Shown here: positions 1-64,000 of the stretch, piece after piece
How the letters are laid out: every line of letters begins with the position of its first letter
Position numbering within the stretch: the stretch's first letter is position 1
DNA from: Agromyces sp. S2-1-8
Lineage (GTDB): Bacteria; Actinomycetota; Actinomycetes; Actinomycetales; Microbacteriaceae
NCBI RefSeq assembly: GCF_021129215.1
Contig: NZ_JAJOLP010000001.1
Span: 2,480,001 to 2,544,000 of the forward strand
Length of the DNA stretch: 64,000 nucleotides
Direction: 5' to 3'
Notes under the pieces: model-generated
Seen by the model: only the letters and a program-made list of their open reading frames with translations
The model's database searches: none
What the model was told of the DNA's origin: nothing
Translations under genes and position numbers: made by a program

Positions 1-2599
1 CGTCGTGCCCTCGGCCTCGCTCGTCTCCGACGACCCGACGCTGCTCTTCACGGTCGCCGGCATGGTGCCGTTCGTGCCGTACCTGACCGGGCTGGTGCCC
101 GCTCCGTACCCGCGTGCCACGAGCGTGCAGAAGTGCATCAGGACGAACGACATCGAAGAGGTCGGCAAGACGCCGCGTCACGGCACGTTCTTCCAGATGA
201 ACGGCAACTTCTCGTTCGGCGACTACTTCAAGGAAGGCGCCATCTCGATGGCGTGGGAACTGCTCACCACGCCCGAGGACGGCGGCGGCTACGGCTTCGA
301 CCCGAACGACCTCTGGGTGACCGTCTACGAAGACGACGACGAGGCGATCGAGATCTGGAAGCGCGTCGCGGGCCTGCCCGACGAGCGCATCCAGCGCCTC
401 GGCAAGGACACGAACTACTGGCACACCGGGCAGCCCGGCCCCGCGGGACCCTGCTCCGAGATCTTCTTCGACCGCGGCCCCGAGTACGGCATCGACGGCG
501 GTCCCGCGACCGACGACGACCGCTACGTCGAGATCTGGAACCTCGTGTTCATGCAGTACCTCATCGACGACGTGGTGTCGAAGACCGACTTCCGCATCGT
601 CAAGGAACTGCCGAAGAAGAACATCGACACCGGCATGGGGCTCGAGCGCGTCGCCTTCATCAAGCAGGGCGTCGACAACATGTACGAGATCGACCAGGTG
701 CGTCCGGTGCTCGACAAGGCCGCCGAGCTCTCCGGGCGCCGGTACGGCGCCGACCACGAGGACGACGTGCGGATGCGCGTCATCGCCGATCACATCCGCT
801 CTGCGCTGATGCTCATGAGCGACGGGGTGAGCCCGTCGAACGAGGGGCGCGGCTACATCCTGCGACGGCTCCTCCGCCGCAGCATCCGGGCCATGCGGCT
901 GCTCGGCGTCGAGGGCCCGACGTTCCGCGAGCTGTTCGCGGCATCGCGCGACGCGATGAAGTCGGCCTACCCCGAGGTCGCGCGCGACTACGCGCACATC
1001 GAGCAGCTCGCCCTCGGCGAGGAGGAGACGTTCCTCCGCACACTGTCGGCCGGAACGTCGATCCTGGACCTCGCCGTCGAGAAGACGAAGGACGCCGGGC
1101 GCGCGCAGCTCGCCGGCGACACGGCGTTCCTCCTTCACGACACGTACGGCTTCCCGATCGAGCTCACGCTCGAGATGGCCGACGAGGCCGGCCTCGCGGT
1201 CGACCGTGCCGCGTTCGACGAACTCATGACGGCGCAGCGCACCCGTGCGAAGGCCGACGCGAAGTCGAAGAAGAAGGTGCTCGCCGATCTCTCGGTGTAC
1301 GCCGACTTCCGGGCCAAGGGCGAGACGGTCTTCACGGGCTACACCGAACTGGCGACCGAGTCGAGCGTGCTCGGCCTGCTCGTCGACGGCCGGCCGGCGC
1401 AGCGCGCCGTCGCCGGACAGACGGCCGAGGTCATCCTCGCCGAGACGGCGCTCTACGCGGAGTCCGGCGGACAGGCGCCCGACCAGGGGCGCATCGTCGG
1501 CGACGGCTACGAGCTCGAGGTGCTCGACGTGCAGAAGCCCGTCAAGGGCCTCATCAGCCACACGGTCAAGGTCGTCTCGGGCGAGGTCGGCGTCGGGGAG
1601 CGGGCGACGAGCCTCGTCGATGAGGACTACCGGCGAGGGGCGACCCAGGCGCACTCGGGGACGCACATCGTGCACGCCGCGCTGCGTCAGGTGCTCGGTC
1701 CGAACGCGCACCAGTCGGGCTCGTTCAACAAGGCCGGCTACCTGCGCCTCGACTACGGCTGGAACTCGGCGCTCTCGGCTGAGACGCGCAGCGAGATCGA
1801 GGAGATCTCGAACTCGGCGATTCGCGACAACCTGCAGGTCGTCACGCGCGAGCTCCCGCTCGACGAGGCGAAGGCGCTCGGGGCGATGGCGCTCTTCGGC
1901 GAGAAGTACGGCGACGTCGTGCGCGTCGTCGACATCGGCGGTCCCTGGTCGCGCGAGCTCTGCGCGGGCACCCACGTGTCGACGAGCTCCGAGATCGGCA
2001 TGATCAACATCGTCGGCGAGTCGTCGGTGGGTGCGTCGAATCGCCGTGTGGAGTCCCTCGTCGGTCTCGAGGCGTTCCGGCGATTCGCTGCCGAGCGCGC
2101 ACTCGTCACGGAGCTCACCTCGACGCTGAAGACGCGACCCGAGCAGCTCGTCGACCGCGTCGGCGAACTGGTGACCAGCCTGAAGGCCGCGGAGAAGCGC
2201 ATTCAGGCGTTCGAGGCGAAGGCGCTGAAGGACCGCGTCCCGGCGCTGGCCGCGAAGGCCACGCGTGTCGGCGACGTGCTGCTCGTGGCCGAGCCGGCCG
2301 GAGAACTGGGCTCGGGCGACGAGCTGCGCTCGCTCGCGCTCTCGGTGCGCGCACAGCTCGGCGACGTCGACGCGGTCGTCGCCCTCGCGGGCGAGGTCGG
2401 CGGCAAGCCGCTCACGATCGTCGCGACGACGCCGGGTGCGCGCGAGCACGGTGCGAACGCGGGCGCCCTCGCGAAGGCGGCCGCGGCCGCGCTCGGCGGC
2501 GGTGGCGGCGGCAAGCCCGATCTCGCGCAGGGCGGCGGCAGCGACCTCTCGGCGATCCCCGCGGCCCTCGAGGCCGTGCGCCGCGGGCTCGGCGGGTAG
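1..2599 (+). CDS. alaS: Alanine-tRNA ligase, 5' end cut by the window
   Basis: Charges tRNA-Ala with alanine and hydrolyses mischarged Ser/Gly-tRNA. The reading frame is open from base 2 to the TAG at 2597-2599. The first visible residues (VVPSASLVSDDP) match a point about 20 residues into the family, so the true start lies upstream of the window and the GTG at base 5 is not it. The order is class II catalytic core, then the editing domain with the metal-site motifs HSGTHIVH and CAGTHVS, then a C-terminal C-Ala region with a Gly-rich loop (run of GGGGGG) just before GKPDLAQGGG. It lies 7 bases upstream of ruvX and is probably the head of this operon. Identification is secure. Confidence 0.98.
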   Translation, partial: VVPSASLVSDDPTLLFTVAGMVPFVPYLTGLVPAPYPRATSVQKCIRTNDIEEVGKTPRHGTFFQMNGNFSFGDYFKEGAISMAWELLTTPEDGGGYGFDPNDLWVTVYEDDDEAIEIWKRVAGLPDERIQRLGKDTNYWHTGQPGPAGPCSEIFFDRGPEYGIDGGPATDDDRYVEIWNLVFMQYLIDDVVSKTDFRIVKELPKKNIDTGMGLERVAFIKQGVDNMYEIDQVRPVLDKAAELSGRRYGADHEDDVRMRVIADHIRSALMLMSDGVSPSNEGRGYILRRLLRRSIRAMRLLGVEGPTFRELFAASRDAMKSAYPEVARDYAHIEQLALGEEETFLRTLSAGTSILDLAVEKTKDAGRAQLAGDTAFLLHDTYGFPIELTLEMADEAGLAVDRAAFDELMTAQRTRAKADAKSKKKVLADLSVYADFRAKGETVFTGYTELATESSVLGLLVDGRPAQRAVAGQTAEVILAETALYAESGGQAPDQGRIVGDGYELEVLDVQKPVKGLISHTVKVVSGEVGVGERATSLVDEDYRRGATQAHSGTHIVHAALRQVLGPNAHQSGSFNKAGYLRLDYGWNSALSAETRSEIEEISNSAIRDNLQVVTRELPLDEAKALGAMALFGEKYGDVVRVVDIGGPWSRELCAGTHVSTSSEIGMINIVGESSVGASNRRVESLVGLEAFRRFAAERALVTELTSTLKTRPEQLVDRVGELVTSLKAAEKRIQAFEAKALKDRVPALAAKATRVGDVLLVAEPAGELGSGDELRSLALSVRAQLGDVDAVVALAGEVGGKPLTIVATTPGAREHGANAGALAKAAAAALGGGGGGKPDLAQGGGSDLSAIPAALEAVRRGLGG

Positions 2600-2606
2600 A
2601 CGAGCG

Positions 2607-3080
2607 ATGCGATCCGGGGCGAGGCTCGGCATCGACGTCGGGCGCGCCCGGATCGGCGTGTCGCGATGCGACAGCGGCGGGCTGCTCGCGGTACCGGTCG
2701 AGACGGTGCCGCGCTCGGCCGAGGGCGACGCCGACGTGCGACGCATCCTCGCCATCGCCGACGAGTACGAGGCGATCGAGCTCGTCGTCGGCAACCCGCT
2801 GTCGCTCTCGGGCGCGCCGACGCCGTCGACGGACGATGCCGTCGAGTTCGCGGGCCGGCTCGCGGGCGCGAGCCCCGGACGTCCGGTGCGCCTCGTCGAT
2901 GAGCGACTGTCGACCGTGAGCGCGCAGCAGGCGCTGCGCGCGACCGGGAAGAAGGCGAAGCAGCAGCGTCCCATCGTCGACCAAGTCGCAGCCGTTATCA
3001 TTCTGCAACATGCGATCGACGCCGAGCGCGCCTCCGGGCACGCTCCGGGTCGAACCCTCGACACCGATGAAGGGCCCTGA
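2607..3080 (+). CDS. ruvX: RuvX/YqgF-type RNase H-fold nuclease (putative pre-16S rRNA nuclease)
   Basis: 157 residues. The family (YqgF/RuvX) has an RNase H-like fold and is implicated in pre-16S rRNA 5' processing; an older name is putative Holliday junction resolvase. Visible signatures are the N-terminal LGIDVGRARIGVS with the catalytic Asp, VVGNPLSLSG, LVDERLSTVSAQ, and a late Asp in RPIVDQVAAVIILQ. The ATG at 2607 was chosen because it gives the usual family N-terminus; the frame upstream of it lies inside alaS. It sits between alaS and mltG, the standard actinobacterial order. Confidence 0.93.
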   Translation: MRSGARLGIDVGRARIGVSRCDSGGLLAVPVETVPRSAEGDADVRRILAIADEYEAIELVVGNPLSLSGAPTPSTDDAVEFAGRLAGASPGRPVRLVDERLSTVSAQQALRATGKKAKQQRPIVDQVAAVIILQHAIDAERASGHAPGRTLDTDEGP

Positions 3081-3085
3081 CCCCT

Positions 3086-4942
3086 GTGACCCAGCTCCCC
3101 CCAGAGCACCCAGAGGCTGACGCGCTCATGCGCGACTGGCAGGCGATGCTCGCCGGCCAGCAGCCGACGACGACGAAGCCCTCGCCGGTCATGCCGCTCC
3201 CCACGGCTCCGCCGGCGCAGTCGACCTCGCCCGGCGCGCAGGCGGCACCGCCGGCGTCTCCCCGGCAGCCCGTCCGACCCGCTGCGGACCGGCCGGTTGC
3301 ACCCGTCGAGCCCGCACCGGGATCCGCGGCCCCCGACGGACCTCCCGAGGGTCGGCAGATGACCCGTCGAGAAGCCCGCGAGGCCGAACAGCGCCGGGCG
3401 GCCGTCGAAGCCGCGACATCGAACGGCGCCGCGCCGGTCGCCCCCTCGACCGGTCCCACCCCGGCGGCGCCCTGGACGGGCCCCGCCCCCGCCGCAGCAC
3501 CGACCGGCGCCGGAACGGCCGCGCCGTGGGACGGGCCCACGGCGACCGGTCCCGCGCCGACCACGCCGCCGACCGGACCGGCCCCGACGAGTCAGGGCCT
3601 CTCGGCCGTGGCCGAGCAGTTCGCGGCGCCGGTCTCCGCCGCCGCAGCGGCGTCGGGCCCGGTGCCGTCGATCGCCCCGGTCTCGGCACCCGGCGCGTCG
3701 CAGACCGACGCCACCGCGCTCGCGCCCGACGCTCCGGCCGCCGCCTTCGCGGCGCTGCTCGGCGGGCCCGAGACCGGCGACGGACCCGAGCCGCCGCGGC
3801 GCAAGCCCACCCGCGCCGAACGCCGCGCCGCGGCATCCTTCGACCATCACGAACCCGATGGGCACGAGAAGCCCCGTCGCCGCGGAGGCTGGGGCTGCCT
3901 CATCGGCCTCCTCGTGGTCGCGGGTCTCGGCGTCGGCGCCTTCTTCTTCCTGCAGGGCCCGATCAACGCCGTCATCGAGCGGTTCCAGCCCGCCGCCGAC
4001 TACGAAGGCCAGGGCACGGGCGAGGTCGTCTTCATGATCCACGAGGGCGACACGGGCGAGTCGATCGCCACGAACCTCGTCGCCGAGAAGGTCGTCGCGA
4101 GCGAGGACGCCTTCCTCGAGGCGGTCGCCGACGCCGACCCGTCGCCGATCTTCTACCCGGGCGCATACAAGCTCGCCGAGAAGATGAGCGCCCAGGCCGC
4201 GCTCGACGCCCTCGAAGACCCGGCGAGCAAGCTCGAGAACACCTTCGTGATCCCCGAGGGCACCGCGACCGTCGACGCCCTGCCGAGGATCGCAGAGGGC
4301 ACCGGCATCCCGCTCGAGGAGCTCGAGGCCGCTGCGGCCGAGTCGCCGCAGTCGTACGGGCTGCCCGCCGAGGCGAAGAGCCTCGAAGGATTCCTCTTCC
4401 CGGCGACGTACACGCTCGACCCAGACGCCGACGCCCGTGCCGTGCTGCAGACGCTCGTCGACCGGCAGTTCCAGGCGCTCGACGAGGCGGGGGTCGCCCC
4501 CGAGGACCGCTGGAAGACGATCGTGCTCGCCGCCCTCGTGCAGCGCGAGGCGGGCCTCAAGGACGACTACTACAAGGTGTCCCGCGTCTTCCTCAACCGG
4601 CTCGACCCGGCGAAGTGGGAGAGCGGGCTGCTGCAGTCCGACGCGACCGTCGCCTACGGCACCGGCAACACCCACCTCGTCACGACGACCGACGCCGAGC
4701 GCGAGGACGCGTCGAACCCGTACAACACGTACGTGCACCCCGGCCTGCCGGTCGGCCCCATCTCGAACCCCGGCGACCTCGCCATCGATGCGGCGGTCCA
4801 TCCCGCCGACGGACCGTGGCTGTTCTTCGTGACGTGGAACCTCGACACCGGCGAGACGATCTTCTCCTCGACCGTCGAGGAGCACGATGCCGCCGTCGAG
4901 AAGTGGCTCGCCTGGATGGAGGACCACCCCGAGTATGGCTGA
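3086..4942 (+). CDS. mltG: Endolytic murein transglycosylase MltG (YceG-like)
   Basis: 618 residues, starting at GTG 3086. Cleaves nascent peptidoglycan glycan strands at the outer face of the membrane and ends their elongation. Residues 1-265 are a cytoplasmic Pro/Ala/Thr-rich tail with loose repeats of PAAPWTGP and TGPAPT type, followed by a basic stretch (KPRRRG). A single membrane helix covers about 271-290 (GLLVVAGLGVGAFFF). The YceG catalytic domain follows, with the family Glu at residue 488 in AALVQREAG and the C-terminal motif NPYNTYVHPGLPVGPISNPG. The long disordered N-terminal tail is typical of actinobacterial members. Its stop overlaps aroE by 8 bases. Confidence 0.95.
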   Translation: MTQLPPEHPEADALMRDWQAMLAGQQPTTTKPSPVMPLPTAPPAQSTSPGAQAAPPASPRQPVRPAADRPVAPVEPAPGSAAPDGPPEGRQMTRREAREAEQRRAAVEAATSNGAAPVAPSTGPTPAAPWTGPAPAAAPTGAGTAAPWDGPTATGPAPTTPPTGPAPTSQGLSAVAEQFAAPVSAAAAASGPVPSIAPVSAPGASQTDATALAPDAPAAAFAALLGGPETGDGPEPPRRKPTRAERRAAASFDHHEPDGHEKPRRRGGWGCLIGLLVVAGLGVGAFFFLQGPINAVIERFQPAADYEGQGTGEVVFMIHEGDTGESIATNLVAEKVVASEDAFLEAVADADPSPIFYPGAYKLAEKMSAQAALDALEDPASKLENTFVIPEGTATVDALPRIAEGTGIPLEELEAAAAESPQSYGLPAEAKSLEGFLFPATYTLDPDADARAVLQTLVDRQFQALDEAGVAPEDRWKTIVLAALVQREAGLKDDYYKVSRVFLNRLDPAKWESGLLQSDATVAYGTGNTHLVTTTDAEREDASNPYNTYVHPGLPVGPISNPGDLAIDAAVHPADGPWLFFVTWNLDTGETIFSSTVEEHDAAVEKWLAWMEDHPEYG

Positions 4943-5789
4943 GCCGCTGCCTTCTCGACCGGGCGCTCGCCTCGCGGTGCTCGGGTCGCCGATCGCGCAC
5001 TCGAAGAGTCCGGCGCTGCATCGCGCCGCCTACTCGCGGCTCGGCCTGGACTGGGAGTACACGGCGGTCGAGATGACCGGTGAGCGACTGCCGGGCTTCA
5101 TCGACGGGCTGGATGACTCGTGGCGCGGCCTGTCGCTCACGATGCCGCTCAAGCAGGACGTGCTGGCGCTCGTCGACGAGGTCGACGAGCTCGAACGGCT
5201 GACGGGGGCGGCCAACACCGTCGTCTTCGACGACGGTGTGCGGCGGGGCTTCAACACCGATGTCGGCGGGATCGTGCGTGCGCTGGGGGAGTCGGGCGTC
5301 GGCCGGGTCCGCACGGGTGCGCTCATCGGCGCGGGTGCGACGGCGGCATCGGCACTCATCGCGATGGCCGAGCTCGGCGCCCGTGAGGTGCGGGTGCTCG
5401 TGCGCCGACCGGGTTCGGCCGCGGCGCTCGGCGACCTCGGGCGGCGTGCAGGGGTCGTCGTCGACGAGCTTCCGATCGACGCGCTCGCGGAGCTCGGCGC
5501 CGGTGATGCCGAGCTCGTGATCGCGACCGTGCCGGGCGGCTCCGACCTCGGGGTCGCGCCGTCGGCCGTACTCGTCGACGGCAGCGTGCTGCTCGACGTG
5601 GCCTACGACCCGTGGCCGAGCACCCTCGGCGCGGCCTGGCTCGCGCGATCGGGGCGAGTGGTGCACGGACTCGGCATGCTGCTGCACCAGGCGCTGCTGC
5701 AGGTGCGCGTGTTCGTGCACGGCGACCCGTTCACCGAGCTGCCCGACGAGGACGACGTGCTCCGCGTCATGCGCGAAGCCGTGCGCTGA
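4935..5789 (+). CDS. aroE: Shikimate dehydrogenase (NADP+)
   Basis: 284 residues. Reduces 3-dehydroshikimate to shikimate. Substrate-site motifs are visible: SKSP near the N-terminus (Ser23, Ser25), the catalytic Lys73 in LTMPLKQ and Asp109 in NTDVGG. The nucleotide-binding loop GAGATAASA is next, and the shikimate-contacting Gln sits in LLHQALLQ. The ATG at 4935 overlaps the end of mltG by 8 bases (ATGGCTGA type), which implies translational coupling; the longer frame upstream lies inside mltG. First of the aroE-C-K-B series. Confidence 0.95.
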   Translation: MAEPLPSRPGARLAVLGSPIAHSKSPALHRAAYSRLGLDWEYTAVEMTGERLPGFIDGLDDSWRGLSLTMPLKQDVLALVDEVDELERLTGAANTVVFDDGVRRGFNTDVGGIVRALGESGVGRVRTGALIGAGATAASALIAMAELGAREVRVLVRRPGSAAALGDLGRRAGVVVDELPIDALAELGAGDAELVIATVPGGSDLGVAPSAVLVDGSVLLDVAYDPWPSTLGAAWLARSGRVVHGLGMLLHQALLQVRVFVHGDPFTELPDEDDVLRVMREAVR

Positions 5790-5810
5790 CGCTGTGGAAG
5801 TATAGAAGGC

Positions 5811-7028
5811 ATGCTCCGTTGGCTCACTGCCGGAGAGTCGCACGGCCCTGAGCTCGTCGCGATCCTCGAGGGTCTTCCCGCCGGCACCCCCGTCTCACTC
5901 GATCTCATCCGCGACGATCTCGCGCGCCGCAAGCTCGGCTACGGCCGCGGCGCCCGCATGAAGTTCGAGCAGGACGAGCTGGCGATCTCGGGCGGCGTGC
6001 GTCACGGGCTCAGCCTCGGCAGCCCCATCGCGCTGCGCGTCGGCAACACGGAGTGGCCGAAGTGGCAGGAGGTCATGAGCCCTGAGCCCATCGACCCGGC
6101 GAAGCTCGGTCGTGGCCGCGGAGCACCGCTCACCCGCCCGCGCCCCGGACACGCCGATCTCGTCGGCATGCAGAAGTACGGCTTCGACGAGGCGCGCCCC
6201 GTGCTCGAGCGGGCGAGCGCGCGTGAGACCGCCGCCCGGGTCGCCCTCGGCGCGGTGGCGAAGTCGTTCCTCGCCGAGCTCGGCATCACGACCATCGCCC
6301 ACACGCTCTCGATCGGCCCGGTGCGCGTGCCCGACGACGCGGCGCTGCCCCTGCCGGCCGACCTCGCAGCGGTCGATGCCGACCCGCTGCGCTGCTTCGA
6401 CGCCGACACGAGCGCCCGCATGGTCGCCGAGGTCGACGACGCGCACAAGTCGGGTGACACGCTCGGCGGCGTCGTCGAGGTGCTGGCCTACGGTGTGCCG
6501 CCCGGACTCGGGTCGCACGTGCACTGGGACCGTCGGCTCGACGCCCAGCTCGCGGCCGCACTCATGGGCATCCAGGCGATCAAGGGCGTCGAGGTCGGCG
6601 ACGGGTTCGAGACCACGCGTCGTCGCGGGTCGGCCGCGCACGACGAACTGCACCTCGCCGACGGGCGGATCGAACGTGCCAGCGATCGGGCCGGCGGCAC
6701 CGAGGGCGGCATGTCGACCGGCACCGTCCTGCGCGTACGTGCCGGTATGAAGCCCATCGCGACCGTGCCCCACGCCCTGCCCACGATCGACGTCGCGACG
6801 GGGGAGCCCGCTCCTGCGCACCACCAGCGTTCCGACGTCTGCGCGGTTCCGGCGGCCGGCGTCGTCGCCGAGGCGATGGTCGCGCTCGTCCTCGCGAACG
6901 CCGTCCTCGAGAAGTTCGGCGGTGACTCCGTCGTCGAGACGCGCCGCAACCTCGAGTCGTACCTCACCGCCATCCCCGAAGCACTCCGCACCCAGGGCGC
7001 GACCGGTGCGACGGTCGCCGGTGTCTGA
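5811..7028 (+). CDS. aroC: Chorismate synthase
   Basis: 405 residues. Converts EPSP to chorismate with reduced FMN as cofactor. Family blocks are present: [15 protein letters not shown] at the N-terminus, [34 protein letters not shown] and the C-terminal [23 protein letters not shown] at 5804-5809 lies directly upstream of ATG 5811. A TATAGA-like hexamer at 5801-5806 could also be a weak -10, so a leaderless or very short leader transcript is possible here. It overlaps aroK by 8 bases. Confidence 0.97.
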
Positions 7029-7539
7029 GCGCGCACGCCTCGCGCTGCCGATCGTGCTCGTCGGGCCGATGGGCGCCGGCAAGTCGCGCGTCGGACAGCG
7101 GCTCGCGAACGACGCCGGGGCGCCGTTCGTCGACACCGACGTGCGCATCGCCGAGCGCTACGGCCCGATCGACGAGATCTTCGACCGCGAGGGCGAGGAG
7201 TACTTCCGCATCGTCGAGCGCGAGGTCGTCGCCGAGGCGCTCCGCGAGGAGGCGGTCGTGTCGCTCGGAGGCGGCGCCGTGCTGCACGCCGACACCCGCG
7301 ACGATCTCGCGTCGCTGCCGGTCGTGTGGCTGCAGGTCTCGCGCGAGGCGGTGACGCCGCGGCTCACCGGGGGCAACCGGCCGCTGATCGCGGCCGGCGG
7401 CATCGAGGCCTGGGCGGCGATCCTCGAGGCGCGCCGACCGCTCTACGAGGCGGTCGCCGACCTCGCCATCGACACCTCGCGCCGCTCGGTCGCGCGGATC
7501 GTCGACGACATCACCGAGCGTTTCGGAGGAGCACGATGA
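7021..7539 (+). CDS. aroK: Shikimate kinase
   Basis: 172 residues from GTG 7021. Phosphorylates shikimate at O3. The P-loop GPMGAGKS covers residues 15-22. The shikimate-binding Asp is in FVDTDVRI, the Arg of [12 protein letters not shown] and the GGGAV loop follow, and the lid Arg is in [11 protein letters not shown]. The start overlaps the aroC stop by 8 bases; the longer open frame upstream lies inside aroC. Its own stop overlaps the aroB start (ATGA). Confidence 0.94.
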
Positions 7540-8621
7540 CCGCAGGCGACGAGCGCACGAGCATCCGGGTCGGCGGCGAGTCCGGTTACGACGTGATCAT
7601 CGGACGGGGCGTCACCGCCGGCATCGCCGACGCACTCGGATCGGCGGTCAAGAAGGTGCTCGTCGTGCACCCGGCGACGCTCGGCGCGCGCGCCGCCGAA
7701 CTGCGTGAATCGCTCTCCGACCGGTTCGAGGTGCTGCTCGCCGAGGTGCCCGACGCCGAGGCCGGAAAGCGCATCGAGGTCGCGGCCTTCTGCTGGCAGG
7801 TGCTCGGCCAGGCCGACTTCACGCGCAGCGATGCCATCGTCGGCTTCGGGGGTGGAGCGATCACCGACCTCGCGGGCTTCGTCGCCGGCACGTGGCTGCG
7901 CGGCGTGCGCGTCGTGCAGGTGCCGACCACCGTCCTCGGCATGGTCGACGCCGCCGTCGGCGGCAAGACGGGGATCAACACGAACGAGGGCAAGAACCTC
8001 GTCGGCGTCTTCCACGCCCCCGCCGAGGTGATCTGCGACCTCGACCTGCTCGATACCCTGCCGAAGAACGAGATCCTCGCCGGGTTCGCCGAGATCGTCA
8101 AGGCCGGCTTCATCCGCTACCCCGAGATCCTCGACACGATCGAGGCCGACCCCGAGCGGGCCACCGACCCGTCGACGCCCGAGTTCCGTCGCGTGATCGA
8201 GTTGTCGATCCGCATGAAGGCCGACGTGGTCTCCGAGGACTTCACCGAGCAGGGCCTGCGCGAGATCCTGAACTACGGGCACACGCTCGGCCACGCGGTC
8301 GAACATGCCGAGCGCTACCAGTGGCGGCACGGCGCGGCGGTGTCGGTCGGACTCGCGTTCGCCGCGGAGCTCGGACGGCTCTCGGGCCGCCTCTCCGACG
8401 AGGTCGCCGACCGCCACAAGCGAGTGCTCGACCTGCTCAGCCTGCCGACGAGCTACCCGGCCGGGCGATGGAACACGCTGCTCGCGACCATGCAGCGCGA
8501 CAAGAAGGCACGAGCCGGCCAGCTTCGGTTCATCGTGCTCGACGACCTCGCGAAGCCCACCGTCATGCTGGCGCCCGACCAGTCGCTGCTCTTCGCCGCC
8601 TATCAGGAGATCGCGAGCTGA
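7536..8621 (+). CDS. aroB: 3-Dehydroquinate synthase
   Basis: 361 residues. Converts DAHP to 3-dehydroquinate with NAD+ and a divalent metal. Family motifs are GGGAITDLAGFVAGTWLRG, VPTTVLGMVDAAVGGKTGIN, EIVKAGFI and the metal-ligand block NYGHTLGHAVEH, followed by a late WRHGAAVSVG. The ribosome-binding site GGAGGA at 7525-7530 sits 5 bases before ATG 7536. DAHP synthase and aroA are not in the window, so the cluster covers steps 2-5 and 7 of the shikimate pathway. Confidence 0.96.
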   Translation: MTAGDERTSIRVGGESGYDVIIGRGVTAGIADALGSAVKKVLVVHPATLGARAAELRESLSDRFEVLLAEVPDAEAGKRIEVAAFCWQVLGQADFTRSDAIVGFGGGAITDLAGFVAGTWLRGVRVVQVPTTVLGMVDAAVGGKTGINTNEGKNLVGVFHAPAEVICDLDLLDTLPKNEILAGFAEIVKAGFIRYPEILDTIEADPERATDPSTPEFRRVIELSIRMKADVVSEDFTEQGLREILNYGHTLGHAVEHAERYQWRHGAAVSVGLAFAAELGRLSGRLSDEVADRHKRVLDLLSLPTSYPAGRWNTLLATMQRDKKARAGQLRFIVLDDLAKPTVMLAPDQSLLFAAYQEIAS

Positions 8622-8630
8622 ACGCCCCGC

Positions 8631-8702
8631 CGCGATTCACAGAGATCGCGTGATGCCGGCCCCGTGACGTCGGTGCCAGACTGGCGCCCGCGCAGGGGCG
8701 CC
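8631..8702 (+). promoter_or_regulatory. Inverted repeats upstream of the MFS exporter gene
   Basis: Two symmetrical elements lie in the aroB-exporter gap. CGCGAT (8631-8636) and ATCGCG (8645-8650) form a 6+6 dyad that could be an operator. GGCGCCC (8683-8689) and GGGCGCC (8696-8702) form a 7-bp stem just before the ribosome-binding site at 8704-8710. CAGACT at 8677-8682 is a possible -10. No regulator gene is adjacent, so function is unknown. Confidence 0.35.
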
Positions 8703-8716
8703 CGAGGGGGAACGGC

Positions 8717-10294
8717 ATGAGCAGCACGATGAAGAAGACGGCCACGGGCGCGACACTCGTCACGCTCATCCTCGTGGCGGCGGTCGCGAACCTGCCGCTC
8801 GCCGTGGCGAACGTGGCGCTGCCCGACATCGGCAAGGCGTTCGACGCATCCCAGACGGAGCTCAACCTCGTCGCGGTGGGCTACTCGCTCGGCCTCGCCG
8901 CGTCGGTGCTGTGGCTCGGCGCGGTCGGCGACCGCTACGGCCGGAAGTCGATGCTGCTCATCGGCGTGCTGCTCTCGCTGCCGGCCTGCCTCGTCGCGGC
9001 GTTCGCGCCGACGATCGAGGTGCTCATCATCGCCCGCATCGTCGGCGGCCTCGCCGCGGGCATGGCGTACCCGACGACCCTCGCGCTCATCACGGCCCTG
9101 TGGTCGGGTGCCGAACGCACCAGGTCGATCGCGCTGTGGTCGGCGATCGGCGGCGCCATCTCCGCGCTCGGGCCGCTCATCTCCGGGTTCCTGCTGGAGA
9201 TCTTCTCCTGGGGGTCGGTCTTCCTCGTGACGCTGCCCCTGATCGTCGTCGCGGTGCCGATGGTGCTGAAGTTCGTGCCCGCGCACGTGAACGAGTCGAC
9301 CGAGCGGGTCGACAACCTCGGTGGCCTGCTCTCGGCCCTCATGGTCGGCGGCCTCATCCTGGCGATCAACTTCGCGGCAGTACCGAACTCGGGCACCCTC
9401 GTGCTCGGCCTGTCGATCATCGGCGCGGCGGCGCTCATCGGCTTCGTCATCCGCCAGCGCCTCGCCAAGAACCCGCTGTACGATCTGGCGATCGCGGCTC
9501 GCCCGATCTTCTGGGTCGCGGCCTGTGCGGGGATCATCGTGTTCGGTTCGCTCATGGGCGCCATGTTCATCGGCCAGCAGTACCTGCAGAACGTGCTCGG
9601 GTACACGACCGTCGAATCGGGCTTCGCGATCCTGCCGGCCGCGATCTTCATGGTCCTGCTCGCACCCCGGTCGGCGAAGCTCGTCGAGACGCGGGGCGCC
9701 CGCTTCACGCTGCTGCTCGGCTACACGGGCGTGCTCCTCGGATTCCTGACGATGCTGCTGCTCTGGCGCGAGGGCGCGCAGTACTGGGTGGTCGGCCTCG
9801 GTTACGCGTTCGTCGGCGCCGGCGTCGGGCTCGCCGGCACGCCGGCGTCGAGGTCGCTCACCGGTGCCGTGCCGGTGCGACGTGCGGGCATGGCCTCGGG
9901 CACCGCCGACCTGCAGCGCGACCTCGGCGGCGCGATCATGCAGTCGATCCTCGGTGCGCTGCTCACCGCGGGCTACGCCGCGTCGGCGACCGCGCTCATG
10001 AAGGGCTCGCCCGACGCCGACCAGATCACGAGCTCGGTGCAGAGCCAGCTGACGAAGTCGTTCGCGAGCGCGACCGACATCGCCGAGCAGTACCCGAAGT
10101 ACTCCGATGCCATCATCCAGGGGGCGAAGCAGTCGTTCGAGCAGGGGCAGGACTGGGCGTACCTCGCGGGCATCATCGCGGTGCTGATCGGCGCGGTGCT
10201 CGTCATCTGGAAGTTCCCGAACGCCCAGCGGGAGCGCGAACTGCTCGCGCAGTACCACGCTGAGGATCAGGGGGAGCCGCAGCCCGCGGAGTGA
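8717..10294 (+). CDS. MFS transporter, DHA2 (EmrB/QacA-like) family
   Basis: 525 residues with about 14 hydrophobic segments, the size of the drug:H+ antiporter-2 group. The start of the protein has NLPLAVANVALPDIGKAFDAS (a DHA2 motif D1-like region), then the MFS motif A loop LGAVGDRYGRKSML. A further conserved block GVGLAGTPASRSLTGAVPVRRAGMASG lies in the second half. The substrate cannot be read from sequence; export of a drug or metabolite is the usual role. GAGGGGG at 8704-8710 is a good ribosome-binding site for ATG 8717. It interrupts the aroB-aroQ pair, and because no aro gene depends on it, it looks like an accessory insertion. Confidence 0.88.
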   Translation: MSSTMKKTATGATLVTLILVAAVANLPLAVANVALPDIGKAFDASQTELNLVAVGYSLGLAASVLWLGAVGDRYGRKSMLLIGVLLSLPACLVAAFAPTIEVLIIARIVGGLAAGMAYPTTLALITALWSGAERTRSIALWSAIGGAISALGPLISGFLLEIFSWGSVFLVTLPLIVVAVPMVLKFVPAHVNESTERVDNLGGLLSALMVGGLILAINFAAVPNSGTLVLGLSIIGAAALIGFVIRQRLAKNPLYDLAIAARPIFWVAACAGIIVFGSLMGAMFIGQQYLQNVLGYTTVESGFAILPAAIFMVLLAPRSAKLVETRGARFTLLLGYTGVLLGFLTMLLLWREGAQYWVVGLGYAFVGAGVGLAGTPASRSLTGAVPVRRAGMASGTADLQRDLGGAIMQSILGALLTAGYAASATALMKGSPDADQITSSVQSQLTKSFASATDIAEQYPKYSDAIIQGAKQSFEQGQDWAYLAGIIAVLIGAVLVIWKFPNAQRERELLAQYHAEDQGEPQPAE

Positions 10295-10361
10295 GGTGGT
10301 GCGCGAGTCGGTGAGCATCGGCGGACCGCGGGGCAGAACGGGCCGACGCGCGCGGCAGCGG

Positions 10362-10367
10362 TAGGCT
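10362..10367 (+). promoter_or_regulatory. -10 element TAGGCT upstream of the aroQ leader ORF
   Basis: TAGGCT ends 6 bases before an ATG at 10374, the spacing expected for a transcript that begins at or next to that ATG. It would drive aroQ independently of the exporter gene upstream. Confidence 0.55.
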
Positions 10368-10373
10368 GCCCGG

Positions 10374-10412
10374 ATGACGAACACCACTGCCCCGAAGGGA
10401 CCCGCGGCATGA
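10374..10412 (+). CDS. Possible 12-residue leader ORF coupled to aroQ
   Basis: The ATG at 10374 is followed by 11 sense codons (MTNTTAPKGPAA) and a TGA at 10410-10412 that overlaps the aroQ ATG at 10409 (ATGA). A -10 hexamer sits 6 bases before this ATG. If translated from a leaderless mRNA, it would deliver ribosomes to aroQ. The aroQ ribosome-binding site (GAAGGGA, 10394-10400) lies inside it. No homologue is known to me, and it could be a chance ORF. Confidence 0.4.
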   Translation: MTNTTAPKGPAA

Positions 10413-10864
10413 CCGGGCGTCGGCTCCTGCTCGTCAACGGACCCAACCTGAACCTGCTCGGCACCCGCGAGCCCGAGGTCTACGGCACCGAGACGCTCGC
10501 CGATGTCGAGCGGCTGGTCGAGGATTCGGCGGCAGTGCTCGGCTTCGACGTCCGGGCCGTGCAGAGCAACCACGAGGGCGTGCTCATCGACGCCATCCAC
10601 GATGCGCGCGCCGACTGCGCCGGCATCGTGATCAACCCGGGCGGGTTGACGCACACGTCGGTCGTGCTCCGCGACGCACTCGCGGGCGTCGCACTGCCCG
10701 TCGCCGAGGTGCACATCTCCGATGTCATGCAGCGCGAGCCGTTCCGCCACCACTCGTACGTCGCCGACGTGGCCGTGGTGCACGTCGTCGGCGAGGGGGT
10801 CGCCGGCTACGCGACCGCGGTGCGCCGGCTCATCGCTGCGATCGAGGGCCAGGCCGACGGCTGA
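10409..10864 (+). CDS. aroQ: 3-Dehydroquinate dehydratase, type II
   Basis: 151 residues, the normal length for the dodecameric type II enzyme. Dehydrates 3-dehydroquinate to 3-dehydroshikimate. The N-terminal motif is LLVNGPNLNLLGTREPEVYG, with the flexible-loop Arg20 and catalytic Tyr25. QSNHEGVLIDAIHDA, NPGGLTHTSV and the catalytic-His region VHISDVMQREPFRHHS follow. The ATG at 10409 gives the family N-terminus and has GAAGGGA 8 bases upstream. It converges on the minus-strand gene that ends at 10891. Confidence 0.95.
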   Translation: MTGRRLLLVNGPNLNLLGTREPEVYGTETLADVERLVEDSAAVLGFDVRAVQSNHEGVLIDAIHDARADCAGIVINPGGLTHTSVVLRDALAGVALPVAEVHISDVMQREPFRHHSYVADVAVVHVVGEGVAGYATAVRRLIAAIEGQADG

Positions 10865-10890
10865 CCCGATGCCGGCCGGCCGGCCGTCGC

Positions 10891-11346
10891 TCAGCCGCCC
10901 CGAGCGAAGTCGAGGCTCTCGACGACGATCGCCACGACGACCGCGAGTTCGGCCTCGTCGCGCGGACCGTAGACCATGTACTCCGTCCCGTGGTCCTCGT
11001 ACTGGTGGGGTTCGGCCCACCCCAGCTCGGTCAACCGAGCCCCGCGCCAGGCGGGCAGCACCAGGTGCATCGAGGTGTCGGAGACTCCGTGCAGGTGCAC
11101 GGGCTCGAGCCGGCCGTCGGGGAACAGCGAGGTCTCGGGGGAGCCTGCGGTCTCGACCTCGGTGAGGAACACCGCGCGCGACGACATCGGCGACACCTGG
11201 CTGTGGCCCTCGACGACGCCGTCGAGGGCGAACACGGCCGCGACGAGCCGCCCCCACATCTCGGGCGGAGCCTGCTGGGTGAGCTGGCGCTGCGGGCCCT
11301 CGGTGGAGACCTGCGGCCGGGGGCCGCGTCGGGGAGGTGCGATCAT
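10891..11346 (-). CDS. Small luciferase-domain (DUF5519-like) family protein
   Basis: 151 residues if started at the ATG at 11346; an in-frame ATG at 11364 would add 6. The C-terminal half reads like the actinobacterial luciferase-domain family of small proteins of unknown function: VHLHG, SMHLVLP, LGWAEPH and YMVYGPRDEAELAVV, ending ESLDFARGG. No catalytic role can be assigned. I prefer the 11346 start because TACGCT lies exactly 6 bases upstream of it on the minus strand, as at many starts in this window. It is divergent from efp and convergent with aroQ. Confidence 0.65.
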   Translation of the reverse strand: MIAPPRRGPRPQVSTEGPQRQLTQQAPPEMWGRLVAAVFALDGVVEGHSQVSPMSSRAVFLTEVETAGSPETSLFPDGRLEPVHLHGVSDTSMHLVLPAWRGARLTELGWAEPHQYEDHGTEYMVYGPRDEAELAVVVAIVVESLDFARGG

Positions 11347-11352
11347 CCCGTC

Positions 11353-11358
11353 AGCGTA
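11353..11358 (-). promoter_or_regulatory. -10 element TACGCT for the luciferase-domain gene
   Basis: On the minus strand TACGCT is followed by 6 bases and then ATG at 11346. This spacing predicts a leaderless mRNA and supports the shorter start. Confidence 0.5.
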
Positions 11359-11408
11359 GGTCATCGGCGCAGGCCCGGCACGAGGCATCCGCCTGCGGCC
11401 CGCGCGCG

Positions 11409-11438
11409 TTGGCGCTGCCGGAGCCGAGCGACTAAACT
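11409..11438 (+). promoter_or_regulatory. Promoter of efp-nusB
   Basis: TTGGCG (11409-11414) and TAAACT (11433-11438) are separated by 18 bases, a good sigma-70-type (SigA/HrdB) arrangement. A start of transcription near 11445 would leave a leader of about 60 bases before efp. Confidence 0.55.
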
Positions 11439-11506
11439 CGACCGACTGAACTCTCTCGGGCCGATCTCCGGCCGAGCCTCTTCGCAACCGAACGGATCGT
11501 ATACGC

Positions 11507-12070
11507 ATGGCAAGCACCGCTGACATCAAGAACGGCGTCGTCCTCTCGATCGACGGCCAGCTCTGGAGCGTCATCGAGTTCCAGCACGTCAAGCCCGGCA
11601 AGGGCGGTGCCTTCGTGCGCACCAAGCTGAAGAACGTCGTCAGCGGCAAGACCGTCGACCGCACCTACAACGCCGGCGCGAAGGTCGACATCGAGAACGT
11701 CGACCGCCGCGACTTCACCTACCTCTACAACGACGGCGACGGCTTCGTGTTCATGGACGCGACCGACTACGACCAGATCACCGTGCCCGCGACGGTCGTC
11801 GGCGACGCCGCGAACTTCATGCTCGAGAACCAGGCCGTCACCATCGCCCTGAACAACGGCAACCCGCTCTACGTCGACCTTCCCGCGTCGGTCGTGCTCG
11901 AGATCACCTACACCGAGCCCGGCCTGCAGGGCGACCGCTCGACGGGTGGCACGAAGCCCGCGACCGTCGAGACCGGCTACGAGATCCAGGTGCCGCTCTT
12001 CCTGGAGACGGGCACCAAGGTCAAGGTCGACACCCGCACGGGTGACTACCTCGGCCGCGTGAACGACTAG
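11507..12070 (+). CDS. efp: Translation elongation factor P
   Basis: 187 residues, the exact family length. Relieves ribosome stalling at polyproline. It has an N-terminal KOW-like domain with the acceptor-loop residue Lys32 in KPGKGGAF, then two OB domains, ending with [18 protein letters not shown]. No genB/epmA-like modification gene is visible nearby. No strong ribosome-binding site precedes ATG 11507. Its stop shares one base with nusB. Confidence 0.97.
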
Positions 12071-12483
12071 TGAGCGCACGCACGAAGGCGCGCAAGCGCG
12101 CGCTCGACATGCTGTACTCGGCCGACATGCGCCAGGTGCCGGTCGAGCAGATGCTCGTCGTCGAGGCGGAGAAGGCCGCGAACGAGCCCGAGCGGGCCGC
12201 CTCGTGGCTCTACGCGCGCGAGATCGTCGACGGCATCGTCGACCATCGCACCGAGATCGACGAGCTCATCGAGACCCACTCGCGCGGGTGGACGCTCGAG
12301 CGCATGCCGGCGGTCGACCGCGCCCTGCTGCGCATCGGCGTCTGGGAGATCGTCTACAACGACGAGGTGCCCGACCCGGTCGCGATCGCCGAGGCGGTCG
12401 AGGCCGCGACGGTGCTGTCGACCGACGACTCCGCCGGCTTCGTCAACGGGCTGCTCGCCGCGGTCTCGCACGCCAAGGCCTGA
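12070..12483 (+). CDS. nusB: Transcription antitermination factor NusB
   Basis: 137 residues from GTG 12070, which overlaps the efp stop codon by one base. All-helical RNA-binding protein that acts with NusE at boxA during rRNA antitermination. It has the N-terminal basic ARTKARKRALDMLYSAD and the C-terminal PVAIAEAVEAATVLSTDDSAGFVNGLL typical of the family. In many actinobacteria nusB lies next to pyrR; here about 2.5 kb of accessory genes separate them. Confidence 0.95.
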   Translation: MSARTKARKRALDMLYSADMRQVPVEQMLVVEAEKAANEPERAASWLYAREIVDGIVDHRTEIDELIETHSRGWTLERMPAVDRALLRIGVWEIVYNDEVPDPVAIAEAVEAATVLSTDDSAGFVNGLLAAVSHAKA

Positions 12484-12528
12484 TCTCCGCCGCCGCCGCC
12501 ATACCGCACTCGGCGGCTCGATCGCCGC

Positions 12529-13502
12529 TCACGCCCGCGGGTCGCGGACGCCCCGAAGCATCCGCATCGTGTGCTCGACGACCTCGCGAGGGGCGTCGTG
12601 TGTCCTGAGCGACCGACCGATCGCACGCGCGTTCACCCGGTACGCGGGGTCCCGTGCGAGCCGGCGAACCGCGCGGGCGACCGCTCGCGCCGTCGGCCGC
12701 CTCGTGTGCAGGTCGACGCCGGCGCCCGCCCATGCGACGCGGGCGGCACCTCGTGCCACCAATCCGGCCGCTCGAGGTCGTCGTCGCCCGGTCGGGCCAG
12801 CCGGCCGACGGAACGAAGGCGACCGGATGCCTCGGGGCGGGGGTTCTCGAGCTCGGCGACGCCGTTCGCGCAGACGAGCTGCGGTGAGTAGCACGCCTCG
12901 TCGAACGTCGTCGCGGTCGGCGGGAGTCCCGCCGCGAGCCGCTGCTCGGCGTACGCCCGCTGGATGGGCCTCGTCACGAGCCGGGCGACCCGGTGCAGCA
13001 GGCGGTCGCGCGCGCGGCCCGGGCCACCGCGAGCGGGCCGAAGGGCGAGCCCCGGAGGCGGCAGCGCGATGCTCGGCAACGTGAGCGGCGTGAGTGCGAC
13101 CGTCGCCCACGGGGTGCCCGTCGACTCGGCCACGAGTGCCGCCCCGAGGCTCGTGGACTCCGCGACGATGACGTCCCATGGGCGCGCGGCGAAGGCCGCG
13201 CGCAGGTCGTCGAACTGCCCCGAACCGGTGCGCACGAAGAGGTGCTCGACGTTGAGGAGCAGTTGCCGGGGACCCTTCCGGCCGGCGAGCGCGGGGAACG
13301 TCGCCGCGAGGTCGTGCTCGTCGAAGTCCGGCGCCGTCCGCCACCGCAGCACCTCCGCGCCGACCGCCTCGAATCGGGCCGCATACGCCTCGCCGGTGTC
13401 GACGCGAACCGAGTGGCCGGCCTCGACGAACGCCGCGGCGACCGCGGCCATCGGAGCGGCGTGACCGTGGAACGGCGTCACGGCGATCATCACGTCGGCC
13501 AT
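12529..13502 (-). pseudogene. Broken UGT/MGT-type (GT1) glycosyltransferase: internal deletion plus frameshift
   Basis: Starts at ATG 13502 with the GT1 N-terminus MADVMIAVTPFHGHAAPM and reads normally for about 250 residues to RPDWWHEVPP. The C-terminal end of the same family (ARVAWAGAGVDL, then RPTARAVARAVRRLARDPAYR) continues in a different frame to the TGA at 12529-12531. The switch is near 12737-12752. The roughly 120 residues that normally lie between, carrying the nucleotide-sugar site (the QGT segment and the Gly-rich donor loop), are absent. The span is 974 bases, not a multiple of three. Without the donor site it should be inactive. The substrate of the ancestor is unknown; relatives act on macrolides or other hydrophobic acceptors. 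An assembly error is less likely because domain and frame are lost at one point, but it cannot be excluded. Confidence 0.8.
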
Positions 13503-13638
13503 GCACGATTCCACCACCGACGGTGCCACGGCCGCGGCCCGTGAACGGGGGGAGTGCGAGGCCGACCCCGAGCGCGGGCTCGGTGTCCGCCCCGAGCGGG
13601 ATTCAGCGGTACTCCGGGCGACGGCGACCCGAGCCCGC

Positions 13639-13683
13639 GATGGGATGGGGAACCGTCGCCCCCTCGGCGTGCATCCCATCACC
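13639..13683 (+). repeat. Inverted repeat upstream of the DoxX-family gene
   Basis: GATGGGA near 13639 and TCCCATC near 13675 flank about 30 bases containing GGGGAACCGTCGCCCC. The 201-base gap between the glycosyltransferase remnant and the DoxX gene holds this dyad and no clear -10 hexamer. Confidence 0.3.
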
Positions 13684-13703
13684 CAGAACCGAAAGGCTCC
13701 GTC

Positions 13704-14219
13704 ATGTCCTCCACCACTCTCGGCACCGGTCGCACCGCACCGACCGCCGGCCTCGACCACGTCCTCGAGCGCGCCGACGCGGCCCAGGCCGTGCTGCAGC
13801 GCTTCTTCGCCCGCACCGGAGCGCCGGCCCTGCGGATCGCGCTCGGACTCGTGTTCGCCGTCTTCGGCGCACTCAAGTTCATCCCCGGCGCGAGCCCCGT
13901 CGACGAACTCGTGACGCGCACGTGGAACGCGCTCTCGTTCGGCATCGTCGACGGCTACGCGGCGATGGCCCTCACGGCCGCGCTCGAGGTGTTCGTCGGC
14001 CTCACCTTCATCACCGGCTGGTTCCTGCGCATCGGCCTGCTGGCCCTCGCGGCGACGTTCGTCGGCATCTTCTCGCCGCTCGTCTTCTTCACCGGCGAGC
14101 TCTTCAGCACCGCCGGGCCGACGCTCACGGCCCAGTACATCCTCAAGGACGTCGTGCTCGTGGCCGCGGCGATGGTCGTGGCCGCTGGTGCGCTCACGCG
14201 CCCGATCCGCCGCCGTTGA
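13704..14219 (+). CDS. DoxX-family integral membrane protein
   Basis: 171 residues. It has four hydrophobic stretches with DoxX-type features: ALRIALGLVFAVFGALKFIPG in helix 1, ALEVFVGLTFITGWFLRIGL in the middle and YILKDVVLVAAAMVV near the end. DoxX-like proteins are membrane subunits of quinone-linked or redox-stress systems, but most members, including this one, have no defined function. ATG 13704 was chosen because GAAAGG (13691-13696) lies 7 bases upstream; the longer frame back to 13554 is Arg/Pro-rich and not convincing. It converges on, and overlaps by 26 bases, the minus-strand gene at 14194-14901. Confidence 0.75.
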   Translation: MSSTTLGTGRTAPTAGLDHVLERADAAQAVLQRFFARTGAPALRIALGLVFAVFGALKFIPGASPVDELVTRTWNALSFGIVDGYAAMALTAALEVFVGLTFITGWFLRIGLLALAATFVGIFSPLVFFTGELFSTAGPTLTAQYILKDVVLVAAAMVVAAGALTRPIRRR

Positions 14220-14901
14220 GCGCACGGGCCGTACCGCCCCGGCCGACATCGCCCGAGCCCGAACGGCTCCCGCCCCGTGCGGGAGCCGTTCCGGCGTCGG
14301 CATCGTCGGCACGCTCGCCCCAGGCCGCGAGGGCGGCGGCGACGAGGCCGAGGCCGACCAGGCTGCCGTGCGGCCAGTACGTGAGCAGCACCGTCGAGCC
14401 GACGATGATCGGCAGCGTCGCCGCGAGCAGCAGCCGCTCCCAGAGCGGTGCACCGCGGCCGTTCGCCAGGGCGACGACGATCGCCCAGACGCCGATCGCG
14501 AGGAGGGCGAACAGCTCCGCGCCCCAGATCGCGTGCCACGGGGCGTCCAGCGGATGGTTCGCGTACGAGAGCGCGGTGATCGGAGCAGTGGCCAGTACGA
14601 GCCAGCCGAGCACCCGTCCGGTCCAGCCGAGCGCCGCGAAGGCCGGGCCCGTGGCGAGCCACACGAGCACGAACGACAGGGCCGAGGCGGCGCCGAACAC
14701 GAGGTAGAAGTCGCCCCATCCCATCGAGGCGAGCGCCGACCGCAGCGCGTCGTAGACGGCGGAGTCGTCGAGTGCCGCGAGCCAGTCGGGCGAATCCGCG
14801 CCCGACCACACCGCCTGCTGCGGTGGAAGCAGGAAGAAGGCCCATGCCGCCGCCGCGAGGGCGGCGACCACGCACCAGGGTCTCGAAGGGTGCCGTCGCA
14901 T
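14194..14901 (-). CDS. Hypothetical membrane protein with a read-through tail
   Basis: 235 residues, family not recognised. About six hydrophobic segments are visible, starting with [22 protein letters not shown]. Others include [34 protein letters not shown] and [20 protein letters not shown]. The last 35 residues are Gly/Ser/Arg-rich ([14 protein letters not shown]), are encoded across a strong hairpin and run into the antisense of the DoxX gene, so the original stop was probably lost. The ATG at 14901 has TAGGGT 6 bases upstream on the minus strand, a leaderless-type start. Confidence 0.6.
14261..14291. terminator. Bidirectional hairpin between convergent genes
   Basis: Perfect 13-bp stem GAACGGCTCCCGC (14261-14273) with its complement at 14279-14291 and a 5-base loop. 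There is no U-run, as is usual for high-GC actinobacterial terminators. It lies 41 bases past the DoxX stop but inside the reading frame of the opposing membrane-protein gene. Confidence 0.65.
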
Positions 14902-14907
14902 GCCCGA

Positions 14908-14913
14908 ACCCTA
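14908..14913 (-). promoter_or_regulatory. -10 element TAGGGT for the membrane-protein gene
   Basis: On the minus strand TAGGGT is followed by 6 bases and ATG at 14901, predicting a leaderless transcript. Confidence 0.5.
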
Positions 14914-14991
14914 GCGCCGACCGTCGCACCGCGACAGTCCGGCGCACCGCGGTGCGGCCGCGCCGCGACATGCTGCGTGCGGCCGACCCGG

Positions 14992-14997
14992 TAGACT
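14992..14997 (+). promoter_or_regulatory. -10 element of the pyr operon
   Basis: TAGACT at 14992-14997 places the transcript start near 15004, giving a leader of about 50 bases that contains the PyrR-binding element. No convincing -35 is visible. Confidence 0.55.
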
Positions 14998-15012
14998 TGC
15001 TGGACTTGGCAA

Positions 15013-15046
15013 CCTTTAAGGCCGTCCTGAGAGGCGGAGAAGGGAG
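15013..15046 (+). promoter_or_regulatory. PyrR-binding RNA element over the pyrR ribosome-binding site
   Basis: The leader RNA folds as stem CCGTC (15022-15026) with GGCGG (15033-15037, one G-U pair) around loop CTGAGA, immediately followed by the ribosome-binding site GAAGGGAG (15039-15046). The loop and flanks resemble the known PyrR-recognition hairpin (CTGAGAGG core). Because the site sits next to the Shine-Dalgarno sequence, UMP-bound PyrR would block translation rather than cause termination, as proposed for other actinobacteria. Confidence 0.75.
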
Positions 15047-15053
15047 TCGGTTG

Positions 15054-15602
15054 ATGGCACGTGCTGTGCTCAGTCAGGCTGACATCCAGCGGGCGTTGAC
15101 CCGCATCTCGCACGAGATCCTCGAATCGAATCGCGGGAGCCGCGATCTCGTCCTCCTCGGCATTCCGACGCGCGGCGTGTTCCTCGCCCGCCGCATCGCC
15201 GAGACCATCGCGCGCATCGAACCAGATGCGCCGGAGCCCGCGGTGCTCGCCGGCGCCGTCGACGTCACGATGTACCGTGACGATCTCGGCCGCACCCGCA
15301 CCCGCACGCCCTCGCCGACGCAGCTGCCCCCGGGCGGCATCGACGGCAAGACGGTCGTGCTCGTCGACGACGTGCTCTACTCGGGTCGCACCATCCGCGC
15401 CGCCTTCGACGCGCTCGCCGACCTCGGCCGGGCGCGCGCGGTGCGCCTCGCCGTGCTCGTCGACCGTGGGCACCGCGAGTTCCCGATCCGCGCCGACTTC
15501 GTCGGCAAGAACCTCCCGAGCTCGACGCGCGAGCGCATCAACGTGCGCCTCGTCGAGACCGACGGCGACGACGCCGTCACGATCGAGGGGGGCGACGAAT
15601 GA
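15054..15602 (+). CDS. pyrR: Pyr operon RNA-binding regulator PyrR / uracil phosphoribosyltransferase-like
   Basis: 182 residues. Binds the pyr leader RNA when UMP is high and lowers expression of the operon; many homologues also have uracil phosphoribosyltransferase activity. The PRPP-binding motif [17 protein letters not shown] is intact. [14 protein letters not shown] and [10 protein letters not shown] are family blocks. ATG 15054 gives the normal N-terminus ([21 protein letters not shown]) with GAAGGGAG 8 bases upstream. It overlaps pyrB by 4 bases. Confidence 0.95.
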
Positions 15603-16549
15603 AGCACCTGCTCGGCACGCGCGACCTCGCACGCGACGAGGCGATCGCCCTGCTCGACATCGCGGAGGACATGGCCGCCGTGCAGGAGCGCGAGGTCAAG
15701 AAGCTCCCGACGCTGCGCGGCAAGACCGTCGTGAACCTCTTCTTCGAGGACTCGACCCGCACCCGCATCTCGTTCGAGGCCGCCGCGAAGCGGCTCTCGG
15801 CCGACGTGATCAACTTCAGCGCGAAGGGCTCGAGCGTCTCGAAGGGCGAGAGCCTCAAGGACACCGCCCAGACCCTCCAGGCGATGGGCGCCGACGGCGT
15901 CGTCATCCGGCACCACGCGTCGGGCGCCCCGCACACGCTCGCGACGAGCGGCTGGATCGACGCGGGCGTCGTCAACGCCGGCGACGGCACGCACGAGCAT
16001 CCGACTCAGGCCCTGCTCGACGCCTTCACCATGCGCCGGCGCCTGCACGGCACCGCGTCGCGCGGGAAGGGGCTCGACGGCGTGCGCGTCGTCATCGTCG
16101 GCGACATCCTGCACTCGCGGGTCGCCCGCTCGAACGTGTGGCTGCTCGACACCCTCGGTGCAGAGGTCCAACTCGTCGCGCCGCCGACGCTCGTTCCCGT
16201 CGCGACGGGCTCCTGGCCCGCCGTGGTCGGCTACGACCTCGACGCCGCCCTCGCGAGCTCGCCCGACGTCGTCATGATGCTGCGCATCCAGGCCGAGCGC
16301 ATGCACGCCGCGTTCTTCCCGAACAGCCGCGAGTACACCCGCACGTGGGGGCTCGACGACGCCCGGTTCGACGCGCTGCCGCCGACTACGATGGTCATGC
16401 ACCCCGGCCCCATGAACCGCGGGCTCGAGATCTCGGCCCGTGCGGCGGATTCGCCGCGGTCGACGGTGCGAGAACAGGTCGCGAACGGAGTATCAGTGAG
16501 AATGGCCGCGCTCTATCTGCTGCTGTCGGGCGAACGGGGTGAGGTCTGA
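15599..16549 (+). CDS. pyrB: Aspartate carbamoyltransferase catalytic subunit
   Basis: 316 residues. Condenses carbamoyl phosphate with aspartate. The carbamoyl-phosphate site reads [12 protein letters not shown], the 80s-loop-type segment is [19 protein letters not shown], and [21 protein letters not shown] and [11 protein letters not shown] complete the site. No regulatory subunit (pyrI) is present, as usual in actinobacteria. The ATGA overlap with pyrR and the one-base overlap with pyrC show tight coupling. Confidence 0.97.
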
Positions 16550-17892
16550 TGGGCGAGCGCCACCTCATCACCGGCGCCACGCTGCCGAGCGGCGAACGCG
16601 CCGACATCCTGCTGTCGGACGGCGTCATCGCCGAGGTCGGCACCATCACGGATGCTTCGGGCGCGACGGTCCACGACGCCGACGGCCTCGTGGCACTGCC
16701 CGGACTCGTCGACCTGCACACGCACCTCCGTGAGCCCGGCTACGAGCAGAGCGAGACCGTGCTGACCGGCACCCAGGCCGCGGCCGTCGGCGGGTTCACC
16801 GCCGTGTTCGCGATGGCGAACACCTTCCCCGTCGCCGACACCGCCGGTGTCGTCGAGCAGGAGGCGAGCCTCGGTCGTGCCGCCGGCTTCGCGACGGTGC
16901 AGCCGATCGGCGCGGTGACCGTCGGGCTCAAGGGCGCGGAACTCGCCGAGCTCGGGGCGATGGCGCGGTCGCGTGCGAACGTGCGGGTGTTCAGCGACGA
17001 CGGCTTCTGCGTCTTCGACCCGCTGCTCATGCGCCGCGCGCTCGAGTACGTGAAGGCGTTCGACGGCGTCATCGCCCAGCACGCCCAGGAGCCGAGGCTC
17101 ACCGAGGGCGCGCAGATGAACGAGGGTCCGCTCTCGGCGGAGCTCGGGCTCACCGGCTGGCCGGCCGTCGCCGAGGAGTCGATCATCGCGCGCGACGTGC
17201 TGCTCGCCGAGCACGTCGGCAGCCGCCTGCACGTCTGCCATGTCTCGACCGCCGGCTCGGTCGAGGTGATCCGCTGGGCGAAGGCCCGCGGCATCGACGT
17301 CACCGCCGAGGTCACACCGCACCACCTGCTCCTCACCGACGACCTCGTCGCCGGGTACGACCCGCGCTTCAAGGTGAACCCCCCGCTGCGCCGCACCGAG
17401 GACACGCTGGCGCTGCGCGAGGCCCTGGCCGACGGCACGATCGACATCGTGGCCACCGACCACGCCCCGCATCCGGTGGAGGCGAAGGAGAGCGAGTGGG
17501 ACGCCGCGGCCAACGGCATGGTCGGGCTCGAGTCGGCGCTGCCGGTCGTGCACGCGGCGATGGTCGAGACCGGCCTCATCGGCTGGGCCGACGTCGCCCG
17601 GGTGCTGTCGCAGGCGCCCGCCCGCATCGGCCGGCTTCGCGGGCACGGCGAAGCGATCGCCGCCGGCGCCGCGGCCGAGCTCACGCTCTACGACCCGCAG
17701 TCGAGCGGCGTGTTCGACCTCGACCGGCTCGCCGGCCGCAGCGTGAACTCGCCCTACCTCGGCCGCACCCTGCCCGGTCGCGTGGTCGCGACCTTCCATG
17801 CGGGCTACGCGACCTGCCTCGATGGACGTGCGCGTCCGGCCGACGAGGTCGCGCGACTCGCGGCCGAGGCCGCAGGAGGCGCGCATGGATAA
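16549..17892 (+). CDS. pyrC: Dihydroorotase
   Basis: 447 residues. Cyclises carbamoyl aspartate. Amidohydrolase fold with the metal motif DLHTHLREPG, the later His ligands in QHAQEP and HVCHVS, the FSDDGF segment and the catalytic Asp in DHAPHPVEAKESEWD. This is the long, type I class of dihydroorotase that often associates with PyrB. It starts at the ATG sharing one base with the pyrB stop and ends 8 bases into the next gene. Confidence 0.96.
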   Translation: MGERHLITGATLPSGERADILLSDGVIAEVGTITDASGATVHDADGLVALPGLVDLHTHLREPGYEQSETVLTGTQAAAVGGFTAVFAMANTFPVADTAGVVEQEASLGRAAGFATVQPIGAVTVGLKGAELAELGAMARSRANVRVFSDDGFCVFDPLLMRRALEYVKAFDGVIAQHAQEPRLTEGAQMNEGPLSAELGLTGWPAVAEESIIARDVLLAEHVGSRLHVCHVSTAGSVEVIRWAKARGIDVTAEVTPHHLLLTDDLVAGYDPRFKVNPPLRRTEDTLALREALADGTIDIVATDHAPHPVEAKESEWDAAANGMVGLESALPVVHAAMVETGLIGWADVARVLSQAPARIGRLRGHGEAIAAGAAAELTLYDPQSSGVFDLDRLAGRSVNSPYLGRTLPGRVVATFHAGYATCLDGRARPADEVARLAAEAAGGAHG

Positions 17893-18436
17893 GGTGATCG
17901 GCGCGATCGTCGCCGTCGCGGTCATCGCGCTCGTCGCCTGGCTCGTGCTCCGATCGTGGCGCCGACGAACGCGACGCGACGCGACGCTGTCGGCGCACCC
18001 GGTGCCCGCCGACCTCGGCGTCGCGACCCTCGAGTCCGAGGTGCTCTACGTCGCCACGACTCCGGCGGGCGAGCCGCTCGAGCGGCTCGCGATCCCCGGC
18101 CTCGCGTTCCGCGGGTCGGGACGTGTCGAGATCGTGCCGGAGGGGCTGGTCCTCCGCATCGCGGGGGAGCCGGTCACCTTCATCCCGGCCGACAAGCTGA
18201 TCGGAGCGTCCACGGCGACGTACGCGATCGACCGTGCGGTCGAACCCGAGGGCCTCATCGCCGTCGGCTGGATCGCCGCCCTCGACGACGCGGAGGCCGA
18301 ACCTCCCCGCGTCGACAGCTACCTCCGCGCCCGGTACCCGGGCGACCAGGCCCGGATCATCCGGGCCATCGACGACATCGCCGCCGCGCCCGACGCGCCG
18401 CGGCCGGAACACGAGAGCGAGGCCTCGGATGACTGA
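17885..18436 (+). CDS. Membrane-anchored PH-like protein of the pyr operon (Rv1382-type position)
   Basis: 183 residues. One N-terminal membrane helix (about residues 4-23, [19 protein letters not shown]) precedes a basic stop-transfer [10 protein letters not shown] soluble beta-rich domain follows ([43 protein letters not shown]), then an acidic tail. Small membrane proteins of this kind sit between pyrC and carA in mycobacteria and relatives and are now called PH-like domain proteins; function is unknown. The 8-base overlaps with both pyrC and carA mean it is translated as part of the operon. Confidence 0.75.
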
Positions 18437-19621
18437 GACCGCCACCCCAATGTCAGAGCCGGCCGTGCTCGTCCTCGAGGACGGCACCCGCTACGAGGGC
18501 CGTGCCTACGGCGCCCGCGGGCGCACCGTCGGCGAGGCCGTCTTCGCCACCGGCATGACCGGCTATCAGGAGACGCTGACCGACCCGTCGTACGCCGGGC
18601 AGATCGTCATGATGACGGCGCCGCACATCGGCAACACGGGCATGAACGACGACGACGAGGAATCGAACCGCATCTGGGTGGCCGGCTTCATCGTCCGCGA
18701 TCCCTCCCGGGTCGTGTCGAACTTCCGCTCGCAGCGGAGCCTCGACGACGACCTCGTGCGCTCCGGCGTGGTGGGCATCTCGGGCATCGACACCCGCGCG
18801 CTCACCCGGCACCTTCGTTCGGCCGGCGCCATGCGGGCGGGCATCTTCTCCGGTGACGATGCGCGCCTGAGCGCCGGCGAGCAGCTCGCCGTCGTGCAGT
18901 CGGGTGCCGAGATGGCGGGGCAGAACCTGTCGGCCGCCGTCTCGACCGCGGAGCCCTACACCCTGCCGGCGGAGGGCGAGCGCGTCGGCTCGGTCGCCGT
19001 GCTCGACCTGGGCGTGAAGACGTCGACCCTGCACTACCTCGCCGAGCGCGGGTTCGACGTGCACGTGCTCCCGCAGACGGCGACCGCCGACGAGATCCTC
19101 GCGATGCAGCCCGACGCGCTCTTCTACTCGAACGGCCCCGGCGACCCCGCGGCGTCCGACCAGCACGTCGAGATCCTGCGCACCGCGCTGCGCGCCGGCG
19201 TGCCGTACTTCGGCATCTGCTTCGGCAACCAGCTGCTCGGCCGGGCGCTCGGCTTCGGCACCTACAAGCTGACCTTCGGGCACCGCGGCATCAACCAGCC
19301 GGTCCTCGACCGCGCGACGGGTCGCGTCGAGATCACCGCCCACAACCACGGCTTCGCCGTGGATGCGCCGATCGACGCGGTGAGCGAGTCGAGCGAGGGC
19401 TTCGGGCGCGTCGAGGTCAGCCACATCGGCCTCAACGACAACGTCGTCGAGGGACTCAACTGCCTCGACATCCCCGCATTCAGCGTGCAGTACCACCCCG
19501 AGTCGGCGGCCGGCCCGCACGACGCGAACTACCTCTTCGACCGGTTCCGCGACATGGTCGTCCTTCGACAGGCCCAGGGCGAGTCGCCAACCACCGAGAC
19601 CAGCCAGGAGGCAGGCAACTA

Positions 19622-19622
<1 letters not shown>
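18429..19622 (+). CDS. carA: Carbamoyl-phosphate synthase small (glutaminase) subunit
   Basis: 397 residues. Hydrolyses glutamine and passes ammonia to CarB. The N-terminal CPSase small-chain domain ([36 protein letters not shown], read in parts) precedes a class I glutaminase domain. The nucleophile Cys264 is in [11 protein letters not shown] and the catalytic His/Glu are in [12 protein letters not shown] 18429 overlaps the upstream gene by 8 bases; an in-frame ATG at 18450 is an alternative but would break the coupling. Confidence 0.97.
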
Positions 19623-22908
<3,286 letters not shown>

Positions 22909-22912
<4 letters not shown>

Positions 22913-23790
22913 CCGACGAGCTCATCCCGTTCGGCGAGCGGCTCGGCGCCGTCTTCGCGGCCTACGGTCGGCTCTGCGTCGGCATCGACCCGCACGCCTC
23001 GCTCCTGTCGGCGTGGGGCTACGACGACTCGGCAGCGGGCGTCCGCGAATTCGGGCTGCGCGCCGTGGATGCCGCGGCCGGACGCGCCGGCATCGTCAAG
23101 CCGCAGGTCGCCTTCTTCGAACGGCACGGCGCCGCCGGCTACGCGGCCCTCGAGCGCGTGCTCGCCGAGGCGCGCGACGCCGGGCTCCTCGTGATCGCCG
23201 ACGCGAAGCGCGGCGACATCGGGACGAGCGTCGACGCCTACGGCGAGGCGTGGCTGCGGCCCGGCTCGTCGCTCGAGGCCGATGCCATGACGATCAGCGC
23301 CTTCCAGGGCCTCGGGTCGATCGAATCGGTCATGGGCGCGGCCGAGCGATGGGGCAAGGGGCTCTTCGTGCTCGCGGCGACCTCCAACCCCGAGGCGGCC
23401 GCCATCCAGCGCGCCGTGCTCACCCAGTCGAGCCGCGAGGGGTCGACGGTCGCCGGCGCGATCGCCTCGGGCGTGACGAGCTGGAACCAGGGTCGTCCCG
23501 ACGCGGCGGAGCGCGAGTTCGCCTCGATCGGCCTCGTGCTCGGCGCGACCGTCGACCTCTCGGCAGCGGGGATCGACGTGCACGGCGACGTGCCCCGGCC
23601 GGGTCTCCCGGTCCTCGCTCCCGGGTTCGGCCACCAGGGCGGCGAAGTCCGCGACCTGCGCGCGATCTTCGGCGCCCTCTCGGCAGGCGTCATCGTGAGC
23701 GAGTCGCGGTCGCTGCTCTCGGCCGGTCCCGACGGCCTCGCCGACGCCGTCGCGCGCCGCATCGACGAGATCGGCGCCATCGATGTCTGA
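22909..23790 (+). CDS. pyrF: Orotidine 5'-phosphate decarboxylase (type 2)
   Basis: 293 residues from GTG 22909, with GGAGGAG at 22897-22903. Decarboxylates OMP to UMP. Catalytic motif [19 protein letters not shown] with the Lys/Asp network, the substrate segment [15 protein letters not shown] and the phosphate-loop GFGHQGGEV; the length fits the actinobacterial type 2 subgroup. PyrK/PyrD and pyrE are not in the operon. Its stop overlaps gmk by 8 bases. Confidence 0.95.
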
Positions 23791-24703
23791 TCGTCCCGTC
23801 ACCGCCGCCAACCCGCCCGAGGTCGACCGCGTCGCAGCCTCGCGCGCCGCCGTCGCCGCGCGACGGGCGCGCGCGGGCGTCAAGGCCGAGGTCGCCGCCT
23901 CGCGAAGGAGCCCGCTCGATGTCCTCCGCGTCGCCTACGAAGAGCCGGAGGGCGTCGAGGGGCGACTCCGGGTCACCGAGTTCCTGACGTCGATCCCCGC
24001 GATCGGCGCGACGAAGTCGGCCCGCATCATGCAGGACCTCGAGATCTCGACGTCGAAGCGTCTCGGCGGCCTCGGCCGCCTGCAGCGACGTCGGTTGCGC
24101 GAGTTCATCGCCGAGTGGGTCGCCGCCCACGGCGGCACCGGCGATCGTCTCGTGGTGCTCGCGGGGCCGACCGCGGTCGGCAAGGGCACCGTCGCCGGGT
24201 ACATCCGCCAGCACCACCCCGAGGTCCGGCTCTCGGTCTCGGCGACCACGCGCGCGCCGCGGCCGGGCGAGGTCGAGGGCGAGAGCTACTACTTCGTCGA
24301 CGACGCCGAGTTCGACCGCATGGTCGAGGCGGGCGAACTGCTCGAGTGGGCGACCGTGCACAACGCGTACCGCTACGGCACCCCTCGCAAGCCGGTGGAG
24401 CAGGCGATCGCCGCCGGCCAGAGCGTGCTGCTCGAGATCGACATCCAGGGCGCACGCTCGGTGCGACGTGCGATGCCCGACGCGACCCTCGTGTTCCTGC
24501 TGCCCCCGAGCTGGGACGAGCTGGTGCGCCGGCTCGTCGGCCGGGGCACCGAGACGGCCGCCGAGCAGCAGCGTCGACTCGAGACGGCGAAGGTCGAACT
24601 GGCCGCCGTCGACGAGTTCGACCACCAGGTCGTCAACCACGACGTCGGCGAGGCCGCCCAGAAGGTCGTAGACTTGATGCGACCTCGCAAGGGCCGACGC
24701 TGA
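23783..24703 (+). CDS. gmk: Integration host factor (mIHF)-guanylate kinase fusion protein
   Basis: 306 residues in one open frame. About residues 12-118 match actinobacterial integration host factor: [17 protein letters not shown], then [21 protein letters not shown], the helix-hairpin-type DNA-binding part, and [16 protein letters not shown]. Residues 119-306 are a complete guanylate kinase: Walker [10 protein letters not shown] (128-136), the GMP site [32 protein letters not shown] and [15 protein letters not shown]. In mycobacteria and streptomycetes mihF is a separate gene next to gmk. Here no stop, start or ribosome-binding site separates them. It phosphorylates GMP to GDP and probably also binds DNA. 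The ATG at 23783 overlaps pyrF by 8 bases. Confidence 0.9.
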
Positions 24704-24779
24704 GCCGTTCCCGGTTCGGCCTCCCTCGCCACGAGCTTTCGAGCGCCACGAGCGCATCCCACGATCAAGGAGTCATTCC

Positions 24780-25037
24780 ATGGCTGAGAAGCAGTCCGGC
24801 ATCATCGACCCGCCCATCGACGACCTGCTCTCGAAGGTCGACTCGAAGTACCAGCTGGTCATCTTCGCGTCGAAGCGCGCGCGCCAGATCAACGACTACT
24901 ACGCCGACCTGCACGAGGGCAGCCTGTTCGACAACGTCGGCCCGCTCGTCGACTCGTCGATCGACGACAAGCCGCTCTCGGTCGCCATGCACGAGATCAA
25001 CGAAGACAAGCTGCGGCTCCGCCCCCTCGGCGAGTGA
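24780..25037 (+). CDS. rpoZ: RNA polymerase omega subunit
   Basis: 85 residues. Small subunit that helps assemble beta-prime into RNA polymerase. The actinobacterial omega pattern is clear: [35 protein letters not shown] and [21 protein letters not shown] at 24767-24772 is a good ribosome-binding site for ATG 24780. The 76-base gap after gmk holds no promoter-like hexamer that I can support. Its stop codon lies inside a perfect hairpin. Confidence 0.96.
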
Positions 25038-25046
25038 CGCCGAGGG
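25024..25046 (+). terminator. Stem-loop over the rpoZ stop, just upstream of coaBC
   Basis: CCCTCGGCG (25024-25032) pairs perfectly with CGCCGAGGG (25038-25046); the 5-base loop AGTGA contains the start of the rpoZ TGA. It ends 4 bases before the coaBC ATG and there is no U-run. It may be an attenuator, a processing site or an element limiting coaBC translation. Confidence 0.5.
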
Positions 25047-25050
25047 CCGC

Positions 25051-26288
25051 ATGACCCTCAACATCGTCGTCGGCATCACCGGCGGCATCGCGGCGTACAA
25101 GGCCGTCGGCGTCGTGCGGGCCCTCGTGCTCGCCGGGCACGACGTCCACGTCGTGCCGACCGAGGGAGCCCTGCGCTTCGTCGGCCGCCCGACGCTCGAG
25201 GCGATCTCGCGCAACCCGGTGCACACCGATCTCTACGAGGGTGTCGCCGAAGTGCGCCATGTCGCGATCGGCCAGGCGGCCGACCTCATCGTGATCGCGC
25301 CGGCGACGGCGAACACGATCGCGAAGCTCGCCGCCGGCCTCGCCGACGACCTGCTCGGCAACACGGTCCTCGCGAGCGAGGCGCCGGTCGTGATCGCGCC
25401 GGCGATGCACACCGAGATGTGGCGGAACCCGGCGACCCGGGCGAACATCGCGACCCTCGAGGCGCGCGGCGTCACCGTCGTCGGCCCGGCGGTCGGCCAG
25501 CTCACGGGCGCCGACAGCGGACCGGGCCGGATGGAGGAGCCCGAGGTCATCGTCGCGGCGGCGCTCGAGCGCGCGGCATCCCCGTCAGAGGGCGACCTCG
25601 CCGGACGCCGCATCGTCGTGACGGCCGGCGGTACGCGCGAACCGCTCGACCCCGTGCGCTTCCTCGGCAACCGATCGAGCGGCAAGCAGGGCGTCGCGAT
25701 CGCCGAGGCGGCACGGGCCCGCGGGGCCCGCGTCACGCTCGTCGCCGCGAACCTCGAGATCGCCGAACCCGACGGCTGCGACGTACGCCGCGTGTCGAGC
25801 GCCCTCGAACTGCAGGCGGCGGTGACCGAGGCGGCGCAGGGCGCCGACGCGGTCGTCATGGCCGCGGCGGTCGCCGACTACCGGCCCGCGAGCGTCAGCG
25901 AGTCGAAGATCAAGAAGGATGCCTCGAACGACGGCCTCACTCTCGAGCTCGTCCGCAATCCCGACATCCTGGCCGGCCTCGGCGCGGCACCGCACGACGG
26001 CACGCTGCTCGTCGGCTTCGCCGCAGAGACCGAGCCCGACGACGACCGGCTGCTCGAACTCGGCCGGGCCAAGCGCCGGGCCAAGGGCGCCGACCTGCTC
26101 GTCGTGAACCGGGTCGGCTGGAGCGAGGGCTTCGCGACCGAGGAGAACGCGGTCGTCGTCATCGACGGCGACGACTCGATCGTCACACGGCTTCACGGAA
26201 CGAAGGCGTCGGTGGCCGGTGGCATCCTCGACGTGGTTGTCTCGAAGCTGACGAGCACCGCCGAACGCACGAAAGAAGCCGACCCCGC

Positions 26289-26292
<4 letters not shown>
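25051..26292 (+). CDS. coaBC: Bifunctional phosphopantothenoylcysteine decarboxylase / synthetase
   Basis: 413 residues. CoaB adds Cys to phosphopantothenate and CoaC decarboxylates the product to phosphopantetheine, on the CoA pathway. The FMN-binding CoaC half has [10 protein letters not shown], the catalytic-His region [25 protein letters not shown] (read in parts) and PAMHTEMW. The CoaB half has [31 protein letters not shown] and the basic [13 protein letters not shown] has His where E. coli has Asn, and [10 protein letters not shown] lacks the Cys of the E. coli ACGD motif. ATG 25051 has no ribosome-binding site other than the hairpin before it, so coupling to rpoZ is likely. Confidence 0.95.
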
Positions 26293-27482
<1,190 letters not shown>

Positions 27483-27483
27483 G

Positions 27484-29442
27484 GTGACGGGCGGCCCGGT
27501 CGCCAGGGTGCTCGTCGACTCGCCGCTGCCGCAGCTCGACCAGCTCTTCGACTACCGCGTGCCCGATCGCCTCGCCGAGGCCGCCCGGCCCGGCGTCCGG
27601 GTCCGGGTTCCGCTGCGTTCCGGGGGGCGGATCGCCGACGGCTGGCTCGTCGAGCTCGCCGCGTCGAGCGAGTACGAGGGCCGTCTCTCCGACGTCGACG
27701 ACGTCGTGTCCGAGGTGCCGCTGCTGACGCCCGACGTCTGGAGGCTCGCCCGCGCGGCAGCCGACCGTGCCGCGGGCAATGCGAGCGACATCCTGCGCCT
27801 CGCGATCCCGAGCCGGTATGTGCGGGTCGAGCGCGCGTGGCGTGCCGCCGAACCCGATGCCGGCCCGTTGCCTTCCGAGGCCGTCGCCGTCGGCGGCTTC
27901 GAACCCGGTGCCGTCGAGGCGGGCATCGCGGCCGGGGAGCGCTTGTCGCTCGCCGCCGACCCGCGACCGGTGCGACTGCCGAACGGCGAGTGGGTCGGCG
28001 CATGGGCGGTCACGCTCGCGCAGGCTGCCGCGCGCACGCTCGCGGGCGACCGGTCGAGCCTCGTCATCGTGCCCGACTACCGCGACCAGGAACAGCTCGA
28101 GGCGGCGCTGGCCGCCGTCGTCGACCCGAGACGGGTGCTGCGCACCGACGCCAGGCAATCGGGCGGCGCGCGCTTCCGGGCCTTCCTCGACGCGACCGGC
28201 GACGCGGCCCGCATCATCATCGGCAACCGGTCGACGGTGTACGCACCTGCCGCGCGCCTCGGGCTCATCGCGATGTGGGACGACGGCGACGCGCTCCAGC
28301 ACGAGCCGCTGTCACCGGGGGTCCACCCGCGCGACGCGGCGCTCATCCGCCAGGAGCAGTCGGGTGCCGCGCTGATCTTCCTCGGCCACACGCGAAGCGT
28401 CGAAGTCGAACGGCTCGTCGAGATCGGCTGGGTGCGCCACGTCGCGTCGCACCGGCACACCCGGCCCCGAGTCATCCTGACCGAGCAGCAGTCGAGCCCC
28501 GAGCCGGGGTCGGCGCGCATCCCGTCGACCGCGTGGCGTCAGGCGCAGGAGGCCGTGCGGGAGGGCCCCGTCCTCGTGCAGGTCGCCCGTCCCGGGCACA
28601 CGCCGATGCTCGTGTGCGACCGCTGCCGCGAACCCGCCCGGTGCGCCGCCTGCGGCGGCGGCCTCGCCGTGCCGCGGTCGGGCGGTGTCCCGCGCTGCAC
28701 GCTCTGCGGCGCGAGCGCCGCCTCCTGGACGTGTCCCGTCTGCGAGTCGACGAAGCTCCGCGCCGCGACCGTCGGAGCCACCCGCACCGCCGACGAGCTC
28801 GGGCGAGCCTTCCCTCGGGCGAAGGTCGTGCTCTCCGACGGCGAGCGCCCCGTGCTGCGGGTCGGTCCAGAACCGGCACTCGTCGTCGCGACCCGCGGGG
28901 CCGAACCCATCGCCGACGGTGGATATCGTGCGGTGCTGCTCCTCGACGGCGAGCGGATGCTGCTGCGCGAATCGCTCCGCGTCGCGGAGGACTGCCTGCG
29001 CTGGTGGTCGAACGCCGCGGCCCTCGCCGCGCCGGGCGCACCAGTCTTCCTCGTCGGCGTCGCGGGCGCGCTCGCGCAGACGCTCGCCGGCTGGCGCCAG
29101 CTGGAGTGGGCCGGCACCGAGCTCGCCGCCCGCCGGGCGCTGCGATTCCCGCCCGCGGTGCGGGTGGCGAGCGTCACCGCCCCGCACGCGGGCGTCGAGC
29201 GGGCGATCACCGCGTCGAAGGCGGCCGCCCCCGGCGTCGACGTGCTCGGTCCGACCCCCGCCGAAGAAGACCTCGAGCGGGCGATCGTCCGCTTCGACTA
29301 CGGTGCGGGCAACGCCGTCGCGAAGGCGCTGCGGGCCGAGATGATCACGGTCGCGACCGAACGGCGCCGACCGGTGGGCGGTCGCCCGCCCCGCCGGCCC
29401 CGGGTGCTGCGCGTCCGCTTCGACGATCCCGACGTGCCGTAG
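27484..29442 (+). CDS. priA: PriA-like primosomal protein without helicase motifs
   Basis: 652 residues from GTG 27484, one base after the metK stop. PriA restarts replication forks. The N-terminal 3'-DNA-binding domain (ARVLVDSPLPQLDQLFDYRVP), the zinc-binding Cys block (CDRC, CAACGG, CTLC, CPVC at about residues 378-422) and the C-terminal domain are recognisable. The helicase core is degenerate: no GxGKT/S Walker A, and the DEEH box position reads WDDGDALQ. This matches actinobacterial PriA, which is annotated as probably lacking helicase activity, so it may act only as a DNA-binding loader or be repurposed. Confidence 0.88.
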   Translation: MTGGPVARVLVDSPLPQLDQLFDYRVPDRLAEAARPGVRVRVPLRSGGRIADGWLVELAASSEYEGRLSDVDDVVSEVPLLTPDVWRLARAAADRAAGNASDILRLAIPSRYVRVERAWRAAEPDAGPLPSEAVAVGGFEPGAVEAGIAAGERLSLAADPRPVRLPNGEWVGAWAVTLAQAAARTLAGDRSSLVIVPDYRDQEQLEAALAAVVDPRRVLRTDARQSGGARFRAFLDATGDAARIIIGNRSTVYAPAARLGLIAMWDDGDALQHEPLSPGVHPRDAALIRQEQSGAALIFLGHTRSVEVERLVEIGWVRHVASHRHTRPRVILTEQQSSPEPGSARIPSTAWRQAQEAVREGPVLVQVARPGHTPMLVCDRCREPARCAACGGGLAVPRSGGVPRCTLCGASAASWTCPVCESTKLRAATVGATRTADELGRAFPRAKVVLSDGERPVLRVGPEPALVVATRGAEPIADGGYRAVLLLDGERMLLRESLRVAEDCLRWWSNAAALAAPGAPVFLVGVAGALAQTLAGWRQLEWAGTELAARRALRFPPAVRVASVTAPHAGVERAITASKAAAPGVDVLGPTPAEEDLERAIVRFDYGAGNAVAKALRAEMITVATERRRPVGGRPPRRPRVLRVRFDDPDVP

Positions 29443-29479
29443 CCGCACGTCGCCGAGCGAGCCCGTCGTCGGGATCCGG

Positions 29480-29485
29480 AAGAAT
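29480..29485 (+). promoter_or_regulatory. Weak -10 element AAGAAT for fmt
   Basis: AAGAAT is followed by 6 bases and the GTG of fmt at 29492, the same spacing as other leaderless-type starts here, although the first base departs from TANNNT. Confidence 0.35.
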
Positions 29486-29491
29486 GGCCGG

Positions 29492-30433
29492 GTGAACACC
29501 CTGCGCCTCGTCTTCGCCGGAACGCCCGCCCCGGCCGTGCCCAGCCTCGAACGCCTCGCCGCGGGCCCCCACGAGATCGTCGGCGTCGTCACGCGGCCCG
29601 ACGCCCTGCTCGGCCGCAAGCGAGTGCTCACGCCGTCGCCGGTGGCGGCCGCGGCCGAGCGGCTGGGGCTTCCCGTCGTGAAGGCCGCCCGGCTCGACGA
29701 CGCGGCGACGGCCGGCATCGAGGCGCTCCGTCCCGATCTGGGCGTCATCGTCGCGTACGGCGGCCTCGTGCGCGAGCCGCTGCTCTCTCTGCCGCGACAC
29801 GGGTGGATCAACCTGCATTTCTCGGCGCTTCCCGCCTGGCGCGGGGCCGCTCCCGTGCAGCACTCGATCATCGCCGGCGACGCCGAGCTCGCGGCATCCG
29901 TCTTCCAGCTGGTGCCCGAGCTCGACGCGGGCGACGTCTTCGCGGTGCACCGGCGCCCGGCCGCCGACGGGCTGACCGCCGGCGGCGCCCTCGAGCTGCT
30001 CGCCGACGAGGGGGCCGAGGTGCTCGCCGCGGTGGTCGACGGCATCGCCGGCGGCACGGCGGTCGCGGTGCCGCAGGCGGGCGAGCCGAGCTTCGCGCCG
30101 AAGCTCACGATCGACGACGGCCGCCTCGACTGGACGGGTGACGCACGCGCGGTGCTCGCGAGGTACCGCGGGGTGACCCCCGAACCGGGTGCGTGGACGA
30201 CGATCGGCGGCGAACGGCTGAAGGTGCTCGAGGCGCGGCCGGTCGAGTTCGGGCAGGCGGGGGAGCAGGGCGTGCTCGCCCCCGGCGAGCTGCGCCCCGA
30301 GCGCCGGCGCGTGCTCGTCGGCACCGCGACCGAGCCCGTCGAGCTCGTGCGCGTGCAGCCCGCAGGCAAGGGCGCGATGGCCGGGGCCGATTGGGCACGC
30401 GGACTCGCGCCGGAGACGCGCACGCTCGAGTAG
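29492..30433 (+). CDS. fmt: Methionyl-tRNA formyltransferase
   Basis: 313 residues from GTG 29492. Formylates initiator Met-tRNA with 10-formyl-THF. The N-terminal Rossmann-like domain has LRLVFAGTPAPAVPSLERL and the catalytic segment GWINLHFSALPAWRGAAPVQ, where Asn, His and a later Asp (ELDAGDVF) form the active site; the usual SLLP loop reads SALP. The C-terminal OB-like domain ends WARGLAPETRTLE. The peptide deformylase that often accompanies it is not here. Confidence 0.95.
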   Translation: MNTLRLVFAGTPAPAVPSLERLAAGPHEIVGVVTRPDALLGRKRVLTPSPVAAAAERLGLPVVKAARLDDAATAGIEALRPDLGVIVAYGGLVREPLLSLPRHGWINLHFSALPAWRGAAPVQHSIIAGDAELAASVFQLVPELDAGDVFAVHRRPAADGLTAGGALELLADEGAEVLAAVVDGIAGGTAVAVPQAGEPSFAPKLTIDDGRLDWTGDARAVLARYRGVTPEPGAWTTIGGERLKVLEARPVEFGQAGEQGVLAPGELRPERRRVLVGTATEPVELVRVQPAGKGAMAGADWARGLAPETRTLE

Positions 30434-30464
30434 CGGCGCATCGCCGGGCCGGGCCGGCGCCGCG

Positions 30465-30470
30465 TACAGT
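30465..30470 (+). promoter_or_regulatory. -10 element TACAGT for rsmB
   Basis: TACAGT is followed by exactly 6 bases and GTG 30477, a leaderless-type start. Confidence 0.5.
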
Positions 30471-30476
30471 TGACGG

Positions 30477-31892
30477 GTGAACGACGAACGCCGCTCCCGC
30501 AGGCCCGACCGCAGACGCGCACCCGCGCAGGTCAGGGTGTCGCCGCCGCGCATCGTCGCATTCGAGGTGCTCGAGGCCGTCCGCGACGACGAGGCGTACG
30601 CCAACCTGCTGCTGCCGAATCGCATCGAGCGCTCCCGTCTGACCGAAGCCGACGCCGCGCTCGCGACCGAGCTCACGTACGGGACCCTCCGGATGCTGGG
30701 CTTCTACGACGCGGTCATCGCGATCGCCGCGGGCCGTCCCGTCGACCGCATCGACCCGCCCGTGCTCGACGTGCTCCGCCTCGGCGTGCACCAGCTGCTC
30801 TCGACTCGGGTGCCCACGCACGCGGCCGTCAACGAGCAGGTCGTCATCGCGAAGCGCGTCGCGCCGACGGCGAGCGGGTTCGTGAACGGCGTGCTCCGCA
30901 CGATCTCCCGCACGAGCGCCGAGGAGTGGCGCGACGCGGTCGCCGCCGAGTACGACGGCGACGCCCGCACGGCCGTGCTCGCCTCCCACCCCGAGTGGGT
31001 CGTGCGCGCCCTGCGCGCCGCGCTCGACGGCGAAGGTCGCGCCGACGAACTCGATGACCTGCTCGAGGCCGACAACGCCGCTCCGCGGGTGAACCTCGTC
31101 GCCCTGCCGGGTCTCGGCGACGAGGATGCCGCGGCGCTCGGCACCCCGAACCGTTTCTCGCCGATCGGCTTCACGGCCGACCGGCCGCTCGCCCTCGTCG
31201 CCGCGCACGAGGGCCGCGTCCGCGTGCAGGACGAAGGGTCGCAGCTCGCAGCACTCGCCCTCACGAGGGCGGCGCCGGTCCGTCCGGGGGAGCGTTGGCT
31301 CGATCTCTGCGCCGGCCCCGGGGGCAAGACCGCGATCCTCGCGGCGGAGGCGCTCGCCGCCGATGCGACGCTCGTCGCCAACGAACTCGTGCCCGCCCGG
31401 GCAGAACTCGTGCGCCGCGCGATCGCCGGCGTCCCGCTCGAGGTCCACGTCTCCGTCGGCGACGGACGCGAGACCGCGGCCGTCGCACTCGGTGCGGAGG
31501 GCGGCTTCGATCGCATCCTGCTCGATGCGCCGTGCACCGGACTCGGCGCGCTCCGGCGCCGGCCGGAAGCACGCTGGCGCAAGCAGCCCGCCGACGTGCC
31601 CGAGCTCACGAGGCTCCAGGGCGAGCTGTTCGACCATGCCGTGCGCCTGCTCGCACCCGGCGGCGTCCTCGCCTACGTCACCTGCTCGCCGCACACCGCC
31701 GAGACGCGCGGCACCCTCCGCGCGGGGCTGCAGCGCCACCCCGAGCTCGAGCAGCTCGACACGCGCGCGGTGCTGCAGTCGGTCGCGCGCGAGCAGCTCG
31801 ATCTCGCCGGCGACGCCGAGACCGTGCAGCTGTGGCCGCACCGGCACGGCACCGACGCCATGTTCATCGCGCTCGTCCGCCGCAGCGCCTGA
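30477..31892 (+). CDS. rsmB: 16S rRNA (cytosine-967 C5)-methyltransferase, RsmB/Sun family
   Basis: 471 residues from GTG 30477. It has an N-terminal NusB-like RNA-binding domain (about residues 25-150, VNEQVVIAKRVAPTASGFVNGVLR) and a C-terminal Rossmann methyltransferase. The SAM site is WLDLCAGPGGKTAILAA, motif IV is LDAPCTGLGALRRRPEARW with the release Cys, and the catalytic Cys403 is in VTCSPHTAET. It methylates C967 (E. coli numbering) of 16S rRNA. It has a basic N-terminal tail ([15 protein letters not shown]). Confidence 0.93.
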   Translation: MNDERRSRRPDRRRAPAQVRVSPPRIVAFEVLEAVRDDEAYANLLLPNRIERSRLTEADAALATELTYGTLRMLGFYDAVIAIAAGRPVDRIDPPVLDVLRLGVHQLLSTRVPTHAAVNEQVVIAKRVAPTASGFVNGVLRTISRTSAEEWRDAVAAEYDGDARTAVLASHPEWVVRALRAALDGEGRADELDDLLEADNAAPRVNLVALPGLGDEDAAALGTPNRFSPIGFTADRPLALVAAHEGRVRVQDEGSQLAALALTRAAPVRPGERWLDLCAGPGGKTAILAAEALAADATLVANELVPARAELVRRAIAGVPLEVHVSVGDGRETAAVALGAEGGFDRILLDAPCTGLGALRRRPEARWRKQPADVPELTRLQGELFDHAVRLLAPGGVLAYVTCSPHTAETRGTLRAGLQRHPELEQLDTRAVLQSVAREQLDLAGDAETVQLWPHRHGTDAMFIALVRRSA

Positions 31893-31946
31893 GGGCGGCA
31901 CCACGCGGCCGAGGTCGGCGCCGGCACGAGGCATCCCGCCGCTGGC

Positions 31947-31952
31947 TAGGCT
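31947..31952 (+). promoter_or_regulatory. -10 element TAGGCT for rpe
   Basis: TAGGCT is followed by 7 bases and ATG 31960, a leaderless-type start. Confidence 0.5.
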
Positions 31953-31959
31953 GCTGCCC

Positions 31960-32619
31960 ATGACGACGCGCATCAACCCGAGCATCCTGGCCGCCGACTT
32001 CGCGAACATCGAGCACGAGCTCACCCGCATCGCGACCGCCGACCTGGTGCACGTCGACGTCATGGACAACCACTTCGTGCCGAACCTCACGTTCGGTCCG
32101 CAGATGGTCGAGCGCATCCAGGCGACGAGCCCGATCCCGCTCGACGTGCACCTCATGATCGACGATCCCGACCGCTGGGCGCCCGGCTACGCGGAGCTGG
32201 GCGCTGCGAGTGTGACGTTCCATGTCGAGGCCGCGAGCGATCCCGTCGCCGTCGCTCGCCGCCTGCGCGAGATCGGGGCCCGAGCCGGCATCGCACTGAA
32301 GCCCGGGACCGAGGCCGAGCCCTTCCTCGAGGTCCTGCACGAGTTCGACCAGGTGCTCGTGATGACGGTCGAGCCGGGGTTCGGCGGGCAGTCGTTCATG
32401 CCCGAGACCATGCCGAAGCTGCGGCGCGTGGCCGACGCCGTTCGCGCTCGCGGCCTCGACGTGTGGCTGCAGGTCGACGGCGGCGTCACGGTCGACACGA
32501 TCGGCATCGCGGCCGAGGCGGGGGCCGACACGTTCGTCGCCGGCTCGGCGGTGTTCCGCGGCATCCCCGAGGACCAGATCGCCGCCCTGCGGGCCGCCGC
32601 AGCGACCCACGCGCACTGA
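31960..32619 (+). CDS. rpe: Ribulose-phosphate 3-epimerase
   Basis: 219 residues. Interconverts ribulose 5-phosphate and xylulose 5-phosphate. The TIM-barrel motifs are INPSILAADFANI, HVDVMDNHFVPNLTFGP, DVHLMIDDPDRW, MTVEPGFGGQSFM and VDGGV with the second catalytic Asp. ATG 31960 gives the family N-terminus; the longer frame upstream lies in rsmB. Its product branch leads to ribose 5-phosphate and thus PRPP, used by the his, trp and pyr genes nearby. Confidence 0.96.
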   Translation: MTTRINPSILAADFANIEHELTRIATADLVHVDVMDNHFVPNLTFGPQMVERIQATSPIPLDVHLMIDDPDRWAPGYAELGAASVTFHVEAASDPVAVARRLREIGARAGIALKPGTEAEPFLEVLHEFDQVLVMTVEPGFGGQSFMPETMPKLRRVADAVRARGLDVWLQVDGGVTVDTIGIAAEAGADTFVAGSAVFRGIPEDQIAALRAAAATHAH

Positions 32620-32636
32620 CCCCTCGCCGCCACCGG

Positions 32637-32642
32637 TAGTCT
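32637..32642 (+). promoter_or_regulatory. -10 element TAGTCT for hisE
   Basis: TAGTCT is followed by 6 bases and the GTG at 32649. It supports the shorter of two possible hisE starts and begins the hisE-hisG-hisF-hisI unit. Confidence 0.5.
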
Positions 32643-32648
32643 GTGAGC

Positions 32649-32912
32649 GTGAAGACCTTCGACGAACTCTTCGTCGAGCTGAGCGACAAGGCCCGCACCC
32701 GCCCAGAGGGTTCCGGCACCGTGCGCGAGCTCGACGCCGGCGTGCACGCCATCGGCAAGAAGATCGTCGAAGAGGCCGCCGAGGTGTGGATGGCCGCCGA
32801 GTACCAGAGCGACGCCGAGACGGCCGAAGAGATCTCGCAGCTGCTCTACCACCTGCAGGTGCTCATGCTCGCGAAGGGGCTCTCGCCGGCCGACGTGTAC
32901 CGACATCTCTGA
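32649..32912 (+). CDS. hisE: Phosphoribosyl-ATP pyrophosphatase
   Basis: 87 residues from GTG 32649. All-alpha NTP pyrophosphohydrolase that removes PPi from PR-ATP in His synthesis. Metal site [13 protein letters not shown] and the later [18 protein letters not shown]; the N-terminus [23 protein letters not shown] is standard. A GTG two codons upstream (32643) is in frame but would sit directly after the -10 hexamer. HisE and HisI are separate proteins here. Confidence 0.95.
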
Positions 32913-32955
32913 TCGCGCCATGCCCGATCAGTTCCGTCGACACGAAAGCTCAGAC

Positions 32956-33798
32956 ATGCTCAGAATCGCCGTGCCCAACAAGGGTTCGCTCGCCGAGACC
33001 GCCGCGCAGATGCTGTGGGAGGCCGGGTACACCGGTCGCCGGGACCAGCGCGACCTGCACACCGCCGACCCGCGGAACGGGGTGGAGTTCTTCTACCTGC
33101 GGCCGCGCGACATCGCGACCTACGTCGGGTCGGGCGCGCTCGACGTCGGCATCACCGGTCGCGACCTCCTGCTCGACTCCGGGTCGGATGCCTCGGAGAT
33201 CGCCCCGCTCGGTTTCGGCGACTCCACCTTCCGGTTCGCAGGCCCGGCCGGCCGGTTCGCCGAGCTCGGCGACCTCGAGGGCGTCCGCGTCGCGACGAGC
33301 TATCCCGGCCTCGTCGGCGCCTTCCTCACGGGCCGGGGCGTCACCCCGTCGAAGCTCGTGAAGCTCGACGGCGCGGTCGAGTCGGCCGTGCGGCTCGGCG
33401 TGGCCGACGCGGTCGCCGACGTCGTGTCGACGGGTGCGACCCTGCGTCAGGCCGGGCTCGAGATCTTCGGGCCCGTCATCCTCGAGTCCGAGGCGGTGCT
33501 CATCGGCTCGGGCGTCGACAAGCCCGGCGCGGCGACGCTGCTGCGGCGCCTCCAGGGCGTCCTCGTCGCCCGGCAGTACGTTCTCCTCGACTACGACGTG
33601 CCGGTCGAGCACCTCGAGCAGGCGACCGCTGCGGCGCCCGGCTTCGAGTCGCCGACGGTGTCGCCCCTGCACGACCCCGAGTGGGTCGCCGTGCGCGTCA
33701 TGATCCCGCGCGTCGACATGAACCACGTGATGGACGAGCTCTACGCCCTCGGCGCTCGTGCGATCCTCGTGAGCGCCATCCACGCGGCACGGTTGTGA
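32956..33798 (+). CDS. hisG: ATP phosphoribosyltransferase, long form
   Basis: 280 residues. First, feedback-inhibited step of His synthesis. The catalytic domain begins [13 protein letters not shown], and the PRPP motif [19 protein letters not shown] is intact. The last 75 residues ([18 protein letters not shown] to the end) are the ACT-like regulatory domain that binds His, so HisZ is not needed. ATG 32956 gives the usual start; an in-frame ATG at 32920 would add 12 unconserved residues. It lies 43 bases after hisE with no clear ribosome-binding site. Confidence 0.95.
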
Positions 33799-33807
33799 GG
33801 TGAGCGC

Positions 33808-34569
33808 ATGAGCCTCGCCGTCCGCGTGATCCCGTGCCTCGACGTCGCCGCCGGCCGCGTCGTGAAGGGCGTCAACTTCCAGAACCTGCGCGATGCCGGA
33901 GACCCCGTCGAGCTCGCCGCCCGCTATGCCGAACAGGGCGCCGACGAGCTGACGTTCCTCGACGTGACCGCGACGGTCGACGACCGGTCGACGACCTACG
34001 ACATGGTGCAGCGCGTCGCCGAGCAGGTGTTCATCCCGCTCACCGTCGGCGGCGGCGTGCGCTCGACCGACGACGTCGCGCGGCTGCTCGGCCACGGCGC
34101 CGACAAGATCGGCGTGAACAGCGCGGCGATCGCCCGGCCCGCGCTCGTGGCCGAGATCGCCGACCGCTTCGGCGCGCAGGTCTGCGTGCTGTCGCTCGAC
34201 GTCAAGCGATCCGAACGCACCGAGTCGGGCTTCGTCGTGACGACCCACGGCGGCCGCACCGAGACCGACCTCGACGCGCTCGAGTGGGCCCGGCGTGCGA
34301 TCGGGCTCGGCGCCGGCGAGCTGCTCGTGAACTCGATCGACGCCGACGGCACGAAGCAGGGCTTCGACCTCGAGCTCACCGCCCTCATGCACGAGCTGTC
34401 GACGGTGCCCGTCATCGCCTCCGGCGGCGCGGGTCGCGTCGCCGACTTCCCGCCCGCGATCGCAGCGGGCGCCGACGCGGTGCTCGCGGCCTCGGTCTTC
34501 CACAACGGCGAGCTGACGATCGGCGAGGTCAAGCAGGCGCTCGCGGCCGACGGAAGGATCGTGCGATGA
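33808..34569 (+). CDS. hisF: Imidazole glycerol phosphate synthase cyclase subunit
   Basis: 253 residues. TIM-barrel synthase half that joins PRFAR and ammonia from HisH. Catalytic Asp in [15 protein letters not shown] and the second in [12 protein letters not shown] region, with [24 protein letters not shown] and IASGGAG phosphate loops. HisH and HisA are not in the window. It starts 9 bases after hisG (GAGGTGAGC upstream) and overlaps hisI by 4 bases. Confidence 0.96.
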
Positions 34570-34955
34570 ACGAGAACCCGTCGACCGCGGAGCAGGCGCT
34601 CGAACGTGCCGTCTTCAATGATCAGGGGCTCCTGCCCGCCGTGATCCAGCAGTGGGACACCGGCGAGATGCTCATGCTCGGCTGGATGGACCGCGAGGCG
34701 CTGCGCCGCACGCTCACGGAGGGCCGGGTCACGTTCTGGTCGCGCTCGCGCCAGGAGTACTGGCGCAAGGGCGACACGTCGGGCCACGCCCAGTACGTGC
34801 GCTCGGCCGCGCTCGACTGCGACGCAGACACCCTGCTCGTGAAGGTCGAGCAGATCGGTGCGGCCTGCCACACGGGCACCCGCACCTGCTTCGACGGCGA
34901 CCCGATCGACGTCGTGCAGGGGCGGCTTCCCGATGATCCGGCGCCTGTCGGCTGA
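34566..34955 (+). CDS. hisI: Phosphoribosyl-AMP cyclohydrolase
   Basis: 129 residues, single-domain form. Zinc enzyme that opens the adenine ring of PR-AMP. Signature [36 protein letters not shown] and the Cys ligands in [12 protein letters not shown] and [12 protein letters not shown]. It is coupled to hisF by the ATGA overlap and followed by trpE after 42 bases. Confidence 0.95.
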
Positions 34956-34997
34956 CGGACCGGCCACCCCGACCGACACACGCGACGAGGAGACACG

Positions 34998-36521
34998 ATG
35001 ACCGCCACGACGACCTTCGACGAGTTCTCGGGCCTGCTCGCCGGCCGTCGGGTGGTGCCCGTCGTGCGCGAGCTCTTCGCCGACGGCGAGACCCCGGTCG
35101 GCATCTACCGCAAGCTCGCCGAGGGGCGCCCGGGCACCTTCCTGCTCGAGTCCGCGGAGCAGGGCGGCATCTGGTCGCGCTACTCGTTCGTCGGCGTCTC
35201 GTCGTACGGCGTCATCACCGAGCACGACGACCGCGTCGAATGGCACGACCACGGGCTGTCGGCGGAGCGGGCGCTCGGCGAGGCATCCCGGCTGCCGCCG
35301 CTCGCGGCGCTCGAGGCGCTGTTCGAGCGCTGGCGCACGGAGGACGTGCCGGGCGCGCCGCCGCTGACCGGCGGCCTCGTCGGCTTCATCGGCTGGGAGG
35401 CGGTGCGCCAGATCGAGCACCTGCCCGACCGGCCGCCGGCCGAGTCCTCGATCCCTGGGCAGGCGTTCGCATTCGTCGCCGAGCTCGTGGTCATCGACCA
35501 CCGCACGGGCACCGTGCAGCTCATCGCCTCGGTGCTGAACGACACCGGCGCCGACGCCCGCGAGCTGTGGGACGACGCGCAGGAGCGCCTCGACCGCATG
35601 CAGCGGGGCCTCGCCACCCCGGCGGAGGCGTGGCTGGCCGAGATCGACCTCGCCCGGGCCGCGACGCCGACGCATCGCACCGCAGAGGCCGACTTCCTGG
35701 CGGCGGTGGACCGGTCGAAGGACTTCATCCGCGACGGCGACGTCTTCCAGGTCGTCATCTCCCAGCGATTCGAGCACGAGGCGACCGCGCCGGCGCTCGA
35801 CGTCTACCGGGTGCTGCGCAGCCTCAACCCGAGCCCCTACATGTACTACCTCCACCTCGAGGATGCAGCGGGCGAGCCCTACTGGATCGTCGGGTCGTCG
35901 CCCGAGGCCCTCGTCAAGGTGCAGCACGGACGCGTCTTCACGCACCCGATCGCGGGATCCAAGCCCCGCGGTGCGACCCCCGAGGAGGACGCCGACCTCG
36001 AGGCGGCGCTCGTCGCCGACCCGAAGGAGCAGGCCGAGCACCTCATGCTCGTCGACCTCGCGCGCAACGACCTCGCGAAGGTCTGCGCAGCCGGCTCGGT
36101 CGAGGTGACCGAGTTCATGCGGGTCGAGCGGTTCAGCCACATCATGCACCTCGTGTCCTCGGTGGAGGGCGACCTCGAGCCCGGTGTGAACGCGATCGAG
36201 GTGTTCCGGGCGACGTTCCCCGCCGGCACCCTCTCCGGCGCGCCGAAGCCGCGGGCGCTCGAGATCATCGACGAGCTCGAACCCGCCCAGCGCGGACTGT
36301 ACGGGGGAGTGGTCGGGTACTTCGGATTCGGCGGCGACGCCGACCTCGCGATCGCGATCCGCACGGCGGCGATCTCGGGGGGTGTCGCCCGCGTGCAGGC
36401 GGGTGCGGGCCTCGTCGCGGACTCCGACCCCGCGAGCGAGTTCGAGGAGTCGCGCAACAAGGCGGCCGCGCCGCTTCGGGCCGTCGCCGTCGCCAACGCG
36501 ATGCGGAGGGTGGAGTCGTGA
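34998..36521 (+). CDS. trpE: Anthranilate synthase component I
   Basis: 507 residues. Converts chorismate to anthranilate with ammonia from TrpG. The N-terminal feedback region has FLLESAEQGGIWSRYSFVG (Ser of the Trp-binding LLES element). The chorismate domain has FIRDGDVFQVVISQRF, GSSPEALVKV, HPIAGSKPRG, LMLVDLARNDLAKV and GTLSGAPKPRALEII. GAGGAGA (34987-34993) is the ribosome-binding site. No Trp-rich leader peptide is visible upstream, so classical attenuation is not supported. TrpG, trpD and trpF are elsewhere. Confidence 0.96.
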   Translation: MTATTTFDEFSGLLAGRRVVPVVRELFADGETPVGIYRKLAEGRPGTFLLESAEQGGIWSRYSFVGVSSYGVITEHDDRVEWHDHGLSAERALGEASRLPPLAALEALFERWRTEDVPGAPPLTGGLVGFIGWEAVRQIEHLPDRPPAESSIPGQAFAFVAELVVIDHRTGTVQLIASVLNDTGADARELWDDAQERLDRMQRGLATPAEAWLAEIDLARAATPTHRTAEADFLAAVDRSKDFIRDGDVFQVVISQRFEHEATAPALDVYRVLRSLNPSPYMYYLHLEDAAGEPYWIVGSSPEALVKVQHGRVFTHPIAGSKPRGATPEEDADLEAALVADPKEQAEHLMLVDLARNDLAKVCAAGSVEVTEFMRVERFSHIMHLVSSVEGDLEPGVNAIEVFRATFPAGTLSGAPKPRALEIIDELEPAQRGLYGGVVGYFGFGGDADLAIAIRTAAISGGVARVQAGAGLVADSDPASEFEESRNKAAAPLRAVAVANAMRRVES

Positions 36522-37162
36522 GCCGCGCCCGCATGAAGCTCCCCGCGATCATCGCCTCCGTGGTCGGATCGGGCCTCGCCCTGCTGGCATGGAGCCAGAC
36601 CTGGTTCGGCCTCGTCCTCGCGAGCGGCACCGGCGCGCACGTGAACGCCGAGGTCATCGCGGTACCCGGCAGCGTCGCCTCCCCGGCGCTGGCCGCGCTC
36701 GGCCTCGCCGGCCTCGCCCTCGCCGCGGCGCTCGCCCTCGCCGGTCCCGCGATCAGGGTCGTGCTCGGCGTGCTCGAGATCGTGCTGGGCGGATGCCTCG
36801 TGCTCGCCGCCTGGCTCGCACTCGCCGACCCCGTGGCCGCCGTCTCGGCGTCGGTCACCGAGGCGACGGGCGTCGCCGGCGACGGACCGACGGCCGAGCT
36901 CGTGGGCGCCGCCGTGGCGACCGCCTGGCCCGCCGTCGCCGTCGTCGGCGGCGTGCTCGTCGCCGCCGCCGGAGGACTCGTGCTCGCCACAGGGACCCGC
37001 TGGCCCGGATCCTCCCGCCGCTACCGCAGCGGCCTCGAACCCGCCGACGGCGCGCCCGCCGTCGAGCGCGGCGCGGCCGAGCGCGCCGTCGACGACTGGG
37101 ACGAGCTCAGCCGGGGCGACGACCCGACCGATGACACGACCGGCCCCGAACCGACCCGCTAG
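36518..37162 (+). CDS. Trp biosynthesis-associated membrane protein
   Basis: 214 residues from GTG 36518, overlapping the trpE stop by 4 bases. Four hydrophobic segments, beginning IIASVVGSGLALLAWSQTWFGLVL, with others near LAALGLAGLALAAALAL, VVLGVLEIVLGGCLVLAAWLAL and PAVAVVGGVLVAAAGGLVLAT, then a charged acidic tail. The early AWSQTWF motif and position directly after trpE fit the actinobacterial trp-operon membrane protein family (TIGR02234). The function is unknown; a role in Trp transport has only been guessed from context. Confidence 0.8.
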   Translation: MSRARMKLPAIIASVVGSGLALLAWSQTWFGLVLASGTGAHVNAEVIAVPGSVASPALAALGLAGLALAAALALAGPAIRVVLGVLEIVLGGCLVLAAWLALADPVAAVSASVTEATGVAGDGPTAELVGAAVATAWPAVAVVGGVLVAAAGGLVLATGTRWPGSSRRYRSGLEPADGAPAVERGAAERAVDDWDELSRGDDPTDDTTGPEPTR

Positions 37163-37165
37163 ACT
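37160..37165 (+). promoter_or_regulatory. -10 element overlapping the stop codon of the trp membrane protein
   Basis: TAGACT begins with the TAG stop of the upstream gene. It would start transcription near 37172 and give a short leader with the ribosome-binding site GAAGGAG at 37187-37193. It is a likely internal promoter for the HGxxPAAW gene and trpCBA. Confidence 0.45.
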
Positions 37166-37197
37166 TGCGGGCGAAAACCCCCGCACGAAGGAGCATC

Positions 37198-37428
37198 ATG
37201 AGCATTGAGACCGCAGATCCCGGCCACGGACACTCGCCCGCGGCGTGGACCTCCGTCACCATCATGCTCATCGCGTTCGTGATCGGCACGGTCGCGTTCT
37301 TCCTCGACGTGCAGTGGCTCGTCTGGGCGTCGGCAGGACTCCTCGTCGTCGGCCTCATCGTCGGCTGGGTGCTTGCCCGTGCCGGCTACGGTGTCGGCGG
37401 CGCGAAGGTCGCTGAGAAGGCGCACTAG
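37198..37428 (+). CDS. HGxxPAAW family small membrane protein
   Basis: 76 residues. The eponymous HGHSPAAWTSV lies at residues 10-20, followed by two membrane helices (IMLIAFVIGTVAFFL and LVWASAGLLVVGLIVGWVLA) and a short basic tail. Proteins of this kind are a recurrent small ORF between trpE and trpC in actinobacteria; no function is established. GAAGGAG (37187-37193) fixes ATG 37198. It abuts trpC without a gap. Confidence 0.85.
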   Translation: MSIETADPGHGHSPAAWTSVTIMLIAFVIGTVAFFLDVQWLVWASAGLLVVGLIVGWVLARAGYGVGGAKVAEKAH

Positions 37429-38199
37429 GTGCTGGCCGAGCTGACGGCGAACGCGGTCGCCGACGCGCTCGCGCGCCGTGAGACGCGTCCGCTCGACGAG
37501 GTCGAGGCCGCCGCCATGGCTCGCCCGGCCGCACTCGACGCCCTGGCCGCCCTCCGGCCGGCGTCGCACGTCAAGGTCATCGCCGAGATCAAGCGCTCGA
37601 GCCCCTCGCGCGGCTCGCTCGCCGCGATCGCCGACCCTGCTGCGCTCGCGCGCAGCTACGAGCTCGGTGGCGCGAGCGCGATCAGCGTGCTCACGGAGCA
37701 GCGCAAGTTCGGCGGATCGCTCGCCGACCTCGAGGCCGTGCGCGCCGCGGTCGCGCTCCCGGTGCTGCGGAAGGACTTCATCGCGACGCCGTATCAGGTG
37801 TTCGAGGCTCGCGCCGCCGGTGCGGACCTCGTGCTGCTGATCGTGGCCGCGCTCGACGACCGGGTGCTGCGCGAGCTCTTCGACCTCATCGTCGAGCTCG
37901 GCATGACGCCGCTCGTCGAGACGCACTCGGCCGACGAGCTCGATCGGGCCGCCGCGCTCGGCGCACGCCTGATCGGCGTGAACGCCCGCGACCTCTCGAC
38001 CTTCGAACTCGATCGCGACCTGTTCGGCCGACTGGCCGACCGATTCCCGGCCGACGCGATCCGTGTCGCAGAGTCGGCGGTGCTCTCACCGGCCGACGTC
38101 GCGCACTACCGCTCTTCGGGCGCCGACGTCGTGCTCGTGGGTGAGGCGCTCGTCACGGGCGACCCGATTGCCAATCTCTCAGCATTCCTGGCGGTGTGA
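37429..38199 (+). CDS. trpC: Indole-3-glycerol phosphate synthase
   Basis: 256 residues from GTG 37429, directly after the previous stop and with GAGAAGG at 37414-37420. Closes the indole ring from CdRP. Motifs [15 protein letters not shown] with the catalytic Lys, [36 protein letters not shown] and [13 protein letters not shown] are intact. It is a single-function enzyme (no TrpF fusion). Confidence 0.95.
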
Positions 38200-38200
38200 C

Positions 38201-39409
38201 ATGGCGCTCAGAGCGCAGACCGGTCCGTACTTCGGCGACTTCGGCGGGCGCTTCGTGCCCGAGTCCCTCGTGGCCGCCCTCGACGAACTGGGTGAGGCGT
38301 ACGACCTCGCGAAGCTCGATCCGGCGTTCGGCGCCGAACTCGCGGAGCTCGGCCGGAGCTACACGGGCCGGCCGTCGATCATCACCGAGGTGCCGCGGTT
38401 CGCGAAGCACGCCGGTGGTGCGCGCATCATCCTGAAGCGCGAAGACCTGAACCACACGGGCTCGCACAAGATCAACAACGTGCTCGGGCAGGCGCTGCTC
38501 ACGAAGCGCATCGGCAAGCAGCGCGTGATCGCCGAGACCGGTGCCGGCCAGCACGGCGTCGCGACGGCGACGGCGGCGGCCCTCTTCGGGCTCGACTGCA
38601 CCATCTACATGGGCGAGGTCGACACCGAGCGGCAGGCCCTCAACGTGGCCCGCATGCGCCTGCTCGGCGCCGAGGTCGTCGCGGTCACGGCGGGCTCGCG
38701 CACGCTGAAGGACGCGATCAACGAGGCGATGCGGGACTGGGTCACGAACGTCGAGACGACGAACTACATCTTCGGCACGGTCGCTGGCCCCCACCCGTTC
38801 CCCGAGATGGTGCGCGACTTCCAGAAGATCATCGGCGAGGAGGCCCGCCAGCAGGTGCTCGACCTCACGGGTTCGCTGCCGACGGCGGTGGCGGCGTGCG
38901 TCGGCGGCGGCTCGAACGCGATCGGGATCTTCCACGCCTTCCTCGACGACGAGGGCGTCGGCCTCTACGGCTTCGAGGCCGGCGGCGAGGGCGTCGACAC
39001 CGAGCGGCACGCGGCCACCATCACGATGGGCCGGCCCGGTGTGCTGCACGGCGCCCGCAGCTACCTCCTGCAGGACGAAGACGGCCAGACGATCGAATCG
39101 CACTCGATCTCGGCAGGACTCGACTACCCCGGCGTCGGACCCGAGCACTCCTGGCTCGCCGCCATCGGGCGGGCCGAGTACCGCCCGGTCACCGACGACG
39201 CCGCGATGCAGGCGCTGCGCCTGCTCACCCGCACCGAGGGCATCATCCCGGCCATCGAGTCGTCGCACGCGCTCGCGGGCGCACTCGAGCTCGGTCGCGA
39301 GCTCGGCGACGGCGCGACGATCCTCGTGAACCTCTCCGGCCGCGGCGACAAGGACATGGACGCCGCGGCGCGGTACTTCGAGCTCTACGACGAGGAGGCC
39401 GGCGAATGA
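38201..39409 (+). CDS. trpB: Tryptophan synthase beta chain
   Basis: 402 residues. PLP enzyme joining indole and Ser. Begins [17 protein letters not shown]; the PLP Lys is in [11 protein letters not shown], the COMM-domain and indole tunnel part holds [16 protein letters not shown], and the phosphate loop is GGGSNAIG. The C-terminal [10 protein letters not shown] is normal. ATG 38201 begins 1 base after the trpC stop. It overlaps trpA by 4 bases. Length and TrpA pairing fit the standard TrpB1 type. Confidence 0.97.
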
Positions 39410-40200
39410 GCGCCCGCAGCACGGTCGGCCCGGTCATCGCTCGGCGCAACGTCGAGGCATCCGGAGCCCTCATCGGGTACCTCCCGGTCGGATTCCCGAC
39501 ACTCGACGAGAGCGTCGAGGCCGCCGTCGCCCTCGTCGAGAACGGCGTCGACGCGCTCGAACTGGGCCTGCCGTACTCCGATCCCGTGATGGACGGCCCG
39601 GTGATCCAGGCGGCGACCCAGCAGGCGCTCGCGAACGGCTTCCGCCTCGCCGACGGCTTCGAGGCCGTCCGGCGCATCACCGAGCGGGTCGACGCTCCGG
39701 TGCTCGTCATGACGTACTGGAATCCCGTCGTGCAGTACGGCGTCGAGCGGTTCGCCGACGACCTCGCCGCCGCCGGGGGAGCAGGCCTCATCACGCCCGA
39801 CCTGATCCCCGACGAAGGCGCCGACTGGATCGCCGCATCCGAGCGAACCGGGCTCGACCGGGTCTTCCTCGCGGCACCGACGTCGACCGATGCGCGCATC
39901 GCGCGCGTGGTGGAGGCGAGCCGGGGTTTCGTGTACGCCGTGTCGACCATGGGCATCACCGGTGCGCGCGCCGATGTCGACCGTGCGGCGCGTGGCGTCG
40001 TCGAGCGCCTGCAGGCCGCCGGTGCGCCCGCCAGCTGCGTGGGCGTCGGCATCTCGACGGCCGCGCAGGTCGCCGAGGTGCTCGAGTACGCCGAGGGCGC
40101 GATCGTGGGCTCGGCGCTCGTGAAGGCCCTCGCCGACGGCGGGGTCCGCGGGGCGGGCGACCTCGCCGCGGAGCTCGCACGCGGCACGGTCGCGAGTTGA
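39406..40200 (+). CDS. trpA: Tryptophan synthase alpha chain
   Basis: 264 residues. Cleaves indole-glycerol phosphate and feeds indole to TrpB. The catalytic Glu lies near the start in the [15 protein letters not shown] region, followed by the Asp of [29 protein letters not shown] and [10 protein letters not shown] are the later phosphate-binding loops. It starts inside the trpB stop (ATGA) and ends the trpCBA block. Confidence 0.96.
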
Positions 40201-40202
40201 AG

Positions 40203-40208
40203 TACGCT
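40203..40208 (+). promoter_or_regulatory. Possible -10 element for lgt
   Basis: TACGCT directly follows the trpA stop and would give a leader of about 45 bases with the ribosome-binding site AGGAAAGG at 40241-40248. No matching -35 is visible. Confidence 0.35.
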
Positions 40209-40259
40209 GACTGAGGCCCACGCGGCCGACGTCGCTTCCGAGGAAAGGCAAGATCCCGA

Positions 40260-41249
40260 GTGATCGCCCCGATCAGCATCCCGAGCCCCGATTACGACTG
40301 GCGCACGATCGAGATCCCCGTGCCGTGGGGCATCATCCCGATCCAGACGTACGCGCTGTGCATCCTCGCCGGCATCATCCTGGCCGTGATCATCACCTCG
40401 CGGCGTCTCACGAAGCGCGGGGCCGAGCCCGGCGTCGTGCTCGACATCGCACTGTGGGCGGTGCCGCTCGGCATCATCGGCGCCCGTGCGTATCACGTGT
40501 TCACGCACCCGGCCGACTACTTCGCCGGGCAGGAGCCGTGGAAGGTCCTCGCGATCTGGGAGGGCGGCAACGCCATCTACGGTGCGCTCATCGGTGGCGC
40601 GATCGGTGTGATCATCGGCTGCCGGTTCACCGGACTCCGATTCTGGTCGTTCGCCGACGCGCTCGCGCCGGGCCTGTTGGTCGCCCAGGCCGTGGGCCGG
40701 CTCGGCAACTGGTTCAACCACGAGCTGTACGGCGCCCCCACCGACCTGCCGTGGGGTCTCGAGATCGAGTTCGGCAACCCGGCCTGGCCGCAGGGACTCG
40801 TCGAGGGGACGCTCTTCCACCCAACGTTCCTCTACGAGCTCATCTGGAACCTCCTCGGCGCTGCCGTGATCGTGATGCTCGAGCGCCGCATCAACCTGCG
40901 CTGGGGCAAGGCGTTCGCGATCTACCTCATCTGGTACGGGCTCGGTCGTTCGTTCTTCGAGTCGATCCGCGTCGACCCGAGCGAGATGTTCCTCGGCATC
41001 CGCGTGAACGTCTGGACCTCGTTCGCCGCGATCGTGCTCGGCATCGTGCTGTACCTCGTGCAGCGCCGTCGCCACACGGGTGACGAGCCCAGCCCGTACG
41101 TTCCCGGACGTGAATGGAAGGGCCCCGACGCTGAGGTAGACTCAGACGAAATCGAGTCCGACTCAGACTCTCTCGACGACGGCGTCGAGGGCGAGAACGA
41201 CCCCCAGGGCGAGACGGCGGCCACAAGCCCGAGCCGTACCACCTCGTAG
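40260..41249 (+). CDS. lgt: Prolipoprotein diacylglyceryl transferase
   Basis: 329 residues from GTG 40260. Membrane enzyme that attaches diacylglycerol to the lipobox Cys of preprolipoproteins. About seven helices are visible. The Lgt signature GRLGNWFNHELYGAPTDLPWG holds the conserved Arg, Asn and Glu residues, and HPTFLYELIWN and GLGRSFFESIRVD follow. The last 55 residues are an acidic, Ser/Asp-rich cytoplasmic tail (DSDEIESDSDSLDDG), common in actinobacterial members. Confidence 0.95.
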   Translation: MIAPISIPSPDYDWRTIEIPVPWGIIPIQTYALCILAGIILAVIITSRRLTKRGAEPGVVLDIALWAVPLGIIGARAYHVFTHPADYFAGQEPWKVLAIWEGGNAIYGALIGGAIGVIIGCRFTGLRFWSFADALAPGLLVAQAVGRLGNWFNHELYGAPTDLPWGLEIEFGNPAWPQGLVEGTLFHPTFLYELIWNLLGAAVIVMLERRINLRWGKAFAIYLIWYGLGRSFFESIRVDPSEMFLGIRVNVWTSFAAIVLGIVLYLVQRRRHTGDEPSPYVPGREWKGPDAEVDSDEIESDSDSLDDGVEGENDPQGETAATSPSRTTS

Positions 41250-41276
41250 GCAGGCCGCCCCACCCGTTCTCCGAAG

Positions 41277-41339
41277 CGACGCCGCACCATGCGTCGTGCA
41301 TCCCCGTGTAGGGCCGATGGCGTCCCCGCTTCCCCTTAG
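41277..41339 (+). promoter_or_regulatory. gltB leader with a hairpin and a 16-codon ORF
   Basis: The 109-base lgt-gltB gap holds CGACGC (41277-41282) paired with GCGTCG (41291-41296) around an 8-base loop. A short ORF (ATG 41289, TAG 41337-41339) begins in that loop and ends 19 bases before gltB. TAGGCA at 41247-41252 could be the -10. All of this is suggestive only. Confidence 0.3.
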
Positions 41340-41358
41340 TTGATGAGGACGGTTCCCT

Positions 41359-45915
<4,557 letters not shown>

Positions 45916-45936
<21 letters not shown>

Positions 45937-45989
45937 GATCCTTCAGACGCTGGGAACGGCTGCGCACATGAACTGCCTGGAGGTGACCA

Positions 45990-45997
<8 letters not shown>
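45916..45997 (+). repeat. 21-base direct repeat at the gltB end and the gltD start
   Basis: The same 21 bases, beginning CTGGAGGTGACC and ending AATGGCTGA, lie at 45916-45936 (gltB stop) and 45977-45997 (gltD start), offset by 61 bases. The 40 bases between the copies do not resemble flanking sequence. Confidence 0.9.
45929..45997 (+). CDS. Possible 22-residue ORF linking gltB to gltD
   Basis: The first repeat copy carries its own GGAGGT-spaced ATG (45929) that opens 22 codons ([14 protein letters not shown] then NCLEVTNG) and stops at TGA 45995-45997. It overlaps gltB by 8 bases and gltD by 8 bases, so ribosomes could pass from gltB through it into gltD. The second copy of the repeat supplies its last residues and stop. 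No homologue is known to me, and it may be a by-product of the duplication. Confidence 0.4.
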
Positions 45998-47447
<1,450 letters not shown>

Positions 47448-47523
47448 ACCCCAGGCGCGCCGCTCGGCGCGTCGTCCGAACCACGATCAGCGCCTCGGCG
47501 CGGAACACCGGGAGTAACACCAC

Positions 47524-48939
47524 ATGAGACGAGCGAAGATCGTCGCCACCCTCGGGCCGGCGACATCGAGCTACGAGCAGATCCGGGCGATCATCGATGC
47601 GGGCGTCGACGTCGCCCGCATGAACCTCAGCCACGGCACGTACGACGTCCACGAGGGCGTCTACCAGAACGTGCGCAAGGCGGCGGCCGACTCCGGCCGT
47701 GCGGTCGCCGTCCTCGTCGACCTGCAGGGGCCGAAGATCCGCCTCGGCAAGTTCGCCGACGGGCCGCACGAGCTCGCCGAGGGCGACATCTTCAAGATCA
47801 CCACTGAAGACATCCTCGGCACGAAGGAGATCGTCGGCACGACGTTCAAGGGGCTGCCGCAGGACGTGAAGCCCGGCGACTTCCTGCTCATCGACGACGG
47901 CAAGGTTCGGGTCGAGGTGCTCGAGACCGACGGCACGGTCGTCACGACCAAGGTCATCGTCGCGGGTCCCGTCTCGAACAACAAGGGCATCAACCTGCCC
48001 GGCGTCGCGGTCAACGTCCCGGCCCTCTCCGACAAGGACGAGGCCGACCTGCGCTGGGGCCTGGAGCTCGGCGCCGACCTCATCGCGCTGTCGTTCGTGC
48101 GCAACGCCGCCGACATCACCCGCGTGCACGAGATCATGGACGAGGTCGGCCGCCGCGTGCCCGTCGTCGCGAAGGTCGAGAAGCCGCAGGCGGTCGACGC
48201 GCTCGAGGAGATCACCGAGGCGTTCGACGCGGTCATGGTCGCGCGCGGCGACCTCGGCGTCGAGCTGCCGCTCGAGGCCGTGCCGATCGTGCAGAAGCGC
48301 GCCGTCGAGATCGCCCGCCGCCTCGCGAAGCCGGTCATCGTCGCGACGCAGATGCTCGAGTCGATGATCCACAGCCCCGTGCCGACGCGCGCCGAGACCT
48401 CCGACGTCGCGAACGCCGTCCTCGACGGCGCCGACGCGGTCATGCTCTCGGGCGAGACGAGCGTGGGGGAGTACCCCGTGATCACGGTGCAGACCATGGC
48501 CCGCATCATCGAGTCGACCGAACAGCACGGGCTCGACCGGATCGCCCCGCTCGGCACGAAGCCGCGCACCCAGTCGGGCGCCATCACCGCCGCCGCGGTC
48601 GAGGTCGCCGACTTCGTCGAGGCGAAGTACCTCTGCGTGTTCACCGAGTCGGGCGAGACGGTGCGCCGCATGACGCGCCTGCGCTCGAAGATCCCGATCC
48701 TGGCGTTCACGCCCGACCCCGCGATCCGACGCCGCATGGCGCTCAACTGGGGCGTCGAGTCGTTCGTGGTCTCGCGCGTCACCCACACCGACCAGATGGT
48801 CGGGCAGGTCGACGAGGCGCTCGCGAAGACCGGCAAGGCGGTCAACGGCGAGAAGGTCGTCATCATCTCGGGTTCGCCTCCCGGCATTCCGGGCACCACG
48901 AACGACGTGCGCGTGCACGTCGTCGGCGAGGTGCTCTAG
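47524..48939 (+). CDS. pyk: Pyruvate kinase
   Basis: 471 residues. Makes pyruvate and ATP from phosphoenolpyruvate. Motifs: RAKIVATLGPATSS, ARMNLSHG, LVDLQGPKIRLG, the catalytic VAKVEKPQAVDAL with the key Lys, MVARGDLGVELP, and ATQMLESMI. The allosteric C-terminal domain ends HVVGEVL. A GGGAG ribosome-binding site lies at 47511-47515. A 7-base GC hairpin (47456-47471) sits in the gltD-pyk gap and may be a weak terminator, so pyk probably has its own promoter, though I cannot place it. Confidence 0.97.
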   Translation: MRRAKIVATLGPATSSYEQIRAIIDAGVDVARMNLSHGTYDVHEGVYQNVRKAAADSGRAVAVLVDLQGPKIRLGKFADGPHELAEGDIFKITTEDILGTKEIVGTTFKGLPQDVKPGDFLLIDDGKVRVEVLETDGTVVTTKVIVAGPVSNNKGINLPGVAVNVPALSDKDEADLRWGLELGADLIALSFVRNAADITRVHEIMDEVGRRVPVVAKVEKPQAVDALEEITEAFDAVMVARGDLGVELPLEAVPIVQKRAVEIARRLAKPVIVATQMLESMIHSPVPTRAETSDVANAVLDGADAVMLSGETSVGEYPVITVQTMARIIESTEQHGLDRIAPLGTKPRTQSGAITAAAVEVADFVEAKYLCVFTESGETVRRMTRLRSKIPILAFTPDPAIRRRMALNWGVESFVVSRVTHTDQMVGQVDEALAKTGKAVNGEKVVIISGSPPGIPGTTNDVRVHVVGEVL

Positions 48940-48951
48940 CGGTTCCTCGGT

Positions 48952-48981
48952 GAAGGGTCGGTCAGGAATGACCGGCCCTTC
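48952..48981 (+). terminator. Terminator hairpin after pyk
   Basis: GAAGGGTCGGTCA (48952-48964) pairs with TGACCGGCCCTTC (48969-48981), 13 pairs with one G-U, around the loop GGAA. It starts 12 bases after the pyk stop. Confidence 0.75.
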
Positions 48982-49028
48982 GCCGTCTTCCGGGCACCGC
49001 GGCGGGATGCCTCGGTCGCGCGTCGTGG

Positions 49029-49034
49029 CAGAAT
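49029..49034 (+). promoter_or_regulatory. -10 element CAGAAT for the START-like gene
   Basis: CAGAAT is followed by 6 bases and GTG 49041. Only its first base departs from TAGAAT. Confidence 0.4.
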
Positions 49035-49040
49035 CCGATC

Positions 49041-49496
49041 GTGGTCGTGAGATTCGAGTGCCGGACGGTCCTCGCCCTGAGCCCGTCGGAGGCGTTCGAG
49101 CGCTCGCTCGACATCGACCTGCACATGGCGTCGATGGCACGCTCCCGCGAGCGCGCCGTCGCCGGGGTGACGTCGGGCAGGATCGGGCCCGGCGAGCAGG
49201 TGACCTGGCGCGCGTGGCACTTCGGCGTTCCGCTCAGCATGACGAGCCGCATCACCGCGTACGACGAACCGCGATGCTTCATCGACGAACAGGTGCGCGG
49301 CCCGTTCCGGTCGTTTCGTCATGTGCACCGGTTCGAACCGACCGCCGACGGCACCGGCGCGATCATGACCGACGAGGTCGAGTTCGACGCGCCGTTCGGC
49401 CCGCTCGGTCGGATCGCGGAGGTCGTGCTCGGGCCCTATCTGCGGCATCTCATCGAGGCTCGGAACGCCCACCTCGCGGAGCGCGGGACGGGCTGA
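49041..49496 (+). CDS. SRPBCC (START/Bet v1-like) family protein
   Basis: 151 residues from GTG 49041. The pattern is that of a Bet v1-fold polyketide-cyclase/SRPBCC protein. It opens with a beta strand and helix (RTVLALSPSEAFERSLDIDLHMASM). A strand-rich middle follows (GPGEQVTWRAWHFGVPLSMTSRI, then CFIDEQVRGPFRSFRHVHRFEP). The long C-terminal helix begins GRIAEVVLGPYLRHLIEARN. The ligand and role are unknown. It stands alone, with the pyk terminator upstream and the minus-strand tRNA-Leu downstream. Confidence 0.75.
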   Translation: MVVRFECRTVLALSPSEAFERSLDIDLHMASMARSRERAVAGVTSGRIGPGEQVTWRAWHFGVPLSMTSRITAYDEPRCFIDEQVRGPFRSFRHVHRFEPTADGTGAIMTDEVEFDAPFGPLGRIAEVVLGPYLRHLIEARNAHLAERGTG

Positions 49497-49518
49497 TACG
49501 CGAACGCCGCGCGGGCGA

Positions 49519-49604
49519 TGGTGCCGGTGGTGGGGGTCGAACCCACACGCCCTTTCGGGCAAAGCATTTTGAGTGCTCCGCGTCTGCCATTCCGCCACAC
49601 CGGC
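49519..49604 (-). tRNA. tRNA-Leu, anticodon CAA
   Basis: On the minus strand the gene runs 49604 to 49519 including an encoded CCA. Acceptor arm GCCGGTG pairs with CACCGGC, followed by A and CCA. The anticodon stem GAGCA/TGCTT encloses CTCAAAA, giving anticodon CAA (reads UUG). A long variable arm (TGCCCGAAAGGGC) and the T-loop GTTCGACCC are present, as expected for a class II tRNA. Any plus-strand ORF across it is an artefact. Confidence 0.97.
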
Positions 49605-49627
49605 CAGAGGCCTCGCCCAGAATACCG

Positions 49628-49633
49628 TAGGCT
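49628..49633 (+). promoter_or_regulatory. -10 element TAGGCT for the ANTAR regulator
   Basis: TAGGCT is followed by 7 bases and GTG 49641, a leaderless-type start. Confidence 0.5.
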
Positions 49634-49640
49634 TTCCTGC

Positions 49641-50249
49641 GTGACTGACACCGAATCAACTCAGCCGGCAGCTCCGCGCCGCGTGGTCGTGGCAGAAGAT
49701 GAGTCGCTCATCCGCCTCGACATCGTCGAGATCCTGCGCGACAACGGCTACGAGGTCGTCGGCGAGGCGGGCGACGGCGAGACCGCCGTGGCGCTTGCGA
49801 CCGAACTGCGCCCCGATCTCGTCATCATGGACGTCAAGATGCCGCAGCTCGACGGCATCTCCGCGGCCGAGCGCCTCTCGAAGGGCCACATCGCCCCGGT
49901 CGTGCTGCTGACCGCCTTCAGCCAGAAGGAGCTGGTCGAGCGCGCGAGCGAGGCCGGTGCACTGGCCTACGTCGTGAAGCCCTTCACCCCGAACGACCTG
50001 CTGCCGGCGATCGAGATCGCCCTGGCCCGCCACGCGCAGATCATCGCCCTCGAGGCCGAGGTCGGCGACCTCGTCGAGCGCTTCGAGACCCGCAAGCTCG
50101 TCGACCGGGCGAAGGGCCTCCTCAACGAGAAGATGGGCCTCTCCGAGCCCGAGGCGTTCCGCTGGATCCAGAAGGCGTCGATGGATCGCCGCCTCACGAT
50201 GAAGGACGTCTCGCAGGCGATCATCGAACAGCTCGCGCCCAAGAAGTAG
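49641..50249 (+). CDS. pdtaR: ANTAR-domain response regulator, PdtaR-like
   Basis: 202 residues from GTG 49641. The receiver domain has VVVAEDESLIRLDIVEIL with the acidic pocket, the phospho-acceptor Asp in LVIMDVKMPQLDG, the Thr of LLTAFS and the Lys of YVVKPF. The C-terminal ANTAR RNA-binding domain has LVDRAKGLLNEKMGLSEPEAFRWIQKASMDRRLTM, read in parts. PdtaR-type regulators are phosphorylated by the cytosolic kinase PdtaS and act on terminator hairpins in mRNA. No kinase gene is adjacent. The frame upstream of 49641 crosses the tRNA and is not coding. Confidence 0.93.
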   Translation: MTDTESTQPAAPRRVVVAEDESLIRLDIVEILRDNGYEVVGEAGDGETAVALATELRPDLVIMDVKMPQLDGISAAERLSKGHIAPVVLLTAFSQKELVERASEAGALAYVVKPFTPNDLLPAIEIALARHAQIIALEAEVGDLVERFETRKLVDRAKGLLNEKMGLSEPEAFRWIQKASMDRRLTMKDVSQAIIEQLAPKK

Positions 50250-50265
50250 GGCCCGCAGAACATCG

Positions 50266-50315
50266 AACGGCGGATGCCTCGACGAGCACGGTCTCGTCGA
50301 GGCATCCGCCGTTCG
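50266..50315. terminator. Perfect 22-bp hairpin between the ANTAR regulator and polA
   Basis: The left arm 50266-50287 (GAACGGCGGATGCCTC, then GACGAG) is fully complementary to 50294-50315, with the 6-base loop CACGGT. It is the strongest stem in the window and should terminate transcription without a U-run. Each arm contains one copy of the nonamer GGATGCCTC/GAGGCATCC. Confidence 0.85.
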
Positions 50316-50380
50316 TGGTCGCGGCACGTGGGCCGGGGCCGGGAGCCGGCCGGACGTCCGGCGGTGTCGGCGGCCGCTTG

Positions 50381-50386
50381 TAGGCT
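50381..50386 (+). promoter_or_regulatory. -10 element TAGGCT for polA
   Basis: TAGGCT is followed by 6 bases and GTG 50393, a leaderless-type start. Confidence 0.55.
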
Positions 50387-50392
50387 GGTGCG

Positions 50393-53080
50393 GTGACGGA
50401 CGCAGACAAGCCCACCCTCCTCGTCGTCGATGGCCACTCGCTGGCCTTCCGAGCCTTCTACGCCCTTCCGGTCGACAGCTTCACGACGCGCGACGGTCAG
50501 CACACGAACGCCATCCACGGCTTCCTCTCGATGCTGCTGCTCCTGCTCCAGAACGAGAAGCCCACGCACCTCGCGGTCGCGTTCGACGTGTCGCGGCACT
50601 CCTTCCGCACGCGCGAGTACGCCGAGTACAAGGGCACCCGGGGCGAGACCCCGCCCGAGTTCAAGGGCCAGGTGCCGCTGCTGCAAGAGGCCTTGCAGGC
50701 GATGGGGATCCAGGTCCTCGAGAAAGAGGACTTCGAGGCCGATGACATCCTCGCGACCCTGGCGGCGCGCGGGCGCACCGAGGGCTATCGCGTGCTGCTC
50801 GTCTCGGGCGACCGCGACACCATCCAGCTGGTGAACGACGACGTCACGCTGCTCTACCCGAACGCCCAGGGCGTCTCGCAGCTCAAGCGGTACGACCCCG
50901 AGGCGGTCGTCGAGCGGTACGGCATCCGCCCCGAGCAGTACCCCGACGTCGCGGCACTCGTCGGTGAGACGAGCGACAACCTGACCGGCATCACGAAGGT
51001 GGGCGAGAAGACCGCGGTCAAGTGGCTCGGGCTCTACGGCGACCTCGACGGCATCCTCGCCCACGCCGACGAGATCAAGGGCGTCGTCGGGCAGAACCTG
51101 CGCGACGAGAAAGAGAACGCGATCCGCAATCGCAAGCTCAACCGTCTCGTCGACGACGTCGAACTCGACGTCGTGATCCCCGAGCTCGCCGCGCGTCCGA
51201 TCGACATCGAAGCGGTCCGCCCGCTCTTCGAGCGGCTCGAGTTCCGCACGCTCTTCGAGCGCCTGCGCAAGCTCGCGGCGGGCGAGACGAACGGCAACGG
51301 CAACGGGGCGGCGCCCGCGGCCGAGCCGGCACCGCTCATCGCCGCGCCGACGATGCCGACCTCGCAGAGCCTCGCCGGCGCCGAACTCGCGGCGTGGCTC
51401 GAGCGCGCCGTCGCCGCAGAGCCCGCGGGGCTCGGCCTCAGCCTCGAGGTCATCGACGGCCTCGTGGTGGGTGCCGGCATTGCGACGGCGACCGAGACGG
51501 TGCACCTCGCCTGGCGATCCGGCGCGGCCGAAGCAGGGCCGTTCGAGGCGTGGCTCGCCTCCGACTCCCCGAAGATCATGACCGATGCGAAGCCGCAGCT
51601 CGAGGCACTCGCGCGATCCGGTCTCGCCCTCGACGGGCTCGTCCTCGACACGCTCGTGGCCGGCTGGCTCGTGCGACCGAACCTGGTCGAGAAGACCCTG
51701 CCCGACCTCGTCGACCGCTACCTCGGCGAGACGGTGCCGCAGGCCGATCCCGCGCAGCTCGTCCCCGAAGAGGGCACCGACGCCGGCGCGCCGGAGTACG
51801 CGTGGTTCACGGTGCGCGTGGCGCCCGCCGTTCTGCGTGCCCTGCCCGAGCGGTCGCGTCAGCTGCTCGCCGACATCGAGATGCCGCTCGTCCCCGTGCT
51901 GGCCGCGATGGAGTTGCGCGGCGTGACCGTCGACCACGCCGAGCTCGCAGCGCTGTCCGCCGAACTCGGCGAGCGGGCCGCCGGCCTCGCCGAGGCCGCG
52001 TACGCGGAGATCGGTCGCGAGGTGAACCTCGGCTCGCCGAAGCAGTTGCAGGAGGTGCTGTTCGACCAGCTCGGCATGCCGAAGACGCGCGCCACGAAGA
52101 CCGGCTACACGACGGATGCGAGTGCGCTGGCCGACCTCCAGGAGTCCAGCCCGCACCCGTTCCTCGGCTACCTGCTCGAGCACCGCGATGCGACCAAGCT
52201 GCGCCAGATCGTCGATTCGCTCGACAAGTCGATCGCGGCCGACGGCCGCATCCACACGAACTACGGCCAGATCGGCGCGGCGACCGGGCGCATGTCGTCG
52301 AACGATCCGAACCTGCAGAACATCCCGATCCGTACCGAAGACGGGCGACGCATCCGAAAGGCGTTCCGCCACGGTGCCGGGTACGCAGAACTCCTGACGG
52401 CCGACTATTCGCAGATCGAGATGCGCATCATGGCGCACCTCTCCGGCGACCCCGGGCTCATCGAGGCGTTCAACGCGGGCGAAGACCTGCACCGGTTCGT
52501 GGGTGCGCGCGTGTTCGCGGTCGACCCCGCCGACGTCACGCCGCTCATGCGCACGAAGGTCAAGGCGATGTCGTACGGCCTCGCCTACGGCTTGAGCGCG
52601 TTCGGCCTCTCGAAGCAGCTGCGCATCGATCGCGCTGAGGCGCAGCAGCTCATGCGCGAGTACTTCGAGCGCTTCGGAGCGGTGCGCGACTACCTGCGCG
52701 GCGTGGTCGAGCAGGCGAAGATCGACGGCTACACGGAGACGATCTTCGGCCGGCGCCGTCCGTTCCCCGACCTCAACAGCCCGAACCGCGTGCACCGCGA
52801 GAACGCGGAGCGCGCCGCGCTCAATTCGCCGATCCAGGGTTCGGCCGCCGACATCATGAAGATCGCGATGGTCGGCGTCGAGCGCGAGATCCGCGCGCAG
52901 GGGCTCGAGAGCCGCATGCTGCTCACCGTCCACGACGAGCTCATCTTCGAGGTGGCGGGCGGCGAATCCGAGGCGCTCGAGGCGCTCGTGCGCGACAAGA
53001 TGGCGAACGCGGCCGAACTCAAGGTGCCGCTCGACGTACAGGTCGGGCGGGGCAGCGACTGGGAGGACGCGGCGCACTGA
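50393..53080 (+). CDS. polA: DNA polymerase I
   Basis: 895 residues from GTG 50393. Gap filling and Okazaki-fragment processing. Residues 1-300 are an intact 5'-nuclease (LLVVDGHSLAFRAFYAL, EADDILATLA, GDRDTIQLV, GETSDNLTGITKVGEKTA). The middle 3'-5' exonuclease domain lacks the DxE metal motif (the place reads GLSLEVIDGLVVGAG), so no proofreading is expected. The polymerase domain has motif A DYSQIEMRIMAH, motif B RTKVKAMSYGLAYGLSAFG and motif C VHDELIFEV. Motif B has Tyr where E. coli has Phe762, which in mycobacterial Pol I goes with efficient dideoxynucleotide use. A small TCGAGG/CCTCGA hairpin follows at 53081-53095. Confidence 0.97.
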   Translation: MTDADKPTLLVVDGHSLAFRAFYALPVDSFTTRDGQHTNAIHGFLSMLLLLLQNEKPTHLAVAFDVSRHSFRTREYAEYKGTRGETPPEFKGQVPLLQEALQAMGIQVLEKEDFEADDILATLAARGRTEGYRVLLVSGDRDTIQLVNDDVTLLYPNAQGVSQLKRYDPEAVVERYGIRPEQYPDVAALVGETSDNLTGITKVGEKTAVKWLGLYGDLDGILAHADEIKGVVGQNLRDEKENAIRNRKLNRLVDDVELDVVIPELAARPIDIEAVRPLFERLEFRTLFERLRKLAAGETNGNGNGAAPAAEPAPLIAAPTMPTSQSLAGAELAAWLERAVAAEPAGLGLSLEVIDGLVVGAGIATATETVHLAWRSGAAEAGPFEAWLASDSPKIMTDAKPQLEALARSGLALDGLVLDTLVAGWLVRPNLVEKTLPDLVDRYLGETVPQADPAQLVPEEGTDAGAPEYAWFTVRVAPAVLRALPERSRQLLADIEMPLVPVLAAMELRGVTVDHAELAALSAELGERAAGLAEAAYAEIGREVNLGSPKQLQEVLFDQLGMPKTRATKTGYTTDASALADLQESSPHPFLGYLLEHRDATKLRQIVDSLDKSIAADGRIHTNYGQIGAATGRMSSNDPNLQNIPIRTEDGRRIRKAFRHGAGYAELLTADYSQIEMRIMAHLSGDPGLIEAFNAGEDLHRFVGARVFAVDPADVTPLMRTKVKAMSYGLAYGLSAFGLSKQLRIDRAEAQQLMREYFERFGAVRDYLRGVVEQAKIDGYTETIFGRRRPFPDLNSPNRVHRENAERAALNSPIQGSAADIMKIAMVGVEREIRAQGLESRMLLTVHDELIFEVAGGESEALEALVRDKMANAAELKVPLDVQVGRGSDWEDAAH

Positions 53081-53121
53081 TCGAGGGATCCTCGACGTCG
53101 ACACGGGCGGGTTCGCTGTCC

Positions 53122-53127
53122 TAGGTT
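53122..53127 (+). promoter_or_regulatory. -10 element TAGGTT for the DUF885 gene
   Basis: TAGGTT is followed by 6 bases and ATG 53134. The spacer CGGAGG could also serve as a ribosome-binding site if a longer transcript exists. Confidence 0.45.
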
Positions 53128-53133
53128 CGGAGG

Positions 53134-54807
53134 ATGGCATCGAGTGAGCGCACCCCGACCGACGTCGACCGCATCGCCGAAGGCTGGGTCGACACGCTGG
53201 TCGACCTCGACCCGAGCATCGGCACCTACATCGGCCGGACGAGCCACGACGACCGGCTCGCCGACTACTCGCCGGCCGGGCACGAGCGGCGGGTCGCCGC
53301 GATCCGCGAGGCGGCCGCCGCGCTTCGGGCCGCCGACCCGGCCGACGACGTCGACCGCATCACGGTCGCGGACCTCGGCTCCGAGCTGGAGCTCGAGCTC
53401 GCCCGGCACGACGCCGGGCTCCACCTCCGGGACCTCAACGTGATCGCGAGCCCGACGCAGGAGATCCGCGACGTGTTCGACCTCATGCCGACCGCCGAGG
53501 TCGACGACTGGTCGCGCATCGCGAATCGCCTCGGAGCGGTCCCGGGCGCGCTCGACGGCTACATCGAGACCCTGCGCGCGGGCGTCGGGGCGGGCATCGT
53601 CCCCGCGGTCCGGCAGGTGCACGAGGTCGCGGCGCAGGCGCGGCGCATCGCGAAGGCCGACGGCTTCTTCGCGACGTTCGCCGCGAGCGCGAAGGCGGGG
53701 GAGTCCGAGCTCCCCGACGCGCTTCGGCGCGACCTCGAGGCGGGCGCCGGCACGGCGAGCGAGGCGTACGACCGGCTCGCCGAGTTCCTCGAGTCCGAGC
53801 TCGCGCCGGTAGCGGGCGACGCCGATGCCGTCGGCCGCGACATCTACGCCCTCGAGTCGCGGCGCTTCCTCGGCGCCGTGATCGACCTCGACGAGACCTA
53901 CGAATGGGGCATCGAAGAACTCGCGCGCATGGTCGCCGAGCAGGAGTCGATCGCGAACGAGATCAAGCCCGGGGCATCCGTTGCCGAGGCCATCGCGTTC
54001 CTCGACGACGATCCGAGCCGCAAGCTGCACGGCACCGACGCACTCCAACGGTGGATGCAGGAGACCAGCGACCGCGCGGTCGCGGAGCTCGCCGGCACGC
54101 AGTTCGACATCCCCGCCGAGATCCGCACCCTCGAGTGCATGATCGCCCCCACCCAGGAGGGCGGCATCTACTACACGGGCCCGAGCGACGACTTCTCACG
54201 GCCAGGTCGCATGTGGTGGTCGGTGCCGGAGGGCGTCACCGAGTTCGACACCTGGCGCGAACTCACCACGGTCTACCACGAGGGGGTCCCGGGTCACCAC
54301 CTCCAGATCGGCCAGGCGGTCGTCAACCGCGGCCAGCTCAACACCTGGCGCCGGCAGCTCGCCGGCACGTCGGGTCACGCCGAGGGATGGGCGCTCTACG
54401 CAGAGCGTCTGATGCAGGGGCTCGGCTACCTCGACGATCCGGCCGACCGGCTCGGCATGCTCGACGGCCAGCGCATGCGCGCCGCCCGCGTCGTGCTCGA
54501 CATCGGCGTGCACCTCGGCAAGCAGCGCCCCGACGGGCAGGGAGTCTGGACGGGCGACTACGCCTTCGAGTTCCTCGGGCAGAACGTCAACATGAACGAG
54601 GGCTTCGTGCGCTTCGAGGTGCACCGCTACCTCGGCTGGCCGGGGCAGGCACCCTCGTACAAGGTGGGCCAGCGCATCTGGGAGCAGCTGCGCGACGAGG
54701 TCGCCCGCCGGGAGGGCTCCGGCTTCGACATCCGCGACTTCCACCGGCGCGCGCTGGCGCTCGGCGGCGTCGGACTCGACACACTGCGCTCCGCGCTGCT
54801 CGGCTGA
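53134..54807 (+). CDS. DUF885 family putative zinc metallopeptidase
   Basis: 557 residues, no signal peptide, so probably cytoplasmic. The DUF885 zinc motif HEGVPGHH lies at residues 382-389, with the further Glu ligand in TSGHAEGWALYAERL. VFDLMPTAEVDDW and YTGPSDDFSRPGRMWW are other family blocks. DUF885 proteins are predicted gluzincin-like peptidases; the substrate is unknown. A gene for a TIGR01777-type epimerase follows after 14 bases, probably in the same transcript. Confidence 0.88.
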   Translation: MASSERTPTDVDRIAEGWVDTLVDLDPSIGTYIGRTSHDDRLADYSPAGHERRVAAIREAAAALRAADPADDVDRITVADLGSELELELARHDAGLHLRDLNVIASPTQEIRDVFDLMPTAEVDDWSRIANRLGAVPGALDGYIETLRAGVGAGIVPAVRQVHEVAAQARRIAKADGFFATFAASAKAGESELPDALRRDLEAGAGTASEAYDRLAEFLESELAPVAGDADAVGRDIYALESRRFLGAVIDLDETYEWGIEELARMVAEQESIANEIKPGASVAEAIAFLDDDPSRKLHGTDALQRWMQETSDRAVAELAGTQFDIPAEIRTLECMIAPTQEGGIYYTGPSDDFSRPGRMWWSVPEGVTEFDTWRELTTVYHEGVPGHHLQIGQAVVNRGQLNTWRRQLAGTSGHAEGWALYAERLMQGLGYLDDPADRLGMLDGQRMRAARVVLDIGVHLGKQRPDGQGVWTGDYAFEFLGQNVNMNEGFVRFEVHRYLGWPGQAPSYKVGQRIWEQLRDEVARREGSGFDIRDFHRRALALGGVGLDTLRSALLG

Positions 54808-54821
54808 GTCCCGGGCGCGAC

Positions 54822-55811
54822 GTGGCGCGTATCGTCATCGCAGGCGCGTCCGGGTTCATCGGCGCGCACCTCGTGCACCGCTACCGCGTCGCGGGCGATT
54901 CGGTGGCGACGATCGGCCGGTCCGGCGGGGACGCCTCGTGGTCCGATCCTCACGCGATCCGCCGGCTGCTCGACGGCGCCGACGTGCTCGTCAACCTCGC
55001 CGGGCGGAGCGTGAACTGCAGGTACACGCCTGCGAACCGTGAGGCGATCATGCAGTCGCGGCTGACGACGACCGCCGAACTGCGCGAGGCGGTCGCCGAC
55101 GTCGACGAGCCGCCGGCCGTCTGGTTCAACTCCTCGACCGCGACGATCTACCGGCACGCCGACGACCGGCCGATGACCGAGTCGAGCGGTGAGCTCGGCA
55201 CGGGGTTCTCGGTCGCCGTCGCGAAAGCGTGGGAGCGGGAGTTCTTCGACGGGGAGCTGCCGATGACCCGGCGGGTCGCGCTGCGGATCGCGATCGTGCT
55301 CGGCGACGGCAGTGCGCTGCGCCCGCTCGCGATGCTCGCCCGGCTCGGGCTCGGCGGCGCGCACCTCGACGGCCGGTGGCCGTCGTCGCGGGCGCGCCGC
55401 GGGGCCGGCACGCAGCACGTGTTCCGCACGCCCCGCGGCCGGCAGCGCTTCAGCTGGGTGCATGTCGAGGATGTCGCGCGCGCGATCGACTTCCTTCGCG
55501 ACCGCGCCGACCTCAGCGGTCCGGTGAACGTCAGCTCGCCGAACCCGAGCGATGACCGCACCCTCATGCGCACCATCCGTCGACTCGTCGGTGCGCCGGT
55601 CGGCCTGCCCACGACGCGATGGATGCTCGAGCTCGGGTCGGCGGTCATCGGCACCGAGACCGAGCTCCTGCTCAAGAGCCGGTGGGTGCTGCCGCAGCGG
55701 TTGCTCGACGCCGGCTTCGAGTTCAGGTACCCCGAGCTGGAACCGGCGCTCGCGAGCATCCTCCGACCGACGGAGGGTGCCGTCGCCGCCGGCCCGGCTC
55801 GGCTCGGATGA
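54822..55811 (+). CDS. NAD(P)-dependent epimerase/dehydratase of the TIGR01777 (YfcH) type
   Basis: 329 residues from GTG 54822. Atypical SDR: the nucleotide loop is VIAGASGFIGAHLV, and LVNLAGRSVNCRYTPANREAIMQSR is the family hallmark after strand 4. SSTATIYRHADDRPMTE takes the place of the usual YxxxK segment. RFSWVHVEDVARAIDFL and the C-terminal DUF1731-like KSRWVLPQRLLDAGFEF complete the match. The substrate is unknown. The GTG start puts the Gly-rich loop at residue 8, as in the family. Confidence 0.85.
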   Translation: MARIVIAGASGFIGAHLVHRYRVAGDSVATIGRSGGDASWSDPHAIRRLLDGADVLVNLAGRSVNCRYTPANREAIMQSRLTTTAELREAVADVDEPPAVWFNSSTATIYRHADDRPMTESSGELGTGFSVAVAKAWEREFFDGELPMTRRVALRIAIVLGDGSALRPLAMLARLGLGGAHLDGRWPSSRARRGAGTQHVFRTPRGRQRFSWVHVEDVARAIDFLRDRADLSGPVNVSSPNPSDDRTLMRTIRRLVGAPVGLPTTRWMLELGSAVIGTETELLLKSRWVLPQRLLDAGFEFRYPELEPALASILRPTEGAVAAGPARLG

Positions 55812-55828
55812 GCCCCGGAGCCGTGCGG

Positions 55829-55858
55829 TTGCCGCGCACGCAGCGGTTCCGTTAGGAT
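55829..55858 (+). promoter_or_regulatory. Promoter of rpsA
   Basis: TTGCCG (55829-55834) and TAGGAT (55853-55858) are 18 bases apart. Transcription from about 55865 would leave a leader of about 100 bases. Confidence 0.6.
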
Positions 55859-55889
55859 GGAGCGTCACTCGTGTGACATCCCTGTCCGC

Positions 55890-55967
55890 ATGCCCATCGC
55901 GGAAACACATAACGCTCTACCGCGCGATGGGCTCGATATTGTCCTTTACGGAGCATTCACTACATGA
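55890..55967 (+). CDS. Possible 25-residue leader ORF coupled to rpsA
   Basis: ATG 55890 opens 25 codons (MPIAETHNALPR, then DGLDIVLYGAFTT) and ends with TGA 55965-55967, which overlaps the rpsA ATG (ATGA). Its codons (ACA, CAT, CTA, GAT, ATT, CTT, GGA, ACT) are rare in this genome, which would suit a slowly translated regulatory leader or non-coding sequence. Its start codon touches the left arm of an inverted repeat. No homologue is known to me. Confidence 0.4.
   Translation: MPIAETHNALPRDGLDIVLYGAFTT
55892..55932 (+). promoter_or_regulatory. rpsA leader inverted repeat
   Basis: GCCCATCGCG (55892-55901) is perfectly complementary to CGCGATGGGC (55923-55932), with a 21-base AT-richer loop, in the rpsA 5' leader. 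It ends 17 bases before the ribosome-binding site GGAG at 55950-55953. It is a candidate for autoregulation by S1 or growth-rate control. Confidence 0.55.
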
Positions 55968-57415
55968 CAACCGCAACGACCAAGGCGCCCAAGCAGGTCG
56001 CGATCAACGACATCGGATCTGCTGACGATTTCCTCGCCGCGGTCGAGAAGACTTTGAAGTTCTTCAACGACGGCGACCTCATCGAGGGCACCGTCGTGAA
56101 GATCGACCGCGACGAGGTCCTCCTCGACGTCGGCTACAAGACCGAGGGCGTCATCCCCTCGCGCGAGCTTTCCATCAAGCACGACGTCGACCCCAGCGAG
56201 GTCGTCGGCGTCGGCGACACCGTCGAGGCCCTCGTTCTCCAGAAGGAGGACAAGGAAGGCCGCCTCATCCTGTCGAAGAAGCGTGCGCAGTACGAGCGCG
56301 CGTGGGGCGACGTGGAGAAGATCAAGGAGGCCGACGGCGTCGTGACCGGTTCGGTCATCGAGGTCGTCAAGGGCGGCCTGATCGTCGACATCGGCCTCCG
56401 CGGCTTCCTCCCGGCGTCGCTCATCGAGCTCCGCCGCGTGCGCGACCTCACGCCGTACCTCGGCCAGGAGATCGAGGCGAAGATCCTCGAGCTCGACAAG
56501 AACCGCAACAACGTGGTGCTCTCGCGCCGCGCGCTGCTCGAGCAGACGCAGTCCGAGTCGCGTTCGACGTTCCTCGCGAACCTGCACCCGGGCCAGATCC
56601 GCAAGGGTGTCATCTCGTCGATCGTCAACTTCGGTGCGTTCGTCGACCTCGGCGGCGTGGACGGCCTCGTGCACGTCTCCGAGCTGTCGTGGAAGCACAT
56701 CGAGCACGCCAGCGAGGTCGTCGAGGTCGGCCAGGAGGTCACCGTCGAGGTGCTCTCCGTCGAGCTCGACCGCGAGCGCGTCTCGCTGTCGCTCAAGGCG
56801 ACGCAGGAGGACCCGTGGCAGGTCTTCGCCCGGACCCACGCGATCGGCCAGGTCGCTCCGGGCAAGGTCACCAAGCTCGTGCCGTTCGGTGCGTTCGTTC
56901 GCGTCGCCGACGGCATCGAGGGCCTCGTGCACATCTCGGAGCTGTCGGGCAAGCACGTCGAGCTCGCCGAGCAGGTCGTGTCGGTCGGCGAAGAGGTCTT
57001 CGTCAAGGTCATCGACATCGACCTCGAGCGTCGCCGCATCTCGCTCTCGCTGAAGCAGGCGAACGAGGGCGTCGACCCCGAGGGCACCGAGTTCGACCCG
57101 GCGCTCTACGGCATGCTCACCGAGTACGACGAGCAGGGCAACTACAAGTACCCCGAGGGCTTCGACCCCGAGACCAACGAGTGGCGCGAGGGCTTCGAGG
57201 CCCAGCGCGAGAAGTGGGAGCAGGACTACGCTGCCGCCCAGGCTCGCTGGGAGGCGCACAAGAAGCAGGTTGCTGCTTCGCTCGCCGCCCAGGCTGCCGA
57301 CGACTCGTTCTCGGCCGGCGGTGCCTCCTACTCGAGCGACTCGGCCGGCACGGGCACCCTTGCCGACGACGCCTCGCTCGCGGCGCTGCGCGAGAAGCTC
57401 TCGAGCAACAACTGA
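55964..57415 (+). CDS. rpsA: 30S ribosomal protein S1
   Basis: 483 residues. Binds mRNA on the 30S subunit. Four S1/OB domains start at about residues 38, 125, 209 and 294; the third and fourth carry the canonical GAFVDLGGVDGLVHVSELSW and GAFVRVADGIEGLVHISELS. The C-terminal 115 residues are a low-complexity acidic/Ala-rich tail. Four domains, rather than six as in E. coli, is normal for actinobacteria. GGAG lies 10 bases before ATG 55964. Confidence 0.97.
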   Translation: MTTATTKAPKQVAINDIGSADDFLAAVEKTLKFFNDGDLIEGTVVKIDRDEVLLDVGYKTEGVIPSRELSIKHDVDPSEVVGVGDTVEALVLQKEDKEGRLILSKKRAQYERAWGDVEKIKEADGVVTGSVIEVVKGGLIVDIGLRGFLPASLIELRRVRDLTPYLGQEIEAKILELDKNRNNVVLSRRALLEQTQSESRSTFLANLHPGQIRKGVISSIVNFGAFVDLGGVDGLVHVSELSWKHIEHASEVVEVGQEVTVEVLSVELDRERVSLSLKATQEDPWQVFARTHAIGQVAPGKVTKLVPFGAFVRVADGIEGLVHISELSGKHVELAEQVVSVGEEVFVKVIDIDLERRRISLSLKQANEGVDPEGTEFDPALYGMLTEYDEQGNYKYPEGFDPETNEWREGFEAQREKWEQDYAAAQARWEAHKKQVAASLAAQAADDSFSAGGASYSSDSAGTGTLADDASLAALREKLSSNN

Positions 57416-57434
57416 TCGCACCTGCGACACGACT

Positions 57435-57464
57435 GAAGGCCGGTTCCCTGGGGAACCGGCCTTC
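57435..57464 (+). terminator. Terminator hairpin after rpsA
   Basis: GAAGGCCGGTTCCC (57435-57448) pairs perfectly with GGGAACCGGCCTTC (57451-57464), followed by GGCCGTTTC. It also lies just past the end of the minus-strand DUF4126 gene and may serve both strands. Confidence 0.8.
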
Positions 57465-57471
57465 GGCCGTT

Positions 57472-58083
57472 TCAGGGCGTCGTCGCGGGATGCCTCGCGG
57501 ATGCCTCGCGGCGGGCGCGACGACGCCGCACGACGAACACGAGCGCGATCACGAGCGCCACGATGCCGAAGACCACGAGCACGGGCGCCAGCACTGCGGC
57601 GAACGCGAGCGCGAAGCTCCCGGCGTCTTCCGCGGCACTCACGACCGGGCCGCCGAATCCGAGTGTCGCTGTGTTGACGACCGGCCGGGCGGCGGCCTTC
57701 GCCACGTGCACGAGCAGCGCGAGGCCGACGCCGATCGCGACGGGAACCCAGGCGTTCGAGCTGAAGAACGACCCGGGATCGGTCACGACGGCGGTCGTCG
57801 AGTCGATCCCGGTGCCGAAGACGATTCCGCCGGCGGTCGGCCTGACGACCGTCTGCACGACATCGTTGGCCGAGTCGAGACCCGGCACCTTGTCGGCGAT
57901 GAACTCGACCGCGAGCAGGAGGACCAGCACGAGCAGGACCCACTCGTTCGAGAGCCACGCCCACGCGGGCGGCAGTTCGACGAGGGTCGTGAAGCGATCG
58001 AGCGCACCGAGCACGACGAGCGGGATCCAGGCGTTGAGACCGGCCGCGAGCGCGAGCCCGGTGCCGGTGAGCAGCTCGAGCAT
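57472..58083 (-). CDS. DUF4126 family membrane protein
   Basis: 203 residues. DUF4126 pattern: ELLTGTGLALAAGLNAWIPLVVLGALDRF at the N-terminus with a conserved AGLNAW, VEFIADKVPGLDSANDVVQT in the middle, and GGPVVSAAEDAGSFALAF. It has four to six helices and a basic C-terminal tail. Function is unknown. GAGGAGG (about 58088-58094, minus strand) is the ribosome-binding site for ATG 58083. It is divergent from coaE. Its last codons hold two copies of the GAGGCATCC motif. Confidence 0.85.
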   Translation of the reverse strand: MLELLTGTGLALAAGLNAWIPLVVLGALDRFTTLVELPPAWAWLSNEWVLLVLVLLLAVEFIADKVPGLDSANDVVQTVVRPTAGGIVFGTGIDSTTAVVTDPGSFFSSNAWVPVAIGVGLALLVHVAKAAARPVVNTATLGFGGPVVSAAEDAGSFALAFAAVLAPVLVVFGIVALVIALVFVVRRRRARREASARHPATTP

Positions 58084-58121
58084 CCGCGCCTCCTCGTGGG
58101 TCGAGTCGAGTGTCGCACGAT

Positions 58122-58127
58122 TAGAGT
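58122..58127 (+). promoter_or_regulatory. -10 element TAGAGT for coaE
   Basis: TAGAGT is followed by 6 bases and GTG 58134, a leaderless-type start. Confidence 0.55.
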
Positions 58128-58133
58128 GGTGTC

Positions 58134-58763
58134 GTGTATCTGATCGGGCTCACTGGTGGTATCGCCTCGGGGAAGTCGACCGTCGCGCGCAGGCTGTACG
58201 AACACGGGGCGGTTCACATCGATGCCGACGACCTCGCCCGGCGGGTCGTCGCACCGGGCACCCCCGGGCTCGCGGCGGTCATCGCGGAGTTCGGCGAGGG
58301 CGTCCTCCGACCCGACGGCTCACTCGACCGCGCGAAGCTCGGCGAGATCGTCTTCAAGGACGACGCCGCGCGGGCCCGCCTGAACTCCATCGTCCACCCC
58401 GCGGTGCGGGAGCTGTCGTCGCGGCTCATCGCCCGCGCCGAGGCCGATGACCCCGATGCCGTCGTCGTGTACGACGTGCCGCTCCTCGTCGAGGCATCCG
58501 TCGATCACCCGTTCGACCTCGTCGTCGTGACGAACGCGCCGCGCCGCACCCAGGTGAAGCGGCTCGTCGAGGAGCGCGGCCTCGACCTGATGCAGGCCGA
58601 GGCGCGAGTCGACGCGCAGGTCGACAACACTCGGCGGCTCGCGATCGCCGACGTGGTCATCGACACCGACGGCTCGCTCGCGCACACGATGAGCCAGACC
58701 GACGCCCTGTGGGCGCGGGTCGTGGCCGAGCGCTCCGGACGCGATGTCGGAGGCCGCTCCTAG
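58134..58763 (+). CDS. coaE: Dephospho-CoA kinase
   Basis: 209 residues from GTG 58134. Last step of CoA synthesis. P-loop GLTGGIASGKST at residues 5-16, DADDLARRVV, the CoA-site IVHPAVRELSSRLI and DVPLLVEASVDHPFDLVVVTNAP. It is the plain single-domain form; some actinobacterial homologues carry a C-terminal extension, absent here. Its TAG stop is part of the uvrB -10 hexamer. Confidence 0.95.
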   Translation: MYLIGLTGGIASGKSTVARRLYEHGAVHIDADDLARRVVAPGTPGLAAVIAEFGEGVLRPDGSLDRAKLGEIVFKDDAARARLNSIVHPAVRELSSRLIARAEADDPDAVVVYDVPLLVEASVDHPFDLVVVTNAPRRTQVKRLVEERGLDLMQAEARVDAQVDNTRRLAIADVVIDTDGSLAHTMSQTDALWARVVAERSGRDVGGRS

Positions 58764-58766
58764 ACT
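58761..58766 (+). promoter_or_regulatory. -10 element of uvrB, sharing the coaE stop codon
   Basis: TAGACT starts with the coaE TAG and is followed by 6 bases and ATG 58773, a leaderless-type start. No LexA-type box is seen near it. Confidence 0.55.
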
Positions 58767-58772
58767 TGGAGC

Positions 58773-60839
<2,067 letters not shown>

Positions 60840-60846
60840 CGGGTAC

Positions 60847-60882
60847 GGCGGGCGCGCTGCAGTCTCGACGGGGGCGCCCGCC
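60847..60882 (+). terminator. Hairpin after uvrB
   Basis: GGCGGGCGC (60847-60855) pairs with GCGCCCGCC (60874-60882) around an 18-base loop, 8 bases past the uvrB stop. It has no U-run and would separate uvrB from the SOS-controlled uvrA. Confidence 0.45.
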
Positions 60883-60890
60883 GGTCCGAT

Positions 60891-60906
60891 TCGAACATCT
60901 GTTCGC
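60891..60906 (+). promoter_or_regulatory. LexA (SOS) box upstream of uvrA
   Basis: TCGAACATCTGTTCGC matches the actinobacterial/Gram-positive LexA consensus TCGAAC-N4-GTTCGA in 11 of its 12 fixed positions. It lies 43 bases upstream of the uvrA -10, so uvrA should be DNA-damage inducible. Confidence 0.75.
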
Positions 60907-60948
60907 CGACAGCGCATCGGTCGAGGCATCCGTGTCGGTGGGTCTCTC

Positions 60949-60954
60949 TAGACT
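60949..60954 (+). promoter_or_regulatory. -10 element TAGACT for uvrA
   Basis: TAGACT is followed by 6 bases and GTG 60961, a leaderless-type start under the LexA box. Confidence 0.55.
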
Positions 60955-60960
60955 CGAAGG

Positions 60961-63852
<2,892 letters not shown>

Positions 63853-63856
63853 GCCG

Positions 63857-64000
63857 ATGGTGAGCGCGCGACCGAGCTCCGACACGGTTCCGTACCGCCC
63901 GAAGCCGGGCGAGATCCCGACGAGTCCCGGCGTGTACCGCTTCCGCGACGCCGACAGGCGGGTGCTCTACGTCGGCAAGGCGAAGAACCTGCGGGCGAGG
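63857..64000 (+). CDS. uvrC: Excinuclease ABC subunit C, 3' end cut by the window
   Basis: The first 48 codons are present. [31 protein letters not shown] (read in parts) is the GIY-YIG nuclease start of UvrC, the dual-incision subunit. ATG 63857 lies 4 bases after the uvrA stop; GTG 63860 is an equally possible start. Co-transcription with uvrA places it under the LexA box too. Confidence 0.93.

Follow-up and report, generated by a model that had tools for sequence, protein, structure and literature searches.

Guanylate kinase (Gmk) and the nucleoid protein mIHF are encoded as a single polypeptide in Agromyces sp. S2-1-8. Within the window, by which we mean the whole stretch of 64,000 nucleotides that was analysed, the open reading frame at 23783..24703 on the forward strand specifies one 306-residue protein, in which an mIHF/sIHF domain is followed by a complete guanylate kinase. 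We regard it as virtually certain that this fusion exists and that it is a trait of the family to which the strain belongs. The reading that we favour, with a probability of about 0.65, is that two old neighbouring genes became one when the stop codon between them was lost, which produced a bifunctional Gmk with a weakly DNA-contacting domain.

The fused frame is open from ATG to TGA over 306 codons, with no internal stop, and overlaps the 3' end of pyrF by 8 nt. Both halves exceed the curated cut-offs of their profiles: NF041260 (actino_IHF) matches residues 15-108 (23825..24106, forward strand) with 69.3 bits against a cut-off of 60, and TIGR03263 (guanylate kinase) matches residues 122-299 (24146..24679, forward strand) with 218.3 bits against 160.45. 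Pfam agrees (H2TH_5, 49.1 bits; Guanylate_kin, 137.7 bits). These matches bear out an earlier sequence-only reading of the same DNA, which had proposed the fusion at these coordinates and with similar domain boundaries. The actino_IHF model is of the type 'equivalog_domain' at NCBI, from which we infer that the curators regard it as a domain possibly sitting within larger proteins. Residues 13-107 of the window protein also matched the solved structures of mIHF (6tob; phmmer E 9.9e-12) and sIHF (4itq/6bek; E 2.6e-10), and structure comparison gave the sIHF/mIHF fold for this domain, matching the DNA-bound form. The two domains are separated by a linker at residues 116-121 (24128..24145, forward strand), which lies between the last mIHF helix and the first strand of Gmk and was delimited from the confidence of the predicted model. 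Block 111-120 has a mean pLDDT of 73, with flanking blocks at 96 and 91, and the pTM is 0.72; since the linker is less confident and the pTM is at this level, the model leaves the arrangement of the domains unfixed.

Directly upstream of the fused gene is pyrF (22909..23790, forward strand; stop TGA at 23788-23790, start picked by eye), and directly downstream is rpoZ (24780..25037, forward strand), followed by coaBC and metK. In a search of 101 loci including the window, which reached to about 19 kb from gmk, homologues of carB and pyrF were each found in 100, of rpoZ in 98, of metK in 97 and of coaBC in 85, a count that scores presence and not order. In M. tuberculosis, according to the text available to us of PMC6155035, mihF is likewise followed by gmk and rpoZ, both of which had to be supplied along with it owing to polar effects.

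The window genome (4,099,562 bases in 2 contigs, 99.99% complete) gave one match to NF041260 and one to TIGR03263, both of which are the fused frame; profile searches with these models thus found no second mIHF and no second Gmk in this genome. The sequence-only reading had called for a genome-wide search of this kind, and had argued that, if no further mihF turned up, all IHF function must come from the fused form. The copy number fits that argument, which nevertheless needs qualifying, given the remodelling of the domain and the five genera in the family that have Gmk without mIHF. The same genome holds one HU-type protein (PF00216). A profile search of it for Lsr2 (PF11774) gave no match; Lsr2 is described, in the portion of PMC8406272 available to us, as occurring throughout actinobacteria.

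The family of the window, f1 in our genome set, is the Microbacteriaceae, judged by named relatives. An open-frame check of its 85 sampled genera found the fusion in 78, Gmk alone in 5, a split pair in 1 and neither gene in 1; of the 78, 71 came from one reading of the loci, and two further readings added four (g13, g23, g39 and g45) and three (g30, g40 and g55). NF041260 matched 183 of the 199 sampled genomes of the family (184 before the removal of G013, whose match is ribosomal protein S13). A search among named genomes gave a similar picture, the best 80 of 563 loci comprising 39 fused loci, 40 with separate neighbouring genes and 1 in which no mIHF was found. All but one of the 39 fused loci belong to Microbacteriaceae, the remaining one being an unplaced Actinomycetota MAG, and none of the 40 separate loci is given as Microbacteriaceae (2 carry an order but no family). 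The window has its closest named relatives in Agromyces (87% and 80%). The sharing of the fusion by relatives, as a family trait, had been expected from the window alone, and these counts confirm it.

Since the one-frame structure recurs in 78 of the 85 sampled genera, a sequencing artefact is unlikely. Indeed, no stop or frameshift splits the domains in the window frame, the 39 named loci are open likewise, and we put the chance that a sequencing or assembly error erased a stop codon at practically nil. Nothing in the window favours such an error; overlapping mIHF and Gmk frames were seen only in genus g10 (sole genome G009, 86% complete, locus L105), where the split is itself probably a frameshift error.

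The absences in the family are of several kinds. Five genera (g11, g14, g66, g71 and g81) have Gmk without mIHF and no true NF041260 match. Twelve loci (L091-L094, L096-L098, L100, L106, L112, L114 and L115) show Gmk alone, their genomes having no NF041260 match except one to S13, and in 9 of the 12, those picked up by the filter applied, a pyrF frame stops at or near the gmk start. Completeness of the g66 and g81 genomes is as low as 59-84%, yet the mIHF domain is absent from the gmk loci that they do show. Neither gene was found in g62 (75% complete), and two further genomes, G099 and G177 (66% and 88% complete), have no NF041260 match although their genera are fused in other genomes. Because five genera have Gmk without mIHF, mIHF seems to be dispensable in parts of the family.

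Candidate second copies of mIHF appeared as weak NF041260 matches in nine genomes of the family, and G013 had a weak match only. By eye, nine of these ten matches (L390-L399) were ribosomal protein S13 and the tenth (L392) was an ABC-transporter-like ATPase, and all were rejected. NF041260 hits S13 weakly at about 20-23 bits, which is a trap in counting mIHF copies.

Outside the family, mihF and gmk are usually separate neighbours, as the sequence-only reading had stated. Both genes were present at 28 of 30 of the best-scoring order-level loci, the mihF stop and the gmk domain being 17-104 nt apart and many gmk starts lying near or overlapping that stop. In the 40 separate named pairs the spacing was 5-185 nt, and 13 pairs were in the same frame. 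Since the genes adjoin so closely, all that a fusion takes is a lost stop codon or a slight change of frame. We also read 40 loci with a profile match through both genes and a counted stop, picked from among the matches listed and not at random. All 34 of those outside f1 and a second family, f44, were separate (20 from other classes, 14 from other families of the class), and the other six, 5 from f1 and 1 from f44, were fused. Counting a stop within the profile match had been tried as a test for fusion and was dropped, since fused loci also score one, probably the stop at the end of the match. The sequence-only reading had suggested listing Gmk architectures across Actinomycetota; the loci read here from other classes are all separate, and the spread of the separate state points to its being ancestral.

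A class-wide scan of 394 genomes with the fused profile gave, among the matches listed, one-frame fused matches outside f1 in f44, whose genomes are of 1.2-1.9 Mb, and in one genus (g268) of family f51. The fetched loci comprised 17 fused from f44, 2 fused from f51 and 1 separate from f50; 3 further f44 loci were fused. The loci with a fusion outside f1 are L301-L319, L330, L331 and L385. Separate forms occur within the same families, at 4 f44 loci (g288, g297 and g299) and at 9 f51 loci from 6 genera, and six f51 genomes of genera g236 and g277 (G643, G754, G784, G800, G837 and G851) have no NF041260 match, perhaps a further loss of mIHF, their sister genera being separate or fused. Rhodopsin genes were found in 5 of 6 f44 genomes tested, two of the five belonging to separate-gene genera; the small genomes and rhodopsin genes of f44 fit, we assume, the freshwater acI actinobacteria (Nanopelagicales). 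A viral structure search returned 35 matches at E <= 0.001, those with names being Gmk-like or unrelated. A phage protein annotated 'Integration host factor MIHF' (BFVD A0A8S5VG65, 95 residues) matched the mIHF domain at E 1.9e-3 with a TM score of 0.75 on the target; its length excludes it as a viral fusion.

The fusion has arisen at least twice, and probably three times. A Gmk tree was built from 85 rows, of which 39 were separate, 38 fused and 8 without mIHF. In it the fused rows of f44 and f51 stand apart from those of f1, each in a starred group shared with separate rows. Of the 24 fused f1 rows, 21 are united in a single starred group, together with those of g66 and g71, and the other three (L125, L131 and L144), which have long branches, are placed elsewhere in an open fork. 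In AU tests that left the rows without mIHF free and allowed re-splitting inside f44 and f51, and that were designed after the tree had been seen, a single origin of the three sets of fusions was rejected (p-AU 0.005), as was one origin for f1 with f44 (p-AU 0.023); f1 with f51 (p-AU 0.055) and f44 with f51 (p-AU 0.31) were not rejected. Stricter tests, run first, had given p 1.6e-7 for all fused rows as one clade and p 0.008 for f44 with f51, but were judged to demand too much, as both the genera without mIHF and the separate rows of f44 are nested within the fused ones. A laxer test against 15 order-level separate rows rejected nothing (f1 with f44, p 0.48; f1 with f51, p 0.39), but demands little, because those rows nearly form one branch anyway. 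Within f44, the mixture reflects either re-splitting or repeated fusion.

The genera without mIHF were placed on a tree built with FastTree from six proteins, Gmk and mIHF being left out. Genera g66 and g71 lie beside the fused g63 (support 0.98) in a clade otherwise made up of fused genera (0.999), and since they are nested among fused genera they probably lost the mIHF domain after fusion. By contrast, g11, g14 and g81 form a clade (support 1.0) at the base of the family (0.9), and therefore either lost the fusion or never had one.

We compared 72 fused f1 rows (71 genera, Agromyces twice) with 37 distinct standalone domains of the order, an alignment that also delimits the H2TH loop of the window protein at residues 92-101 (24056..24085, forward strand). 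Mean identity of the mIHF domain was 52% in the fused set and 72% in the standalone set, with Gmk at 70% and 68%, a contrast inflated by the standalone set being drawn mostly from best-scoring loci. Other samples were also diverse, at 54% in fused f44 domains, 49% in the 4 separate f44 domains and 44% in 20 separate domains from other families; because of these last 20, looseness is not peculiar to fusion. The window's 69.3 bits compare with about 139-149 bits for the best-listed standalone members of the order. In a comparison that does not depend on that choice of loci, NF041260 E-values among the matches listed were at most 9.3e-31 in genomes outside the family, the best in f1 being 2.7e-23, although the model may itself be built on standalone proteins.

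The changes fall on basic residues. Three lysines that are invariant in the 37 standalone domains (22, 38 and 61), together with the mostly present K76, are largely gone in f1: K22 is A in 66/72 rows, K38 is A in 45/72, K61 has become T, R, S or G, and position 76 is mostly non-basic. The standalone loop of the order, mostly R-R-x-R/K-G-L-G-x-x-Q, has also changed, typically from RRVRGLG to KR[L/V]GGLG, with R92 becoming K in 71/72 rows and the third loop arginine G in 68/72, none of the 72 keeping R or K there. The window loop retains two of its three basic residues (K92 and R93), the third being G, and so departs from RRxR; the three basic residues of that motif presumably have a role in DNA binding. 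Fused f44 domains differ mainly at the third loop position and keep most of the lysines (K22 in 16/19, K61 in 15/19 and K76 in 17/19). Across the class, R or K stands at the third loop position in 0/93 fused rows and in 53/61 separate rows (8/61 being without it). As a mark of fusion this arginine was rejected, several separate genes outside the class having Q or G; given that variation, and the relatedness of the rows by descent, the difference is an association and no rule. Two separate mIHF genes from other classes (L363 and L364) carry strongly altered loops, SKTIGGLSERQ and SKTISGLSERQ, without fusion.

The lysine losses and the third loop residue mean that DNA binding may be weak or lost, and they speak for a neutral fusion, whereby the mIHF domain would no longer bind DNA and would be kept as a structural N-terminus of Gmk, serving stability, solubility or oligomer contacts. 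The dN/dS values (NG86) might be taken the same way, since that of the mIHF domain (0.18-0.44 in the 13 pairs that were usable out of 14 chosen) exceeded that of Gmk (0.09-0.32 in 12 usable pairs) in 11 of 12 usable shared pairs, pyrF lying mostly within the mIHF range. Being below 1 but higher than for Gmk, however, these values indicate purifying selection that is looser on the mIHF domain than on Gmk, and they lie well below what a domain without constraint would suggest. Further, R27, R30, A31, K34, G75, L97 and Q101 are invariant in both the f1 and the order sets and K92/R93 nearly so in f1, arginine has become commoner at positions 102 (63/72) and 104 (48/72), and the net charge of the fused mIHF domain, at +7.7, is above the +5.9 of standalone domains (the Gmk part has -7.6). 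The match of the fold to the DNA-bound form points the same way. The five genera without mIHF cut both ways, in that Gmk is intact there without the domain, as a neutral fusion would allow, but can evidently dispense with a structural N-terminus. On balance we consider a neutral fusion unlikely, and judge that the domain probably still binds DNA in the cell.

In the kinase half, the sequence-only reading had described an intact Walker A loop at residues 128-136 (24164..24190, forward strand), and a conserved loop is indeed present: across 74 fused proteins there is no variation at G128, P129, V132, G133 or K134, and conservation of T130, A131, G135 and T136 is at least 90%. 'Intact' needs qualifying, as GPTAVGKGT has Gly where the usual P-loop consensus has Ser/Thr (GKG-T as against GK-S/T). 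The same loop occurs in many separate Gmks of the order and is therefore the norm of the lineage; most f44 Gmks have GPGGVGKST. In addition S153, R157, R160, Y169, E188 and D220, which we take to be GMP-site residues, are invariant or nearly so in the 74 proteins. Because the fused frame is the sole Gmk match in its genome, GMP kinase activity is expected, and the domain is predicted to be an active enzyme.

The joined gene might still yield separate products, through an internal start before Gmk or proteolysis in the linker. The linker is the less confident part of the model, and 42 of the 72 rows have an in-frame ATG, GTG or TTG in the junction stretch; but such a start with a Shine-Dalgarno-like stretch was found in only 6/72, fewer than in control windows placed within gmk, where the mean is 19%; an ATG was present in 5/72. 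That scan was insensitive, detecting 0 of 15 true separate gmk genes. We hold separate products to be highly unlikely.

We therefore return to the favoured reading, a bifunctional enzyme born of the joining of neighbours. An old pair, mihF followed by gmk, would have been joined by loss of a stop codon or frame break. The polypeptide would stay uncut, its N-terminal domain most likely making weak contact with DNA, without sequence preference, via the remodelled surface, and its C-terminal domain converting GMP to GDP. Such a join would make the two activities co-translated, one-to-one and co-localised, so that the nucleoid would carry some of the only GMP kinase that the cell has. The parts of PMC3724605 available to us report that mIHF binds DNA without sequence preference and that recombinant mIHF-80 is a homodimer in solution; sIHF is reported, in the accessible text of PMC10028186, to bind DNA as a monomer.

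Beyond co-localisation, the two halves might influence each other, either by DNA binding altering the kinase or by GMP or (p)ppGpp on Gmk altering DNA binding; a Gmk dimer, if formed, would also pair two mIHF domains and bridge DNA. The same fusion having arisen more than once would suit such cross-talk, as would the report, in the available part of PMC6783271, that Gmk of B. subtilis and E. coli forms a dimer, with the contacts between its subunits determining inhibition by (p)ppGpp, so that an added domain could matter. Yet adjacent genes may fuse without any selection for cross-talk, the less confident linker and pTM of 0.72 give no fixed domain arrangement, and five genera manage without the mIHF domain; we rate cross-talk as quite improbable. 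Very doubtful, too, is its boldest form, a chromosome-held GMP kinase with two or three origins that, by pairing two DNA-binding domains in a dimer, would couple guanine nucleotides, including (p)ppGpp, with nucleoid architecture.

Among the open-access papers searched we found no mIHF-Gmk fusion, and none that treats both Microbacteriaceae and guanylate kinase; a report may exist elsewhere. The parts are known families, but we met in print neither their joining nor its distribution across a family, and neither the repeated origins nor the losses. A nucleoid protein reported (PMC6155035, in the text available) to be essential in M. tuberculosis, and among its ten most abundant proteins, is in nearly all of this family a domain of the only Gmk found. 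Its copy number thereby follows that of Gmk, and some genera lack it. That the fusion has more than one origin suggests that, for these two genes, joining either is useful or happens very easily. The fused, free and absent states among relatives amount to natural experiments on the need for mIHF, and a plain 'guanylate kinase' annotation would conceal the only mIHF of such a genome.

Among known systems, the nearest to the N-terminal half are mIHF of Mycobacterium and sIHF of Streptomyces (6tob, 4itq and 6bek), which are homologous to it and share its fold. Those are free proteins of about 105 residues, whereas the window domain is part of a 306-residue enzyme and has a changed loop and changed lysines. 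The other half corresponds to bacterial guanylate kinase (TIGR03263; M. tuberculosis 1s4q and 1znw), for which the solved chains are listed at about 180-245 residues and contain Gmk alone; to these the window protein adds a 118-residue N-terminal part with a domain of DNA-binding type. A guanylate kinase domain inside a larger protein is likewise found in MAGUK and PALS1. The GK domains of MAGUK-type multidomain proteins are mostly protein-binding and, unlike that of the window protein, are not joined to nucleoid proteins.
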